Below, piece by piece: positions 1-62,349 of a stretch of DNA of 62,349 nucleotides. How positions within the stretch are numbered: the first letter of the stretch is position 1; each line of letters begins with the position of its first letter. Location of the stretch: positions 1 to 62,349 of the forward strand of contig CACENB010000004.1 of assembly GCA_902561015.1 (NCBI GenBank), read 5' to 3'. The translations under genes and the position numbers were made by a program. A model generated the notes under the pieces. The model ran no database searches, was not told the DNA's origin, and was given only the letters and a program-made list of their open reading frames with translations. The stretch is from an uncultured Pelagibacteraceae bacterium (GTDB taxonomy: Bacteria > Pseudomonadota > Alphaproteobacteria > Pelagibacterales > Pelagibacteraceae).

Positions 1-358
1 TAATTCAAATAAATCTATTTTATTCGTTAAAAAAACGATAAATTATATAAATAAAGCAATAAAATACTTTAATAAAAGAATTGATAATCCTAAATATTTA
101 ATTTGGAGTAATAATTTTAATAATCTTGATAAATATTTTGATACTAAAAAATTTACCTTCGTAATTAATGATAAAGATAAAATTTTGACTGATTTTTTTC
201 TACTTACTCAATGCAAGTATTTTATTGTTGGTCCATCAACTTTTCACTGGTGGGGAGCCTGGTTATCAAACTTTGAGGACAAGGTGTGTGTTAGGCCTAA
301 AAATTTAAACCCTTCTAATAATAGGGATTTTTGGCCAGAAAAATGGATAATTATTTAA
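1..358 (+). CDS. Glycosyltransferase family 11 (fucosyltransferase-like), 3' end only
   Basis: The reading frame is open from the left window edge (codons begin at base 2) and stops at 356-358, so only the C-terminal 118 residues are seen. They contain the family-11 (alpha-1,2-fucosyltransferase) tail pattern: a Leu/Cys-rich stretch LLTQCKYFIVG, then STFHWWGAWLS, then a proline-containing end WPEKWIII. In the family the Ser-Thr-Phe-x-Trp-Trp-x-Ala-Trp-Leu block belongs to the nucleotide-sugar binding half. The likely role is adding a deoxyhexose or similar sugar to a surface glycan. The 3' end overlaps the convergent recombinase gene by 4 bases. Donor and acceptor cannot be told from this fragment. 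Confidence 0.75.
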   Translation, partial: NSNKSILFVKKTINYINKAIKYFNKRIDNPKYLIWSNNFNNLDKYFDTKKFTFVINDKDKILTDFFLLTQCKYFIVGPSTFHWWGAWLSNFEDKVCVRPKNLNPSNNRDFWPEKWIII

Positions 359-1308
359 ATTTTTATTTTACTTAATGCATTATTTTTAAATATATTAGTT
401 TCTTTAATATATCTTCTAACCATTTGAGTTGTTTTATGACCTGTCATAGCCATTATACTTCTTTCGTTGGCCCCTGACTCTGCTGCAACAGTTGCAAAAC
501 CTGATCGCAAGCTATGACCAGCAAAATCTTTATTTTCTATACCTGCTAACTTTAGATATTCTTTCATTAATAAAACTACAGATTGGTCCGTTAATCTCTT
601 TTCTGTTAAGGATAAACCTTTAGAGAATCTTCTAAAGATAGGTCCAGATTTAATTTTAGAAATTTCCAACCATTTTTTAAGATTAATCACTGGGCAATAA
701 TTATCTTTAGTAAAGTAGGGTAGTCCTTTAATCATCCCTTCACCGAATTGATCTGTTTTTGATCTTCTAATAGTAATTTTGAGACCTTCAGGCACAAATT
801 CTAAATCATCATAGTCGATTGAAATAAGTTCAGTTCGTCTGAAACCACCTCCAAAGCCTACTAGGATAATTGTTTTATCTCTTAACTTCTTGATATCGTC
901 TATGTTTTTCTCATCTATTGCATTAATTATTGATTTTAAATGATTGATTAATATGGGTTTTTTAGCTTTTTGAATACTTCCTTTTATCCTTTTTATCCCC
1001 ATTAAATTCTCAACAATAATTGGGTGTTTTGTGTCTAAATAATACCCTTTAAGTTTATGCACCATGCTTATGGACACTAATCTTCTTCTTAAAGTGCTGA
1101 TTTTTGAATTTTTAGAAAGATTGGTTAGGTATAAAGACACTATTTTTGGCTCTGATGGTAGTGAACTTAAACCATGTTTCGCACAAAAAGCTCCAAAGTC
1201 TTTAAAGTCTGATTTATATGCTCTTAAAGTGTTTTTTGCCTTAGAGCTTTTGAGATTATTTAAAGTTGCCTCATGAAGCGATTTTAGGTCTGTGGTCAGT
1301 TCATTCAT
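355..1308 (-). CDS. Tyrosine recombinase / phage-type integrase
   Basis: A 317-residue protein with the two-domain layout of XerC/D-like integrases. An N-terminal SAM-like core-binding domain (about 10-95, with the TLRAYKSDF signature) is followed by a catalytic domain. The catalytic set is complete by eye: Arg157 in FRRTEL, Lys184 in SKTD, His265 and Arg268 in HSLRSG, His291 in GHKTT, and the nucleophile Tyr300 in RRYI. It should cut and rejoin DNA through a 3'-phosphotyrosine. It is not an obvious XerC or XerD by context: it sits between a surface glycosyltransferase and a structured RNA, at what looks like the edge of an accessory region. An inverted repeat lies just upstream of its start (1320-1338). 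No partner excisionase is visible. Confidence 0.92.
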   Translation of the reverse strand: MNELTTDLKSLHEATLNNLKSSKAKNTLRAYKSDFKDFGAFCAKHGLSSLPSEPKIVSLYLTNLSKNSKISTLRRRLVSISMVHKLKGYYLDTKHPIIVENLMGIKRIKGSIQKAKKPILINHLKSIINAIDEKNIDDIKKLRDKTIILVGFGGGFRRTELISIDYDDLEFVPEGLKITIRRSKTDQFGEGMIKGLPYFTKDNYCPVINLKKWLEISKIKSGPIFRRFSKGLSLTEKRLTDQSVVLLMKEYLKLAGIENKDFAGHSLRSGFATVAAESGANERSIMAMTGHKTTQMVRRYIKETNIFKNNALSKIKI

Positions 1309-1319
1309 ATAATTACTAT

Positions 1320-1338
1320 TGATAACAATTAATTATCA
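1320..1338. promoter_or_regulatory. Inverted repeat upstream of the recombinase gene
   Basis: The 19-base element TGATAACAATTAATTATCA has 6-base arms (TGATAA/TTATCA) around a 7-base centre, 11 bases before the recombinase start codon. Its left 11 bases, TGATAACAATT, recur as a direct repeat at 1620-1630. It may be an operator or a recombinase arm site; this is inference from position and symmetry only. Confidence 0.3.
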
Positions 1339-1353
1339 TTAGTAATATATCAA

Positions 1354-1563
1354 GTGATTTTTAATGTCAATAGTTTAAATTACAAATATATGGGATCAAT
1401 TGATGGAGAAATTCCTGCGGTATGGTTTTTAATAAGTTCAATTGGATTTATTATTTTAAGTATTATTCAGTATAAAAATACTGGTAAAAGTATAAATACA
1501 ATATTTCTATCAAGTATGGCGATTATATTCTTTGCAAGTTACCTTATATTGCTTACAAAATAG
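1354..1563 (+). CDS. Small two-pass membrane protein of unknown function
   Basis: A 69-residue frame from a GTG at 1354; an ATG at 1390 would give 57 residues and is at least as likely, because neither start has a clear ribosome-binding site. The product has two hydrophobic stretches (about residues 24-40 and 49-67 of the longer form) joined by a short polar loop containing YKNTGKS. That suggests an integral membrane hairpin. I do not recognise the family. It lies between the divergent recombinase and the structured RNA, flanked by the two TGATAACAATT repeats, so it may travel with the accessory element. Confidence 0.45.
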   Translation: MIFNVNSLNYKYMGSIDGEIPAVWFLISSIGFIILSIIQYKNTGKSINTIFLSSMAIIFFASYLILLTK

Positions 1564-1619
1564 AAGTTATCCCCGAAATTCACAGAAAAATCATTTAATT
1601 ATAAAAAACAACTAATTAG

Positions 1620-1630
1620 TGATAACAATT
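1620..1630 (+). repeat. Second copy of TGATAACAATT
   Basis: An exact 11-base direct repeat of the left part of the element at 1320-1338, 300 bases away and in the same orientation. The pair brackets the small membrane protein gene. It could be paired recombinase binding sites or chance in AT-rich DNA. Confidence 0.3.
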
Positions 1631-1639
1631 TAAATTTCA

Positions 1640-1847
1640 GTCTGATAAGGTAAATTTAACTTAAGAGGCAACTCTTAACTGGCCAGCCAGAGAAAGGCCG
1701 AGAGGTTTAAGTCTGGAGGGCAGAAAACCCTGTAAAGCAGCGCTAAACATACAGGGTGGTCGGTTCGGCGGTAGCGCATAAAACGACGAACCATAAAATT
1801 CTGATCTTTGCACCCTAAAAAGTGTAAAGAATCAGGGTTTTTTTTTT
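1640..1847 (+). ncRNA. Unidentified structured RNA with a pseudoknot and terminator
   Basis: This stretch is visibly richer in G and C than its surroundings and folds by eye. A 7-bp stem 1661-1667/1672-1678 is capped by a GCAA tetraloop. GGCC at 1681-1684 can pair with 1696-1699, or CCAGA 1687-1691 with TCTGG 1712-1716. A perfect 7-bp stem ACCCTGT/ACAGGGT (1727-1733/1751-1757) has a loop whose GCGCTA (1740-1745) complements TAGCGC at 1772-1777, making a pseudoknot. GGTTCG/CGAACC (1762-1767/1787-1792) forms a further stem. An intrinsic terminator follows. A weak promoter candidate lies upstream (TTCACA 1579-1584, TATAAA 1600-1605), so the 5' end is uncertain. Conserved motifs of tmRNA, RNase P RNA, SRP RNA, TPP, cobalamin and SAM riboswitches were looked for and not seen. 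It may be a free RNA or a leader of the next gene. Confidence 0.6.
1801..1847 (+). terminator. Rho-independent terminator of the structured RNA
   Basis: CTGAT-CTTTGCAC (1801-1813) pairs with GTGTAAAG-A-ATCAG (1822-1835), a 13-bp stem with one bulged A and one G-U pair, followed by GG and ten consecutive T (1838-1847). The T run touches the ATG of the next gene. It is one of the few convincing intrinsic terminators in this window. Confidence 0.85.
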
Positions 1848-2126
1848 ATGAGATCCCTACTTGGAACAAAATTTCAATTAAGAGTTTGGAAATATTTAAT
1901 TACTATTCCTAAAGGCAGCGTGAAAACATATAAACAAGTAGCTATTGCCATTAAAAACCCTAAAGCAGCCCGTGCAGTCGCAAATGCTTGTGCTAAAAAC
2001 CCATATGCTCCAAAAATACCCTGTCATAGAGTGATTAGATCTGATGGAGCTCTTGGAGGTTATTCTGGAAGAGGTGGAATCAGGCAAAAGCTTAAATTAC
2101 TTAGATCTGAAAAAGTATCTATTTAG
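1848..2126 (+). CDS. ogt: Single-domain methylated-DNA--protein-cysteine methyltransferase
   Basis: A 92-residue protein that is only the C-terminal DNA-binding/active-site domain of the O6-alkylguanine-DNA alkyltransferase family. The PCHRV motif is intact, with acceptor Cys59, so it is not the Trp-containing alkyltransferase-like (ATL) form. The helix with Arg42 (ARAVANACAKNP) matches the family's arginine finger, and GALGGYSGR resembles the substrate-binding loop. The usual N-terminal domain (about 70-80 residues) is absent. It should remove O6-alkyl groups from guanine in one suicidal transfer. The ATG directly follows the T run of the terminator at 1801-1847, leaving no room for a Shine-Dalgarno site. 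Expression therefore needs read-through, a promoter inside the RNA, or a leaderless start. Confidence 0.85.
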   Translation: MRSLLGTKFQLRVWKYLITIPKGSVKTYKQVAIAIKNPKAARAVANACAKNPYAPKIPCHRVIRSDGALGGYSGRGGIRQKLKLLRSEKVSI

Positions 2127-2593
2127 CACTATCTTAACCCTTTTTTAAGTTAAAAAAGTAAGTAAATTCAACCTTTTTTTACCTTTTTAAGTGATTTCCC
2201 TTTAAATAACATAATTCACCCTTTAGTTGTACCATATATTAGCCTATACCTAAAATAGACCCCTCTACGGGCGTTTAAATGCTATATTCAATTAGTGCAT
2301 CGCTCTACTATTCAACCATATCAATGCTTTTAAACTGCCCTATTTTTAGGACATTTTCATTACTACAATCGGAAAAAGGGCCCTATTTTAAAAGGCTATT
2401 TGGTATTTTTCATAATTTGCTGTAAATCTCCACTCTTGCTCAACATATCAAGCAAATTTTAACATTAAATAACCCAAAGTTTACCAAAAATTATATTATT
2501 TATATTATTCATAAAATTAAATAAAAACAATAGTTTAAAATTAATACTTAATGTAATACTTTAAATGATAGTAAATAAATAATACCTATTATT
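2127..2593. other. Longest gene-free stretch of the window
   Basis: These 467 bases lie between the 3' ends of the alkyltransferase gene (plus) and the EamA transporter gene (minus). No convincing coding frame is seen on either strand. The start holds a T/A palindrome (CTTTTTTAA-G-TTAAAAAAG), which might serve as a weak terminator. The middle (2241-2397) folds and is described separately. The last 130 bases are almost pure A/T without recognisable elements. In a chromosome with spacers otherwise of 0-90 bases, this length is itself notable. Confidence 0.6.
2241..2397. ncRNA. Candidate structured RNA with two alternative folds
   Basis: GGGC-GTTTAAA (2269-2279) pairs with TTTAAAC-T-GCCC (2329-2340). 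CCTAAAATAG (2249-2258) can pair either with CTATTTTTAGG (2340-2350), just outside that hairpin, or with CTATTTTA (2383-2390). The second choice is reinforced by AGCCT/AGGCT (2241-2245/2393-2397). The two choices are mutually exclusive. The strand is unknown: on the minus strand the segment would lie in the 3' tail of the EamA transporter transcript. No known RNA family was recognised. Confidence 0.35.
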
Positions 2594-3439
2594 TTACTTT
2601 TTTGGTAAGTTCTCTCTTCTTGAGATATATATACCACTTAATACAATAATAAATAAACCTAAGAAAGTCCAATTATCTGGGAAATCACTAAAGAAATAAT
2701 AACCTATAATTATGTTTGTAATAATTTCAAAGTAACTAAATGGAGCTAATTTAGAGGCATCAGCATATTTAAGAGACAATATTAGAAAAAAATGGCCTAA
2801 ACATGCAAAAATACCTATTGCAGCCATGATAGACCACTGATTAAAATTAGGTTTAACCCAAACAAATGGCATCACAAAAGATATGATTATGGCCCCTACT
2901 ACACCAGTTAATAATAAAGTTAATAAAGGGTTGTCTGACGTGCTCAATTTACGAGTAATAATTAAATAAAACCCATACATTACACCTGTTCCAAGCGCAG
3001 CAATACTTGCTAAATTTATTTCAACAAAACCAGGCCTTATAACTACTAATGAACCAATAAATCCTATAATAACTGCAGACCATCTCCTAAATCCAACTCT
3101 CTCACCTAAAAAAATTGGAGAAAAAGCAGTTACAATTAAAGGAGCAACAAAAGCCAAAGTTAGTGCTTTAGCTAAAGAAATGATCGAAATTGCATAAAAG
3201 AAACAAATATTAGCTGTTAAAAGAATTATCCCTCTCGTAATTTGTAATTTTGGTTTATCAGTCCACACAAGTTTTTTTCTAAAAAATAGGAACATAATTG
3301 GAAAAGTAAATGCAACGGTAAAAAAATATCTTGCCCAAGTTATTTGTAAGACTGGAAGATCAGAACTTAGATATTTTGCAAATCCGTCCATAATTGGAAG
3401 CATTACCCAGGCCAATAGATTAAAAGTTATAGCCTTCAT
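2594..3439 (-). CDS. EamA/DMT-family permease
   Basis: A 281-residue, almost entirely hydrophobic protein with about ten membrane spans in two EamA repeats (about 1-135 and 145-275). The first repeat ends near LGERVGFRRWSAVIIGFIGSLVVIRPG, the family's typical E-R...G-x-x-G-V-x-x-I-x-x-P end. The second starts with a MYGFYLIITRKLS-type helix. Members of this drug/metabolite transporter group export amino acids, nucleosides or other metabolites, but the substrate cannot be read from sequence. It is the last gene of the minus-strand run from rplM and lies 18 bases after the AEC carrier gene, so it is probably co-transcribed with hom. Confidence 0.85.
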   Translation of the reverse strand: MKAITFNLLAWVMLPIMDGFAKYLSSDLPVLQITWARYFFTVAFTFPIMFLFFRKKLVWTDKPKLQITRGIILLTANICFFYAISIISLAKALTLAFVAPLIVTAFSPIFLGERVGFRRWSAVIIGFIGSLVVIRPGFVEINLASIAALGTGVMYGFYLIITRKLSTSDNPLLTLLLTGVVGAIIISFVMPFVWVKPNFNQWSIMAAIGIFACLGHFFLILSLKYADASKLAPFSYFEIITNIIIGYYFFSDFPDNWTFLGLFIIVLSGIYISRRENLPKK

Positions 3440-3457
3440 CTATTAATAGGATATATA

Positions 3458-4360
3458 TTAATTAAAGTATTTTAAAGCAAAGAATACTACTATTGGCACG
3501 GTTATAAATGACATCAATGTCGAAACAACAATAGTACTAGCAACACTATCAACAATCTTTTTAGGAGAATATATAGAGGCAACAAGGTAATTGAGAACTG
3601 CACTTGGCATAGAACATTGAATTAATAAAACACCTGCTGCAAATCCCTCTAGATTAAAATATAAAATCAAAAAGTATCCAATTATGGGACCAATGATTAC
3701 TCGTCCTATAGAAGAAAATATTGCTTTATTGAGTGAGAAGACCTTTAGTCTTGTTAGAGCAATTCCTAAAGACATTAAAATTAGAAATATTGTAGCATAC
3801 ATTAATAGAAAAGTGGTATTTTCAACAAATCCTGGAAGTTCTAAGTCGTAATAAAGCAAAAAAACCGAAATTATTATTGCGTAAAACGGAGGGCTTTTAA
3901 GTATAACGTCCAAACTAAATTTTCTATCAGCAAGAAATACACCTAGAGTAAAATGGCACAAAATAATTAAAGCAGATATTGCCGCTGAAACTCCAAGTCC
4001 TTGTGAACCATAAGCAAACAGACATATAGGCAAGCCCATATTTCCAGTATTTGGCATTGTTAGTGGAGGTAATTCTCTTATAATATCTTTAGTGTTTAGA
4101 AGAAATAGTATTATAACTCCAGTAATCATAAAACCAACAATAGCTAACGCGTAATACCAAAAATAATTTAAAAAAATATTGAAAGAGATATTAACTGGAT
4201 TTAATGCATAAATAATCATTGCTGGGGTTCCAACATTAGCAGCAAAATTAGTAATAAAAGTTGTATCTATTTTAGGATTTTTTTTACCTAAGTAATATCC
4301 AATACCAACTACAAAAAATACTGGGAATAAAACCTCAAAAAGTTTTATATAAATATCCAT
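3458..4360 (-). CDS. AEC-family transporter (auxin efflux carrier/malonate permease type)
   Basis: A 300-residue integral membrane protein with about ten helices, carrying PF03547-like features: an N-terminal LFPVFFVVGIGYYLGKK and, near the middle, PPLTMPNTGNMGLPICLFAYG with the conserved N-x-G-N-x-G-x-P signature. Bacterial members move organic acids or amino acids by a secondary mechanism. The ATG overlaps the stop of hom by one base (TAATG), a strong sign of translational coupling. That suggests, without proving, a substrate related to homoserine/threonine metabolism or overflow. Confidence 0.85.
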   Translation of the reverse strand: MDIYIKLFEVLFPVFFVVGIGYYLGKKNPKIDTTFITNFAANVGTPAMIIYALNPVNISFNIFLNYFWYYALAIVGFMITGVIILFLLNTKDIIRELPPLTMPNTGNMGLPICLFAYGSQGLGVSAAISALIILCHFTLGVFLADRKFSLDVILKSPPFYAIIISVFLLYYDLELPGFVENTTFLLMYATIFLILMSLGIALTRLKVFSLNKAIFSSIGRVIIGPIIGYFLILYFNLEGFAAGVLLIQCSMPSAVLNYLVASIYSPKKIVDSVASTIVVSTLMSFITVPIVVFFALKYFN

Positions 4361-5652
4361 TAATTATATAATCGAATTAATGTTGGAGATCTAAGAATAT
4401 TCTTGTTTTTTCTAAATATAGATAAGCAATTACTAGCATTCTTCTCAGAAGTTTTATGGGTAATGATGACTATTGTCGCCTTCTTGTTTTTTTTATCTGG
4501 TGTCTGGATTATTCTTTTTACAGAAATTTTATATTTAGCTAATCTATTTGTTATAAGAGAAAGAACCCCTTGTTTGTCATTTACCTCAAATCTAAGATAC
4601 AAAGAATTATTATAATTATCATTATTAAATGATTTAAGAGATTTTCTTTTTTTTGAGGATAAACCAAATGGATACTTAATATTTCCTCTCAAAATTGACA
4701 ATAAATCAGACAATAGAGAAGATGAGGTTGGACCCGGGCCAGCACCCTCGCCTTGTAGGACACTCTTACCTATTGGTTTACCCTCTATAATAACAGCATT
4801 CATAACCCCATTAACATTTCCAATATAAGTATTTTTACTAACTAAGCATGGATGCACAGTTTCAAATAATCTATGATTGATTACTTCAGAAATGCCAAGA
4901 AGTTTAACTCTTAATCCTAATTGACCTGCGATTTTAATGTCTTTTAAATCGATATTTTCAATACCTTGCATTATACATTTATTTTTAGAAATTTTTGTAT
5001 TAAACGAGAGAGCAGATAAAATTCTTACTTTCGCAAACGCATCAAACCCATTCAGATCAAGTTTTGGGTTTCCTGGCTCTGCATAGCCAAGTTGTTGTGC
5101 TTTTTGTAAAACTTTATTAAAGTTTTCGTTACTATTTTCCATTTCGGATAAGATATAGTTGGTTGTTCCATTCAAAATTCCGTAGACTTTATCGATTTTA
5201 TTTGTTGCTAAACCTTCCTTAATCGTTCTTAAGATAGGGATCCCTCCTGCAACAGAGGCTTCAAATTCTAAATTTACATTATTTTTTTCAGCAAGTTTTG
5301 CTAAACGATCCCCATGTTTTGCAATTAAAGCTTTGTTAGGTGTTATGACGTGTATTTTATTTTTAAGAGCAGTTTCGACGATCTTTTTTGAAATACCGTC
5401 AGATTGACCTATGCATTCAAATAGTACATCTACTTTTTTATCTCTAAAAATTTGAAGTGGTTTATTAAAGAATATATTTTTTTGAATTTGAAATCTTCTT
5501 TTTTTGTTTCTATTTTTTGCTGATATGGCAACAATATTAATTTTTTTTCCAGTTTTTCTCTCAATTTCTTTTTTTTTTGATCTCAACTCATTGTAAAGGT
5601 AAATACCTATTTGTCCTAAGCCAATTATTGCAATATTTACTAAATTTTTCAT
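4360..5652 (-). CDS. hom: Homoserine dehydrogenase
   Basis: A 430-residue, single-function homoserine dehydrogenase that reduces aspartate semialdehyde to homoserine for threonine and methionine. The NAD(P)-binding GLGQIG lies at 11-16, the catalytic-domain EASVAGGIP at 131-139 and the family signature GILNGTTNYIL at 158-168. A C-terminal ACT domain from about 347 (YLRFEVNDKQGVLSLIT) is the usual threonine feedback site. Length is normal for the alphaproteobacterial type. It overlaps the small lipoprotein gene upstream by 4 bases and the AEC carrier downstream by 1 base, so translation of the three is probably coupled. Its product feeds the O-acetylhomoserine sulfhydrylase encoded at 7918. 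Confidence 0.95.
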   Translation of the reverse strand: MKNLVNIAIIGLGQIGIYLYNELRSKKKEIERKTGKKINIVAISAKNRNKKRRFQIQKNIFFNKPLQIFRDKKVDVLFECIGQSDGISKKIVETALKNKIHVITPNKALIAKHGDRLAKLAEKNNVNLEFEASVAGGIPILRTIKEGLATNKIDKVYGILNGTTNYILSEMENSNENFNKVLQKAQQLGYAEPGNPKLDLNGFDAFAKVRILSALSFNTKISKNKCIMQGIENIDLKDIKIAGQLGLRVKLLGISEVINHRLFETVHPCLVSKNTYIGNVNGVMNAVIIEGKPIGKSVLQGEGAGPGPTSSSLLSDLLSILRGNIKYPFGLSSKKRKSLKSFNNDNYNNSLYLRFEVNDKQGVLSLITNRLAKYKISVKRIIQTPDKKNKKATIVIITHKTSEKNASNCLSIFRKNKNILRSPTLIRLYN

Positions 5653-5876
5653 CTTGCTATATCAGGATATTTACTTTTTTTAATATAATCATCTATATAA
5701 ATCTTGTATTCATCTAGAGACATTAATGTAATATCTTTTGATTTTTTAATTATTTTAGCCAATTTTTTTTGTTCTTTAACTTTTTTTATGTTGTGTTCAT
5801 TCCAATAAGTAGAATCATTACTAAAAGAACATGATGAAAAGATTATTAAAATTAAAATTAGATTTATTTTTTTCAT
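5649..5876 (-). CDS. Small putative lipoprotein
   Basis: 75 residues: a Lys-Lys start, a hydrophobic core and a lipobox FSSC with Cys16, followed by a short charged, Lys-rich domain ending KYPDIAR. This predicts a lipid-anchored periplasmic peptide of about 60 residues. I do not recognise the family. It sits between argC and hom with 4-base overlaps on both sides, so it is translated as part of that operon. Nothing in the sequence gives a function. Confidence 0.65.
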   Translation of the reverse strand: MKKINLILILIIFSSCSFSNDSTYWNEHNIKKVKEQKKLAKIIKKSKDITLMSLDEYKIYIDDYIKKSKYPDIAR

Positions 5877-6895
5877 ATAAGTCCAGTTTTTAAAGGAAAT
5901 CCAAATTTTAAATTCATGTTTTGTATACCTTGACCAGATCCACCTTTGATAAGATTATCTATTGCTGAAAGAATAATTAACTTATTTTTATTTTTCGTCT
6001 TACATACTGATATAAGACATTTGTTAGTATTTATTACATCATTAGTACTTATTAAAGCATCATTTTTTAGAATTTTGATAAAAATATCGTTCTTATAATA
6101 ATTTGCTAAAACTTTTTTGATTTTATTTTGAGAAACATTTTTGTTGACCTCTACGTAAATTGTACTCAAAATTCCTCTAAACATTGGTGTTAGGTGTGGA
6201 GTGAAATTAAATTCAATTTTTTTGTTTGAATATTCTTTTAAAGTTTGCTCTATTTCTGAATTGTGTCTGTGGAACCCAACTCCATAAGCACTAATTGACT
6301 CATATAAATTTTGATCTTTATATTTTTTATGAACTCCTCTACCTGCACCTGAATATCCTGATTTAGAGTCAATAATAATGTTGTTTAATTGAATCATTTT
6401 TTTCTGAACCAATGGAATTAAAGGTAATAGAATCGAGGTTGGATAACATCCAGGACAAGCAATTATATTAAATTTTTTAACTTCTTTTTTTGAAATTTCT
6501 GGTATTGAATAAATACTTTTTTTAATATTCTTAGTTGATTTGTGTTTCTGTTTATACCACTTAAAATAATCAGAAGCATTTTTTAGTCTAAAATCGGCAG
6601 CTAAATCAATTAACACATTATTTTTTTTTAAATAATTTGAAATTACCTGAGCTTCACCATTGGGAAGTGCTGTAAAAATTATGTCAATTTCATTAAGATA
6701 TTTTTTATTAAATTTTATAATTTTTGGTAATTTTTTATTAATTAAAGATTTATCAAAATATGAAATCTTTTTTCCAACGGAAGAATTTCCACAAAGATAT
6801 TTAATTTTTACATATCTATGTTTGACTAACAATTTAATTAATTGAATACCGATATATCCAGTCGATCCAGAAATTAATACATTAAGCTTAGGCAT
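5873..6895 (-). CDS. argC: N-acetyl-gamma-glutamyl-phosphate reductase
   Basis: 340 residues, the third step of arginine synthesis: NADPH reduction of N-acetylglutamyl phosphate to the semialdehyde. The nucleotide-binding GSTGYIG is at 10-16, the catalytic Cys150 is in CPGCYPTS, and the downstream GVGFHRHNSEIEQ block supplies the conserved His. Length fits the 310-350 residue class. It follows rpsI by 33 bases; rplM-rpsI-argC is a conserved alphaproteobacterial order. The stop overlaps the small lipoprotein gene. Confidence 0.95.
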   Translation of the reverse strand: MPKLNVLISGSTGYIGIQLIKLLVKHRYVKIKYLCGNSSVGKKISYFDKSLINKKLPKIIKFNKKYLNEIDIIFTALPNGEAQVISNYLKKNNVLIDLAADFRLKNASDYFKWYKQKHKSTKNIKKSIYSIPEISKKEVKKFNIIACPGCYPTSILLPLIPLVQKKMIQLNNIIIDSKSGYSGAGRGVHKKYKDQNLYESISAYGVGFHRHNSEIEQTLKEYSNKKIEFNFTPHLTPMFRGILSTIYVEVNKNVSQNKIKKVLANYYKNDIFIKILKNDALISTNDVINTNKCLISVCKTKNKNKLIILSAIDNLIKGGSGQGIQNMNLKFGFPLKTGLI

Positions 6896-6928
6896 TTTTT
6901 ATTATAACAGTTAATTATTAAAAGAAAA

Positions 6929-7366
6929 TTATCTTTTAGAAAACTGGAAACTTCTTCTCGCTTTTTTTCTTCCAGGTTTTTTTCTTTCAACAGCACGAGA
7001 ATCACGAGTGGTTAATTTTTCAGTTCTAAGTGATGTTTTAAAATTTTCATCAAATAAAACTAAAGCTTTAGAAATTCCATGAACCATTGCTCCAGCTTGA
7101 CCCGTTGGTCCCCCACCCTTTACATTACATCTAACGTCAAAATCAGTGGGTTGTTTAATCAATTCAAAGGGTTTTGTTATTTGCATTTTATGATTATCAC
7201 TTGAAAAATATTCGCTATAAAGTTTTCCATTAACATAAATTTTACCAGAACCTTTTTTAAGCCAAACTTTTGCAATTGAAGTTTTTCTTCTACCAGTGGC
7301 ATATTTGCTATCTTTAAAATCTAATTTTAACTTTATTTTTTTTTGATTTTGTTGAGCACTTTCCAT
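6929..7366 (-). CDS. rpsI: 30S ribosomal protein S9
   Basis: 145 residues. The S9 hallmarks are ATGRRKTSIAKVWLKKGSG near residue 23, the GGGPTGQAGAMVHGISKAL block, and the basic C-terminus ending RRSFQFSKR, whose last Lys-Arg reaches the ribosomal P site. The N-terminus has an extra Lys-rich leader of about 20 residues before the core, common in alphaproteobacteria. It follows rplM by one base and is certainly co-transcribed. Confidence 0.97.
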   Translation of the reverse strand: MESAQQNQKKIKLKLDFKDSKYATGRRKTSIAKVWLKKGSGKIYVNGKLYSEYFSSDNHKMQITKPFELIKQPTDFDVRCNVKGGGPTGQAGAMVHGISKALVLFDENFKTSLRTEKLTTRDSRAVERKKPGRKKARRSFQFSKR

Positions 7367-7367
7367 A

Positions 7368-7826
7368 TTAATTTCTTACAATATTTTTATTATTAAGTTT
7401 ATTTAGTTCTATTACTTTAGGATTTTGAGCTGAATGTGGATGATTGTCCCCACTATAAATTTTTAACTTGGAAAGCTGTTCTCTACCTAATACTCCAGTA
7501 GGCAGCATTCTTTTTACAGCTAATTTTAAAATCTCACCTGGTTTTTTTTCTTTAAGTTTTTCAGGGGTAGTTTCTTTGATTCCACCAGGATGACCAGTGT
7601 GTTTATAGTATTTTTTATTCTGAAATTTTTTTCCTGTAAATCTTATTTGTTCGATATTTTTAACAACAACAAAATCCCCGCTATTCATATGTGGTGTATA
7701 AGTAGTTTTATTTTTTCCTCTTATAATTTTGGATATTACTGTAGCGAGTCTACCTACAACTGCATTGGTTGCATCAATCTCATACCATGATGGTGATAAT
7801 TGCTCTTTTTTGATAAATTTAGTCAT
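7368..7826 (-). CDS. rplM: 50S ribosomal protein L13
   Basis: 152 residues starting at the ATG at 7826 (MTKFIKKEQLSPSWYEIDA). The frame stays open to an upstream ATG at 7865, but that extension has no L13 homology and would contain the promoter at 7838-7865, so the inner start is chosen. Typical L13 blocks are VVGRLATVISKIIRGK, NSGDFVVV and KRMLPTGVLGR. It is the first gene of the minus-strand operon and binds 23S rRNA early in assembly. Confidence 0.95.
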   Translation of the reverse strand: MTKFIKKEQLSPSWYEIDATNAVVGRLATVISKIIRGKNKTTYTPHMNSGDFVVVKNIEQIRFTGKKFQNKKYYKHTGHPGGIKETTPEKLKEKKPGEILKLAVKRMLPTGVLGREQLSKLKIYSGDNHPHSAQNPKVIELNKLNNKNIVRN

Positions 7827-7837
7827 GATTGGCCGGA

Positions 7838-7865
7838 TTAATACTGATAAATGTGATATTGTCAA
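7838..7865 (-). promoter_or_regulatory. Sigma-70 type promoter for rplM-rpsI-argC-hom run
   Basis: On the minus strand TTGACA (7865-7860) and TATTAA (7843-7838) are separated by 16 bases, a near-consensus pair. The predicted transcript begins only about 5-10 bases before the rplM ATG at 7826, so the leader is very short. Confidence 0.6.
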
Positions 7866-7877
7866 TTTATATTAATA

Positions 7878-7905
7878 TTGATAGTTAGTTATTAATATTT
7901 AAAAT
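7878..7905 (+). promoter_or_regulatory. Candidate promoter for metY
   Basis: TTGATA (7878-7883), a 16-base spacer, then TAAAAT (7900-7905). The leader would be about 10 bases and includes AAGGAAA in front of the ATG at 7918, an acceptable Shine-Dalgarno site. It is back to back with the rplM promoter. Confidence 0.4.
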
Positions 7906-7917
7906 CAAGGAAAATTT

Positions 7918-9252
7918 ATGACCGACAAAAAAAAGAAAAGCACAGATCCTAAAACTTACAAATTTGATACACTAAGTCTTCATGCTGGCTATCAGCCTCA
8001 TAAAAATGCTGGTTCAAGGCAAGTACCAATTTATCAAACTACATCATATTTGTTTGATGATGTTGATCATGCTGCAGCACTTTTTAATTTGGAAAGAGGT
8101 GGTCATATTTATAGTAGAATTTCTAATCCTACAGTTGCAGTATTAGAGGAGAGAGTTGCAGCCTTAGAAGGAGGTACCGCTGCCTTAGCAACCTCATCTG
8201 GAATGAGTGCAATTTTTTTAACAATAATGACTTTATGTGAAGCTGGAGATCATTTAGTAGTTTCGTCTCAACTCTATGGTGGTACTGTAAATTTATTTAG
8301 GCTTACTTTACCAAAATTTGGTGTCAAATGTACATTTGTAAAACCAAGAGATACTGAGGGTTTTAAAAAAGCAATTAAAAAAAATACTAAAGGTATTTTT
8401 GGTGAGCTTGTTGGAAATCCTGGAAACGAAATTATGAATATGCCTGAAATAGCTAAGATTGCTCATGATGCTGGAGTCCCTTTAATTATAGATGCTACTT
8501 ATCAAACACCATATCTTTGCAAACCAATTGATCATGGTGCTGATATTGTTGTTCATTCACTTACGAAATGGATGGCAGGTCATGGTTCATCAATGGCAGG
8601 TATCTTAGTAGAGGGTGGAAAATTTGATTGGATGCAAAATGATAAATTTCCAACTATGACCAAACCTTATGAAGGTTACCATGGACTTTCATTTGCTGAA
8701 GAGTTTGGGCCTACAGCTTTTACAATGAAAGCAAGAGCCGAAGGTATGAGAGATTTTGGACCATGTTTGAGTCCTCAAAATGCCTGGAATGTTTTGCAAG
8801 GTATAGAAACTTTATCTGTTAGAATGCAAAAGCATTGTTCTAACGCAGAAAAAATGGTTGAATATTTATTAAGCCATGAAAGTGTTGCCTGGGTTTCTCA
8901 TCCAAGTGTTCCTGACCACCCCGATCACGATTTAGCAAAAAAACTTTTACCACATGGTAAGGGTTCTATGATAGCTTTTGGTATTAAAGGTGGTAAAGAG
9001 GCAGGAGAAGCATTTATAAATAATGTTAAACTTGCTTCACATCTTGCAAATGTTGGTGATACTAGAACCTTAGTAATTCACCCAGCATCTTCTACACACT
9101 CTCAAATGAATGAGGCCACATTAAAATTTGCTGGATTATCTCAAGATATGATTAGATTGTCTGTGGGGATAGAAGATTTTGATGATATTAGGAATGACTT
9201 TGAAACAGGTTTTAGAGCTGCAAGACGACCTAGACTTGTTTCCAATCAATGA
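7918..9252 (+). CDS. metY: O-acetylhomoserine sulfhydrylase (PLP enzyme)
   Basis: 444 residues of the Cys/Met-metabolism PLP family (PF01053). The cofactor Lys217 is in HSLTKWMAGHG, with the family's YSRISNPT near 65-72 and SSGMSAI near 93-99. The long, insert-containing form of about 430-445 residues is characteristic of O-acetylhomoserine (thiol)-lyases rather than the shorter cystathionine synthases. The reaction is O-acetylhomoserine plus sulfide or methanethiol to homocysteine or methionine. It has its own promoter candidate and overlaps the next gene by 4 bases (ATGA). No SAM riboswitch could be recognised in the 50-base leader. Confidence 0.93.
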   Translation: MTDKKKKSTDPKTYKFDTLSLHAGYQPHKNAGSRQVPIYQTTSYLFDDVDHAAALFNLERGGHIYSRISNPTVAVLEERVAALEGGTAALATSSGMSAIFLTIMTLCEAGDHLVVSSQLYGGTVNLFRLTLPKFGVKCTFVKPRDTEGFKKAIKKNTKGIFGELVGNPGNEIMNMPEIAKIAHDAGVPLIIDATYQTPYLCKPIDHGADIVVHSLTKWMAGHGSSMAGILVEGGKFDWMQNDKFPTMTKPYEGYHGLSFAEEFGPTAFTMKARAEGMRDFGPCLSPQNAWNVLQGIETLSVRMQKHCSNAEKMVEYLLSHESVAWVSHPSVPDHPDHDLAKKLLPHGKGSMIAFGIKGGKEAGEAFINNVKLASHLANVGDTRTLVIHPASSTHSQMNEATLKFAGLSQDMIRLSVGIEDFDDIRNDFETGFRAARRPRLVSNQ

Positions 9253-10067
9253 AGTTTCAAGTTAATGGTGTAGAAGTTTTTGCCTCTACAGGTGGACGAC
9301 CTTTCGACAAAAAAAAACCACTAATAATTTTTGTTCATGGTAGTGGATTAACACATATGACTTGGGTACTCCAAACTAGGTATTTTGCTTTTCATGGTTA
9401 TAGTGTTTTAGCTTTAGATATGCCTGGACATGGTCTTTCAGGAGGTGAAAGTTTGAAAACAATAGAGGATATGGCTGATTGGATTAGTGATGTTATAGAT
9501 GCAGTAGGTTATAAAGAGGCATCTTTAGTTGGTCATTCTCAAGGATGTTTGGTTATTTTAGAATGTGCATTTCGGTTTCCAAAAAAAATAAAAACACTAA
9601 GTTTAATGGGTGGTGCTGGAGCCATTCCTATGAATCCAGAATTATTGTCTCTAGCAGAAAATGATGATCCGAAAGCCGTTGATTTAATGATGGACTGGGC
9701 ACATGGTCCAGCTGGACACTTTGGTGGACACCCAGTTCCAGGTTTATATCACATCAATACAGGTGGAATGCTAGCTAAGTCCAGAACAATCAAAAATACA
9801 TTAGGAATAGATTTTAGAGCTTGTGATAATTACAAGAATGGTTTTAAGGCTGCCAAAGAAATAAAGATTCCTACTTTATCTGTTTTGGCCAATGGAGACA
9901 AGATGTGTCCTGTAAAGGAGGGAAAAAAATTGGCAGATTTAATAGATGGAAGTAAAATTGAAATAATTGACAATTGTGGACACATGATGCTCTTAGAAGA
10001 AGCTGATAAAGTCTTGAATGTACTAAAAAAATTTATTCTTACTTATTTTCCTATAAAAAAGAATTAA
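9249..10067 (+). CDS. Alpha/beta-hydrolase
   Basis: 272 residues with the alpha/beta-hydrolase fold. The oxyanion HG is at 30-31 (IIFVHGSG), the nucleophile elbow GHSQGC carries Ser97, an Asp lies in the late NGDKMCPV block, and the catalytic His is in NCGHMMLLE near the end. Substrate is unknown; relatives include esterases and homoserine acetyltransferase-like folds. The 4-base ATGA overlap with metY implies translational coupling, so a role in sulfur or homoserine-ester metabolism is possible but unproven. The 3' end overlaps ctaA by 17 bases in convergent orientation. Confidence 0.85.
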   Translation: MKFQVNGVEVFASTGGRPFDKKKPLIIFVHGSGLTHMTWVLQTRYFAFHGYSVLALDMPGHGLSGGESLKTIEDMADWISDVIDAVGYKEASLVGHSQGCLVILECAFRFPKKIKTLSLMGGAGAIPMNPELLSLAENDDPKAVDLMMDWAHGPAGHFGGHPVPGLYHINTGGMLAKSRTIKNTLGIDFRACDNYKNGFKAAKEIKIPTLSVLANGDKMCPVKEGKKLADLIDGSKIEIIDNCGHMMLLEEADKVLNVLKKFILTYFPIKKN

Positions 10068-11076
10068 TTCTTTTATTAAGATATAAAAAATATACTGATG
10101 CACTAACAAGAAATATAGAACTCAATTGATGCATTGATGCTAAAACTATTTGAGCTCCATTTATTAAAGTGAATATTCCAAGAATGACTTGAGTAAGTAA
10201 GAAAAAGCCAAGTAAATTAATTGCAAAAAAACAATTTTTTATTCGATATTTATAAATTTTAAATAAAATCCAAAAATAATAAAAAAGTATTACATATGCT
10301 AAATTTCTATGAAGAAATTGAACTAATGATGCATCACTAAATGCAGCTAAATTAAATAGATTTACCAATTTATTATCATCTGGAAAGTAGGTATTGCCCA
10401 TCATCGGCCATGAATTATAGATTAAACCGGCGTCCATACCCGAAACAAAAGCACCAATAATTATTTGTAAAAAAACCAGAAATAAAAAGACTATAGGAAA
10501 AAAAATATTTAATTGTGATTGCTCTTTTATATCAAAATTCAACTGAAGGTAATTCCATAAAATTAAGGACAAAATTAAAAATGCTATTACTAAATGAATT
10601 GATAATCGAAAATGACTTACATCCAATCTATCAACTAAACCACTTGAAACCATATACCAGCCAATAAAACCTTGAAAACATATAAGAAAAAAAATTAAAT
10701 AAAGATTTAATAATTTTGTTAACTTGATCCTAAAAGAAAAATATATTAGAGGTATTAAAAATCCTAAGCCAATCAGTCTTCCTAAAAAACGATGTGCCCA
10801 CTCCCACCAAAAAATAACCTTAAATTCACTCATGGTCATGGAATAATTTTGCATTTTATATTCTGGTATCTTTTTATACTCTTCAAAATAATTTAACCAT
10901 TTGCCATCACTTATAGGAGGTAATGTTCCAGAAAATAGTTCCCACTTTGTTATTGAGAGACCAGAATCAGTTAGTCTTGTTAGACCACCCACAACAATCA
11001 TAAAAGCTATTAAAAAAAACATGAACATTAACCATAATGATATGTATTTTTTTAATAAATTATTCTCTATATACAT
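10051..11076 (-). CDS. ctaA: Heme A synthase (COX15/CtaA family)
   Basis: 341 residues with eight predicted membrane helices in two four-helix halves. Heme-ligand motifs are visible: WEWAHRFLGRLIG and SHFRLSIHL in the first half, LVQFLHRNLAY and SMHQLSS in the second. LTRLTDSGLSITKWELFSGTLPP is the family's periplasmic signature. It hydroxylates the C8 methyl of heme O to give heme A for the aa3 oxidase. It is a single gene, convergent with the hydrolase and divergent from chorismate mutase. Confidence 0.95.
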   Translation of the reverse strand: MYIENNLLKKYISLWLMFMFFLIAFMIVVGGLTRLTDSGLSITKWELFSGTLPPISDGKWLNYFEEYKKIPEYKMQNYSMTMSEFKVIFWWEWAHRFLGRLIGLGFLIPLIYFSFRIKLTKLLNLYLIFFLICFQGFIGWYMVSSGLVDRLDVSHFRLSIHLVIAFLILSLILWNYLQLNFDIKEQSQLNIFFPIVFLFLVFLQIIIGAFVSGMDAGLIYNSWPMMGNTYFPDDNKLVNLFNLAAFSDASLVQFLHRNLAYVILFYYFWILFKIYKYRIKNCFFAINLLGFFLLTQVILGIFTLINGAQIVLASMHQLSSIFLVSASVYFLYLNKRINSFL

Positions 11077-11119
11077 ATAATGATAAATATAATAATTATT
11101 ATCAAATCCAATTTAATAA

Positions 11120-11410
11120 ATGTCGCCTTTAAAAATAAAAAAACTAAGTAAAATTAGATCTGAATTAGATAAACTTGATAATTTACTAATTAAACTAATT
11201 AAAAAAAGAACATATTTAGTCAAAAAAGTGCTCTTACTAAAAGAAAAAAAAAGTCAAATAATTGATAAAAAAAGAATTAAAGAAATTTTATTGAATATAA
11301 AGAAAAAATCTCAAAAGAATAATATAGACCCAAAAATTACTAATAAGATTTGGAAAAATATGATTTATGCTTATATCGATTACGAGAAGAGAAACTTCAA
11401 AAAAAAATAA
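11120..11410 (+). CDS. Chorismate mutase, AroQ type
   Basis: 96 residues, almost all helical and Lys-rich, with the AroQ pattern: RSELDKLDNLLIKLIKKR (Arg13 and Arg30 at active-site positions), LKEKK, then a conserved Arg near 52 after the first loop. It would convert chorismate to prephenate for Phe/Tyr synthesis and acts as a free-standing single domain. It abuts the convergent rpmG gene (one base apart). Sequence divergence lowers certainty about the key residues. Confidence 0.8.
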   Translation: MSPLKIKKLSKIRSELDKLDNLLIKLIKKRTYLVKKVLLLKEKKSQIIDKKRIKEILLNIKKKSQKNNIDPKITNKIWKNMIYAYIDYEKRNFKKK

Positions 11411-11602
11411 TTATTTACTGTGTGGTGGAAGTTTTTTTTCAACAAAAATTTCATGTTTTCTTGTAACAGGGTTGTACTTTTTTGCTTTAAGTTTTACTTT
11501 AGCTTTTTCCCCTCCTGCAGGTTTTTTAACATAATAAAAAAAAGAACTATTTGGTTTAGACTCAGGAACAAGTCTAACTTTAACATGAGTTTTTTTAGCC
11601 AT
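11411..11602 (-). CDS. rpmG: 50S ribosomal protein L33
   Basis: 63 residues. It matches the cysteine-free L33 form: VKVRLVPES, FFYYVKK, then KLKAKKYNPVTRKHEIFVEKK, the conserved K-K-x-(D/N)-P-x-x-R-x-H block. It follows the MerR gene by one base, so it probably ends the rpmF-plsX-ihfA-merR run. Confidence 0.95.
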   Translation of the reverse strand: MAKKTHVKVRLVPESKPNSSFFYYVKKPAGGEKAKVKLKAKKYNPVTRKHEIFVEKKLPPHSK

Positions 11603-11603
11603 A

Positions 11604-11975
11604 CTATTTATTGTCTTTTAAATTTTTAATCATATTAGAAATTTTAACTAACTTGTTTCTAATATCGTTAGCCTTTATAGATTCATTTGAATTTTCGTCA
11701 AGTTTTAAAGTATCCGAATTATTTAAAATTTTTTTTACACCTTTTATTGTCATTCCTTGATCTTTTAAAAGAAAATGAACTTTTTTGATTAAATCTATAT
11801 TTTTTTTGTCGTAATACCGTCTATTACCATTCAAAATTTTTGGCTTGATTTGTTTAAATTCTTTTTCCCAATATCTTATTGTATGAGTGGGTGAGGTATC
11901 ACCTCTTTTAGATTTCAAACCTATAATTTTAACTACCTCACCTATAGTTTTGTAAGCAGTTTCAAATTTACTCAT
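11604..11975 (-). CDS. MerR-family transcriptional regulator
   Basis: 123 residues with an N-terminal winged helix: TIGEVVKIIGLK, then HTIRYWEKEFKQIKP, NGNRRYYDKKNIDLIKKVHFLL, then GMTIKGVKKIL. That is the usual MerR DNA-binding domain, without an effector-binding cysteine domain. The gene after ihfA in alphaproteobacteria is commonly this regulator type. It overlaps ihfA by 8 bases. Target genes are unknown. Confidence 0.9.
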   Translation of the reverse strand: MSKFETAYKTIGEVVKIIGLKSKRGDTSPTHTIRYWEKEFKQIKPKILNGNRRYYDKKNIDLIKKVHFLLKDQGMTIKGVKKILNNSDTLKLDENSNESIKANDIRNKLVKISNMIKNLKDNK

Positions 11976-12264
11976 TCTTTGAATTTATAAATTCCTTAAA
12001 TTCTTTAGAAGGTTTAAACAAGACAACATTTCTTTCAGAAATAACTTTGTGTTCTTTCGTCTTTGGATTTCTTCCAACTCTAGATTTTTTTGATCTAATT
12101 AAAAATGTCCCAAATTTTGTTAATTTCAATTTTTTTTCTTTTTTTAAATTAGTTATCATTAAAGAAAAAAATTCATCTATTAGATATTCTGCAATTTGTT
12201 TAGAAAAACCCACTTGCATATAGATTGAGTTTACCAAATCTTTTTTAGTTAAGTTAGTTCTCAT
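11968..12264 (-). CDS. ihfA: Integration host factor alpha subunit
   Basis: 98 residues of the HU/IHF DNA-bending family. The N-terminal LTKKDLVNSIYMQVGFSK and the beta-arm block SRVGRNPKTKEHKVISERNVVLFKPS, with the intercalating Pro in RNPKT, fit the alpha subunit. The position directly after plsX and before a MerR gene agrees with alphaproteobacterial ihfA. Its start follows the plsX stop with no gap; the fabH gene usually found between them is absent. Confidence 0.92.
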   Translation of the reverse strand: MRTNLTKKDLVNSIYMQVGFSKQIAEYLIDEFFSLMITNLKKEKKLKLTKFGTFLIRSKKSRVGRNPKTKEHKVISERNVVLFKPSKEFKEFINSKNE

Positions 12265-13269
12265 CTATTTAATATTGTCTTTAATTTTATTTATCAAATT
12301 CCCTTTTATTATTCTATTACAAACATCTAAAGAGTTAGAAAATCCAATATAATCTATTCCTCCGTGACTTTTAACTACTGGAGTATCTAAACCTAGAAAT
12401 ATTGCCCCATTATATAATCTAGGATCTAATCTTTTTTTAAATTTTTTTAAATTTGAAATATTTAGTAAAGAAGATATCTTCCCTAAAATTGACCCACTTA
12501 AAGCTTTCTTCAGCTCATCTGTAATAAAATTAGCAGTTCCCTCAGCTGTTTTTAATGCAACATTTCCTGTAAATCCATCAGAAACAATTACATTTACATC
12601 ACCATTCATTAATTCATTTCCCTCTATATATCCCTCAAAGTCAAAATTTTGGTTTTTTCTTTCATTCAACAATTGAAAAGTTTCTTTAATTATGTCATTT
12701 CCCTTTAATTCCTCAGAGCCAATATTTAATAAAGCTACTTTTGAAATATCATTTGGATATAAAGATTTATACAATGATGCTCCCATTATTGCAAAATCAG
12801 CTAAATTTTTTGAGCTGCACTCAATATTTGCCCCAAGATCTAAGACAACACTCATTCCTTTTTTATTTGGCCACAAAGCTGATAAAGCAGGTCTATCGAT
12901 ATTTTCAAGCATTTTTAAATTCAATTTAGCGATAACCAGTAAAGCTCCAGTATTTCCTGCAGAAATAACGATATCTGACTCCCTCTTCTTTACACTTTCA
13001 ATTGAAAGCCACATACTTGAATTTTTGCCTCTTTTAGCGGCTTCTAAAGGACTGTCTGTACTTTTAACTACATCTTTAGTGTGAACTATTTCATAAAAAT
13101 TCTTACTTATCTTATTATCTATATATTTTGAAATTTCATTTTTATCCCCAAAAATTTTAAAAAAGTTTTCTTTATTTTTTTTATGATTATGAACAATTCC
13201 ATCAATAACTTTTTTTGGTGAATTATCTCCACCCATTGCATCAATTGCAATTTTTATCATTTTCGTCAT
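12265..13269 (-). CDS. plsX: Phosphate acyltransferase PlsX
   Basis: 334 residues. It converts acyl-ACP and phosphate to acyl-phosphate, the donor for PlsY (encoded at 57153). The N-terminal IAIDAMGGDNSP signature is intact, as are the later SAGNTGALL and SDGFTGNVALKT blocks and a FLGLDTPVVKSHG end. A second ATG at 13260 would remove three residues; the longer form resembles other PlsX N-termini. It lies in the bc1 chaperone-rpmF-plsX-ihfA run. Confidence 0.96.
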   Translation of the reverse strand: MTKMIKIAIDAMGGDNSPKKVIDGIVHNHKKNKENFFKIFGDKNEISKYIDNKISKNFYEIVHTKDVVKSTDSPLEAAKRGKNSSMWLSIESVKKRESDIVISAGNTGALLVIAKLNLKMLENIDRPALSALWPNKKGMSVVLDLGANIECSSKNLADFAIMGASLYKSLYPNDISKVALLNIGSEELKGNDIIKETFQLLNERKNQNFDFEGYIEGNELMNGDVNVIVSDGFTGNVALKTAEGTANFITDELKKALSGSILGKISSLLNISNLKKFKKRLDPRLYNGAIFLGLDTPVVKSHGGIDYIGFSNSLDVCNRIIKGNLINKIKDNIK

Positions 13270-13286
13270 TTTATATTTTGAAAAAG

Positions 13287-13469
13287 TTATTCTTTAGGAT
13301 CTAAAACTTGTCTGCCTTTATACATGCCTGTTTTTAAATCTAAATGATGTGACAATCTATATTCACCACTTTTTTTGTCTTCAATAACATTTTTTGATGA
13401 AAATTTCATATTTTGAGATCTTCTCATGCCAGTTCTAGACGGTGTTTGTTTTCGTTTGGGGACAGCCAT
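13287..13469 (-). CDS. rpmF: 50S ribosomal protein L32
   Basis: 60 residues starting [19 protein letters not shown], the invariant L32 N-terminus, and ending in a GMYKGRQVL block without zinc cysteines. It lies just upstream of plsX, the classic rpmF-plsX arrangement. Confidence 0.97.
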
Positions 13470-13471
13470 AA

Positions 13472-13939
13472 TTAAATGTTATTTACACCTTTTAACAAAT
13501 AATTCAAATTTTTTTTTGATAATTTGTCTTTAAAATCTTCAAAATAATCAACAAATTTATCGATCTCAGTAAAATCTTCAAGAAATATTGATAATTTTTC
13601 AATTTTTTTTGCTCTATCCAAATCATTCCAAAAATGAATTTCATTTATCATTGAATGAAATAGATTAATATATACTTTCATTTTTTTGTTTATTGACTGA
13701 TCTCCATAGCCTATTTCTCGTATACTAAGTTCTAATTGACGAAAATTAAAATCATAAATTTTTTGAAGAATCTCTTTATTTTTGTCATTTTTGAAATTCT
13801 TTAAAAAAAAGGCAAAATGTAATAAAAAAAGGGTTAATCTATCAGAAAAATTATCACTTCTGTTTAATGATCTGTATAATTGTTCATTTCTAGTGTAATT
13901 AATTAAATAATTATAAATATTAATAAAATTTTTATCCAT
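13472..13939 (-). CDS. Ubiquinol-cytochrome c chaperone family protein (CBP3-like)
   Basis: 155 residues, mostly helical. The block [25 protein letters not shown] corresponds to the family's D-x-x-L-R-E-x-G-x-G-D-x-x-x-x-K-x-(V/M)-K signature (PF03981). Family members assist assembly of the cytochrome bc1 complex. In alphaproteobacteria the gene sits between bamE/omlA and rpmF, as here. Its start codon overlaps the start codon of bamE head to head in the tetranucleotide CATG (13937-13940). The DUF177 gene often found beside it is absent. Confidence 0.82.
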
Positions 13940-14423
13940 GAAGAATATATTATATCTATTTATTATATCTTTAATAGTAACTAATTGCTCTTTTAAAAAA
14001 GTTGTAAGTCATCATGGTGTTTCTTTTCTTGAAAAAAAACAAACAAATTTAATAATCAACCAAACAAATAAAAATGAAATTATAGATTTGTTGGGAAAGC
14101 CTTCAACTAGAAGTAAATTTAATAACGATGTTTGGATATATATAGAAAGAAAACAAACACAATCTCGATTAAAAAATTTAGGTAAAATGAAGATTTATGA
14201 AAATAATGTATTGGTGCTTGAAATAGATAACTATGGATTGTTAAAAAAAAAAGATTTTTATAATCTAAATGATATGAAAAAAATAAATGTTGTAAAAAAA
14301 ACTACAGAGGGAAATATTACTAAAAACTCTTTTATATACGATTTTATGTCAAGCATGAGACAGAAAATTAATGACCCACTTGGTGTAAGAGCAAAAAAAA
14401 GAAGGGAAATTAGCCAGCGATAA
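13938..14423 (+). CDS. bamE: Outer-membrane assembly lipoprotein BamE (SmpA/OmlA)
   Basis: 161 residues. It has a lipoprotein signal with Cys17 (LIVTNCS), then the SmpA/OmlA core: a helix around [20 protein letters not shown], then strands [11 protein letters not shown] and [16 protein letters not shown]. The tail of about 50 residues after the core is charged and probably flexible. It is part of the BAM complex that inserts outer-membrane beta-barrels. It diverges from the bc1 chaperone gene with overlapping start codons and converges on hppA with a 14-base overlap. Confidence 0.9.
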
Positions 14424-16515
14424 CAGCTAATAAAAGTAAAGCAACAATATTTGTTATCTTTATCATTGGATTTACTGCGGGACCCGCTGTATCCTTATAA
14501 GGATCACCTACTGTATCACCAGTTACTGCTGCTTTGTGAGCTTCAGAACCTTTACCGCCATGATTACCATCTTCAATATATTTTTTTGCGTTATCCCATG
14601 CACCACCTCCTGCTGTCATTGAAACAGCAACAAATAGTCCTGTAATTATTACACCTAACAACATTGCTCCAACGGAAGCTAGCGCAGCTACTTGACCTCC
14701 TATTGCAAGTATTATGAAATATAAGACTATAGGTGACAATACAGGTAACAAAGATGGAATAATCATTTCTTTTATCGCAGCGACCGTCAACAAGTCTACT
14801 AATTTTGCATAATCTGGTTTTTGTTTTCTTTTCATAATTCCTGGGTATTTCTTAAATTGTCTTCTAACTTCTATTACTACAGCACCACCTGCTCTACCTA
14901 CAGCCTGCATACCCATTGATCCAAATAAATAAGGAAGCATTCCTCCAATTAATAAACCGACAACAACATAAGGATTGGATAAATCAAATGTTACCACAAT
15001 ACCCTCTAACTTTGAGCCAGCTTCCTTTGAAAAATGTTTAATATCCTCTGTGTAAGCTGCAAATAAAACTAGGGCACCTAATCCAGCAGAGCCGATTGCA
15101 TAACCTTTTGTTACTGCTTTAGTTGTATTTCCTACAGCATCCAAAGCATCAGTTGTTTTTCTAACATTATTTGGAAGTTTAGACATTTCCGCAATACCAC
15201 CAGCATTGTCAGTAACTGGTCCATAAGCATCTAAAGCTACAACCATGCCTGCTAAAGCCAACATAGTAGTTACGGCTATAGCAATTCCATAAAGACCAGC
15301 AATATGATTAGTGAGCAAAATACCTGAAACTATAATTAGCGCTGGTATGGCGGTGGCCTCTAATGAAATAGCTAAACCTTGTATTACATTAGTACCATGA
15401 CCTGTCGTTGAAGAGCTCGCAACACTTCTTACAGGTCTATAATTTGTCCCTGTATAATATTCAGTTACCCATATTAACAAGCCTGTGATAATTAATCCTA
15501 TTACTCCACAATAATATAAATTCATACCTGAAAAAGATTTATCATTTAAATCATACTTATTTTCTAAACCTAAAACAAAATCTGTTACTGGATATAATAC
15601 TATTAATGAGGTTAAAGCAGAAACAACAAATCCCTTGTACAAAGCTCCCATAACATTTTTACTACCACCAAGTTTTACAAAGAAGGTTCCAATTATTGAT
15701 GTCAGAATACACGCACCACCAATAGTCAAAGGATAAATCATCATTGATAAGTCTCCAGGGAAAAATATTGAAGATAAAACCATTGTTGCTACGATTGTTA
15801 CTGCATAAGTTTCAAATAAATCAGCAGCCATTCCCGCACAATCACCAACATTATCACCAACATTGTCGGCTATAACAGCGGGATTTCTTGGGTCATCTTC
15901 TGGTATTCCAGCCTCTACCTTACCGACTAGATCTGCTCCAACATCTGCACCTTTTGTAAAAATTCCTCCACCTAATCTAGCAAAAATAGAAATTAATGAA
16001 GCACCAAAACCAAGTGCGACGAGAGCATTTACAATTTCTCTTTCCTCAACATTAAATTTTAATAATAAATAGTAATAAACAGCAATTGATAATAAAGCTA
16101 AACCTGCAACAAGCATACCTGTTACAGCGCCAGACTTAAAAGCTACAGAAAGACCACTAGCTAGACCTTTTCTTGATGCTTCTGCAGTTCTAACATTTGC
16201 TTGAACAGAAACTAACATTCCTACGTATCCAGCTATACCAGATAATGTTGCACCAATTAGATAACCTAATCCAACAAGCACACTAAAAGCAAAACTTACA
16301 ATTACCAATACTACAACACCAACGATCGCAATCGTCTTATATTGTCTTGCAAGATAAGCCTTCGCACCTATCTGAATAGCAGACGCAATGTCTTGCATTT
16401 TTGAATTTCCTGCACTTGAATTTAAAATATTTTTTCCTGTTAGATATCCATAAACAATAGATAATAATCCTGCTCCTATTGTGTATAAAAGAATTGTCTC
16501 TATAGTTGAATTCAT
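14410..16515 (-). CDS. hppA: Membrane-bound proton-translocating pyrophosphatase
   Basis: 701 residues from the ATG at 16515 ([12 protein letters not shown]); an open extension to 16566 lacks homology. There are about 16 membrane helices. The pyrophosphate-binding loop [18 protein letters not shown] is followed by [17 protein letters not shown], and a second D-rich site lies near the C-terminus ([25 protein letters not shown]). GNTTKA carries Lys at the position that separates potassium-independent (Lys) from potassium-dependent (Ala) enzymes, so this is predicted to be the K+-independent H+ pump. It couples pyrophosphate hydrolysis to proton export, saving energy in oligotrophs. It follows thiL in a long minus-strand run. 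Confidence 0.97.
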
Positions 16516-16595
16516 ATAAACCTTAATTAAGTTATTACTTTTAAATATAAAAGGCGGACAATACAAAAAAAGCTATAAAAGGCAATAAATAACTT

Positions 16596-17555
16596 TTAAA
16601 ATTTATGTAAATAGCCTTTATTTTTAATGGTTATTTTATTCCCTTTTTCATCAATAATTTGTGATTTTTGATTACTTGAACAAATTTTTCCAATTTTTGA
16701 AATTTTTATTCCCAAAGATTTGAATGTTCTTTCAATGATTCTAGCTTTTTTCTTAGATGCAGTAAATAATATTTGATAATCATCGCCTTTAGATATGAAG
16801 TCAATTTTTTTTAATTTTTTTTGTAATATCACATCTTTTAGTTTTTTAGATATTGGTATATCAGTTAAGTTTATTTTGTATGAAAGTTTCTGTTTATTAA
16901 TTAATTTATCTAAATCAGCAAATAAACCATCAGAAATATCTATAGATGTATTTGCAAAATTAAGTAATTTTTTTGCCAAATCTATATGTAATTCTGGAAG
17001 ATAATATTTCATAATAAAATATTCACTTAAATGTTTGTTTAATGTAATATTTTTTTTTAAAATTTTTAAGCCCAGATAACTATCTCCCAAATTACCTGAT
17101 ACATAAATATCATCGTTTATTTTTGCATTATTCCTAAATATTATATTTTCAGAAAAACCGACAGACACAATTGTAAAGCTTAATTTATTAGAAAAAACTG
17201 TATCCCCACCAGACAAATAAATACCAAATTTTTTTTGTTCCTGTTTAAGTGAAAGAGAAATCTTACTTAAATTTAATTTTGTAAATGTTTTTTTATTTCC
17301 TGAACCTGAAATAAAATAATATTTTGGCTTAACACCTTTACATATTAAATCAGAGATAGAGGATCTAAGAATCTTTTTTACTACTAGATTAGGTTTTTTG
17401 AAATCAAAAAAATGAGATTTATTTATATAAGTATCAACAGAGACAACTAATTTTTTTGATCTGTCAAAAAAAACGTCATCATTCAAATTTAGTGAATTTT
17501 TGTTATAAGAAGATAATTTAGAAAAATATTTTTTGATCAGATCAAATTCATGCAT
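16596..17555 (-). CDS. thiL: Thiamine-monophosphate kinase
   Basis: 319 residues of the PurM-like ATP-binding fold: NLNDDVFF (metal-binding Asp pair) near the N-terminus, SVDTYINKSHF, LSGGDT, and the central SIDISDGLFADL. It phosphorylates thiamine monophosphate to the diphosphate cofactor. The nusB-thiL pairing is widespread in proteobacteria. It overlaps nusB by 8 bases. The sequence is Lys/Asn-rich, as expected from base composition, and catalytic positions look intact. Confidence 0.95.
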   Translation of the reverse strand: MHEFDLIKKYFSKLSSYNKNSLNLNDDVFFDRSKKLVVSVDTYINKSHFFDFKKPNLVVKKILRSSISDLICKGVKPKYYFISGSGNKKTFTKLNLSKISLSLKQEQKKFGIYLSGGDTVFSNKLSFTIVSVGFSENIIFRNNAKINDDIYVSGNLGDSYLGLKILKKNITLNKHLSEYFIMKYYLPELHIDLAKKLLNFANTSIDISDGLFADLDKLINKQKLSYKINLTDIPISKKLKDVILQKKLKKIDFISKGDDYQILFTASKKKARIIERTFKSLGIKISKIGKICSSNQKSQIIDEKGNKITIKNKGYLHKF

Positions 17556-17952
17556 TTGAATGTCTTAACCTTTTAGCAGCATTATCTAATAACGCGTTTA
17601 GATATTTAGTTTGAGACTCACTTAAAAAAAAATTAGATGCATTAAGATACTCTTTAATAATTATTCTTATCGATACATTAGGTTTATATAAAATTTCATA
17701 TGTTGCTGATTTTAGAATAACCTGAAATATTTTATCTAGTTTAAATATATCGAATTCAACACCCAGATTTTTGTCTAATTCTTCTACGATAATTTCATTT
17801 CGTTCAATTGTACCAAGAACAATATCTTTAATAAATTTTTTAAACCTATGTTTTGGAAATTCAATTTTGTCATCATTGTTATATAAAAAGCTATACAATT
17901 TTTGAATAATTATAACTCTCGGATTATTTTTTGCAGTGTACTTTGGTCTCAT
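17548..17952 (-). CDS. nusB: Transcription antitermination factor NusB
   Basis: 134 residues, all helical. It has the family's N-terminal P-R-x-x-A...Q-x-L-Y pattern (NNPRVIIIQKLYSFLY), a central LDKIFQVILKSATYEIL, and NALLDNAAKRLR at the end. It binds the boxA element of rRNA transcripts with NusE. Stop/start overlaps with ribH (4 bases) and thiL place it in the riboflavin run. Confidence 0.93.
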   Translation of the reverse strand: MRPKYTAKNNPRVIIIQKLYSFLYNNDDKIEFPKHRFKKFIKDIVLGTIERNEIIVEELDKNLGVEFDIFKLDKIFQVILKSATYEILYKPNVSIRIIIKEYLNASNFFLSESQTKYLNALLDNAAKRLRHSNA

Positions 17953-18338
17953 TTTTGAGATAAAACTGAAAGAATAGCTTTTGCTGCTTCAGCACCTTTT
18001 TTTTTTCTAATCTTTGCTTGATTTATATTTAGACAAGTAAGAATTCCATTTCCTATCGGTTTTTTTGAATTTATCGCTAAATTCATAATAGCATTAGTTG
18101 AAGATTGAGATATAAAATCAAAATGTGGAGTTTTACCTTTGATAACACATCCAAGAGCGATAAAACCATCAAATTTTTTTAAATATTTTGATATAGTAAT
18201 AGGTATTTCAAAAACACCAGGAACTTTTATTATCTTTATCTTAAAAGATCTAGGAAGATTTTTTTTTGCACTATTTAATAAACCTAGAGAAATTTCTTTA
18301 TAATAATCAGCTATTACAATTAAGATTTTTTTTCTCAT
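17949..18338 (-). CDS. ribH: 6,7-dimethyl-8-ribityllumazine synthase
   Basis: 129 residues, slightly short for the family. The blocks are VPGVFEIPITI (phosphate/substrate binding), ALGCVIKGKTPHFDFISQSS with the catalytic His of TPHFD, and PIGNGILTCLN. It condenses the dihydroxybutanone phosphate made by RibB with ribitylamino-uracil. It overlaps ribBX by one base and nusB by four. Confidence 0.94.
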   Translation of the reverse strand: MRKKILIVIADYYKEISLGLLNSAKKNLPRSFKIKIIKVPGVFEIPITISKYLKKFDGFIALGCVIKGKTPHFDFISQSSTNAIMNLAINSKKPIGNGILTCLNINQAKIRKKKGAEAAKAILSVLSQK

Positions 18339-19441
18339 TAAATTAATTCTTGTTTAGTGATCTTAATATTAAAACCCTCAAGTCCAACAACTTTTTTTGG
18401 TGTTTTTGTAATCAATATCATTTTGTTTATCTTTAAATCTTTAATGATTTGTGCACCTATACCATAGTTTCTTATAAGATTATCTTTCCCTTTTCCCTTT
18501 TTAAAATCTTTATCTTTAAAATTTTTTAATGTTTGTGTAACAGATTTTAAGTTAGTATCTTTAATAAATATTAATACACAATTGCTATACTTTCTAAAAT
18601 AATTTATAGTTTTATCGAATGAATTAGGTAATTTTTGACTTATTAAATAATTGTAAACAACATTAGATGAAATAACTCTAACTCTTGGAATAATAGATTT
18701 CTTTATTGAACCTTTAATAAGTGCGAAATGTTCTGATCCATCTAATAGATTTTCATATATTTTTATTTTATATTTTTGTTTTTTAATATTAATTTCAGAT
18801 GTTTTTTTTAGTTTCACTAATTTTTCTTTTTTTAAACGATAGGAAATAAGATCCTCAATTTTTCCAATCTTAAGTTTGTGTTTGTGTGCAAAATTTAAAA
18901 GCTTTTGACCCTTAGCCATAGTTCCATCTTCATTCATTATTTCACAAATGACTGCTGAGTTATTTTTTTTAGCTAGCTTTGAGATATCAACTGACGCTTC
19001 AGTATGGCCAGCCCTAACAAGCACACCACCATCTTGTGCAATAATTGGAAATACATGACCTGGTGATACAATGTCTTTTTTACTTACATTTTTTTTGGAT
19101 GCGATCTTGATAGTTTTAGCCCTATCCTTTGCTGAAATACCAGTTGTAATTCCTTTTTTTGCTTCAATTGAAACTGTAAATGCTGTTTGATTTCTAGATT
19201 GATTGACAGGTGACATTAAAGATAAATTCAACCTTTTAGCTTGAGTACTATCTAATGCTAGACAAATTAAACCTCTTCCATGTTTAGCCATAAAATTAAT
19301 GTTGCGAGCATTAGTATCAGAGGTTGACATAACTAAGTCACCTTCATTTTCTCTTTTTTCATCATCAACTAAAATGTACATACCTCCTCTTTTAGCAACG
19401 TTTATTATGGTTTCTATTGATGAATAATTATTTTTTTTCAT
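18338..19441 (-). CDS. ribB: Dihydroxybutanone-phosphate synthase fused to a degenerate GTP cyclohydrolase II domain (RibBX)
   Basis: 367 residues. The N-terminal half (about 1-200) is a complete RibB domain: DDEKRENEGDLV at 22-33, then SRNQTAFTVSIE, RAGHTEASVD and ICEIMNEDGTMA. It makes dihydroxybutanone phosphate from ribulose 5-phosphate. The C-terminal half (about 215-360) aligns in order with GTP cyclohydrolase II, ending GIGAQIIKDLKI. It lacks the C-x10-C-x-C zinc ligands and the surrounding catalytic loop; SSNVVYNYLISQK stands where that region should be. This matches the RibBX class known in proteobacteria, whose second domain has no cyclohydrolase activity. An active RibA must be elsewhere. 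It overlaps ribE by 14 bases. Confidence 0.93.
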   Translation of the reverse strand: MKKNNYSSIETIINVAKRGGMYILVDDEKRENEGDLVMSTSDTNARNINFMAKHGRGLICLALDSTQAKRLNLSLMSPVNQSRNQTAFTVSIEAKKGITTGISAKDRAKTIKIASKKNVSKKDIVSPGHVFPIIAQDGGVLVRAGHTEASVDISKLAKKNNSAVICEIMNEDGTMAKGQKLLNFAHKHKLKIGKIEDLISYRLKKEKLVKLKKTSEINIKKQKYKIKIYENLLDGSEHFALIKGSIKKSIIPRVRVISSNVVYNYLISQKLPNSFDKTINYFRKYSNCVLIFIKDTNLKSVTQTLKNFKDKDFKKGKGKDNLIRNYGIGAQIIKDLKINKMILITKTPKKVVGLEGFNIKITKQELI

Positions 19442-20021
19442 AAAAATAATTCCTAACGTATTTTGAGAGAATATCTATCTCAACATTAACTAAACTTCCT
19501 TTTTTGAGAGATGATAAATTTGTTAATTTATATGTGTGTGGAATAATCCAGATTTGAAAACCTTTATTTGTTACTTTTGAAATTGTTAGAGAAATACCAT
19601 TTATACTAATTGAAGCTTTTTCAATAATATTTTTTCTCTCTTTTTTAGTAATTTGAAAATCAAATAAGTAAGATTTATCAATTTTTTTTATACTTAATAT
19701 TTTTCCTATAGTATCAACGTGACCTTGACAAATATGGCCTGAAATTTTTTGACCATATTGAAGTGGAAGTTCTAGATTAATCTCATCTTTTAATTTAATA
19801 AAACTAAATTTAGAACGATTAATTGTTTCATCTGAAAGATAGAACTCCATAATCTTTTTTTTAATTGATATAAGAGTAAGGCAAACGCCATCACAAGCTA
19901 TAGAAATACCTATATCTCTCACACTTAATTTTAGATCTGATTTTATAAATATATTAATGCCTTTGGGTCTTTTAAGAATCTTTGTAATTGAACCTTTGTT
20001 AAATATAATTCCGTTAAACAT
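19428..20021 (-). CDS. ribE: Riboflavin synthase alpha chain
   Basis: 197 residues made of two lumazine-binding repeats, beginning MFNGII (family M-F-T-G-I-I) and about residue 98 with GHICQGHVDTIGKI. ISIACDGVCLTL in the first repeat and ASISINGISLTI in the second are the paired binding loops. It dismutates two ribityllumazines to riboflavin. It lies between ribD (1-base gap) and ribBX. Confidence 0.94.
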   Translation of the reverse strand: MFNGIIFNKGSITKILKRPKGINIFIKSDLKLSVRDIGISIACDGVCLTLISIKKKIMEFYLSDETINRSKFSFIKLKDEINLELPLQYGQKISGHICQGHVDTIGKILSIKKIDKSYLFDFQITKKERKNIIEKASISINGISLTISKVTNKGFQIWIIPHTYKLTNLSSLKKGSLVNVEIDILSKYVRNYFYEKK

Positions 20022-20022
20022 C

Positions 20023-21126
20023 TTAGTTTTTATAAATTGTTACCTTGTCAGTGCCTAATTTAAAGTTTGTTTTATATTTATTGTATTTACTATTCAGGAT
20101 ATCAGAAGATGTAAAATTTACATATTCATTTTCTTTTAGTAAATTCTTTGAACTTTTAAACATATAAAATTCATTAAATATTCTTTTTTGAAGAAAACTT
20201 TTTGTTAATTTATCACCGCCCTCTACTAAAAGATTTTTAATTCCTATCAGATATAATTTTCTAAGAATTTTTTTTAAATCAAAATTTTTATGTCTTTGAG
20301 TAGGTTGATTTATTAAAAGAGCTCCTTTTTTTATTAAAAAGTTTTTTTTTATTCTATTGTTTGAATTATAGAAGATAATAGTATTTCTGTTTTTTATAGA
20401 CTTTACAACATAACTTTTTAGATCAATTTTTAAATTTTTATCTAAAATAATTCTTTTTGGAGAATGCTGTGTATATCCTTCTAACCTACAATTAAGTTTT
20501 GGGTTATCTTTGTTTAATGTTTTGCTGGTAATCATTATACCATCACATTTTAGTCTTAAAAAATGAGTTAATTTATCCGATTTTTTGTTAGTAATTTTTT
20601 TTGATATATCGCTATAAATAATCTTATTTTTTGATAATGCTATTTTTCCAATTACATAAGGTAATTTTTTTTTTCTGTTAATGTAATATGAATTATATAA
20701 ATTTAATGCTTCTTTTCTTAAAAGACCTTTTTTAACTTGAATATTACTATTTTCTAAAATCAAAGAACTTTTACCTTTCACCTTTAAGTCAATATCTTCA
20801 ATTGGATAATAAACTTCACGAATTTGATTTTTTATAATATTCTTAGTACAAGGAGGAGTTTTTCCATAATGATTGCATGGCTCTAAGGTTATATACATTT
20901 TAGAGTCTTTTGGATCTTCAAAACAATTTGAAATAGCATTATGTTCAGCATGAGGTCTGCCTCCATACCCAGTTTGACCTATAGAAATAATCTCCCCTTT
21001 TTTAACAATTACACATCCAACAGATGGATTATCACCAGTTAGACCTTTTCTCGCCCTTGCTAAATCTAAAGCAAGTTTCATAAATTTCTTATCTTTGAGT
21101 GTAAAATTATCTTTTTTTGTAGACAT
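20023..21126 (-). CDS. ribD: Bifunctional pyrimidine deaminase/reductase RibD
   Basis: 367 residues. The N-terminal deaminase domain has the zinc signature HAEHNAI and, further on, [12 protein letters not shown]. The C-terminal reductase domain (about 150-365) includes [27 protein letters not shown] and LLVEGGDKL. It performs the deamination and side-chain reduction steps of riboflavin synthesis. Its start overlaps nrdR by 20 bases; nrdR-ribD is a very common pair in proteobacteria. Confidence 0.95.
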
Positions 21127-21565
21127 CTATCTTGTCCACAAATTGTATAAAATCTTTTTCTTCTCTAAAATTTCTATAAACAGATGCAAATCTAACATAA
21201 GCAACAGGGTCAAGATCCTTCAAACCCTCCATAACCATAGTTCCAATTGTATTACTAGAAATTTCATTTTGACCTAACTCCTCCAGAGATCTTGAAATTT
21301 TACTGATAAACTTTTCAATAGTTTCAGTGTCTAACGGTCTTTTCTTAAGTGCTATGTAAATTGATTTTGATAATTTATCCCTATCGAATGAAGATTTTCG
21401 TCCGTTTTTTTTTACCACCATTATTTCACGATGCTGAATTCTCTCAAATGTTGTAAATCTAGTACCACACTCACATAATCTTCTTCTGCGTATTGCTGTT
21501 CCATCCTCAGTTGGGCGAGAATCTACTACAGAAGTCTCACCTTTCTTTTCACAAGGACAGATCAT
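21107..21565 (-). CDS. nrdR: Transcriptional repressor NrdR with altered zinc knuckles
   Basis: 152 residues. [18 protein letters not shown] and [10 protein letters not shown] in the N-terminal zinc ribbon are near identical to other NrdR proteins, and the ATP-cone (about 47-140, [16 protein letters not shown] onward) is intact. It senses (d)ATP and represses ribonucleotide reductase genes. The oddity is that both zinc knuckles read C-x-C (Cys3/Cys5 and Cys31/Cys33) instead of the family's C-x-x-C. I re-translated the bases at 21470-21565 to confirm this. It overlaps glyA by 4 bases. Confidence 0.93.
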
Positions 21566-22875
21566 CTATTGAGATTTTTGTAAATTGGGAAATGAGAGCA
21601 CAAGTCTATTACTTCGTTTCTAACTTCCTCTTCAACTTTACTATTATCCTCAGGGTTTTTTGATAAACCTTCTATTACTTTTGTGATTAAATTACCAACT
21701 TTCTCAAATTCTTTTAAACCAAATCCTCTTGTTGTTGCCGCTTGAGAACCAAGTCTAATACCAGATGTTATCATAGGTTTTTCAGTATCAAAAGGAATTC
21801 CGTTTTTGTTACAAGTAATGTTTGCTCTGCAGAGACTTTCAGAGGCAACGTTTCCTTTAACATTGAATGGTCTAAGATCAACTAACATCAAATGGGTATC
21901 TGTACCACCAGAGTAAATCTTAAATCCATTATTTTTCAATGTTTCGGCTAACATTTTAGCATTAGCTAAAACATTTTTTATATAAACTTGAAATTCTGGT
22001 TTAAGTGCTTCAAAAAACCCGGCGGCCTTTGCTGCAATTATGTGCATTAACGGTCCACCTTGGTACCCCGGAAAAACTGCTGTATCAAATTTTTTTCCTA
22101 GATCAAGATCATTTGATAAAATTATACCACCTCTTGCACTTCTAAAAACTTTGTGAGTTGTTGAGGTGACTACATGAGCATAATCACATGGGTTTGGATA
22201 ACCTTTTCCAGCAACAAGACCAGAAAAATGGGCCATATCAACCATCAAGTATGCACCGACCTTATCTGCTATTTCACGAAATCTCTTAAAATCAATTACT
22301 CTCGAGTATGCACTTCCTCCTGCAATAATTAATTTAGGTTTATGTTCTAAAGCTAACCTTTCTACATTCTCATAATCTATCAACTCTGATTTTTTATCTA
22401 CGTCATAACTAATCGCATTGAACCACTTTCCGGACATTGAAATTTTTAATCCGTGAGTAATATGACCTCCAGAATTTAAGCTCATGCCCATAAATGTGTC
22501 GTTAGGTTTAAGGAGAGCTAAAAATACTGCTCCGTTTGCTTGTGCGCCAGAATGTGGTTGTACATTTGCATACTTACAATTAAAAAGTTTTTTAATTCTC
22601 TCTAAAGCTAATTTCTCAGCTACATCCACATGCTCACATCCATTATAATATCTCTTACCCGGATATCCCTCCGCATATTTGTTTGTAAGCACTGAACCTT
22701 GTGCTTCAAGCACTGCTTGAGAAACAATATTCTCAGAAGCTATAAGTTCAATATGATTTTGTTGTCTAACTAATTCATCATTAATAGCTTTGAATAAATC
22801 TGGATCAGATTGAGATAAACTTTTTTCAAAAAAATCTTTATAATCTGAATTTATATATTTAGTTTCACTTGACAT
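21562..22875 (-). CDS. glyA: Serine hydroxymethyltransferase
   Basis: 437 residues of the PLP fold-type I family. [10 protein letters not shown] near 105-114, the PLP-binding Lys in [16 protein letters not shown], and [11 protein letters not shown] are all intact. It interconverts serine and glycine with tetrahydrofolate, the main source of one-carbon units. It can use glycine released by the sarcosine oxidase encoded at 41112-46203. In alphaproteobacteria the order rpiB-glyA-nrdR-ribD is conserved, as here. The leader toward rpiB is 6 bases. Confidence 0.97.
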
Positions 22876-22881
22876 AATAAC

Positions 22882-23307
22882 CTAAATTTTTTTAACTCTT
22901 TTTTTGTGTCTTCCACCTTCAAAATTTGTATTAAAGAACACAGATATACATTTAAATGCTGTATCTTTTTTTGTCAATCTAGAACCTAATGCAATAATAT
23001 TTGCATTATTGTGTAATCTGGATAATCTAGTGTTTCTTATTGAATAACCTAAAGCTGCTCTTATTTTCTTGTGTTTATTAGCCGCCATTGACATTCCCAT
23101 ACCCGATCCACAGACTAATATACCCATATTTTCATTATTTTTAACGACTTTCTTACAAAGATTATGTGCATAATCTGGATAATTTACTGAGTTCTTTGAG
23201 TCGTAAGTTCCTAAATCGTCAAATATAAATTTTTTAGAAAATTTTTTTTTAATCTGCTCCTTTAGTTGATATCCAGCATGATCTGATGAAATGAATATTT
23301 TTCTCAA
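22882..23307 (-). CDS. rpiB: Ribose-5-phosphate isomerase B
   Basis: 141 residues of the RpiB/LacA/LacB family: FISSDHAGYQLKEQI at the N-terminus, YPDYAHNLC, the CGSGMGMSMAANK active-site loop, and ARLSRLHNNANI-type blocks (here TRLSRLHNNANIIALGSR). It isomerises ribose 5-phosphate and ribulose 5-phosphate, the latter being the RibB substrate. It starts one base after the hydroxylase-like gene ends. Confidence 0.94.
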   Translation of the reverse strand: MRKIFISSDHAGYQLKEQIKKKFSKKFIFDDLGTYDSKNSVNYPDYAHNLCKKVVKNNENMGILVCGSGMGMSMAANKHKKIRAALGYSIRNTRLSRLHNNANIIALGSRLTKKDTAFKCISVFFNTNFEGGRHKKRVKKI

Positions 23308-23308
23308 T

Positions 23309-23899
23309 TTAATTAAATTTGTAATCTAATACGCAAGCAACTAAATGGATTCTGTCTTCTTCTCCACCGTTAAAAGCGTTATGATACTTTGTGTTGTTAG
23401 TTATCCAAACAGAGCCATCGGCTGGCATATGTTTTGCAACATTATCTATAACCATTATCGATCCTGGATTTGTTATAATTGGAATATGAAGTCTTGGTTC
23501 TGGATCTCTATGCCAACTTAATGTTGATCTTGGTTCTTTTAATAAAACTCTTACTCTTCCTAACTTATATTTGGATGAAAGAACATCAAAGACTTCTTTA
23601 AAATAAGTATTTTTATAATCATTGATAAATTCTGAATAAGCAGCTTCATTTATCATTTCATCTCTTCTGGCTTCCTTTCCACTAGAGTCAGGTTTTGTCC
23701 AAAACACACCTCTAGCCTTGTTACCCTTTATAGAGTCTGGATCTCCTGGAATTTGAGTTAATGAAATAGCTCCAAAATTTGATACTCCAGTAACACCTGT
23801 AAAACCTTTTATTGATATTACTTGTTTGTAAGCCTCTTGAAGTTTTTTAATGTCAAACTTCAAATCTTGCTTTTGAAAATCATTAAAATTTAAATTCAT
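23309..23899 (-). CDS. Aspartyl/asparaginyl beta-hydroxylase-like 2-oxoglutarate dioxygenase
   Basis: 196 residues. The double-stranded beta-helix core carries SWHRDPEPRLHIPI (His and Asp of the facial triad plus the Arg-x-His-x-Pro signature of PF05118) and, about 60 residues later, TKYHNAFNGGEEDRIHLVA with the distal His and Arg. That points to an Fe(II)/2-oxoglutarate hydroxylase. The substrate could be a protein Asp/Asn side chain or a small molecule. It is the first gene of the minus-strand run to hppA and diverges from hemB. Confidence 0.8.
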   Translation of the reverse strand: MNLNFNDFQKQDLKFDIKKLQEAYKQVISIKGFTGVTGVSNFGAISLTQIPGDPDSIKGNKARGVFWTKPDSSGKEARRDEMINEAAYSEFINDYKNTYFKEVFDVLSSKYKLGRVRVLLKEPRSTLSWHRDPEPRLHIPIITNPGSIMVIDNVAKHMPADGSVWITNNTKYHNAFNGGEEDRIHLVACVLDYKFN

Positions 23900-23948
23900 T
23901 ATAGCTAATTGTCTCCTGATGTTGTTTATTATCTTTTTTAATATATAT

Positions 23949-23984
23949 TTGTATATAACATTTGTCGCACAATATAAATATAAT
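23949..23984 (+). promoter_or_regulatory. Candidate promoter for hemB
   Basis: TTGTAT (23949-23954) with TATAAA (23973-23978) 18 bases downstream, overlapped by a perfect TATAAT at 23979-23984 that lacks a good -35. Either choice leaves a leader of under 10 bases before the ATG at 23991, so hemB may be translated from a nearly leaderless message. Confidence 0.35.
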
Positions 23985-23990
23985 TAGAGT

Positions 23991-24980
23991 ATGATTACTG
24001 GTAATTTTCCTAATTTGAGACTTAGAAGAAGTCGCAAAAATGATTGGTCTAGAAGACTAATAGCTGAAAATAATTTAACACCTGATGATTTTATACTGCC
24101 ATTGTTTCTTATAGATGGAAAAAATAAAAAGCAAAGTATTAGTTCTATGCCAGGAGTATATCGTTATTCAGTAGATAGATTAAGCTCAGTGGTTGATAAA
24201 GCACTTAAATTAAAACTGCCAATGATTGCTCTATTTCCTTATACTAATAAAAAACATAAAGATAAATTTGGAACTGAAGCTTTAAACGAAGATAATTTAG
24301 TTTGTAAAGCTTTACAATTAATCAAAAAAAAATATAAAAATGAAATCGGAATAATGTGTGATGTTGCATTGGATCCATATACTTCGCATGGACAAGATGG
24401 ATTAGTGAATAATAGATATGTTTTGAATGATGAAACAGTAGAAATATTAATAAAACAATCATTGTTACAAGCTGAAATGGGATGTGACGTCATTGCACCA
24501 TCTGATATGATGGATGGAAGAATAGGTAAAATTAGAAAATCATTAGATAAAAATGGTTATAAAATGACACAAATTTTATCTTATGCAGTTAAATATGCCT
24601 CGAGTTTCTACGGTCCTTTTAGAGATGCAGTTGGCTCTAAAAATATTTTAAAAGGGAATAAAAAAAATTATCAGATGGACTTCAGAAATAGTAATGAAGC
24701 TTTAAGAGAGGTTGCCTTAGATATTAAAGAAGGTGCTGATATGGTAATGGTTAAACCAGGCATGCCATATTTAGATATTATTAAATCTGTTAAAGAAAAA
24801 TTTAAGATACCAGTATTTGCATATCAAGTATCAGGTGAGTACACTTTATTATCGAATGCTATTGATAAAGGTTTTGTAAATAATGACGCTATTCTGGAAA
24901 GTCTTATTTCATTTAAACGATCAGGTGCTAACGCAATTGTTAGCTATTATGCAGATAGAATTGATAAAATATTAGATTAA
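23991..24980 (+). CDS. hemB: Delta-aminolevulinic acid dehydratase (porphobilinogen synthase)
   Basis: 329 residues. It condenses two aminolevulinates to porphobilinogen for heme. The N-terminal LRLRRSRKNDWSRRL arm, the metal-site region CDVALDPYTSHGQDG, the Schiff-base lysine blocks around YAVKYASSFYGPFRDA and DMVMVKPGMPYLDI, and the SYYADRI end are all present. CDVALDPYTSHG has a single Cys followed by Asp and Thr rather than three Cys, so a Mg-type rather than a Zn-type enzyme is likely. It converges on recO with adjacent stops. Confidence 0.96.
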   Translation: MITGNFPNLRLRRSRKNDWSRRLIAENNLTPDDFILPLFLIDGKNKKQSISSMPGVYRYSVDRLSSVVDKALKLKLPMIALFPYTNKKHKDKFGTEALNEDNLVCKALQLIKKKYKNEIGIMCDVALDPYTSHGQDGLVNNRYVLNDETVEILIKQSLLQAEMGCDVIAPSDMMDGRIGKIRKSLDKNGYKMTQILSYAVKYASSFYGPFRDAVGSKNILKGNKKNYQMDFRNSNEALREVALDIKEGADMVMVKPGMPYLDIIKSVKEKFKIPVFAYQVSGEYTLLSNAIDKGFVNNDAILESLISFKRSGANAIVSYYADRIDKILD

Positions 24981-25661
24981 TTATTTAAATGTATTTAAAA
25001 ATCTCAATCTGCTTAATGGATAATTGATATTATTAGGTCTTAATATACTTTTTTCTAAATAATCACCAACTAGTCTTAATCCATCAATCAAAATTTCCTC
25101 ATTTAAAAAATCTTGATTATTATCTATTAAGAAATTAGGAACAATTTTTTTTTCTTTAGTAGATTTTACTAGATACTTAACTTCATTATTAATAAGTTCT
25201 TTTTTTACTAAATTTTTTAACTCAAGGTCATAGCCAATAATTTTAAATAATTCTAACTCCCAAAAAATATAATTTCTAATCCAATTTTCTTTTTTTAACA
25301 AAATATAAAAATTTTCAATTAGAGCATAAATCTTAATATTTTTTTGAAACTCGGCAGTTAAAATTTTGATTAATTGAAAAGCAGAAAAAATACATAATAA
25401 TTTCCTATAATTGTTAAAAAAAATAGGGGCATAGGCTTTAAGTAGTTCAATTTTAAAATTACCAATCTTATTTTCTGTTTTAGAAGAATAATTTACATGT
25501 AATTGATTTCCCAATTGAAGATAATTCTTAATTTTTCTTGAAGTTCCTCCAAAAATAATACCTGAAGTTTTTCCGTGATTTTTGGTAAAAATTTCAACAA
25601 TTAATGAATTTTCACTATATTTATTTTTTGAAATTAAAAAACCTTCATCATCCCAAGTCAT
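24981..25661 (-). CDS. recO: DNA repair protein RecO
   Basis: 226 residues from the ATG at 25661 (MTWDDEGFLISKNKYSENS), the family's standard N-terminus; the frame stays open to 25685 but that would run into rnc. It has an N-terminal OB fold (about 1-75) and a helical C-terminal domain. The zinc cysteines are absent, as in many alphaproteobacteria. It loads RecA with RecR. It starts 2 bases after rnc ends. Confidence 0.9.
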   Translation of the reverse strand: MTWDDEGFLISKNKYSENSLIVEIFTKNHGKTSGIIFGGTSRKIKNYLQLGNQLHVNYSSKTENKIGNFKIELLKAYAPIFFNNYRKLLCIFSAFQLIKILTAEFQKNIKIYALIENFYILLKKENWIRNYIFWELELFKIIGYDLELKNLVKKELINNEVKYLVKSTKEKKIVPNFLIDNNQDFLNEEILIDGLRLVGDYLEKSILRPNNINYPLSRLRFLNTFK

Positions 25662-25663
25662 AA

Positions 25664-26326
25664 TTAAATAATATTTTTTAAACAAAGTATTGCTGCATTT
25701 TGTTCTGCGTCTTTTTTTGATTTACCTTCAGATATAAATAATTTTGTATTAAATAGTTTTACTCCAACTTTAAATAGAGGTTTGTGTCTTGGACCAGTAT
25801 TAGATATTAACCTATAAATTGGCAATTTTTTAAATTTTTTTAGAGACAATTCTTGTAATTTGGTTTTTGCGTCAATTTCTGTTATCACACTTCTTTCCAA
25901 ATGTTTTTTCCATAAATTAAGAATAGTTTTCTCTACAGTTGTAAAACCTCTATCTAAATAAATTGCACCTATCAAAGCTTCACAACTATCAGCGACAACT
26001 TTATCCTCAATGATTGTTTTTTTATTTCTGGGTCTAAAAATTAATATATATTTTTCTAATTCAATTTCATTCGCAATTTGTAAACAGGTTCTTCTGTTAA
26101 CAAGTGATGCGAATTTTTTATCTAATACACCCTCTTTCTCATTTGGATAAATTTCTAAAAGTTTTTTAGCAATCACCAAACCCAAAACTCTGTCTCCTAA
26201 AAATTCAATTTTTTCATTGTTATGTTGATTATTAAAACTTTTATGTGTTAGTGATTTTACTAAAAGATTCTTATCTTTAAAATTTATACCTAATTTTTTT
26301 TCAAGACTGTTATAAAGTATTTTCAT
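25664..26326 (-). CDS. rnc: Ribonuclease III
   Basis: 220 residues. The RNase III signature NEKIEFLGDRVLGLVIA near 37-53 has the catalytic Glu/Asp. VVADSCEALIGAIYLD supplies the second acidic pair, and a C-terminal double-stranded RNA-binding domain (about 150-218) ends GKSKKDAEQNAAILCL. It processes rRNA precursors. It overlaps lepB by one base. Confidence 0.96.
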   Translation of the reverse strand: MKILYNSLEKKLGINFKDKNLLVKSLTHKSFNNQHNNEKIEFLGDRVLGLVIAKKLLEIYPNEKEGVLDKKFASLVNRRTCLQIANEIELEKYILIFRPRNKKTIIEDKVVADSCEALIGAIYLDRGFTTVEKTILNLWKKHLERSVITEIDAKTKLQELSLKKFKKLPIYRLISNTGPRHKPLFKVGVKLFNTKLFISEGKSKKDAEQNAAILCLKNII

Positions 26327-27060
26327 TATCTAATCTTTTTAAAAAATCTATCAAATCTAATAGACTGATTCCATTTCCAAAAATGAAAAATACTTCCAAA
26401 GGATCTGTCTGATGAAAAGAAAATAAACTGTGCCTTGCCTACTAAATTATCTTTATGAACATAACCTACGCTTGATAAATATCTGCTATCTTTGGAACAA
26501 TCTCTATTATCTCCTAAAAAAAAGTAGTTATCTTTGGGCACAACAAAAATATCAGAATTTTTAAAAGATCCATTTTTAAAATAAACCGTTTTATAGTCAT
26601 AGCCATTAGGCAATTTTTCTTTGAAAGAAAAAACATCCACTCTTTTATTTCCACAAAAAATTTTATCTTTATTTAATGTTTTATTTCTAAAAATTATATT
26701 ATTATTTATATACAATTCGGAATTTATAAACTGAATTTTATCTCCCGGAAGTCCAATTAATCTTTTTATATAATCAGTTCTATTATCTGCTGGAGTTTTA
26801 AAGACAACAACATCGCCTCTTTTAGGCTCATTAAAAAAGACTCTTCCTTTAAATATAGGAGGACTAAATGGAAAAGAATGTTTGCTGTAACCAAAAGAAT
26901 ATTTGCTAACAAATAATCTATCACCAACCAAAAGATTGGGCTCCATTGATGAGGACGGTATATAAAATGGTTGAATAATTATAGACCTAATAAAAATGGC
27001 TATTACTAATGCATAAAACAATGTTTTAGTGTTTTCGATTAAAAAATTTTTATTAAACAT
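26326..27060 (-). CDS. lepB: Signal peptidase I
   Basis: 244 residues: one N-terminal membrane helix (about 12-30), the catalytic Ser in PSSSMEPNLLVGD, box D KRGDVVVFKTP, the Lys in DYIKRLIGLPGD, and box E GDNRDCSKDSR. It cleaves signal peptides on the periplasmic side. The acpS-lepB-rnc-recO order is a known alphaproteobacterial cluster. Start and stop overlap neighbours by one base on each side. Confidence 0.96.
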   Translation of the reverse strand: MFNKNFLIENTKTLFYALVIAIFIRSIIIQPFYIPSSSMEPNLLVGDRLFVSKYSFGYSKHSFPFSPPIFKGRVFFNEPKRGDVVVFKTPADNRTDYIKRLIGLPGDKIQFINSELYINNNIIFRNKTLNKDKIFCGNKRVDVFSFKEKLPNGYDYKTVYFKNGSFKNSDIFVVPKDNYFFLGDNRDCSKDSRYLSSVGYVHKDNLVGKAQFIFFSSDRSFGSIFHFWKWNQSIRFDRFFKKIR

Positions 27061-27446
27061 TATTGTTTTTGAATAATTGTAAATGCTATTGAATAGTCTT
27101 TTTCATCAGAAATTGAAAGATACAAATTATACTTTTTTACTTTAAATCTTTTATAAATAAGATTGTTAATTTTTTTTGTTTTTCGAAAATAGGGTTTACC
27201 TAATTTATCATTTAAAATCTCAATGTCTTTAAAGTTAAGATCACCTCGAATACCAGTACCTAAGGATTTAGAAAAAGACTCTTTCGCTGCAAATCTTTTT
27301 GCAAAAAAAGGTATTTTTGTTTTTTTTTTTGTAGAAAAATTTATTTCATTTTTAGTAAAAGTTCGTAAAAGGAAATTTTTTTTTCGTGCTATGGTTTTAA
27401 GTCTATCATTTTTGACTATATCTACGCCTACACCTAAAATTTTCAT
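27060..27446 (-). CDS. acpS: Holo-[acyl-carrier-protein] synthase
   Basis: 128 residues. LGVGVDIVKNDRL supplies the Mg-binding Asp, and FFAKRFAAKESFSKSLGTG carries the Lys-Glu pair of the 4'-phosphopantetheinyl transferase site. It moves phosphopantetheine from CoA to ACP. It lies one base downstream of pdxJ, the classical pdxJ-acpS pair. Confidence 0.95.
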   Translation of the reverse strand: MKILGVGVDIVKNDRLKTIARKKNFLLRTFTKNEINFSTKKKTKIPFFAKRFAAKESFSKSLGTGIRGDLNFKDIEILNDKLGKPYFRKTKKINNLIYKRFKVKKYNLYLSISDEKDYSIAFTIIQKQ

Positions 27447-27447
27447 G

Positions 27448-28164
27448 TTACTTAATTATAGTCTTAAATTTTTTAATCACATTATTTAAACCCAAAAAAA
27501 CTGACTCCCCTATTATAAAATGTCCAATGTTAAACTCTTTTATCTCATTTATTTTAGTTAGGATTTTTGTTGTTTTGTAGTCAAGACCATGTCCTGCATG
27601 AACCTCTATTCCTAAATTATTTGCAAGAAAAGAACAATCTTTAACTCTCTTTAATTCTTTTGAAAAGCTTTTTCCTGTTTTAACTAAACTAGATAATTTA
27701 CCTGTATGAATTTCAACACAATCAGCATTAATTGCTTTTGATATTCTAATATCTTTCAAAGAAGGATTAACAAAAAGACTTGTTCTAATATTCAATCTTT
27801 TAAATTTTTTTATTATGTTTTGTATTTTGGTTTTGTTTTTAATCAAATCTAAACCACCTTCAGTGGTTATTTCTTTTCTTTTTTCAGGCACAATACAAAT
27901 AAAATTAGGCTTTATTTTCATTGCATTTTTAACAATGTCTGAATTTGTTGATATTTCTAAATTTACTAGCAACCCTTTTATAGAACAGATTCTTTTAGCA
28001 TCAGTATCATTTATATGTCTTCTGTCTTCTCTTAAGTGAATTGTAATTGAATCTGCTCCAACTTTTTTAGCAAACTTAGCAGAGTAGACTGGATCTGGAT
28101 GATTTTCACCTCTAGCATTTCTCAAAGTTGCTACATGATCTATATTTACCCCTAAACGTTTCAC
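27448..28164 (-). CDS. pdxJ: Pyridoxine 5'-phosphate synthase
   Basis: 238 residues of the PdxJ TIM barrel: LGVNIDHVATLRNARG at the N-terminus, TIHLREDRRHI, CVEIHTGKL, EVHAGHGLDY and FNIGHFIIGESVF. It makes pyridoxine phosphate from 1-deoxyxylulose 5-phosphate and aminoacetone phosphate. It overlaps pyrE by 4 bases. Confidence 0.96.
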   Translation of the reverse strand: MKRLGVNIDHVATLRNARGENHPDPVYSAKFAKKVGADSITIHLREDRRHINDTDAKRICSIKGLLVNLEISTNSDIVKNAMKIKPNFICIVPEKRKEITTEGGLDLIKNKTKIQNIIKKFKRLNIRTSLFVNPSLKDIRISKAINADCVEIHTGKLSSLVKTGKSFSKELKRVKDCSFLANNLGIEVHAGHGLDYKTTKILTKINEIKEFNIGHFIIGESVFLGLNNVIKKFKTIIK

Positions 28165-28748
28165 TTTGTAAATCTACTCCCTGGCACTGTTATAGGAATA
28201 AGTTTTAAACTATCTGGTATTTTTTTTTTATCAAAAATTGGCACATCTATTTTTATATGAGAAATAATTTTTTTTTTTATTTTAAGTTTCTTTTTGTTAG
28301 ACCTGTCAATTATAGAGGCAAATCCAACTAATTTTGCTTTAGCTTTTTTTATTAATTTAACACACTCAATACTAGACTTCCCTGTCGTAATCACATCTTC
28401 AATTATTAAAACCTTTGAACCTTTTCTTATCTTGAATCCTCTTCTAAGTGTGAATTTACCTCTTACTCTTTCGCAAAAAATAGTTTCTTTCTTTAAAATT
28501 CTACCTATTTCATAACCAATTATTATACCTCCCATTGCTGGAGATAAGATAAGATCAAATTTAATAAAATTTTTTTTGATCTTTCTTGCTAAAGATTTAC
28601 ATATTTTTTCAGCTTTATGGGGATAACTTAGAAGTTTTGCACATTGAATATATTTTGAAGAGTGAAGTCCTGAAGATAGTACAAAATGTCCTTCTAAAAG
28701 CGCGTCAGTTTCTCTTAAAATATTTAAGGATTTTTTGTGTGAAAGCAT
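28161..28748 (-). CDS. pyrE: Orotate phosphoribosyltransferase
   Basis: 195 residues. The PRPP-binding signature VLIIEDVITTGKSS is intact, as are GHFVLSSGLHSSKY at the N-terminus and AMGGIIIGYEIGR. It converts orotate and PRPP to OMP in pyrimidine synthesis, with pyrB and the pyrC-like gene at 54924-57151. The chosen ATG lies 44 bases inside the end of the rsh gene, an unusually long overlap, but no later start keeps the conserved N-terminus. Confidence 0.95.
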   Translation of the reverse strand: MLSHKKSLNILRETDALLEGHFVLSSGLHSSKYIQCAKLLSYPHKAEKICKSLARKIKKNFIKFDLILSPAMGGIIIGYEIGRILKKETIFCERVRGKFTLRRGFKIRKGSKVLIIEDVITTGKSSIECVKLIKKAKAKLVGFASIIDRSNKKKLKIKKKIISHIKIDVPIFDKKKIPDSLKLIPITVPGSRFTK

Positions 28749-30450
28749 TTCTTTTATCTTCGTGTCTGATTATCTTAAATTTTATACCTTTTTGTTTAAG
28801 CTCTGCAATAAAATTAGTAAAATTTTTAAGATCTCTTATTATAAGTTGAAACTTGAAATTAATATAATTTGGGTTTTTTCCAACCATCTCAAGATTTGAT
28901 ATATTTAATTTATGTTGTCCTATGAGTGAACTAACATTACCTAATTGACCTGGTTTGTCAGGTAAAGAAATCCATAGAGTGGTATTGTATTTTTTTACTC
29001 TTTCTTGTTTTTTTTCTCCTCTATCATGCCAATACTTTCTAATAGCAGATCTAGCCTTACCTGTTTTAGTAATCGGTATCCAATGTAGTGAGGGTGAATT
29101 ATTTTTGGATGTTATAATTCTTACCGTATCCCCATTTCTTAAAATACTTTGTAATTCACCTTTGTTACCATTAATCTCACAACCAACGGCCGTATCACCT
29201 ATTTTTGTGTGTACTGCATATGCAAAATCAATTGGAGTTGCGTTTTTTGGCAACTTAATCACAGATCCTTTAGGTGTAAAACAAAAGACATTTTCTTGGA
29301 ACATTTGCATTTTAGTGTATTCGTAGGAATGTTCTGGATTTTCATTTTTTTCAATAATCTCAACTAAATCTTTTAACCAATCATACTCTTTCCAGGTTAA
29401 AGAGTTATATTTTTCCGAAGATTTATATTGCCAGTGAGATGCTATTCCTCGTTCAGCAAAATCGTGCATCCTTTTTGTTCTTATTTGAATTTCAATTGGT
29501 TTTTTGTAAGAACCAATTACTGCCGTGTGTATTGACTTATATCCATTAATTTTTGGTGATGATATATAATCTTTAAATTTTCCTGGTATACAATTCCATT
29601 CCTTATGAAGTATCCCTAAAGTTTTATAGCAATCATCTATATTATTTAGAATAATTCTAAATCCAATAATGTCTGTAATTTGCTCTAATGAGACTCTTTT
29701 TTTTTGAACTTTTCTCCAAATTGAAAAAGGAGTTTTCTCTCGACCAAAAATTTTTGACTGAATATTATTCTTAAATAATAATCTGTTAATTTCATTTGAT
29801 AACGTTTCAAAAATATTTTTTTTATTTAATTTTATTTCATCTAATCGTTTTTGAATTAATGACCTTGCATCATTGTTCAAAATTTCAAAAGATAAATCCT
29901 CTAATTCATCCCTAATTCTGTGCATACCCATTCTGTCAGCAAGAGGTGCATATATCTCCATTGTTTCCTGAGCTATTCTTTGTCTTTTATCTTTTTTTTT
30001 AATTGCTTTAATAGTTCTCATATTATGCAGCCGATCTGCAATTTTAACTAATAAAACTCTTATATCTTTTGATGTAGCTAAAATTAATTTTCTAAAGTTT
30101 TCCGCTTTTGAGTTCGGTGATGCAGTATTTTCAAATACAGAAATTTTTGTAACTCCATCAACTAAATCAGCTACTTCAATTCCAAATTCTCCTTTGATTG
30201 TCTCATATGTTGCATAAGTATCTTCTATAGTATCGTGTAATAAACCGGTTGTTATTGTTGCACTGTCCAACTTTAAATCTGTTAAAATATTTGCTACCTC
30301 AATTGGATGAACAGAATAAGGATCTCCCGAAGCTCTTTTTTGGTTCTTATGCGCTTTAACCGCAAAATCGTAAGCTTTATTTAATTTTTCTGGATTCAAA
30401 AATTTATTATAATTTTTGACTTTGTTAATAAGTTCTTGAGGATTTAACAT
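28705..30450 (-). CDS. RelA/SpoT-family (p)ppGpp synthetase/hydrolase, shortened
   Basis: 581 residues against about 700-740 for typical long RSH proteins. The hydrolase HD domain is complete (His48, His72-Asp73 in LLHDTIEDT, ADRLHNMRT with Asp139). The synthetase domain has DIIGFRIIL and KDYISSPKINGYKSIHT. TGS follows (FTPKGSVIKLPKNATPIDFAYAVHTKIGD) and a C-terminal ACT domain starts at about 490 (LWISLPDKPGQLG). TGS runs through KARSAIRKYWHDRG almost straight into ACT, so most of the helical region and the conserved-cysteine/zinc-finger domain are missing. It is predicted to be bifunctional. It follows folK (19-base gap) and overlaps pyrE. Confidence 0.93.
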   Translation of the reverse strand: MLNPQELINKVKNYNKFLNPEKLNKAYDFAVKAHKNQKRASGDPYSVHPIEVANILTDLKLDSATITTGLLHDTIEDTYATYETIKGEFGIEVADLVDGVTKISVFENTASPNSKAENFRKLILATSKDIRVLLVKIADRLHNMRTIKAIKKKDKRQRIAQETMEIYAPLADRMGMHRIRDELEDLSFEILNNDARSLIQKRLDEIKLNKKNIFETLSNEINRLLFKNNIQSKIFGREKTPFSIWRKVQKKRVSLEQITDIIGFRIILNNIDDCYKTLGILHKEWNCIPGKFKDYISSPKINGYKSIHTAVIGSYKKPIEIQIRTKRMHDFAERGIASHWQYKSSEKYNSLTWKEYDWLKDLVEIIEKNENPEHSYEYTKMQMFQENVFCFTPKGSVIKLPKNATPIDFAYAVHTKIGDTAVGCEINGNKGELQSILRNGDTVRIITSKNNSPSLHWIPITKTGKARSAIRKYWHDRGEKKQERVKKYNTTLWISLPDKPGQLGNVSSLIGQHKLNISNLEMVGKNPNYINFKFQLIIRDLKNFTNFIAELKQKGIKFKIIRHEDKRNAFTQKILKYFKRN

Positions 30451-30469
30451 TCTTGTTTATATCATTAAT

Positions 30470-30967
30470 TTAGACAAGTTTAATAGATCTAATGTCACTA
30501 TTTGATAAAGAAAAAATAAGATTTCTTATATATTGTTTGGAATTTGGGTATCTCCAATTTTTTTCTATTTCGAATAATGGTATTAATACGAAGTTTCTAA
30601 GGTGCATTCTGGGATGGGGAACATTTATACCGTTTACAATAATTTTTTGATTATAGTCGATAATATCAATATCACATGTGCGTGGTGAATTTTTAGGTGC
30701 TTTTTTTCTTCCTAAGGATGTTTCTATCTGCTTACAAATTTTTAATAATTCTAATATTTTTAGATTTGATGAAACTTTTAAGATAATATTGTAAAATTTT
30801 GGATTATTTATATTTGGCCAAGACAAAGTTTCATAATAATTTGAGGATTTAATTATATTTATACCTTTGGAATATAACTTGAATTTAGTTTTTTCTATAT
30901 TTTTTTTTCTGTTGCCGAGATTAGAACCAACACTCAAATAAATAATTTTAGCTTGTTTTTCTAACAT
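30470..30967 (-). CDS. folK: Dihydropterin pyrophosphokinase (HPPK)
   Basis: 165 residues from the ATG at 30967, which puts the conserved [16 protein letters not shown] near the N-terminus; the open frame to 31042 would read through smp[12 protein letters not shown] supplies the Mg-binding Asp pair, and [16 protein letters not shown] the ATP/pterin site. It pyrophosphorylates hydroxymethyl-dihydropterin for folate. It overlaps smpB by 20 bases. Confidence 0.93.
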
Positions 30968-31418
30968 ATCTTGCTTTATCACGATTCCAATCTCTTCTTT
31001 TAATCGCAGCTCTCTTATCAAATTGTTTTTTTCCTTTAGCAATAGCTAACTCAATTTTGGCCTTACCTTTCTTAAAATACATTTTTGTTGGAATTATTGT
31101 GAAACCTTCTCTTTGCATTTTACCTATAAGTTTATTTATTTCTTTTTTATTTAGTAAAAGTTTTCTTTCATCTAGTGGTTTATGATTTGTATAACTTGCT
31201 TGTTTATAAGATGCAATATGGGAATTAATTAGAATAATTTCTCCATTTTTTTCAACAGCATAGGAGTCTGCGATATTAACTTTGCCTTGCCTCAAAGATT
31301 TGATCTCCGAACCTTTTAAAACGATTCCAGCCTCTAAGAGATTTTCAAAAAAAAAATTAAAACTGGCTTTTCTGTTTAAACAGATTATTTTTAAACCTTG
31401 ATTGGTTTTTTTCATCAT
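30948..31418 (-). CDS. smpB: SsrA-binding protein SmpB
   Basis: 156 residues from the ATG at 31418, which overlaps the dapA stop (TGATG); a TTG one codon earlier is possible. Core blocks are [53 protein letters not shown] and the basic C-terminal tail that inserts in the mRNA channel. It works with tmRNA in ribosome rescue, so this genome must have an ssrA gene; none was recognised in this window. Confidence 0.96.
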
Positions 31419-32299
31419 CAAATCAACTTAGATGAACGGAGTGCTTTTTTGATAATATCTTTTGTTTTTTCTGTAACTTTAACAAGCGGAAGTCTGACAT
31501 CATCATTACAAAGATTTAATAATTTTGCAGCATATTTAACTGGACTTGGATTACTCTCGACAAACATTGCATTATGCAAAGGCTGCAATATTTCATTCAA
31601 ATTTGCAGTTTCTGAAATTGATTTATCATCATCTTTTAAAGAACTTTCTTGAAACTTAGAGCATAATTTGGGTGCTATATTGGCTGTCACACTTATAGCT
31701 CCAACGCCTCCTCTTTTATTAAATTCCATTGCATTATCATCATTTCCAGTTAATTGAATAAATTCTTTTCCCATTTTCTCTAATGTTTGATTTACCCGAT
31801 TTAAGTCGCCCGTAGCATCCTTTACACCAACAATATTTTTTAATTCAAATAATCTTGCCATCGTGTCAACAGACATATCAATAACTGATCTTCCTGGAAT
31901 ATTATAAATCAGGATTGGTATTCCACAATTATCATTTATAGCCTTGTAATGTTGATACAAACCTTCTTGTGTTGGTTTATTATAATATGGAGTAACAATA
32001 AGAGCTCCGTTTGCCCCTATTTTTTCAGCATGTTTTGTTAAAGAAATTGCCTCAACTGTGGAATTGGATCCAGTTCCTGCAATAACAGGTAATTTACCAC
32101 TACTCTCTTTTACACACAATTCAATTACTTTTTGATGCTCGTCATGACTTAAAGTTGGAGACTCTCCTGTCGTGCCAGCGGGTACTAGACCATTTGTTCC
32201 ATTTTCGATATGAAAATGTATTATCTTTATGTAATTTTCTTCATCAAGTTGATTATTTTTAAATGGAGTGACTAAAGCAACATTTGATCCTTTAAACAT
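31418..32299 (-). CDS. dapA: 4-hydroxy-tetrahydrodipicolinate synthase
   Basis: 293 residues. The N-acetylneuraminate-lyase family blocks are [12 protein letters not shown], the Tyr of [22 protein letters not shown], and the Schiff-base Lys in [10 protein letters not shown]. It condenses pyruvate and aspartate semialdehyde for lysine and diaminopimelate, competing with Hom for the same substrate. It is the first gene of the minus-strand run to recO and diverges from the transglycosylase gene (43 bases). Confidence 0.96.
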
Positions 32300-32342
32300 A
32301 AGTACTTATAACATAGTTTAAAGATTCATATAGTAAAAGAAT

Positions 32343-34562
32343 ATGTTTAAAAAATTCTTGTTAATTATTAGTTTGTTTACAATTTTTAATCAATCTGTTG
32401 AAGTTTTTGCAGAAATAATCCCATTAAAAAAGCCTATTCAAAGTATAAAGGGGAAAGAACAAAAGTTATTAATAGATGTCTTAAAACCTTTACAAAAACC
32501 ATCAACTAAAAAAGTTAATAAAAACCAACAAAAAGAGCCTAATTACAAAAAGGTCACAAAGAAAAAAAGTAATTTAGGCGTTATTTTACCTAAAAAAAAA
32601 CCTTTGATAGCAGGAGTCAAAAAAGAGGATCCTGTTAAAAAATCAAAATATTACAGTAAAAAAGATTTCGCTTTAGCAAAAAAAGCTTTGAGTGAGATGA
32701 AACAAGCAAAGTGGACATCTGCTTTAAAAACTTCAAAAAGAGCAAGGGATAAATCAATTTATAATTTTATACAATGGAGACACCTCTTAACAAAAGGAAA
32801 CAAAGCCTCATATTATGAGTATAAAGCATTTATTGATGCGAATGAGGATTACCCAAGAATAGGTAGAATTAAATATTTAGCAGAACATAAACTTTCGACA
32901 GATAATGTGTCACCAAAAAAGATTATTAGTTGGTTTGAAACTACTGAACCACTAAGTGGTTTTGGAAAAATGATATTGGGCGAAAGCTTCATTTTACTGG
33001 GCAATAAGCAAAAAGGAACATCTTTAATTAAAGAAGGATGGGTAACAGCTGAACTAAGCAGATCTGAACTTAAATTTTATAGAAAAAAATTTAAAAAATA
33101 TCTAAATTCAGATGATTATATCAAAAGAGCTGATTACCTTGCCTGGAATAATAAATACTGGGATTTAAAAAGACTTTTAAGATATTTACCAAAAGATTAT
33201 CAGCTCTTATATACAGCAAGGCAACTTTTGATGAGTAAGTCATATGGAGTAGATAATGCTATTGCAAAAGTACCTACTAAATTTAGAAACGATGCAGGGT
33301 TAAATTATGACAGGTTAAAATGGAGACGGAAAAGAGGTAGAGTTGATAGTTCTCTGGAAATTTTATTAAAGATTAACAATACAAAAGATTATCTTGTTCG
33401 ACCTGATAAATGGTGGATTGAGAGAGAAATAATTTCGAGATCTCTTATCTATAAAAAAAAGTTTGAATTGGCTTATAAAGTATCAAGTAATCATGCATTA
33501 ACCGAGGGACCTGAATATGCAGCAGCTGAATGGATGAGTGGATGGATAGCACTAAGTTTTTTGAATGATCCTTTGTTAGCAAAGGATCATTTTGAAAATT
33601 TTTATTACAATGTAGGTTATCCTATAAGTGTATCCCGTGGGGCTTATTGGTTAGCAAAAACATATCAAAAACTTGGTGAACAAAATTTAGCTACTCAATG
33701 GTTTGAAAAAGCTGCGAAATTTTTAACCACCTATTATGGTCAATTGGCATTTATGGAGATAAGTCCTGATAAAAATTTTGAACTATCAAAAGATTTAGAA
33801 GTATCAAAAGAATATAAAGATTATTTTTTTAAAAAAGATTTAGTAAAAACAATTTATCTTCTTGATGAGCTTAATGATGATAAATACACCAAACATATAC
33901 TTAGACACCTAGCTAATGATAATATAGAAAGTGGAAGCGAAATATTAGCAGCACAACTAGCAACCAGCATCGACAGATTTGATTTTGCTATTCAAATCGC
34001 AAAAATTGCTTCCTATGAAAAAAGATTTCATAACAAATACAATTACCCAATTATTAGCACACCCAAATATATTAATGGGAGAAAAATTCCTGAAACTGCA
34101 TTTATTTTATCAATTATCAGACAAGAAAGTGAATTTGACTTAAGTGCTAATAGTCATGCTGGTGCGAAAGGGTTAATGCAATTGATGCCTTACACTGCAA
34201 AAGTAGTAGCTAAACAAGCAAAGCTTCCCTATTCAAAATCTAGATTAACCAAGGATGCAGAATATAATATTAATCTTGGATCTCATTATATTGCAGGATT
34301 ACTCCTAGAGTACGATGGAGCATATCCTTTTGCTATTGCGGCTTACAACGCTGGGCCTAAAAGAGTAAGATATTGGAAAAAAATAAACAAAAATCCTCAA
34401 AAAAATCAAATCGATTATATAAACTGGATAGAATTAATTAAATTTAAAGAAACTAGAAATTATGTTCAAAGGGTTTTGGAAAATTATAATGTATATAGAT
34501 ATATTTTAGAACAGAAACCTTTAAAGATAAAAAATTTTTTCAAAGATGATCCACTGTACTAA
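32343..34562 (+). CDS. Soluble-type lytic transglycosylase (Slt)
   Basis: 739 residues. It has an N-terminal signal (hydrophobic to about 22, FAEII), a Lys/Pro-rich low-complexity linker (about 28-95), a long helical superhelix of TPR-like repeats, and a C-terminal SLT catalytic domain (about 580-700). The domain has the catalytic Glu in SIIRQESEFDLSANSHAGAKGLMQLMP and the YNINLGSHYIAGLL and IAAYNAGPKRV blocks. It cleaves murein glycan strands to 1,6-anhydro ends in the periplasm. It starts 43 bases from dapA and is followed 2 bases later by the TPR gene. Confidence 0.92.
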   Translation: MFKKFLLIISLFTIFNQSVEVFAEIIPLKKPIQSIKGKEQKLLIDVLKPLQKPSTKKVNKNQQKEPNYKKVTKKKSNLGVILPKKKPLIAGVKKEDPVKKSKYYSKKDFALAKKALSEMKQAKWTSALKTSKRARDKSIYNFIQWRHLLTKGNKASYYEYKAFIDANEDYPRIGRIKYLAEHKLSTDNVSPKKIISWFETTEPLSGFGKMILGESFILLGNKQKGTSLIKEGWVTAELSRSELKFYRKKFKKYLNSDDYIKRADYLAWNNKYWDLKRLLRYLPKDYQLLYTARQLLMSKSYGVDNAIAKVPTKFRNDAGLNYDRLKWRRKRGRVDSSLEILLKINNTKDYLVRPDKWWIEREIISRSLIYKKKFELAYKVSSNHALTEGPEYAAAEWMSGWIALSFLNDPLLAKDHFENFYYNVGYPISVSRGAYWLAKTYQKLGEQNLATQWFEKAAKFLTTYYGQLAFMEISPDKNFELSKDLEVSKEYKDYFFKKDLVKTIYLLDELNDDKYTKHILRHLANDNIESGSEILAAQLATSIDRFDFAIQIAKIASYEKRFHNKYNYPIISTPKYINGRKIPETAFILSIIRQESEFDLSANSHAGAKGLMQLMPYTAKVVAKQAKLPYSKSRLTKDAEYNINLGSHYIAGLLLEYDGAYPFAIAAYNAGPKRVRYWKKINKNPQKNQIDYINWIELIKFKETRNYVQRVLENYNVYRYILEQKPLKIKNFFKDDPLY

Positions 34563-34564
34563 AT

Positions 34565-36160
34565 ATGGATACTGATCAATCGTTTTTACAGAAAAAATTA
34601 AATTTAGGAATTAAACTTTTTAACGAAAATAAAATAAACCAAGCTGAGAAGTGTTTTAAATATTTGCTAAGTGAAAAAAAAACACAATTAATCGCTTTTT
34701 TTTATTTAGGTATTATAGAAATTAAAAGAAATAAAACTGATAATGCAAAAAAATATTTTTTTAAGATTCTTGAAATAGATAATAATCATGAAATGACAAA
34801 CCTAAACTTAGGACTTGTTTATTTTCAGGAAAAAGATATTAATAAGTCAATAAAATATTTTGATAAAACGTTAAAAATAAATAATCAAAATTTACTAGCT
34901 AAATATCATCTCGCTCTGATTTATTTATTTAATAAAGAATATTCAAAAGCTAAAAAAAACTTCAAAGAAATATTATTAAAAGAACCAAAAAATATAAATG
35001 CTCTGAATAATCTAGGAATTTGTTATTCGAAACAAATAAATTTTGAAAAGGCAATTAGAATATTTAATGAATGTTTGGTTATTAAAAAAAATCACCAACA
35101 ATCAATTTTGAATTTGGCAAACTGTTTATTTCAAATTAAGAATTATGATGAGTCAATTAATAATTATAATAAAGTATTAGAATTAGTGAAGGATCACACA
35201 ATTGCAAAAATTGGCTTAAGTAAATGTTATTTTGCTTTACATAATTACGAAAAAGGTTTTTATTTTTATGAAGCAAGAAAAAAGAGGCAACTGGATAAGT
35301 TAAAAATTATAAACCATTTAATCCAAAATTTTAATTGTAAAGAATGGTTTGAGGAAAAATTAGATGGTAAAACAATATTAATTCTAAGTGAACAAGGTAT
35401 TGGTGATAATTTACAGTTTGCAAGGTATATTTATTGGTTAAAAGAAAAATTCAATTGTAATATAATTTTTTACATAAATAAAAAAATCTCACATCTTTTT
35501 AAAGATTTTCCATGTAGAGTCATGGATAATTTAGCTGAAGTTGATAAAATTGATTTTTATCAATATTTATTAACTTTACCATATATTCATTACAAAATCG
35601 AAAATAAATTTCAAAAATGTATCCCTTATATTCCAATCGATAAATCTAATAATTTAAATTGGAAAAAAAAACTTGAGAAATTAAGAAAACCCATAATTGC
35701 AATTCAATGGAAAGGTAACGAAAAATTTATCGATGATCAACAAAGATCTATTCCTATTAAATATTTCAGTGATTTAATTAAAAATAATAATTACTCTTTT
35801 ATAAGTTTACAGAAAGATAATTTTTCAACAGAAATTAAACTCAATAATTTACAGGATTATGTTACAGATTTTTCAGAACAAATCGATCTTGGAGATAAGA
35901 GCTTTTTTGACACTATATCTATTCTGAATAATATAGATTTATTGATTTCTGTTGATACTTCAATGACACACCTCGCGTCGACGATGCAAACTAAGACTTT
36001 ACTCTTACTCAACTCTAACCCAGATTGGAGATGGCATATAGAGTTAAAAGAAAAATGTTTTTATGACAATCTGGAAATAATAAAAACTGATGAAATAAAT
36101 GATTGGGAAACAATCTCTTTAAGAATTAATGATAAATTAAGAAAATTATTTAAAACCTAA
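34565..36160 (+). CDS. TPR protein with a glycosyltransferase-9-like C-terminal domain
   Basis: 531 residues. The first half (about 1-230) is tandem 34-residue TPR units, recognisable as repeats of the form ...A-x-x-x-L-G-x-x-Y/F...A-x-x-x-(F/Y)-x-x-x-L...P/N. The second half (about 265-525) begins GKTILILSEQGIGDNLQFARY and includes AIQWKGN, SLQKDN, and DLLISVDTSMTHLASTMQ, the heptosyltransferase/ADP-heptose-like pattern of GT-B folds. Such fusions are common in marine and other proteobacteria and are of uncertain target; they may glycosylate proteins or a surface glycan. It ends next to tRNA-Ser. Confidence 0.8.
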   Translation: MDTDQSFLQKKLNLGIKLFNENKINQAEKCFKYLLSEKKTQLIAFFYLGIIEIKRNKTDNAKKYFFKILEIDNNHEMTNLNLGLVYFQEKDINKSIKYFDKTLKINNQNLLAKYHLALIYLFNKEYSKAKKNFKEILLKEPKNINALNNLGICYSKQINFEKAIRIFNECLVIKKNHQQSILNLANCLFQIKNYDESINNYNKVLELVKDHTIAKIGLSKCYFALHNYEKGFYFYEARKKRQLDKLKIINHLIQNFNCKEWFEEKLDGKTILILSEQGIGDNLQFARYIYWLKEKFNCNIIFYINKKISHLFKDFPCRVMDNLAEVDKIDFYQYLLTLPYIHYKIENKFQKCIPYIPIDKSNNLNWKKKLEKLRKPIIAIQWKGNEKFIDDQQRSIPIKYFSDLIKNNNYSFISLQKDNFSTEIKLNNLQDYVTDFSEQIDLGDKSFFDTISILNNIDLLISVDTSMTHLASTMQTKTLLLLNSNPDWRWHIELKEKCFYDNLEIIKTDEINDWETISLRINDKLRKLFKT

Positions 36161-36175
36161 ATATGTTTAAAGGAA

Positions 36176-36267
36176 TGGCGGAAAAGGAGGGATTCGAACC
36201 CTCGGTACAAGTTTCCTCGCACGGTCATTTAGCAAACGACTGGTTTAAGCCTCTCACCCACTTTTCC
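36176..36267 (-). tRNA. tRNA-Ser (anticodon GCU)
   Basis: 92 bases reading from 36267 down to 36176. The 7-bp acceptor stem GGAAAAG/CTTTTCC, the long class-II variable arm, the TTCGAAT T-loop and an encoded GCCA 3' end are visible. The anticodon loop TTTGCTAAA gives GCU, reading AGU/AGC serine codons. It is the only tRNA in the window and lies between the TPR glycosyltransferase-like gene and the sugar-epimerase pair, a likely insertion spot. Confidence 0.95.
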
Positions 36268-36296
36268 AATAACTGATTTATAATCATTTATATGAC

Positions 36297-37343
36297 TTAA
36301 CTAAATATATCAATAATTTCATCAATTATTGACTTACTATTATATGAAACTGACCATTTTGGATAATCTTTTTTGAACTTTGACAAATCAGAAATATACC
36401 AAATGTGATCACCTACTCTATTTTTTTTTAAATATTTTTTCTTAATTTCTAAGTTTAATCTTTTTTCTATATGACTAATAGCTTCTATTACTGAGCAGTT
36501 AGAATATTTTCCACCACCAATATTATAAACTTCACCAGGTTTTGGTTTTTTAATAAATTCCCAAAAAGCGTTAATTAAATCATAACTATGTAGATTATCT
36601 CTAACCTGTTTGCCTTTATAACCAATGATATTGTAAGATTTGTTTTTTAAGCATGACTTAACTAAAAAAGATAAGAAACCATGTAATCCAGCACCAGAGT
36701 GATTTGGTCCAGTCAAACATCCAGCTCTAAAAACTCCAATTTTCAAACCATAATTTTTCCCATACTCTTGTGCAAGAATATCAGCGTATGTTTTTGAAAC
36801 ACCAAAAAAACTATGTATTGAATTATCGATATTAAAACTTTCATTTATACCTTTTCTTAAGAAAGATTTTGACAACGGTTCATATCTAGTCTTTTTTTCA
36901 ACCAATTTGATTCTATTTGGGTTATCTCCATAAACTTTATTAGTAGACAAATGAATAACTTTTGCATTAGGGCAATACTTATGTGTATATTCAAAAATAT
37001 TCAAGGAACCTAATGCATTGATTTCAAAATCTAAAAAAATATTGTCTTTAGCAAAATCATGAGATGGTTGAGCTGCTGCATGAATAATTATCGAAATATC
37101 TTTATTGAACTTTTCAAAAATATTTCGTATTTTTTTTTTATCTCTAATATCAAAATCATACTGAGTATACTTTTTATATTTGTTTAGTCTTTTTTGAATC
37201 CATTTAGTATCTCCATCTTTTCCAAAAAAATCTTTTCTAAGGTTGTTATCTATTCCTATTACATCAAAACCTTTTTTTAGAAAAAAAAAAGCAGACTCTG
37301 ATCCAACTAAACCGTTAGAGCCTGTAATTAAAACCATTGACAT
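36297..37343 (-). CDS. NAD-dependent epimerase/dehydratase (nucleotide-sugar SDR) with Phe for the catalytic Tyr
   Basis: 348 residues of the extended SDR fold. VLITGSNGLVGSE is the NAD-binding turn (7-14), HLSTNKVYGD follows, and the active-site motif reads FFGVSK, so Phe180 stands where the family's catalytic Tyr of Y-x-x-x-K is expected (Lys184 is kept). FRAGCLTGPNHSGAGLHGFL and NIGGG are the substrate-binding blocks, closest in style to CDP-paratose/nucleotide-sugar 2-epimerase-like proteins. I recall related proteins with the same S-(L/F)-F-G-x-S-K motif, so this is probably a subfamily trait, not damage. The start overlaps the next SDR's stop by one base. Confidence 0.82.
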   Translation of the reverse strand: MSMVLITGSNGLVGSESAFFFLKKGFDVIGIDNNLRKDFFGKDGDTKWIQKRLNKYKKYTQYDFDIRDKKKIRNIFEKFNKDISIIIHAAAQPSHDFAKDNIFLDFEINALGSLNIFEYTHKYCPNAKVIHLSTNKVYGDNPNRIKLVEKKTRYEPLSKSFLRKGINESFNIDNSIHSFFGVSKTYADILAQEYGKNYGLKIGVFRAGCLTGPNHSGAGLHGFLSFLVKSCLKNKSYNIIGYKGKQVRDNLHSYDLINAFWEFIKKPKPGEVYNIGGGKYSNCSVIEAISHIEKRLNLEIKKKYLKKNRVGDHIWYISDLSKFKKDYPKWSVSYNSKSIIDEIIDIFS

Positions 37344-38383
37344 TATATGAGCTTTTTTAAGGCTTTTTTATTTTTAATCAAGCTTTGAAACGTTTCATCT
37401 ATAATAGTATTTAATTTTTTACTAACTCTCCATTTATATTTTGAATAAATTTTTTTATTATCAGTTACAAAATAACGTAAATCATAATTAGAAGTTTTAT
37501 TTTTCTTTTTGAACTTTAACTTATTTCTTGTAATATTTTCACAGTACTTAGTTAATTCTTTTAATGAAACTGCATTATTTGGTCCGCCACCAATATTAAA
37601 TATTTGATTATTTATCTTGGAAATTTTGGAAATTTGTTCTCTTATTAGTGAACATAAATCATTTATATCTAGTATATCTCTTACTTGGTTTCCATAACCA
37701 CCATAACCCTGATATATTATAGGGATTTTGTTTATGTGTCTCCAAAGCCACATACTTACAAATCCTTGATCTTGTCTACCAAACTGACCATAACCTGATA
37801 CAACACCAAATCTATTGATAAGATATTTAATATTATAAAGATATGAATATTCTTTTATTAATTTCTCTGAACTTAATTTAGTAAAACCATAAAATGAAAT
37901 AGGTGATTCTTTCGAAAATTTCTCATTAATTTTTATTATCTTTTTTAATTTAGTTTTAAAATTTATATTCGTAAATAAATTGTTAATTTTATTAATTGAA
38001 TATACCCGTGATGTTGAAAGATAAATAATCTTAGATTTATTAATTCTTGCAATTTCTAATAAATTTAATGTAGACCTCAAATTTGAATCAAAAACTAATT
38101 TGGGGTTTTTCTTTGATAATTCCACAGAAGGCTCCGCACAACAATCAATGATAAGATTAATTTTTTTTTTTATGCTTTTTAATTTATTTAAACAATTATT
38201 TGTCGATAAATTTAATTTAAAATTCTTAATATTATAATCTTTCAATCTTTTATGGTTTAAATATGATGTATTTCTTGATAAATTATCAACTGTGATAACA
38301 ACAGAATTTTTGATTCTTTGCTTTAAATAAATTGCTAGACTGGATCCTATAAATCCGCATCCACCTGGAATTAATATAAGCAT
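37343..38383 (-). CDS. NAD-dependent epimerase/dehydratase (nucleotide-sugar SDR)
   Basis: 346 residues, extended SDR. IPGGCGFIGSSLA is the dinucleotide-binding loop, CCAEPSVE follows the fourth strand, STSRVYS is next, and the active-site pair is Tyr165/Lys169 in YGFTK. RFGVVSGYGQFGRQDQGFV and QVRDILDINDL are the substrate-binding blocks, and NIGGG follows as in its neighbour. It is probably a 2-epimerase or 4,6-dehydratase-like enzyme acting on a CDP- or dTDP-sugar. It is paired with the SDR at 36297, with a TAATG overlap. Its start is only 10 bases from the divergent glycosyltransferase start. Confidence 0.82.
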   Translation of the reverse strand: MLILIPGGCGFIGSSLAIYLKQRIKNSVVITVDNLSRNTSYLNHKRLKDYNIKNFKLNLSTNNCLNKLKSIKKKINLIIDCCAEPSVELSKKNPKLVFDSNLRSTLNLLEIARINKSKIIYLSTSRVYSINKINNLFTNINFKTKLKKIIKINEKFSKESPISFYGFTKLSSEKLIKEYSYLYNIKYLINRFGVVSGYGQFGRQDQGFVSMWLWRHINKIPIIYQGYGGYGNQVRDILDINDLCSLIREQISKISKINNQIFNIGGGPNNAVSLKELTKYCENITRNKLKFKKKNKTSNYDLRYFVTDNKKIYSKYKWRVSKKLNTIIDETFQSLIKNKKALKKLI

Positions 38384-38393
38384 ATTTAATTAT

Positions 38394-39101
38394 ATGGATT
38401 TAACAATTATAATACCAGTTAAAAATGAGGAGAACAATATTTCTAATATCGTTGAGTCTATAAATTCGAAAATTAAAGTTGGATATGAAATATTATTTAT
38501 AGATGATTTTAGCGTAGACGGTACAGTGAACGTAATCAAAAATTTTCAAAAAGAAAATAATAAAATAAAGTTAATTAAAAATAAAGTTAAAGGATTAGGA
38601 GAGTCTGTAAGAAATGGTATAATGCACTCAAATGGAAAATACCTATCGATCTTAATGTGTGATGGCTCAGATGATTTAGAAGATTTAAATCGTTATTATT
38701 CAACAATAAAGGATAACGATTTAGATGCTGTATTTGGTTCTAGATTTCTTCAGAAATCTAAAATTTATGATTACCCGAAATTTAAGTTAATTTTGAATAG
38801 AATTTTTAATTATTTTGTAAGTTTAGTTTACTTAAATATGTATAACGATTACACAAATGCTTTTAAAATTTACAAAAAAGATTCCCTTTTAAAAATTGAA
38901 CCGATTGTTTCTGAAAGTTTTAACGTATTTTTAGAATTACCATTAAAAATAATTAATAGAAAATTAAATTATGAAATTATTTCTATAAACTGGTATGGAA
39001 GAAAAGATGGAGTTTCAAAATTTAAATTTAAAGAATTAAGATCTAAATATCTCTTTACCTTAATCTATTGTTTGGCAGAAAAGATCCTGTTGCTTAGATA
39101 A
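38394..39101 (+). CDS. Glycosyltransferase family 2 (DPM1-like)
   Basis: 235 residues with a GT-A fold: LTIIIPVKNEENNI at the N-terminus, FIDDFSVDGT (first acidic motif), GLGESVRNGI, and MCDGSDD as the D-x-D-like metal site. The layout resembles dolichol/polyprenol-phosphate mannose synthases: one catalytic domain with a soluble end and no C-terminal membrane helices. It probably loads a sugar onto polyprenyl phosphate or a surface glycan. It diverges from the SDR pair and overlaps the membrane-protein gene tail to tail by 37 bases. Confidence 0.88.
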   Translation: MDLTIIIPVKNEENNISNIVESINSKIKVGYEILFIDDFSVDGTVNVIKNFQKENNKIKLIKNKVKGLGESVRNGIMHSNGKYLSILMCDGSDDLEDLNRYYSTIKDNDLDAVFGSRFLQKSKIYDYPKFKLILNRIFNYFVSLVYLNMYNDYTNAFKIYKKDSLLKIEPIVSESFNVFLELPLKIINRKLNYEIISINWYGRKDGVSKFKFKELRSKYLFTLIYCLAEKILLLR

Positions 39102-41047
39102 GGGTAATATATATTAAAAAATACATTAACAAAAACAATAAACGATAGTAACCAAGCCCCCATAGAATATCTTGGATCACCTAAGAAAAATAAAAAAGAA
39201 AAATGCATAAATATGAGAGAAAAAGATAAAATCTTAATCTTAATATCTAGTCTAAAATTAAAAATGAAGAATAAATTTAATAAAATTATAAAAAACCATA
39301 TCTCATAAATTTTAATATAATGTTTTAGGTGTTTAAAAATACCCATATTTTCACTAATATTTAAAGATTTGATGAGGCTTATGTAATCATCAAATGTAAT
39401 ATGTAAGCTATTATCTATATTCTGATTTTCTATCAAAAGAATAATTTCATTGGAATAAATGTAATTATGTAATGGAATAAGAAATATAAAAGATCCTCCT
39501 AAAAATAAAAAAAAAATATTTTTACCAAAATCTAAAATGTCGTCTTTTTTAATAAATATATATATAGTATAAAATGTTAAAAAAGGAGTAATAAAGGCCA
39601 AATAGTTAGGTCTTAATCCAATTGTTAAAAAAGACAAAAAACCTATGAAGAATAAATTAACTTTTTTTTCGTTTTTTAAAAAAAGGTAAATTATTAAAGT
39701 TAAAAAAAAGTAACAAATTCCCTCACCATAACCATCTACTGTAAAATTTATGTAATTTATAATAGCAAAACCCAGTGACTCAAAAATAGGTAAGAAAATA
39801 AAAATAATTGTCAAAATTTGTGATAGTGAATCTTTCAAAAATAATGCAAAAAGTTTGTAAATAACGATAGGAAAAAAAGAAATTAAATAAATATTTCCAA
39901 GAACATTATCCCCAAAGAAAATTGAAAAAAAAGCATTTAAATATCTAGAAAGAGGCATATAATAAAAGACATCTTCTGCTCCTCTTAAACTTTCATATAT
40001 GTTTCCTAAAAAAAGATTATTCAATATTATTCTAGAAAAACCATAGTGTGCCATTCCATCCATTCCTCTATCAAAATAAAAGGTTTCTGAAAAAGCAGAG
40101 ATAGAATTGGGACTAAATTTTAAATATATAAATAAAACAAAATAAAAGGATATAGAAAAAAATAAAAATAATTTATTTATATTAAAAGAAAAGACCAGAA
40201 CTAAAGAAATTAACAAAACAGATAAAAAAGTATATATATAATAACTATTTTCGTATAGGATGTTTTTTTTAATATCAATTTCTAAATCTCGTTTATAATC
40301 TAAAAAAAAATAATCTGCTTTAGAGTCTATTTTAACACACTTGCGTGATTTATTTTCTAGTAGATCAAATTTATTATTTTTCTTAAAAATCAAGTTGCCA
40401 ATAAAACATAGATTAGAGTCTTGATTATCTATTGAGAAGTTCAACTTTATTAACGTAGGAAAAATAAGATTATTTTTATAATTTTTTTTTTGGGGATCTC
40501 CAAAATTTAAATTTGTATCATTTAATGCAGAAGGACCAAAATCCCAAAAATTCATATTTTTATGAATAAGTACAATTTTTCCTTCCTCAACTTTTGACCA
40601 CAGATTTTCAGATTGAAAAGCATAATCTTTGAAAAGTGTAGACTTCTTTCCATAACCAGGCTGAAAAATATTTTTAAATAATTTTTCTTCATTTTCTAAT
40701 TTCTTTAATCTTTTTTTTAAAATTTTTTCAAAATCTTCTGGAAAAGTCTTTTTTATATAATCAAAATCATTTGTAAATGAAGTAGGTAAAACAACGTGAT
40801 TAACTATTACATAATTTTTTGAAAAAAAATTTTGTAAAATAAATAAAAATAAAAAAAACAAAATATACAGAATCTTGCTATGGGAATCTTTTTGCGATAT
40901 TTTTGAAAAAAAGATAACTGTGCTTGATAAGCTGAGTAATATCAATTTTTCCCATGTATTAAATGGAGGTGATATGACCAATAAGATCAATAAAAAAGCA
41001 ATAATTTTTACTGTATATGTTTTAGAAAAATCAATCATTTGTTCCAA
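39065..41047 (-). CDS. Large polytopic membrane protein, GT-C-like
   Basis: 660 residues. Two N-terminal helices (about 12-55) and one at about 60-78 are followed by a soluble loop of roughly 190 residues. The C-terminal half has ten or so helices. DRGMDGMAHYGFSR and YMPLSRYLNA sit in a loop after a helix, where GT-C glycosyltransferases that use polyprenyl-phosphate sugars keep their acidic motif, so such a role is plausible. The family is not recognised with certainty. The convergent glycosyltransferase (38394) of the donor-charging type is a logical partner. The start at 41047 has no obvious ribosome-binding site. Confidence 0.6.
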   Translation of the reverse strand: MEQMIDFSKTYTVKIIAFLLILLVISPPFNTWEKLILLSLSSTVIFFSKISQKDSHSKILYILFFLFLFILQNFFSKNYVIVNHVVLPTSFTNDFDYIKKTFPEDFEKILKKRLKKLENEEKLFKNIFQPGYGKKSTLFKDYAFQSENLWSKVEEGKIVLIHKNMNFWDFGPSALNDTNLNFGDPQKKNYKNNLIFPTLIKLNFSIDNQDSNLCFIGNLIFKKNNKFDLLENKSRKCVKIDSKADYFFLDYKRDLEIDIKKNILYENSYYIYTFLSVLLISLVLVFSFNINKLFLFFSISFYFVLFIYLKFSPNSISAFSETFYFDRGMDGMAHYGFSRIILNNLFLGNIYESLRGAEDVFYYMPLSRYLNAFFSIFFGDNVLGNIYLISFFPIVIYKLFALFLKDSLSQILTIIFIFLPIFESLGFAIINYINFTVDGYGEGICYFFLTLIIYLFLKNEKKVNLFFIGFLSFLTIGLRPNYLAFITPFLTFYTIYIFIKKDDILDFGKNIFFLFLGGSFIFLIPLHNYIYSNEIILLIENQNIDNSLHITFDDYISLIKSLNISENMGIFKHLKHYIKIYEIWFFIILLNLFFIFNFRLDIKIKILSFSLIFMHFSFLFFLGDPRYSMGAWLLSFIVFVNVFFNIYYPYLSNRIFSAKQ

Positions 41048-41111
41048 TTATTCAATACCTGCGAAATTTAAGAATATTGAAAATAATTAACTTATAAAGT
41101 AAACATTGACT

Positions 41112-42365
41112 ATGAAAAACAAGTATTCAATCTTTTCTTTAATAAAAAATGCTTTTTCTTACCACGAAAACTGGCAAAAAGCATGGGGTGATCCAAAGCC
41201 AAAAAAAGAATATGATATCATTATAATTGGTGGTGGAGGTCATGGATTAGCTACGGCTTATTATCTTGCAAAAAAACATGATATTAAAAACATAGCTGTA
41301 GTAGAAAAAGGCTGGATTGGTGGAGGTAACACTGGAAGAAATACTACTATAATAAGATCAAACTATTTATGGGATGCAAGTGCAGGTCTATATGATCATG
41401 CTCTTAAAATTTGGGAAGGATTATCTCAAGAATTAAATTATAACGTTATGTTTAGTCAAAGAGGAGTAATGAACCTTGCGCATAATTTGCAAGATGTTAG
41501 AGATTTAAAAAGAAGAACTCATGCAAATAGATTAAATGGTATTGATGCAGTTTATTTAAATACTGAGGAAGTTAAAAAATTTTGTCCAATCATAAATACA
41601 TCACAGGATATTCGTTATCCAGTTTTAGGTGGAACCCTTCAGAGAAGAGCTGGTACAGCTAGGCATGATGCTGTTGCTTGGGGTTATGCAAGAGGTGCTG
41701 ATGAAATGGGTGTTGATATTATTCAAAATTGTGAAGTAAAAGGAATAAAAAGAAATGGTGACACAGTTGAAGGAATTGAAACAACTAAAGGATTTATCAA
41801 AACAAAAAAAATTGGAGTAGTAGCAGCTGGTCACTCCAGTGTAATAGCGAATATGGCTGGATTGAAATTACCTTTGGAAAGTAAACCACTTCAAGCTTTA
41901 GTGTCTGAGCCAGTAAAACCAATAATAGATACAGTTGTAATGTCTAACGCTGTTCATGCATATATTAGCCAATCTGATAAGGGAGAATTGGTTATTGGAG
42001 CAGGAACTGATGATTATGTATCTTACTCTCAAAAAGGAAGTCATGATATTGTGGAAGGAACTTTAAGTGCAATTTTAGAACTATATCCAATATTTAGCAG
42101 AATGAGAATGCTTCGTCAGTGGGGTGGAATAGTTGATATATGCCCTGATGCAAGCCCAATTATAAGTAAAACATCAATTAAAGGTTTATATTTTAATTGT
42201 GGCTGGGGAACAGGAGGTTTCAAAGCAACACCTGGTTCTGGAGATTTATTTGCTCATACAATTGCAAATGATGAACCTCATAAATTAAACGCTGCCTTTA
42301 ATATAAATAGATTTGTAAGTGGTGATCTAGTTGATGAACACGGTGCGGCTGCAGTTGCACACTAA
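41112..42365 (+). CDS. soxB: Sarcosine oxidase beta subunit
   Basis: 417 residues from the ATG at 41112 (a TTG at 41106 in frame is less likely). [22 protein letters not shown] is the FAD-binding Rossmann loop. The N-terminal helix with HENWQKAWG and the [16 protein letters not shown] block, where a SoxB His/Arg region contacts the flavin, are typical. [14 protein letters not shown] closes the FAD domain. It is the catalytic subunit of the heterotetrameric enzyme that oxidises sarcosine to glycine. It is the first gene of soxBDAG and overlaps soxD by one base. Confidence 0.95.
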
Positions 42366-42640
42366 TGTTTTTAATTAATTGTCCTTTTTGTGGTGAGAGA
42401 GAACAAAGCGAATTTAAAGCAGGCGGCGAAGCTCATATAGTAAGACCAAAACAACCTACAGAACTAAGTGATGATGAATGGGCAGAGTATTTATTCATGA
42501 GAAAAAATATAAAAGGAATTCAGTTTGAGAGATGGAATCATGCTCATGGTTGTAGAAAATGGTTCAATATGGTTAGGGATACTTCAAACGACCAAATAAA
42601 AGCTATATACAAAATGGGTGAAAAACCACCGGTAAAATAA
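42365..42640 (+). CDS. soxD: Sarcosine oxidase delta subunit
   Basis: 91 residues. The zinc site is visible: CPFCGERE at 5-12, and a later HAHGCRKWF. The middle part matches the family's (E/R)-R-W-x-H-x-x-G-C-R-x-W pattern. It is a small zinc subunit of the heterotetramer. TAATG overlap with soxB; 1-base gap to soxA. Confidence 0.93.
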   Translation: MFLINCPFCGEREQSEFKAGGEAHIVRPKQPTELSDDEWAEYLFMRKNIKGIQFERWNHAHGCRKWFNMVRDTSNDQIKAIYKMGEKPPVK

Positions 42641-42641
42641 G

Positions 42642-45600
42642 ATGTCTAATAATTTAAGATTTAAAACAAGCAAACTTATTGATGAAACTTATCGAGTTTC
42701 TTTTAAGTTTAATAACAAAAAATATTTTGGTTTTAAAGGTGATACTCTAGCATCAGCTTTATTGGCTAATGGCATTCATCTTGTTGGAAGAAGTTTCAAA
42801 TATCATAGACCTCGAGGAATTATGACATCAGGTTCTGAAGAACCAAATGCAATTATTCAATTACATGATAATTCCTCAAGAACTGAACCAAATGTAAGAG
42901 CTACAGAGGTTGAAATTTATGAAGGTTTAGTTGCATCTAGTCAAAATTGTTGGCCTAGCGTTAATTTTGATATTGGGGGAATTAATAATCTATTATCCCC
43001 TATCTTGCCCGCAGGTTTTTATTATAAAACTTTTATGTGGCCTGCAAGTTTCTGGGAAAAATATGAATATTTTATCAGAAAATCTGCAGGTTTAGGTAAA
43101 TCACCTAAAGTACCTGATCCAGACATATATGAACATAAATATATTCATTGTGATGTTTTGGTTATCGGAGCAGGTATATCAGGAATAATGGCAGCTAAGA
43201 TGGCTGCTAAAAATGGTTTTAAGACGCTTTTAGTTGATGAAAAATCTTATTTGGGTGGATCCTCTATTTATGATAATTCAGAATTTTCAAAGATTAATAA
43301 TCAAATAACAAGTTCATGGTTAGAAAAAGAAATCAACGAAATATCTAAATTAGAAAATTTAGAAATAAAAACAAGAACTAGCGTCGCAGCATTTCATGGA
43401 TACAATTTTTTATTGGCTTGTGAAAATCTCACTGATCATTTACCGATTAATCAAAGAGAAAATAAAGTAAGACAAAGATTATTAAAAATTAGAGCTAAAA
43501 AAGTAATCTCAGCTACTGGCTCTATAGAGAGACCTTTAATATTTGATAATAATGATCGTCCAGGGATATTGTTATCTTCAGCAATTAAAAAATATATTGA
43601 TTTATATGGTGTGGCTTGTGGTGAAAATAATATCCTTTTTACCAATAACGATACAGCATATGAAACAGCCATGAGTTTAATTCAAAGAGGAATTAAAGTT
43701 AATGCAATAATTGATAATAGAGAACAAATTGACTCTAAAATTTCATACGAAGTTGAAAAAAATAATATCAAAATTTATAAAGGTTATACTGTTGTTGATA
43801 CCTACGGATATAGAAGAATAAATAAGATATCCATCATGAAACTTTCAAAAGATGGTCAAACAGTTGTTGGTGACAAAACTAAGTTGAATTGTGATTGTTT
43901 AGGTGTATCTGGCGGTTGGACCCCAGCAGTGCATTTGTTTACACAATCGGGAGGTAAATTAAAATTTAGAGAAGAAGACCAAGTATTTATACCTAATATT
44001 TATCCTTCAGATCAAATAAGTATTGGATCTTGTAATGGAGATTTTGGTTTAGAGGAAATAATAAAGAATACCTTGTCTTCTATTAAAAAGTTTCTTGATA
44101 TTGATAATTCTGAGTACAAAACTGTTGAAACAATCTCAGGTTTAAATCAATCAAAGAGAAATATTTGGTTATTACCATCTGATAAATCCATAGGGAAAAC
44201 AAAATCTTTTGTTGATTATCAAAACGATGCAACTGCAAAAGATATTAAATTAGCTTTAAGAGAAGGTTTTAGATCTATAGAACATGTAAAAAGATACACT
44301 ACTACTGGTATGGGAACTGATCAGGGTAAACTTGGTAATATGCATGCTCTTGGAATTATCTCAGAAACAGCGGGAACTAAAATGGGTGAACACGGAACTA
44401 CAACTTTTAGACCTCCTTATACACCTCTGACTTTTGGAACTATTGTTGGAAGAAATGTAGGAGAATTTTTTGATATATTTAGACGTACTCCAATACATGA
44501 TTGGCATGTTGTCAACAACGCTGAATTTGAAAACGTTGGTCAATGGAAAAGAGCTTGGTACTATCCAAAGGATAATGAAAATATGCATCAAGCAGTACAA
44601 AGAGAAAGTAAAGCTGCGAGAGACTCAGCGGGTATTCTAGATGCATCTACATTAGGAAAGATTGATATTCAAGGTACTGATGCCTCAGAATTTTTAAATC
44701 GTGTTTATACTAACGCTTGGTCAAAACTAGCTGTAGGTAAATGTCGTTATGGTTTAATGTTAAATGAAGATGGAATGGTTTATGATGATGGCGTTACAAC
44801 TAGATTGGGTGAAAATCATTATATCATGACCACTACTACTGGCGGTGCAGCTAACGTGTTAGGAAAACTTGAAGATTATCTTCAGACAGAATGGCCTGAA
44901 TTAGATGTCTATTTATCATCTGTAACTGATCATTTTGCTACAATAAGTGTTTGTGGACCTAATAGTAAAAAAATTGTTTCAAAAGTTATTCCTGATTTAG
45001 ATCTTTCTGATGAAAAGTTTCCACATATGTCATTCAAAAATGCAAATATAGACAACATTAAATGTCGAGTAATGAGAATTAGTTTTACTGGGGAACATAG
45101 TTATGAAATTAATATCCAAGCAAACTATGGTAAGTCTGTTTGGGAAAAATGTATGGAAGCAGGTAAAGATTTTAATATTACTCCCTATGGAACTGAAACG
45201 ATGCACTTATTAAGAGCAGAAAAAGGTTTTATAATAGTTGGTCAAGACACTGATGCAACACTAACACCAATTGATTTACAGATGGATTGGATAGTAAGCA
45301 AAAAGAAATATGATTTTATTGGAAAAAGATCATTATATAGATCTGATACCATTAGAGAAGATAGAAAACAATTAGTTGGTTTATTGACAGAAAATCCTGA
45401 GATAGTTTTGGAAGAAGGCGCACAGATAGTTGCTGATATAAAAAAATCTCCTATTGAAATGCTTGGCCATGTAACCTCAAGTTATTACAGCCCAAATTTA
45501 AAAAAGTCGATCGCGTTAGGTGTTGTAAAAGGTGGAAAAAACATGTTGGGGCAAAAATTGATCATACCAATGGAAAATAAGAATATTAATGTAACTGTAG

Positions 45601-45653
45601 CTGATCCAGTTTTTTTAGATAAAGAAGGTGAAAGATTAAATGCTAAATTATAA
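42642..45653 (+). CDS. soxA: Sarcosine oxidase alpha subunit
   Basis: 1003 residues, the largest protein here. In order: an N-terminal ferredoxin-like fold without Fe-S cysteines (GDTLASALLANG, FKYHRPRGIMTSGSEEPNA), an NAD/FAD-type dinucleotide domain (DVLVIGAGISGIMAA near 170), and a C-terminal GcvT-like folate domain (about 620-990, with WKRAWYYP, VGKCRYGLMLNEDG and AEKGFIIVGQDTD). The last domain passes the methyl carbon to tetrahydrofolate as 5,10-methylene-THF. Length and order match typical SoxA. It overlaps soxG by 14 bases. Confidence 0.95.
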   Translation: MSNNLRFKTSKLIDETYRVSFKFNNKKYFGFKGDTLASALLANGIHLVGRSFKYHRPRGIMTSGSEEPNAIIQLHDNSSRTEPNVRATEVEIYEGLVASSQNCWPSVNFDIGGINNLLSPILPAGFYYKTFMWPASFWEKYEYFIRKSAGLGKSPKVPDPDIYEHKYIHCDVLVIGAGISGIMAAKMAAKNGFKTLLVDEKSYLGGSSIYDNSEFSKINNQITSSWLEKEINEISKLENLEIKTRTSVAAFHGYNFLLACENLTDHLPINQRENKVRQRLLKIRAKKVISATGSIERPLIFDNNDRPGILLSSAIKKYIDLYGVACGENNILFTNNDTAYETAMSLIQRGIKVNAIIDNREQIDSKISYEVEKNNIKIYKGYTVVDTYGYRRINKISIMKLSKDGQTVVGDKTKLNCDCLGVSGGWTPAVHLFTQSGGKLKFREEDQVFIPNIYPSDQISIGSCNGDFGLEEIIKNTLSSIKKFLDIDNSEYKTVETISGLNQSKRNIWLLPSDKSIGKTKSFVDYQNDATAKDIKLALREGFRSIEHVKRYTTTGMGTDQGKLGNMHALGIISETAGTKMGEHGTTTFRPPYTPLTFGTIVGRNVGEFFDIFRRTPIHDWHVVNNAEFENVGQWKRAWYYPKDNENMHQAVQRESKAARDSAGILDASTLGKIDIQGTDASEFLNRVYTNAWSKLAVGKCRYGLMLNEDGMVYDDGVTTRLGENHYIMTTTTGGAANVLGKLEDYLQTEWPELDVYLSSVTDHFATISVCGPNSKKIVSKVIPDLDLSDEKFPHMSFKNANIDNIKCRVMRISFTGEHSYEINIQANYGKSVWEKCMEAGKDFNITPYGTETMHLLRAEKGFIIVGQDTDATLTPIDLQMDWIVSKKKYDFIGKRSLYRSDTIREDRKQLVGLLTENPEIVLEEGAQIVADIKKSPIEMLGHVTSSYYSPNLKKSIALGVVKGGKNMLGQKLIIPMENKNINVTVADPVFLDKEGERLNAKL

Positions 45654-46203
45654 TCATACAATAAAAGAGGAAAAATTATATCAAGGACTACAAATGAAAG
45701 AGGTTAAACCTGTTATGAAATTGATAGTAAGAGGTAAAAAAAGAGAATTTTTATCAGCTGTTGGTAAATCTTTAAATATGGTTTTGCCTACAAAAGCAAA
45801 TACTTCCACTCAAAGTGAAAAATTGACTGCTCTATGGTTGAGTCCTGATGAATGGATGATTTTTTCAAATGGTGTTGTTAAAGAAAATGCAAATTCTTAT
45901 GAAACTGAAACACTTTTGAATAAAAACATATCTAAATTAAATTTAGGAGCTGTGGTAGATGTCACAGATCAATTCGTGAGGATTAATCTCAAAGGGGATA
46001 AGATATATGATTTGTTTCAAACAGGCTCTCCTTTTAATTTTAATGATTTTAAGGGTAAAATTGGCTCAGTGACCCAAACAATTCTCGCAAAAATAGATGT
46101 AATCATTCATAATCAAAATAAAAATGAAGTGAATTTGTTTGTAAGACGCTCATTTTCTGAGCATTTATTCGCATGGATGAATGATAGTGCGTCAAGATTA
46201 TAG
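45640..46203 (+). CDS. soxG: Sarcosine oxidase gamma subunit
   Basis: 187 residues. Recognised by position at the end of soxBDA and by the GcvT-like block LWLSPDEWMIFS, DVTDQFVRINLKG and the FVRRSFSEHLFAWM end common to SoxG. It stabilises the heterotetramer next to SoxA. The start lies 14 bases inside soxA. The gene closes the operon before a 35-base gap to the binding-protein gene. Confidence 0.9.
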   Translation: MLNYNHTIKEEKLYQGLQMKEVKPVMKLIVRGKKREFLSAVGKSLNMVLPTKANTSTQSEKLTALWLSPDEWMIFSNGVVKENANSYETETLLNKNISKLNLGAVVDVTDQFVRINLKGDKIYDLFQTGSPFNFNDFKGKIGSVTQTILAKIDVIIHNQNKNEVNLFVRRSFSEHLFAWMNDSASRL

Positions 46204-46238
46204 TCACATTTAGATCTCAAATAAGTTAAATAAAAAAG

Positions 46239-47006
46239 ATGAAAAAATTATTTCTAGTTGCATTATTTGCTCTTTTACCCTTTTCTCTTAACGCAGAATC
46301 TAATTTAGATAAAATTTTATCTTCTGGAGTACTTAAAGTTGGTACTACTGGAGATTGGGATCCTATGACAGTCAAAGATCCTGCAACTAACAAATATAAA
46401 GGTTTCGATATCGATGTAATGAATCAATTAGCTAAAGATATGGGTGTAAAGATTGAGTTTGTACCTGCAGAATGGAAAACTATTGTTTCAGGTATAACAT
46501 CTGCAAGATATGATATCTCAACTAGTGTTACAAAAACGCCAAAGAGAGCTGAAGTAGCTGGTTTTACTGACACCTATTACAAATATGCAACTGTGCCACT
46601 TGTTCTCAAAAAGAACTTAAAAAAATTTCCAACTTGGGACTCGCTTAATAATTCAAATGTAACAATTGCAACTACTCTTGGTACTTCTCAAGAGGAAAAG
46701 GCTAAAGAATTTTTCCCAAAATCAAAATTAAACTCAATTGAAGCACCAGCAAGAGACTTTCAAGAAGTCTTGGCAGGTAGAGCTGATGGTAATATTACAA
46801 GTTCAACAGAGGCAAATAAATTAGTTATTAAATATCCTCAGTTAGCAATCGTTCCAGATGGTGGAAAAAATCCAGCATTTTTAGCAATGATGGTGCCAAA
46901 AGGTGATACTAAGTGGAATGATTATGTCAATAAATGGATTAAAGACAAAAAATCTTCAGGCTTCTTCACAAAGTTATTAGCTAAATATAATCTGAAGAGC
47001 CTATAA
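46239..47006 (+). CDS. Periplasmic solute-binding protein (SBP family 3, PheC-like)
   Basis: 255 residues: a clear signal peptide (Lys-Lys, hydrophobic core, cleavage after LNA at about 19), then a type-2 periplasmic binding fold with the family-3 signature [18 protein letters not shown]. Two lobes end in a Lys-rich tail. [14 protein letters not shown] resembles the cyclohexadienyl-dehydratase (PheC) branch of the family. That branch includes an enzyme, so catalytic function cannot be dismissed. A polar amino acid or methylated amine is the likely ligand. It follows soxG by 35 bases and precedes a permease gene. Confidence 0.85.
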
Positions 47007-47043
47007 AAAATTAGTAATTAATTTTTTATTCTTTATAAGTTAA

Positions 47044-47778
47044 GTGGTGAAAAATCTACTTTTATTAATTCTAATCTTTCCATTAACATCATGTGGTAAA
47101 AGTGAATTAAACTGGTTAATCTTATCACCAAATAACATTGAGGGGTTAACTAATCTCAAGTTTTTACTAAGTGGATTGACAACTACTATTTATATTAGCA
47201 TAGTATCAATCATTATTTCAATTATTCTTGGTCTTTTAGTTGCAATTCCATCACTGGCTAAAAGTAAATTTTTAACCTACTTAAATATTGGTTATGTTGA
47301 GATTGTAAGAGCAATTCCTTTACTGGTTTTAATCTTATGGATTTATTATGGTCTTCCAATCATGACGGGTATAAGTTTTAGCCCATTCGTTTCTGGTATC
47401 ATAGCTCTATCAATAAGTGAAAGTGCTTTCCAAGCAGAAATATTTAGAGCAGGAATTAATTCAATAAAAAAATCACAATGGGAGGCTGGAAGCTCATTAG
47501 GATTAAGTTTTTTTAGAAAATTAAGATTAGTAATTCTACCTCAAGCAATAAAGAATATTTTACCAGCTATTGGTAATCAATTTGTATATGTACTTAAAAT
47601 GTCCTCTCTTGTATCGATAATTGGTATTGGAGATCTGACTAGAAAAGCAAACGAATTGGTTGTGACGACTTATCGACCACTTGAAATATATACATTTCTA
47701 ATTCTAGAATATTTAGTCTTGATATTAATTGTTTCTTATCTTGTTAGAAAATTAGAAAAAAAATTACAAAAAGATTAA
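47044..47778 (+). CDS. Amino-acid ABC transporter permease
   Basis: 244 residues beginning with GTG at 47044. The HisMQ-type permease core has five or so helices and the EAA loop ISESAFQAEIFRAGINSIKKSQWEAGSSLGLS, the ATPase contact. The first 20 residues read LLLILIFPLTSCGKS, a lipobox-like start that is odd for a permease; it may be a helix or a mis-set start. No ATPase gene follows: the next genes are on the other strand. It probably transports the ligand of the binding protein upstream. Confidence 0.88.
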   Translation: MVKNLLLLILIFPLTSCGKSELNWLILSPNNIEGLTNLKFLLSGLTTTIYISIVSIIISIILGLLVAIPSLAKSKFLTYLNIGYVEIVRAIPLLVLILWIYYGLPIMTGISFSPFVSGIIALSISESAFQAEIFRAGINSIKKSQWEAGSSLGLSFFRKLRLVILPQAIKNILPAIGNQFVYVLKMSSLVSIIGIGDLTRKANELVVTTYRPLEIYTFLILEYLVLILIVSYLVRKLEKKLQKD

Positions 47779-48254
47779 TTTTTTCTTCTATAGTCCCAAG
47801 GGTATTCAAAAGTCATTGCCCACATACCTTTTTTATTTTTTTTAGCATAATCCTCATCTGGAATATATTTTGTTGAATATTTCCTGTAAGCAAAAGCATA
47901 ACCCTCTCGAACAAGATACTTAGATAGACTTTGATTATTTACAAAACATTCAGCTAAAATTCTCTTATATCTATCTACACCCTCCTTGATACATCTTACT
48001 TTGTTTTTACCTATCTTATTAATAAGTAATTGTTTTGCTTGAATTCCACATTTGATAATCTCATTATTCTTATTACAAATTTGTTTAATTTCAGGAGTAT
48101 CAATGCCACTAAAACGAATTTTTTCGTTTTTTAAATGAATAGTATCTCCGTCTATAACCTTTATTTCACTAGATTTTACATCAAGGTATGTGACAAAGAA
48201 AAATATTAGACAAATACTAGTAAGTAAAAAGACTTTTATTTTGTTTGAAAACAT
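47775..48254 (-). CDS. Secreted staphylococcal-nuclease-like endonuclease
   Basis: 159 residues. There is an N-terminal signal/anchor helix (about 8-24), then the SNase OB fold: VIDGDTIHL, IRFSGIDTPEI, DRYKRILAECFV and LVREGYAFAYRKY, with the acidic and Arg positions of the nuclease site in place. It degrades nucleic acid in the periplasm or outside, perhaps for phosphorus or nucleotide scavenging. It overlaps the ABC permease tail to tail by 4 bases, and its start lies 38 bases inside the MATE gene. Confidence 0.85.
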   Translation of the reverse strand: MFSNKIKVFLLTSICLIFFFVTYLDVKSSEIKVIDGDTIHLKNEKIRFSGIDTPEIKQICNKNNEIIKCGIQAKQLLINKIGKNKVRCIKEGVDRYKRILAECFVNNQSLSKYLVREGYAFAYRKYSTKYIPDEDYAKKNKKGMWAMTFEYPWDYRRKN

Positions 48255-49587
48255 TATTCAAAAAATACCCAATAAATATTAGAACTGCAATTCCCATAAA
48301 CCAATTTGTTACTAAAATCGTATAAAAAATATCCTCATAATCTCCTCCTTTAATATTAATTACATACCATAAACTTAAAAATGGAAGAGCTGTTAATCTA
48401 AGAATACTTAGATAAAGACTGTACAATGGTTTTTTCACTGCTTGAAATACTGCAGTGGTTATAAAAAAAACAGGATAAATTGGGCCAATTAATGCAGCAA
48501 CTTTTAGATATATCTCACCATGCTTTATTGCCTCTTGGTTATCAGTAAATAATGAAACTAAAAACTCTGCACCTAAAAATATTATTATTCCTGCACATAT
48601 CATAAAAGATGATCCAAACATTAAAGCTTTTCTGTATAATTCTCTCAATCTATCATAATTTTTTGCACCAAAATTTTGTCCCCCAATTGATAATACGGCT
48701 GTATTTAATCCAATTACAGGAAGTAGAAAAACTTGTTCAATTCTTAAAGCAGCACCATAGCCAGCAGTAGCTAAATCTCCAAATTGACCAATGAAATAAA
48801 GGATGTTGAACAAACCAACACCAATCAACAACATGCTAAACATCACAGGAATCGTCTGATACAAAAGTTCCCCAAGAAGATCAAATTTTGGAATAAAACA
48901 CTCAGGCTTAAGATATTTCTTTAATTCACAACAATAAACTTTATATGCTAAATACAAAAGACCAATAAACTGTGCAACTACTGTGGCTATTGCAAGTCCA
49001 GCTATACCAAATGCTGGAATAAAACCATAACCAAAAATAAATAATGGATTTAGAATAATATTTAAAAAGAAACTAAAAATTAAAACGTTTCTGTAACTTT
49101 TTGTATCTCCTTGCGCATTTAGTGTTCCATTTAAGGAAATTTGTATCAAAACAATTATAGTTCCATAAAAAATTACATCTAGATATTTTCTAGTTAGTAT
49201 AATTGCCTCTTGGTCTGATCCCATAAGAGAAAGTAAAAAATCTGAAACATTCAAACCAAAAAAAGTAACTAGTATGGATAAAAAAATTGCAAAAATAATT
49301 GATTGAGCAACAAATAATGACGCCTTCTTTTTATTATTAGCCCCTATATTATTTCCAATTAAAGTATTAGTTCCAGCAGTTAATCCAACACCTATTGCAA
49401 TAATAGTAAAATAAATTGGAAAAGATTTTGCGATCGCTGCTATTGCCTCAGCAGATATTCTTCCTGCGAACCATGTGTCTACTAGATTGTAAAAGGTTTG
49501 AAATAATGAACCAACACTTGCAGGAATAGTAACTTTTCTCAATAAAAACCATATTGGATCTTTAGTTAATTTGAAAGATAGTGACAA
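48217..49587 (-). CDS. MATE-family multidrug/metabolite exporter
   Basis: 456 residues, twelve helices in two bundles. The N-terminal IWFLLRKVTIPASVGSLFQTFYNLVDTWFAGRIS is a standard MATE opening, and GLNTAVLSIGGQNFGAKNYDR is the start of the second half. It uses a Na+ or H+ gradient to expel cationic compounds or metabolites. It lies 8 bases downstream of trhO. The substrate is not predictable. Confidence 0.9.
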   Translation of the reverse strand: MSLSFKLTKDPIWFLLRKVTIPASVGSLFQTFYNLVDTWFAGRISAEAIAAIAKSFPIYFTIIAIGVGLTAGTNTLIGNNIGANNKKKASLFVAQSIIFAIFLSILVTFFGLNVSDFLLSLMGSDQEAIILTRKYLDVIFYGTIIVLIQISLNGTLNAQGDTKSYRNVLIFSFFLNIILNPLFIFGYGFIPAFGIAGLAIATVVAQFIGLLYLAYKVYCCELKKYLKPECFIPKFDLLGELLYQTIPVMFSMLLIGVGLFNILYFIGQFGDLATAGYGAALRIEQVFLLPVIGLNTAVLSIGGQNFGAKNYDRLRELYRKALMFGSSFMICAGIIIFLGAEFLVSLFTDNQEAIKHGEIYLKVAALIGPIYPVFFITTAVFQAVKKPLYSLYLSILRLTALPFLSLWYVINIKGGDYEDIFYTILVTNWFMGIAVLIFIGYFLNNVFKQNKSLFTY

Positions 49588-49595
49588 ATAAATCC

Positions 49596-50504
49596 TTAGT
49601 TAAATTCTTTTTGAAAATTATATTTTTTTCCTGATAGCTTTAACTTGTATATCTGACTTTGTCTCATTCTAAAACGAGATTTTTGGTTTTTTGAGAGTTT
49701 ATCAAAACAATTAGGACAAGTTACACCCTCCTCATATTTTTTAGATTTTTTATCTTTAATCGAGATTGGTTGTCTACATCCACCACAAATTGAATAGGTT
49801 CCTTGTACTAATCCGTGTTTTAAACTTACTCTGTTGTCGAATACAAAACACTCGCCTTTCCATAAACTTTTTTTTGGTTTGATTTTTTTTAAGTAATTCA
49901 AAATTCCACCCTTTAATTGATAAATATTTTTAAAACCTTTTCTTTCTAAAAATACAGAGGCTTTTTCACACCTAATTCCACCAGTGCAAAACATTGCTAT
50001 TGGCTGATCTTTTTTTAACTTTTTTAAGTATTTAGGGAAATCTCTAAAGTTACTTATATTTGGATTTACTGATTTTTTAAAAGAACCAACTTTATGTTCA
50101 AAAGGTTTTCTTACATCTAATAAAAGAGTTTCTTTTTTTTTAATTAATTTATTCCATTTTGTTGGATCAATATGAGTATTCTTTTTTGCGATCTTATTCG
50201 ACAATTTAAGATCCATTGGAACAACTTCTCTTTTAATTTTCACTTTAGGTTTATGAAAAGGTTTAAATTTACTTATTGAATTATTGACACTATCAAATTC
50301 TTTAATATTCAAAATTTTTTTTAATCTAATAATTGTAGTCTTAATATCTTTATTCATTCCAGAAATAGATCCATTTAAACCCTCTTTGGATATGATAATT
50401 GATCCATTTATATTTTTATTAGTTAAAAGATTACTCAATATTTTTTGATTTTTGTTTAAATCATTTATTTTTTGAAATTTATAAAAACCAAATACAGTGA
50501 ACAT
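49596..50504 (-). CDS. trhO: tRNA uridine(34) hydroxylase TrhO (rhodanese-like)
   Basis: 302 residues. The N-terminal acylphosphatase-like part (about 1-95) is followed by a rhodanese domain with the active-site loop MFCTGGIRCEKAS (Cys of C-T-G-G-I-R-C), and a C-terminal region with CGGCRQP and CPNCF, the zinc-ribbon of the longer TrhO forms. It hydroxylates U34 of tRNAs toward 5-methoxyuridine. It overlaps the methyltransferase gene by one base. Confidence 0.93.
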   Translation of the reverse strand: MFTVFGFYKFQKINDLNKNQKILSNLLTNKNINGSIIISKEGLNGSISGMNKDIKTTIIRLKKILNIKEFDSVNNSISKFKPFHKPKVKIKREVVPMDLKLSNKIAKKNTHIDPTKWNKLIKKKETLLLDVRKPFEHKVGSFKKSVNPNISNFRDFPKYLKKLKKDQPIAMFCTGGIRCEKASVFLERKGFKNIYQLKGGILNYLKKIKPKKSLWKGECFVFDNRVSLKHGLVQGTYSICGGCRQPISIKDKKSKKYEEGVTCPNCFDKLSKNQKSRFRMRQSQIYKLKLSGKKYNFQKEFN

Positions 50505-51154
50505 TAAATCTTTCTACAAACAGTCATTCCATCACCAAAAGGTACCATAACCTTTTCAATTCTTGTATCCTTAGAGATAAAATCATTCAAATCTCTAATA
50601 CTTTTTGTAATTTTGTCATTTATATCTTTGTTAACAACTTCCCCATGCCATAATACATTATCGATTATCACTAAACCCTCTTTATTCAATAAATCTAAAG
50701 AAATTTCATAATATTTTTTATAATTCATTTTATCTGCATCTATAAAAACTAAGTCAAATTTTTCATTTCTTATACTCATTAAAGTTTCTAATGCTGGTTT
50801 AATCATTGTTTTAATCTTATGATCTTGATTGGCCTTTTTAAAAAAGCTTTGTGCAACTTTGTTTGTTTCCATATTTTTATCTAATGCAATTATACTGCCT
50901 TCATCTGGTAAGGCTAATGCCATGGATAATGTACTTAAACCTGTAAAAGTTCCTATCTCTAGGACTTTTTTAATTTTAGAAACTTTAATAATCAGATGTA
51001 GAAATTGACATTGAGAAATAGATATTTGCATTCTTTTTGAATCGCCAAGTGATAAGTTGTAATCTATTATTTCTTTTTGAATTGGATGTAATTTCAAACC
51101 ATTCTTTAGAATATAATCTTGTAAATGTTTTGTGATATTAAGGTCTGAACCCAT
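50504..51154 (-). CDS. SAM-dependent O-methyltransferase (CCoAOMT/TrmR type)
   Basis: 216 residues of Methyltransf_3: VLEIGTFTGLSTLSMALALP (SAM motif I), IIALDKN, FDLVFIDADKMNYKKYYE (acidic metal-binding block) and VIIDNVLWHGEVV. Close bacterial relatives act on catechols or, as TrmR, on 5-hydroxyuridine 34 of tRNA. Since it abuts trhO, which makes exactly that hydroxyuridine, a tRNA role is the better guess. The pairing is inference. Confidence 0.88.
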   Translation of the reverse strand: MGSDLNITKHLQDYILKNGLKLHPIQKEIIDYNLSLGDSKRMQISISQCQFLHLIIKVSKIKKVLEIGTFTGLSTLSMALALPDEGSIIALDKNMETNKVAQSFFKKANQDHKIKTMIKPALETLMSIRNEKFDLVFIDADKMNYKKYYEISLDLLNKEGLVIIDNVLWHGEVVNKDINDKITKSIRDLNDFISKDTRIEKVMVPFGDGMTVCRKI

Positions 51155-51158
51155 AACC

Positions 51159-52634
51159 TTATAATTTTTTCTTTAGGATCTCATTTATTAATTGAGGGTT
51201 AGCTTTTCCACCTGATACCTTCATTGCTTGACCAACAAAAAAACCAAATAATTTTTCTTTACCTTGTTTATATTCAATGGCTTTTTCTCTATTGTCATTA
51301 ATTATTTTGTCAATTAATGCCTCTAAAGCTTTTGGATCACTTTGTTGTTTTAATCCTTTTTCCTCCACAATCTTTTGAGGATCTTTATCACCATCTATCA
51401 TCAATTCAAAAACAGTTTTTGCTATCTTTCCTGAGATAGTTCCATTCTTAATAAGATTTATCAAAATTGCGAAATTCTTAGCACTCACTGGACTTTGAGA
51501 AATTTCTAAACCTTTGCTATTTAAAACAGCAAATAGTTCTCCTGTAATCCAATTGACTGCCAACTTAATATCTTTGTTTTTACCCATTTTAGCTACAACC
51601 TCTTCAAAGTATTTTGCAGTATCAATATCAGACACTAAAATATTGGCTTCATAAGAAGACAATTTAAACTCTTCAATAAATCTTTTCTTTTTATCATCTG
51701 GAAGTTCTGGAATATCATTTTTAAGTTCTTCAATAAATTTTTCCGAAACCTCTAAAGGTAATAAATCAGGGTCCGGAAAATATCTATAATCATGAGCGTC
51801 TTCTTTTGATCTCATTGATCTTGTCTCATTTTTCTTCGTATCAAAAAGCCTTGTTTCTTGATCAATAGTTTTGCCCTCTTCTATTAAATCCACTTGTCTA
51901 TTAGCCTCATATTCTATCGCCATTTGCATAAACTTAATTGAATTAACATTTTTAATTTCACATCGAGTACCGAATTCCTTTGAGCCTTTTGGTCTTACAG
52001 AAACGTTCACATCAGCTCTTAAAGAGCCCTCTTGCATATTTCCATCACAAGTTCCTAAATATCTCATTATAGATCGTAATTTTTTAATGTAAGCATTAAC
52101 CTCATCTGGGGATCTTAGATCAGGCTTGCTCACTATTTCCATTAAAGCTACCCCTGATCTGTTTAAATCAACAAAGGTATTTTGTGGGTCAAGATCATGT
52201 ATACTTTTTCCAGCATCTTGTTCTAGGTGCAATCTTTCTATACCAACTTCTTTTTGACCATTAGGCATATCCAAAATAACTTTACCCTCGCCTACTATAG
52301 GATCTTTAAATTGTGATATTTGATATCCTTGAGGTAAATCAGCATAAAAATAATTTTTTCTATCAAATACTGAACGTTTATTAATTTTTGCATTAAGGCC
52401 AATACCAGTTTTAATTGCTTGTTTGACACAAAATTCGTTTATTACTGGTAACATTCCTGGAAATGCAGCATCAACTAAACTAACCTGTGTATTAGGTTCT
52501 GCTCCAAATTTGGTTGCTGAAGTAGAAAATAATTTAGACTCAGATAAAACTTGAGCATGAACTTCTAAACCAATTACAACCTCATACTGATTATCTTTTC
52601 GATTGATCAAATATTTTAGGTCTTTTTTACTCAT
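51159..52634 (-). CDS. gatB: Aspartyl/glutamyl-tRNA amidotransferase subunit B
   Basis: 491 residues from the ATG at 52634, which shares the ATGA overlap with gatA (an upstream GTG at 52646 is less likely). The N-terminal [64 protein letters not shown] and the C-terminal YqeY-like helical domain are intact. It binds the misacylated tRNA and phosphorylates it for amidation. Confidence 0.97.
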
Positions 52635-54088
52635 TTTATCCACCAATCAGTAATTTTATTTTTAAAGTTGATCTTTTCTTCCATAGCATAAGCTATATTT
52701 AATATATTTTGTTCATCAAAGGCTTTGCCAATAATTTGTAAACCTAATGGATAACCTTTTGTATCATGTCCGGCAGGTATTGAGATACCTGGAAGTCCAG
52801 CTAAGTTAACAGGAACTGTGAATATATCATTAAGATACATTGAAACTGGATCATTAGTTTTTTCACCTATCTTAAATGCTGCGCTAGGTGTAGATGGTGT
52901 TAAAATTGCGTCTACTTTTTTATATGCTTCATCAAAATCATTTTTAATTAATCTTCTAACCTTTTGAGCTTTTAAATAATATGCATCATAATACCCTGAA
53001 GATAGAACATAAGTTCCAATCATAATCCTTCTTTGAACTTCCGCACCAAAACCTTCCGACCTAGTTTTTTCATACATATCAATTAAATTTTCACCATTTG
53101 CTCTATATCCATACTTAACACCGTCATATCTTGCTAAGTTTGAAGATGCTTCGGCTGGAGCAACTATATAATAAGTTGGCAGAGCATAACTAGTATGCGG
53201 AAGTGAAATGTTTATAATTTCTGCACCACAATCTCTTACATATTCAATACCTTTTTGCCAAAGGTCCTCAATTTCTTTAGGCATACCGTCAACTCTATAT
53301 TCTTTTGGTATTCCAATTTTTTTTCCTTTAATATTATTAGTAAGATCTTTACTATAATGACTTCTTTTAAAATCTATTGAAGTTGAATCTTTCGTATCAA
53401 AACTACTAATAACTTCCTGCAGCAAAGCACAATCTTTAACATTTTGTGCCATTGGTCCTGCTTGATCTAAAGAAGAAGCAAAAGCAACGATTCCATATCT
53501 TGAACAACTACCATAGGTCGGTTTTAAACCAACTGTTCCAGTAAAAGAAGCTGGCTGTCTTATTGATCCACCAGTATCTGTACCAATTGTAATCGGTGTT
53601 AATTGTGCAGCAACAGCTGATGCAGATCCTCCAGAGGAACCGCCTGGTACTAAATTTTTATCAATAGGATTTTGGACATTACCGAAAAAACTAGTCTCAT
53701 TCGAGGAGCCCATTGCAAACTCATCACAATTTAACTTACCCAAAAGAATTGCACCTTCACTCCAAATATTTTCTGTTACAGTTGACTCGTATGTTGGCAC
53801 AAAATTATTTAAAATCTTGCTACCAGCAGTTGTTTTAACATTCTTTGTGCAAAATAAATCTTTAACGGCCATTGGAATACCAGGTAATTTTAAATTTAAA
53901 TTGGGCTTTTGATCAAATTTTTTTGCTTTATCTAGAGCAGATGTGAAGTCTTCAGTAATAAAAGCATTAAGCACTCTAGATTTTTCAGATCTTTCAATAA
54001 AGGCTTTAGTAACTTCTGATGAAGAAAGTTTTTTATTTTTAATACTTTCAACTAATTCTGTTAGAGATCGTTTAGTTATATCTGACAT
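52631..54088 (-). CDS. gatA: Aspartyl/glutamyl-tRNA amidotransferase subunit A
   Basis: 485 residues from the ATG at 54088. Amidase signature family: Lys in MAVKDLFC, the catalytic Ser pair in [16 protein letters not shown] and [11 protein letters not shown]. It releases ammonia from glutamine or asparagine for gatB. The ATG overlaps the gatC stop by one base (TGATG). Gene order gatC-gatA-gatB. Confidence 0.97.
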
Positions 54089-54375
54089 CACTCAATAACC
54101 TTAGGTACAACAAAATAATCTTCATTATCTTGAGGAGAATTCTTAATTATTTGTTCTCTGATATTTCTACTTTGAACCTCATCAGACCTTAATTTTAATG
54201 TTGTCTCTGCGATAGAAGTTAACGGTTTAACATTTTCTGTTTTTAATTCATTAAGCTTTTCAATAAAATCAAAAATTGAATTTAAATCACCAACTAATTT
54301 TTTAGCCCTTTGCTCATCGACTGAAATTCTTGATAATTTAGATATATGTTTTATTGTTTTAAGATCTATACTCAT
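54088..54375 (-). CDS. gatC: Aspartyl/glutamyl-tRNA amidotransferase subunit C
   Basis: 95 residues, the small linker subunit. [14 protein letters not shown] at the N-terminus and [18 protein letters not shown] in the middle are the GatC pattern, and the C-terminus wraps around GatA. It is the first gene of the gatCAB run and diverges from ruvX by 50 bases. Confidence 0.95.
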
Positions 54376-54425
54376 ATGCTATTTAAATATGACGAAAACT
54401 ACCACTTAAGTTTAAATTATACAAT

Positions 54426-54881
54426 ATGATGACATTAGATGAATTCAAAAAAAAACACTCAGATAAGTGTAGATTAATAGGATTAGACCTTGGTTCTAAA
54501 AGAATCGGTGTTTCAATATGTGATGAGAAGCAATTAATTGCAACACCATTTAGAACTATTGTCAAAACTTCATCTGAAAAACTAATAATAGAATTAAAGG
54601 AAATTATTAAGGAAAATAATATAGGAGGTATCATAATTGGAAATCCTCTTAATATGGATGGTTCATCGGGCAGATCAACTCAGTCAACTAAAGACGTGTC
54701 TAAAAACATAGAAAAGAATGTTAATATACCTGTTTGTTTATGGGATGAAAGGTTATCAACAGTTGGGGCTTTTAATTTGTCAAGCCAATTGGACGTAAAT
54801 GTTACAAAAAGGGAAAAAAAAATTGACGAGAATGCAGCTGCATTTATATTACAGGGTGCAATTGATTTTTTAAATAATTAA
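54426..54881 (+). CDS. ruvX: RuvX/YqgF RNase H-like nuclease
   Basis: 151 residues. RLIGLDLGSKRIGVSICDE starts with the catalytic Asp, IIGNPLNMDGSSG is the second acidic block, and LWDERLSTVGAF and DENAAAFIL supply the rest of the RNase H-like site. It is a Holliday-junction resolvase homologue implicated in rRNA processing. It starts the plus-strand run ruvX-pyrB-pyrC-plsY-topA. Confidence 0.93.
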   Translation: MMTLDEFKKKHSDKCRLIGLDLGSKRIGVSICDEKQLIATPFRTIVKTSSEKLIIELKEIIKENNIGGIIIGNPLNMDGSSGRSTQSTKDVSKNIEKNVNIPVCLWDERLSTVGAFNLSSQLDVNVTKREKKIDENAAAFILQGAIDFLNN

Positions 54882-54923
54882 TACTTGATATTATAAAGAA
54901 TTATAGTTATAGAGTTGGTTTTA

Positions 54924-55865
54924 ATGGCAATACCAACTAATAAAGCTATTAAAATTTCACAAAAACATTTGTTAGGAATCCAAGATTTATCAATAAATGA
55001 TGTAAATTTAATACTTGATGAAGCTAAAGACTTTATAAAAGTTAATCAAAGTAAAAACAAAAAAATAGATGTGCTAAAAAGTAAAACTCAAATAAATTTA
55101 TTTTTTGAGCCATCCACAAGAACTCAAAGTTCTTTTGAACTTGCAGGAAAAAGACTTGGGGCTGATGTAATGTCTATGAATATTAGCAATTCAGCCATAA
55201 AAAAAGGTGAAACGTTAATTGATACTGCAATGACATTAAACGCAATGCATCCAGATATTATTGTCATTAGACACCAAGATTCTGGTGCATGTAATTTACT
55301 TTCACAAAAAGTTAATTGTGCGGTTTTAAATGCAGGTGATGGTAGGCGTGAGCATCCAACACAAGCTTTACTTGATACTTTAACAATCATTAACCGTAAA
55401 AAAAAAATAGAAGGTTTAAAAATAGCAATATGCGGGGATATACTTCATTCTAGAGTGGCTAGATCAAATATATATTTACTAAATATGCTTGGTGCGGAGG
55501 TAAATATTGTTGCACCAACTAATTTAATGCCCAAGGAAATAGATAGATTTGGCGTGAACCCTTTTACTGATATGAAAAAAGGATTAAAAGATTGCGACAT
55601 CGTTATGATGTTAAGATTACAAAATGAAAGAATGAGTAGTTCATATCTTTCATCAAACAGAGAATATTATGAATATTTTGGACTAACACCTGATAAATTA
55701 GAATATGCAAAATCAGATGCTTTAATAATGCATCCAGGTCCAATGAATAGAGGTATCGAAATAGATACAATTCTTGCAGATGACATTAATAAAAGCGTAA
55801 TTAAAGAACAAGTTGAACTTGGCGTTGCAGTAAGAATGGCTTGCTTGAAAATATTTTGCACATAA
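54924..55865 (+). CDS. pyrB: Aspartate carbamoyltransferase catalytic chain
   Basis: 313 residues from the ATG at 54924 (a TTG at 54915 is in frame). The carbamoyl-phosphate loop [22 protein letters not shown] is intact, with [26 protein letters not shown] and [18 protein letters not shown] blocks, and [11 protein letters not shown] at the end. It carries out the first committed pyrimidine step. Its stop overlaps the pyrC-like start by one base (TAATG), so production of the two subunits is coupled. Confidence 0.96.
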
Positions 55866-57151
55866 TGAAAAAACAATATTTTATAAATGCAAATATAGTT
55901 GACCCTCATAATTCTATTAATGAAGTTGGTGGTTTAATTATTGGAGAAGATGGTAAAATTGAGGCTGTAGGAAAGAAAGTAAATACAAATAATCTTCCAA
56001 CTCGCGAAAAACCAATGGATTTAAAGGGGAAACACCTTTTTCCAGGATTAGTTGATATGAGAGTTTTTGTTGGTGAACCTGGTTTTGAGTATAAAGAAAA
56101 CTTTAGAACACTTAGTGATGCAGCCCTTTCAGGGGGAGTAACCTCAGTGGTCACCATGCCTAACACTAATCCAATTATTGATAACGTATCGATAGTTGAT
56201 TTTTTAAAAAGAAGAGGAAGAGATAAATCTAAAATTAATGTTTTTCCATGTGCCTCACTAACAAAAAATATTGAGGGTACTAACATGACCGAATTTGGCC
56301 TCTTACAAAAAAAAGGTATTATTGCATTTACAGATGGAATTAAGACAATCCAAAATCCAAGATTAATGTCAAGAATTATGAATTCTGCAAAAGATCTTGG
56401 CTGTTTAATAATGCAACATGCTGAGGATTATGAGCTTGCCAAAAATGGAATGATAAATTCTGGTATAGTAGCAACAAAATTAGGTTTATCAGGTATACCA
56501 GAAATTGCTGAAAGAGTTTTAATTGAAAGAGATTTAACTTTGTTAGAAAAAGTTAAATGTAGATATCATATTTCACAACTTTCATCACAAAAATCAGTTG
56601 AGGTGCTTAAGCATAGAAAAGAAATTGTTAAATTTTCTTCAGGTGTATCAGTCAATAATCTTTCGTTAAATGAGAATGACATTGGTGACTTTAGAACTTT
56701 TTTAAAACTCTCACCACCTTTAAGAAGAGAGGAAGACAGATTAGCTCTAATTCAAGGATTAAAAAGTGAATTGATAGATGTAATCGTATCTGATCACAAA
56801 CCTGAAGATGAAGAGTCAAAAAGACTTACTTTTGCACAAGCAGCCACAGGTGCCTCTGGAATTGAAACCCTATTATCATTAAGTTTAGAGCTATATCATA
56901 ATGGGTCGCTTAAATTAGAAACTATAATTAAAGCTATGACTTCTAACCCAGCAAAAATTCTTAAAATTGATAAAGGCAACCTGTCAATTGGTAATGATGC
57001 TGATTTTTGTATTGTTGACTTAGATAAACCCTGGATTGTAAAAAAAGAAAAACTAATATCAAAATCAAAAAATACATCAATAGAAGATAAAAAACTCCAA
57101 GGTAAAGTTACAAATACATTTGTAAAAGGAAAAGAATTATTTAAGTTGTAA
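55865..57151 (+). CDS. pyrC: Dihydroorotase-like protein lacking the HxH metal motif (PyrC'/PyrX type)
   Basis: 428 residues from the ATG at 55865, of the class-I dihydroorotase/amidohydrolase family (PGLVDMRVFVGEPG at 60-73, VVTMPNTNPIID, IMQHAEDYEL, VSDHKPEDEESKR). The HxH metal-binding pair expected in D-x-H-x-H is replaced by Arg66 and Phe68. Such proteins form non-catalytic complexes with PyrB in several proteobacteria, and I recall the same D-(M/A)-R-V-F-V-G-E-P-G text in other alphaproteobacteria. It is therefore probably a structural partner for PyrB, and a true dihydroorotase is expected elsewhere. It has a 1-base gap to plsY. Confidence 0.85.
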   Translation: MKKQYFINANIVDPHNSINEVGGLIIGEDGKIEAVGKKVNTNNLPTREKPMDLKGKHLFPGLVDMRVFVGEPGFEYKENFRTLSDAALSGGVTSVVTMPNTNPIIDNVSIVDFLKRRGRDKSKINVFPCASLTKNIEGTNMTEFGLLQKKGIIAFTDGIKTIQNPRLMSRIMNSAKDLGCLIMQHAEDYELAKNGMINSGIVATKLGLSGIPEIAERVLIERDLTLLEKVKCRYHISQLSSQKSVEVLKHRKEIVKFSSGVSVNNLSLNENDIGDFRTFLKLSPPLRREEDRLALIQGLKSELIDVIVSDHKPEDEESKRLTFAQAATGASGIETLLSLSLELYHNGSLKLETIIKAMTSNPAKILKIDKGNLSIGNDADFCIVDLDKPWIVKKEKLISKSKNTSIEDKKLQGKVTNTFVKGKELFKL

Positions 57152-57152
57152 T

Positions 57153-57731
57153 ATGGAAATTTTTATAATTGGTATTATTTCTTACCTAATGGGATCAATT
57201 CCATTTGGTTTAATATTAACAAAAATTTTTTTAAAAAAAGATATTAGAGAAATAGGTTCTGGAAATATAGGTGCCACAAATGCTCTAAGAACAGGAAATA
57301 AAATCATTGGTTATATAACTTTAATTTTTGATATTCTTAAAGCTATCCTTCCAGTTATTTATGTTAAAATTTATTTCCCAGAATTAGTATATGTATCTTC
57401 ACTTTGTGCTTTCTTGGGTCATGTTTTTCCTGTCTGGTTAAAATTTAAGGGTGGTAAGGGTGTTGCGACTTATTTAGGAATTCTATTCGCATTAAATATT
57501 TATTTGAGTTTAATCTTTATAATTTCTTGGCTTATTACATTTAGTCTTTCTAGATATTCATCGTTAGCTTCATTAGTTGCATCAATTTTTATTCCGATAT
57601 ATTTGTTATTTTCATTACAATTTAATCAAGTGATTTTTTTTACTATTATGTTTATTTTGATATTTTTTACTCACAGAGAAAATATTAAAAGATTGAAAAA
57701 TAAAGAGGAAACAAAGACAAAAATTTATTAA
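57153..57731 (+). CDS. plsY: Acyl-phosphate glycerol-3-phosphate acyltransferase PlsY
   Basis: 192 residues with five membrane helices. YLMGSIPFGLILTK at the N-terminus, IGSGNIGATNALRTG (glycerol-3-phosphate loop), KFKGGKGVATYLGI and the C-terminal FTHRENIKRL are the family motifs. It uses the acyl-phosphate made by PlsX (12265) to start phospholipid synthesis. In many alphaproteobacteria dprA lies between plsY and topA; here a 36-base spacer separates them and dprA is absent. Confidence 0.95.
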   Translation: MEIFIIGIISYLMGSIPFGLILTKIFLKKDIREIGSGNIGATNALRTGNKIIGYITLIFDILKAILPVIYVKIYFPELVYVSSLCAFLGHVFPVWLKFKGGKGVATYLGILFALNIYLSLIFIISWLITFSLSRYSSLASLVASIFIPIYLLFSLQFNQVIFFTIMFILIFFTHRENIKRLKNKEETKTKIY

Positions 57732-57767
57732 TTTGACTATCTAACTCATTTGAGTAGTTTGTAGTTA

Positions 57768-60344
57768 ATGAACTTGGTGATTGTAGAAAGTCCTGCTAAA
57801 GCAAAAACCATAAATAAATATTTAGGTGACGATTATAAAGTTTTAGCAAGTTATGGACACATAAGAGATTTACCCTCAAAAAATGGTTCAGTTGATCCTG
57901 ATCATGACTTTAAAATGGAGTGGGAAGTAGACAGTTTTTCAAAAAAATATCTAAAAGAAATTACTGATGCGGCGAAAGACTCCTCTAAAATTATCCTTGC
58001 TACTGACCCTGATCGTGAGGGTGAAGCAATAGCATGGCATGTAAAAGAGTATTTAAATGAAAAAAAACTTTTAAAAGATAAGGAAATTGAAAGAGTTGTC
58101 TTTAACGAAATTACAAAAAAAGCTGTGTTACATGGTATTGATAATCCAAGACAAATTGAACCTTTGTTAGTAGATGCTTATATGGCTAGACGAGCTTTAG
58201 ACTACTTAGTTGGTTTTAACATTTCACCTATTCTTTGGACTAAATTACCAGGCTCAAAGTCTGCTGGGAGAGTTCAGTCTGTAGCATTAAAGTTAATAAC
58301 TGAGAGAGAGCATGAAATTGAGTCATTCAATCCAGAAGAATTCTGGACACTAAGTGTTAAATTTGATGATAAAAATAACCAAATTATAACTGCTAGTATA
58401 AGTCAACTAGAAAACAACAAAATAGAAAAATTTTCTTTTAAAAATAAAGAGGAAATCAATAAGGCAATATCAATTATTAATAAAAAAAAATTTAGTATCA
58501 CTGATATTTCAAGTAAAATTATAAATCGAAATCCCTCAGGGCCTTTCACAACATCCACACTACAACAAACAGCCTCAAGCAGATTAGGTTTTGGTGCATC
58601 AAGAACAATGCAAATTGCACAAAAACTATATCAAGGGATAGAAATTGAAGGAGAAACTATAGGTTTAATTACTTACATGAGAACTGATGGAACAAATTTG
58701 TCAAAAGATGCAGTCTCAGCTTTTAGAGACTATATTAAAAAAGAAATTGGTAATGAATATTTACCTGAGAGCTCTTTAAACTATTCGGGAAAAAAAGCTA
58801 AAAATGCACAAGAGGCTCATGAAGCAATTAGACCTACAGATATAATTAGAACTCCACAAAGTGTTAAAAAGTATTTAAGCACCGATCAAAATAAATTGTA
58901 CGACTTAATTTGGAGTCGAGCTTTGTCCTCTCAAATGTCATCTGCAAAATTTGACAGAAATACAATTACTGTAACTTCTGATAATAATGATACAGTTTGT
59001 AAAGCTAGTGGCTCTGTTCTCAAATTTGACGGATTTTTAAAAATCTATAACAACCAAAATAAAGATGATGATGAGAATATATTACCAGCTATGACAAAGG
59101 GTTCAGTAAATATTGAGTCTTTAATAGATGAACAGCATTTTACACAACCCCCACCAAGATACTCTGAAGCAAGTTTAGTTAAAAAACTTGAAGAACTTGG
59201 AATAGGTAGACCATCAACGTATGCGAGCATTATCTCTACTATAGCTAACAGAGGATATGCAGAAATACTAAATAAACGATTTTTTCCAACAGATAGAGGA
59301 AAATTAATTTCTGCTTTCTTAGAAAAATTGTTCTCTAGATATGTAGATTATAATTTTACTGCAGGATTAGAAGATCAATTAGATGAGATTACCTCTGGTA
59401 AAGAAAGTTGGATTAAAGTTTTAGAATTATTTTGGAAAGACTTTAATAACAATGTTTCTGAGGTAAAAGAAAAAAGAACTAGAGAGGTTTTAGATTTACT
59501 TAATGATAGTTTGGGTGAACTCATTTTTGATAAGGATAATGAGGGAAATATAGTCAGAAAATGCCAATTATGTAGCAACGGCACACTCAGTTTAAAAAAT
59601 AGTTTTAGAGGAGGAGCTTTTATAGGATGTTCAAATTATCCTGATTGTAAATTTACAAGGCCGTTATCTAAAGCAAAAGCTGCAGCTCAAGCTCAACTAG
59701 CTGAACCAAAATTTATTGGAAAACATGAAAATGGTAATGATATATATTTGAAAAATGGAAGATTTGGGCCCTATCTTCAATATGAAAAAATTTTAAGTGA
59801 ACAAGAAATAGAAGAAAGTGCAAAAAAAAAGAAAAAGAAAAAGAAATCTAAAACTGAAGTTAACGAACTATTAAAAAATGTATCAATTCCCAAAGGTTTA
59901 GATTTAAAAGATATTGATTTAGAAAAAGCTCAATTTTTATGTTCACTACCAAAATCTTTAGGTTTCAATCCAGAGAATCAAAAAGAAATAACATTGAACA
60001 CTGGAAGATTTGGTCCCTATCTAAAATGTGAAAATAAGTCAGCAAGAATTGAAAATATAGAAGAAATTTTTTCTATTGGTTTAAACAGAGCAATAACTTT
60101 AATTGCTGAGGCTAAACCAGGCCGAATGTCTTCATCTATTATAAAAGACTTAGGCACACATCCTGAAGATGGTAAGCCTGTTAGAATTATGAAAGGACAA
60201 TATGGTCCATACATCAAATACAAGTCTTTAAACGCTACAATACCAGAAGAAAAAGATCCGAATGAATTAACAATGGAAGAGGCATTAATTTTAATTGAGA
60301 AAAGAAAAGAATACGATAAAAGTAAAAAAAAGAAAAAAAAATAG
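57768..60344 (+). CDS. topA: DNA topoisomerase I
   Basis: 858 residues. The TOPRIM start is NLVIVESPAKAKTINKYLG, DPDREGEAIAWHV is the acidic motif, and the active-site Tyr303 is in GLITYMRTDGTN. TGLEDQLDEITSG-like residues near 545 close the core. One zinc-finger (CQLCSNGTLSLKN, then GCSNYPDCKF) and several Gly-Arg-Phe-Gly-Pro-Tyr repeats (GRFGPYLQYE, GRFGPYLKCE, GQYGPYIKYK) make the C-terminus, which ends in a Lys-rich tail. It relaxes negative supercoils. A Lys-rich stretch near 690 contains long A runs in the DNA. Confidence 0.97.
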   Translation: MNLVIVESPAKAKTINKYLGDDYKVLASYGHIRDLPSKNGSVDPDHDFKMEWEVDSFSKKYLKEITDAAKDSSKIILATDPDREGEAIAWHVKEYLNEKKLLKDKEIERVVFNEITKKAVLHGIDNPRQIEPLLVDAYMARRALDYLVGFNISPILWTKLPGSKSAGRVQSVALKLITEREHEIESFNPEEFWTLSVKFDDKNNQIITASISQLENNKIEKFSFKNKEEINKAISIINKKKFSITDISSKIINRNPSGPFTTSTLQQTASSRLGFGASRTMQIAQKLYQGIEIEGETIGLITYMRTDGTNLSKDAVSAFRDYIKKEIGNEYLPESSLNYSGKKAKNAQEAHEAIRPTDIIRTPQSVKKYLSTDQNKLYDLIWSRALSSQMSSAKFDRNTITVTSDNNDTVCKASGSVLKFDGFLKIYNNQNKDDDENILPAMTKGSVNIESLIDEQHFTQPPPRYSEASLVKKLEELGIGRPSTYASIISTIANRGYAEILNKRFFPTDRGKLISAFLEKLFSRYVDYNFTAGLEDQLDEITSGKESWIKVLELFWKDFNNNVSEVKEKRTREVLDLLNDSLGELIFDKDNEGNIVRKCQLCSNGTLSLKNSFRGGAFIGCSNYPDCKFTRPLSKAKAAAQAQLAEPKFIGKHENGNDIYLKNGRFGPYLQYEKILSEQEIEESAKKKKKKKKSKTEVNELLKNVSIPKGLDLKDIDLEKAQFLCSLPKSLGFNPENQKEITLNTGRFGPYLKCENKSARIENIEEIFSIGLNRAITLIAEAKPGRMSSSIIKDLGTHPEDGKPVRIMKGQYGPYIKYKSLNATIPEEKDPNELTMEEALILIEKRKEYDKSKKKKKK

Positions 60345-60351
60345 GAAAATT

Positions 60352-60618
60352 ATGAAAAAAAAATTATTATTTAAATCTCTTTTTATTTTATTAATTTCAA
60401 CTTCTTTATTTGCAAATGAAACTGATTGTAATCAGTTTGACAAACTAAGTGCAAAATATATTGAATGTACCGCGAAGAAGCTAAAGACAAGCACAGGTCA
60501 AAAATTAAGTGAAGGTAAAAAAAAATTCGATAAATCGTCATTTGGAAATACATGGACTAAATTTAAGAATAGTAAAAATCATAAAGAATTTACGGAAAAA
60601 TTGAAGAATGACAATTAA
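60352..60618 (+). CDS. Small secreted protein of unknown function
   Basis: 88 residues from the ATG at 60352, preceded by AGGAAAATT; the frame stays open into topA but that part is not homologous to anything sensible. A signal peptide (Lys-rich start, hydrophobic core, cleavage after LFA near 21) leads to a 65-residue mature protein with two Cys (CNQF and IECT), rich in Lys, Thr and Asn. I do not recognise the family. It is 7 bases after topA and overlaps ridA by 11 bases. Confidence 0.6.
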   Translation: MKKKLLFKSLFILLISTSLFANETDCNQFDKLSAKYIECTAKKLKTSTGQKLSEGKKKFDKSSFGNTWTKFKNSKNHKEFTEKLKNDN

Positions 60619-61069
60619 TGATCGAATTGAAGAATTAAAAATTGAATTACCACAAGCTAAACCGCCTGTTGGATCTTATGTGGCTACCAAAATTATTGGT
60701 AATTTGTTATTTATATCAGGTCAAATATCTATTGATGAAAATGGTAAACTGATCAAAGGCAAGATAGGAAAAGATTTGTCAGCGGATGATGGTTATAACG
60801 CTGCAAAAAGATGTGGTTTGAGCATTGTTTCACAAGCAAAAGAGGCTTGTAACGGAGATTTATCCAAAATCAAATCGTGTATTAAACTTACAGGTTTCGT
60901 TAATTCAACAGATGATTTTACAGATCAACCTAAGGTAATTAATGGAGCCTCAGATTTAATAGCATCAATATTTGATAAAGCTGGAATGCATACACGAGCA
61001 GCTATTAGTGCAAATAGTTTGCCATTAGGTGTTTCGGTTGAGGTTGATGCAATATTTGAATTAAATTAA
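60608..61069 (+). CDS. RidA-family (YjgF/YER057c/UK114) protein
   Basis: 153 residues. The long-form RidA pattern has GSYVATKIIGNLLFISGQISIDENG at the N-terminus, then LIKGKIGKDLSADDGYNAAKRC and, near the end, the trimer-interface block RAAISANSLPLGVSVEVDAIFEL, where the usual Arg (R-x-x-x-x-x-x-L-P) is present. RidA proteins deaminate reactive imines from PLP enzymes. The exact subgroup is uncertain. It converges on the UDP-glucose dehydrogenase gene with one base between the ends. Confidence 0.85.
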   Translation: MTINDRIEELKIELPQAKPPVGSYVATKIIGNLLFISGQISIDENGKLIKGKIGKDLSADDGYNAAKRCGLSIVSQAKEACNGDLSKIKSCIKLTGFVNSTDDFTDQPKVINGASDLIASIFDKAGMHTRAAISANSLPLGVSVEVDAIFELN

Positions 61070-61070
61070 A

Positions 61071-62349
61071 TTACCTTCCGATACTGGTGTAATCTATTTT
61101 TAAATCTTTCATTTTATCTTGAGAATAAATATTTCTCATATCAAAAACTTTGAAATTCTTTTTTTTTACGAGTCTTTTAAAGTCTAAAAGCTTAAAAGCA
61201 TTCCACTCAGTGTGAATAATTACAAGATCACATTTGATGCAAGCTGAAGAAATATTACTGTAGAATTTAACATTCTTTAATTTATCAAATTCCTTTTTTT
61301 TTCCAGAAGGGTCATAATATCTAATTTTACTACCCTTCTTATTTAAATAATTAATCATTGGAATACTTGATGCTTCTCTCATATCATCAGTATTAGGTTT
61401 AAAAGTTACACCTAAAAATGTGATAATTTTATTCTTTAGCTTATTGTTCAAAATTTTATCAATTCTTTTTGTGAGAGTCATTTTTCTTTGATTGTTAGAT
61501 CTAACAACACTTTTTATAATGGAAAGATCAGTTTTATATTTATTAGCAACATCAATTAAAGCTCTTGTATCTTTAGGAAAGCATGAGCCTCCATATGCAG
61601 GTCCTGCTCTTAAAAATCTATCACCAATTCTTTGATCCAAACCCATACCAATAGAAATATCTTGGATGTTAACACCAATTTTTTCACATAAATTTGCTAA
61701 TTCGTTTATGTAGGAAATTTTTGTAGCTAAAAAAGCATTAGATGCATATTTTATCATTTCGGCACCTCTCCTTGAAGTTTTAAAATATCTACTAGATTTT
61801 TTTATTATGGGTAAATATAAAGATTTTAAAATTCTATTAGCTTTGTTGCTTTCAGTACCAATGACAACTCTATCAGGATAAATAAAATCTCTTATAGCTT
61901 CTCCCTCTCTTAAAAATTCAGGATTTGAAACTACATCTATCAGTTTTTTTTTCTTGAGTTTACTTAAAATCTTTTCAATTTTATCTCCAGTTGTAACAGG
62001 AACTGTGGATTTTGTTATGATGATTTTATATTTAGAAATGCCTTTTTTTAATTGTTTTGCTACAGCAAATACTTGTTTTAAGTCAGCTGAATTACTTTTT
62101 TTTTTAGTAGGAGTACCCACACAGATAAATATAATATCAGACTTTTTTACAGCTTCATTTAAATCTGAAGTAAAAAATAATCTTTTAGCTTTATGATTTC
62201 TTTTTAATATTTCTTCTAATCCAGGTTCATAAATTGGTACTTTTCCCTTATTTAGTGAATCAATTTTTTTTTTATCTTTATCAACACAATAAACAACATT
62301 TCCTACATCAGAAAAACAAACACCACTGACAAGTCCAACATAGCCAGTT
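61071..62349 (-). CDS. ugd: UDP-glucose 6-dehydrogenase, N-terminus cut off by the window edge
   Basis: The frame runs without a stop from 61071 to the right edge (about 425 residues visible), and the true start lies beyond the window. The visible N-terminus TGYVGLVSGVCFSDVG is the NAD-binding loop, followed by VPIYEPGLEEIL, ICVGTPTKKK, TKSTVPVTTGDKI and the catalytic Cys in GGSCFPKDT, with the C-terminal UDP-binding NTDDMREA and VIIHTEWNAFK blocks. It oxidises UDP-glucose to UDP-glucuronate for surface polysaccharides. Only the first 5-10 residues are missing. It suggests another surface-glycan gene group beyond the edge. Confidence 0.95.
   Translation of the reverse strand, partial: TGYVGLVSGVCFSDVGNVVYCVDKDKKKIDSLNKGKVPIYEPGLEEILKRNHKAKRLFFTSDLNEAVKKSDIIFICVGTPTKKKSNSADLKQVFAVAKQLKKGISKYKIIITKSTVPVTTGDKIEKILSKLKKKKLIDVVSNPEFLREGEAIRDFIYPDRVVIGTESNKANRILKSLYLPIIKKSSRYFKTSRRGAEMIKYASNAFLATKISYINELANLCEKIGVNIQDISIGMGLDQRIGDRFLRAGPAYGGSCFPKDTRALIDVANKYKTDLSIIKSVVRSNNQRKMTLTKRIDKILNNKLKNKIITFLGVTFKPNTDDMREASSIPMINYLNKKGSKIRYYDPSGKKKEFDKLKNVKFYSNISSACIKCDLVIIHTEWNAFKLLDFKRLVKKKNFKVFDMRNIYSQDKMKDLKIDYTSIGR

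What the first reader, a model, noticed from the sequence alone, without database searches (positions are those of the whole stretch)
1579..1850. Pseudoknotted RNA with terminator that runs into an alkyltransferase start codon
A GCAA-capped stem, a perfect ACCCTGT/ACAGGGT hairpin whose loop pairs with TAGCGC downstream, a GGTTCG/CGAACC stem and a strong intrinsic terminator lie in order before the ATG of a DNA-repair gene. The T run of the terminator touches the ATG, leaving no room for a Shine-Dalgarno site. This looks either like an independent small RNA or like a transcription-attenuation leader for ogt. I could not match it to tmRNA, RNase P, SRP, TPP, cobalamin or SAM RNA motifs. The pairings are seen in the sequence; the function is inference.
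Basis: partly seen in the sequence, partly recalled or inferred. Interest (0 to 1): 0.72.

Follow-up and report, generated by a model that had tools for sequence, protein, structure and literature searches.

The report
Free-standing IMES-2 RNA of SAR11
This stretch is a copy of IMES-2, an already catalogued marine-bacterial RNA family whose job is unknown; because relatives carry it in different genomic neighbourhoods together with its own predicted promoter and 3' hairpin, it likely works as a free-standing folded RNA and not as a switch for the DNA-repair gene beside it.

Summary
The stems, the loop-loop pseudoknot, the terminator-like hairpin and the T run touching the ogt ATG are in the sequence. 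Window 1654-1794 (+) matches Rfam RF02035 (IMES-2) at 152.3 bits (gathering score 54.7), so the RNA is already known. On 79 distinct relatives all seven helices contain two-sided changes; the pseudoknot GCGCUA/UAGCGC has 12 such cells in 3 of its 6 pairs. The ogt-leader reading fails: ogt follows in 69 of 69 loci of the window's genus but 0 of 31 loci of five other genera, where the RNA sits after mnmA or elsewhere. What stays with the RNA is its upstream region (two boxes, an extended -10-like motif) and a 3' hairpin. One match per genome occurs in 200 of 397 genomes of the order; close relatives lack it at the same ogt locus. Best reading: a free-standing accessory structured RNA, probably acting as a folded, protein-bound molecule (inferred). 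Side finding: 1313-1347, beside an Xer-like recombinase gene, is a near-palindrome close to the GC-skew terminus in 4 of 4 genomes tested, a likely dif site in bacteria reported to lack dif/Xer.

The parts
1567..1584 (+). Upstream box A, TTATCCCCG-AAATTCACA: two 9-mers that resemble DnaA boxes
   Evidence: In the window. In most relatives 73-87 bases before the RNA core (1-3 mismatches in 31 of 31 non-g1 regions, 0-3 in 64 of 67 g1 regions). Bound protein unknown.
1609..1626 (+). Upstream box B, CAACTAATTAGTGATAAC
   Evidence: relatives 41-46 bases before the core. Likely regulator site (inference).
1643..1651 (+). Extended -10-like motif TGATAAGGT; predicted start near 1657-1660
   Evidence: TGNTWNNNT in 84 of 98 distinct upstream regions, 81 of them 10-12 bases before the core; 13% in shuffles. 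Start not mapped.
1654..1794 (+). IMES-2 RNA core (RF02035)
   Evidence: 152.3 bits, gathering 54.7, model 1-141/141
1661..1678 (+). P1, 7 bp, GCAA tetraloop
   Evidence: 100% of cells paired, 4 of 7 pairs with two-sided changes
1679..1723 (+). P2, bulged helix with internal loop and inner hairpin capped by GAGA
   Evidence: Outer helix: 9 of 11 pairs with two-sided changes, one of them unpaired in 44 of 79; inner helix 2 of 4
1727..1757 (+). P3, 8-bp hairpin whose loop holds GCGCTA (1740-1745)
   Evidence: 8 of 8 pairs with two-sided changes
1762..1792 (+). P4, hairpin whose loop holds TAGCGC (1772-1777)
   Evidence: 5 of 9 pairs with two-sided changes; one position is not a standard pair in any of the 79 (G-A in the window)
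1740..1777 (+). Loop-loop pseudoknot GCGCTA (1740-1745) with TAGCGC (1772-1777)
   Evidence: 96.8% of cells paired; 12 two-sided cells in 3 pairs; variants GTGCTA/TAGCAC, GTACTA/TAGTAC, GCACTA/TAGTGC
1801..1847 (+). Predicted intrinsic terminator: stem 1801-1813/1822-1835, T run 1838-1847
   Evidence: Sequence, fold; a 3' hairpin follows the RNA in each genus, read by eye
1848..2126 (+). ogt-like gene, 92 aa (PF01035, TIGR00589): neighbour, not part of the RNA unit

Best explanation
Window 1654-1794 is a member of the Rfam family IMES-2 (RF02035), likely transcribed as a free-standing RNA of about 190 nt from a predicted promoter at 1643-1651 to a predicted intrinsic terminator at 1801-1847, and it would act in trans as a folded, probably protein-bound RNA rather than as a leader of ogt. 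Shown: family membership, four hairpins and a loop-loop pseudoknot that covary, upstream boxes that stay with the RNA in unrelated neighbourhoods, one match per genome, and absence at the same ogt locus in close relatives. Inferred: transcription ends, regulated expression through boxes A and B, and action as a ribonucleoprotein-type regulator; the last rests on the conservation of short unpaired A/G-rich pieces and on the lack of any conserved unpaired stretch longer than 4 nt that could serve as an antisense seed.
For: Rfam match 152.3 bits. Covariation: 94.5% of 3538 cells paired, 31 of 45 pairs and 456 cells with two-sided changes, against at most 94 cells in any slid control and 0 of 500 shuffles. 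Pseudoknot alone: 12 two-sided cells, 0 of 500 shuffles as high; pairs with two-sided change 3, 5 of 500 as high. Context: ogt in 69 of 69 g1 loci, 0 of 31 others; mnmA before and a convergent gene behind in the g5, g6, g9 loci listed (mnmA confirmed for the g6 locus L037). Upstream boxes kept across loci. Extended -10 in 84 of 98. 200 of 397 genomes, 75 of 151 near-complete ones, one match each; my own model gave the same totals. Same-locus absence in 18 of 18 IMES-2-negative g1 genomes in which ogt was found, of 20 searched.
Against: No transcript was seen here; promoter and terminator are predictions, and the consensus scan listed neither. In 17 of 19 g5 loci no run of four T follows the 3' hairpin. 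The short form of box B alone does not beat shuffles in the other genera (median 2 mismatches, reached by 22% of shuffles), and the box consensus was drawn from the same sequences. For the pseudoknot, the number of further pair types is not unusual (83 of 500 shuffles as high). Lack of an antisense seed is only indirect evidence for protein binding. In genus g1 the link with ogt is complete, so a side effect on ogt by terminator read-through is not excluded.
Confidence: 0.72

Rival explanations
1. A transcription-attenuation leader (riboswitch-like) that controls ogt: the folded RNA decides whether the terminator at 1801-1847 forms and ogt is transcribed.
For: The T run touches or nearly touches the ogt start in many g1 loci, and ogt follows in 69 of 69 of them.
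Against: 0 of 31 loci in g2, g5, g6, g8, g9 have ogt within 350-450 bases behind the RNA; in 8 of 9 such loci listed the next gene is convergent. ogt is present without IMES-2 in 18 of 20 IMES-2-negative g1 genomes searched. Alternative (anti-terminator) pairings were not tested.
Confidence: 0.06
2. A base-pairing (antisense) small RNA that uses exposed loop sequence to bind target mRNAs.
For: Size, own predicted promoter and terminator, and patchy presence are usual for trans-acting small RNAs (general knowledge).
Against: With the pseudoknot formed, the longest run of unpaired columns at least 90% conserved is 4 nt; mean identity is 87% in unpaired and 80% in paired columns.
Confidence: 0.14
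3. A stand-in for 6S RNA that binds RNA polymerase; no 6S RNA was detected in these genomes.
For: RF00013: 0 of 28 genomes at E<=1, while 5 of 14 control genomes rang (4 over the cut-off), Caulobacter among them.
Against: IMES-2-negative relatives lack a detectable 6S as well, so there is no either-or pattern; the fold is four compact hairpins with a pseudoknot, not the long open-bubble hairpin of 6S (recalled).
Confidence: 0.06
4. A piece of a mobile element or phage.
For: Several different neighbourhoods, patchy presence, an integrase-like gene next door in g1.
Against: No blastn match in 50,697 phage and 72,556 plasmid records (near relatives of the window's genome may be left out there); the 10 viral-contig pattern hits carry no match to the family; one match per genome; the integrase-like gene is also found beside ogt in IMES-2-negative genomes.
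Confidence: 0.05

Closest known systems
IMES-2 RNA motif (Rfam RF02035; described by Weinberg et al. 2009, recalled, paper not held)
   Same: Full-length covariance-model match, 152.3 bits; same hairpins.
   Different: Nothing separates this copy from the family. The upstream boxes, 3' hairpin, same-locus absence and differing neighbourhoods are described here; whether any of this, or the pseudoknot, is already in print I could not check in the original paper.
IMES-1 (RF02034)
   Same: Marine structured RNA of unknown function from the same report (recalled).
   Different: No match above cut-off in 40 genomes searched, one weak match below it.
6S RNA (RF00013)
   Same: Free-standing bacterial RNA of similar length (recalled).
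   Different: No match in 28 genomes; different fold (recalled).
raiA-motif RNA ModT and the ornate RNAs GOLLD, ROOL and OLE
   Same: Structured bacterial RNAs; GOLLD, ROOL and OLE form homo-oligomers (start of the abstract of PMC12286853; ModT: start of the abstract of PMC11706538; both in the listing).
   Different: No sequence relation shown; at gathering scores the window holds only IMES-2 and a tRNA.

Membership tests
IMES-2 (RF02035) | Sequence and structure score above the curators' cut-off | tested here: met
   152.3 bits against 54.7, positions 1-141 of 141
IMES-2 (RF02035) | Consensus helices kept by compensatory changes | tested here: met
   31 of 45 pairs with two-sided changes on 79 sequences
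IMES-2 (RF02035) | Taxonomic range of the family (marine SAR11-type bacteria, recalled) | tested here: met
   200 of 397 genomes of the window's order; in a class sample 3 of 385, all three in the window's family.
Riboswitch or attenuation leader of ogt | Lies upstream of the same gene across lineages | tested here: not met
   69 of 69 in g1, 0 of 31 elsewhere
Riboswitch or attenuation leader of ogt | Mutually exclusive anti-terminator fold | not tested
   Only the minimum-energy and consensus folds were examined
6S RNA | Match to RF00013 | tested here: not met
   0 of 28 genomes at E<=1, G000 included; no 6S match in the window
Antisense small RNA | Conserved exposed seed of about 7 nt or more | tested here: not met
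   Longest conserved unpaired run in the core is 4 nt; the 3' hairpin was not included
RNA homo-oligomer (GOLLD/ROOL or phi29 pRNA type) | Loop-loop pairing between molecules | not testable with these tools
   The pairing covaries, but cis and trans cannot be told apart from sequence

The most novel reading that the evidence does not exclude
IMES-2 is an accessory RNA machine of SAR11 that assembles as a homo-oligomer: hairpins P3 and P4 stand only four bases apart, so their covarying loops pair between molecules (P3 of one with P4 of the next) and build a dimer or ring, whose supply is set by a dedicated promoter with tandem DnaA-like boxes.
Probability: 0.1. Interest if true: 0.75.

Novelty: already known. 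Interest (0 to 1): 0.37.

Why it matters
I know of no established job for IMES-2. These results narrow it: it is not a cis-acting leader across its range, it is dispensable enough to be missing at the same locus in close relatives, and its own upstream region stays with it in different neighbourhoods. That gives matched natural strain pairs with and without the RNA, a defined upstream region to test, and a loop-loop contact to mutate. The neighbouring dif-like site, if confirmed, would correct a published statement that Pelagibacter ubique has no dif/Xer system.

Tried and rejected
Attenuation leader for ogt: rejected by context. 6S substitute: no either-or pattern. IMES-1 as a replacement in IMES-2-negative genomes: no match over cut-off in 40 genomes, one weak match below it, in an IMES-2-positive genome (G052). 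A diverged IMES-2 in the negatives: a model from the 79 sequences gave the same total, 200 of 397 (one genome, G189, then had a second weak match). Phage or plasmid origin; the ten viral pattern hits carry no IMES-2. Genome-collection scan: one hit, in a Lachnospiraceae contig, with no IMES-2 match by Rfam; that collection may leave out near relatives. The resemblance of box A to DnaA boxes led me to ask whether IMES-2 marks the replication origin: it does not in the two genomes tested (in G015 it lies near the skew terminus, in G001 between the two), and TTATNCACA with one mismatch is no commoner than chance in the window. A regulon for box A or B: box A gave 35 hits in 15 genomes against 46 for the reversed-pattern control; box B gave 9 hits against 4, of which 3 lie at IMES-2 and the 6 others, read, looked like chance. 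No second place with both boxes appeared, but at these thresholds both were recovered at only 2 of the 9 IMES-2 loci in the set (G015, G017), so this is weak evidence of specificity. Literature: the one held paper with the term IMES-2 is a giant-squid genome paper, which mentions it once as possible contamination from marine sequence (PMC6962438, passage read); searches listed none about it (listings only; one search showed 20 of 35). Meyer 2009 (PMC2704228, section 5 part 1 and passages) names no IMES-2 and no ogt among P. ubique HTCC1062 intergenic regions.

Full report
What is there. The window holds, in order on the + strand, two upstream boxes (1567-1584 and 1609-1626), an extended -10-like motif (1643-1651), four hairpins (P1 1661-1678, P2 1679-1723, P3 1727-1757, P4 1762-1792), a terminator-like hairpin with ten T (1801-1847) and the ATG of an ogt-like gene at 1848. 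The stretch 1654-1846 folds much better than its shuffles (z -5.73). The simple consensus scan reported neither the terminator nor a + strand promoter here, so those two rest on the alignment and on reading the sequence.

What it is. Rfam's covariance models give one answer: RF02035, IMES-2, 152.3 bits against a gathering score of 54.7, the whole model matched. The RNA is therefore known. In the held library the only paper with the term IMES-2 is a giant-squid genome paper that mentions it once as possible contamination from marine sequence; other searches listed nothing about it. The original report, Weinberg et al. 2009, is recalled; under the DOI I recalled it was not held.

Structure. I fetched 101 of the 200 matches, chosen for score and diversity and not at random, and dropped one (L060) because a contig end cuts it. 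The other 100 gave 79 distinct cores, aligned by MAFFT without structure. All seven helices contain pairs with two-sided changes: 94.5% of 3538 cells paired, 31 of 45 pairs and 456 cells with changes on both sides; slid controls gave at most 94 such cells, and 0 of 500 shuffles reached the observed values. One pair of P2 is unpaired in 44 of 79, and one position of P4 is never a standard pair. The pseudoknot alone, GCGCUA with UAGCGC, is 96.8% paired with 12 double-changed cells in three pairs (0 of 500 shuffles as high); its number of further pair types is unremarkable (83 of 500), and 7 sequences lack the first pair and 7 the last. Natural variants include GUGCUA/UAGCAC, GUACUA/UAGUAC and GCACUA/UAGUGC.

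Not a leader. ogt stands behind the RNA in 69 of 69 loci of the window's genus and within 350-450 bases of it in 0 of 31 loci of five other genera. In the g5, g6 and g9 loci whose genes I listed the RNA follows a gene that looks like mnmA (confirmed for the g6 locus L037, 416.8 bits against a cut-off of 284) and faces a convergent membrane-protein-like gene; in g2 it follows a nuclease-like gene and again faces a convergent gene; in g8 the next gene runs the same way but is not ogt. Yet the region upstream of the RNA keeps a similar layout: box A mostly 73-87 bases and box B 41-46 bases before the core. In the 31 non-g1 regions the best box A match has 1-3 mismatches, where shuffles average 6.1; long box B has 0-4 against 5.6; short box B alone is not distinguishable from shuffles there. 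Two g1 regions have no good box A (6 mismatches). The consensus came from the same sequences, so these comparisons are descriptive. TGNTWNNNT occurs in 84 of 98 distinct regions, 13% in shuffles. So the unit that stays together is upstream boxes, RNA and 3' hairpin, which is what a free-standing gene would look like.

Distribution. IMES-2 has one match per genome at E<=0.001 in 200 of 397 genomes of the order, 75 of 151 of the near-complete ones; a model of my own from the 79 sequences gave the same totals. By my hand count of the list, 53 of the 397 belong to the second family f2; the 200 matching genomes listed are all of f1. In a class-wide sample 3 of 385 genomes match, all three from the window's family. 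Of 20 IMES-2-negative genomes of the same genus, 18 have a findable ogt, and in 18 of 18 the preceding gene appears to run up to or overlap ogt with no room for the RNA (read by eye). On a quick tree of the neighbouring recombinase plus ogt from 64 same-genus rows (46 of the 69 positive loci, 18 negatives) and 2 outgroup rows, presence/absence needs at least 9 changes; well-supported branches force 3 (absence) to 5 (presence). These neighbours may recombine, so the count is rough, but the RNA has been gained or lost more than once.

How it most likely works. Shown: a conserved, compact, covarying fold; an upstream region that stays with it; accessory distribution. Inferred: transcription from about 1657 to 1847, regulation through boxes A and B, action in trans. 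With the pseudoknot formed, the longest conserved unpaired run in the core is 4 nt, and unpaired columns are more conserved (87%) than paired ones (80%). That pattern fits a folded RNA that binds a protein or another structured partner better than an antisense RNA. The ligand or partner is unknown. A 6S-like role is not favoured, although no 6S RNA was found in 28 of these genomes.

Side finding at 1313-1347. TTACTATTGATAACAATTAATTATCATTAGTAATA lies directly upstream of the tyrosine recombinase gene 355-1308 (-), which hits Phage_integrase (PF00589) and resembles XerD, XerC and XerS models far below their cut-offs. With up to 3 mismatches the site occurs once in 13 of 15 genomes and in 206 of 397 (96 of 151 near-complete ones; none of the 53 of family f2), with no hit for the reversed control in the rows shown; in 13 of 13 loci the recombinase gene is adjacent. 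In 4 of 4 complete genomes with the site, sampled at 60-70 kb steps, it lies within about 35 kb of the GC-skew terminus of the best two-arc split (site/terminus in kb: G015 1338/1305, G007 471/460, G003 675/700, G020 160/180). Lesser splits of G003 put the terminus at 640 or at 880-940 kb. G001, of the same genus as G007, has no site at this stringency. Carnoy and Roten 2009 (PMC2731167, passages read) state that Pelagibacter ubique has no dif/Xer system; Kono 2011 does not mention Pelagibacter in its main text; a search found no other paper on it (listing of 2). A single-recombinase system with its site beside the gene, as XerS is described in the abstract of Carnoy and Roten, would fit. That the site is only the recombinase gene's own operator is not excluded, but would not explain its place at the terminus. 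In genus g1 the IMES-2 unit sits a few hundred bases from this site, in the other genera read it does not, so I see no functional link.

Verdict. Observation confirmed, identity already known, leader reading not supported, free-standing RNA supported. The open question, its partner, is better posed but not answered.

Noticed in passing
window 1313-1347 with recombinase gene 355-1308 (-): A near-invariant 35-bp near-palindrome, found once in 13 of 15 genomes and present in 206 of 397, beside an Xer-like recombinase gene in 13 of 13 loci and near the GC-skew terminus in 4 of 4 genomes tested: likely a dif site, although P. ubique is reported to lack dif/Xer (PMC2731167).
   Followed up: partly
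28 genomes of the order, G000 included: No 6S RNA (RF00013) at E<=1, while 5 of 14 control genomes rang: these bacteria lack it or have one too diverged for the model.
   Followed up: partly
window 1567-1584 and 1609-1626: Boxes upstream of IMES-2 recur at IMES-2 loci in different neighbourhoods; no second place with both was found in 15 genomes, but the search was insensitive. The bound regulator is unknown.
   Followed up: partly
window, frame ending at 1563 (+), ATG at 1390: A 57-aa open frame (likely membrane protein) between recombinase and IMES-2; scanned as 1381-1563 it has no Pfam hit. In some IMES-2-negative relatives similar small frames run directly into ogt.
   Followed up: no
P. 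ubique HTCC1062 626974-627168 (table in PMC2704228): A conserved, relatively G+C-rich intergenic region between recA and a protease gene, 1168 metagenome hits, without an assigned RNA in that table.
   Followed up: no
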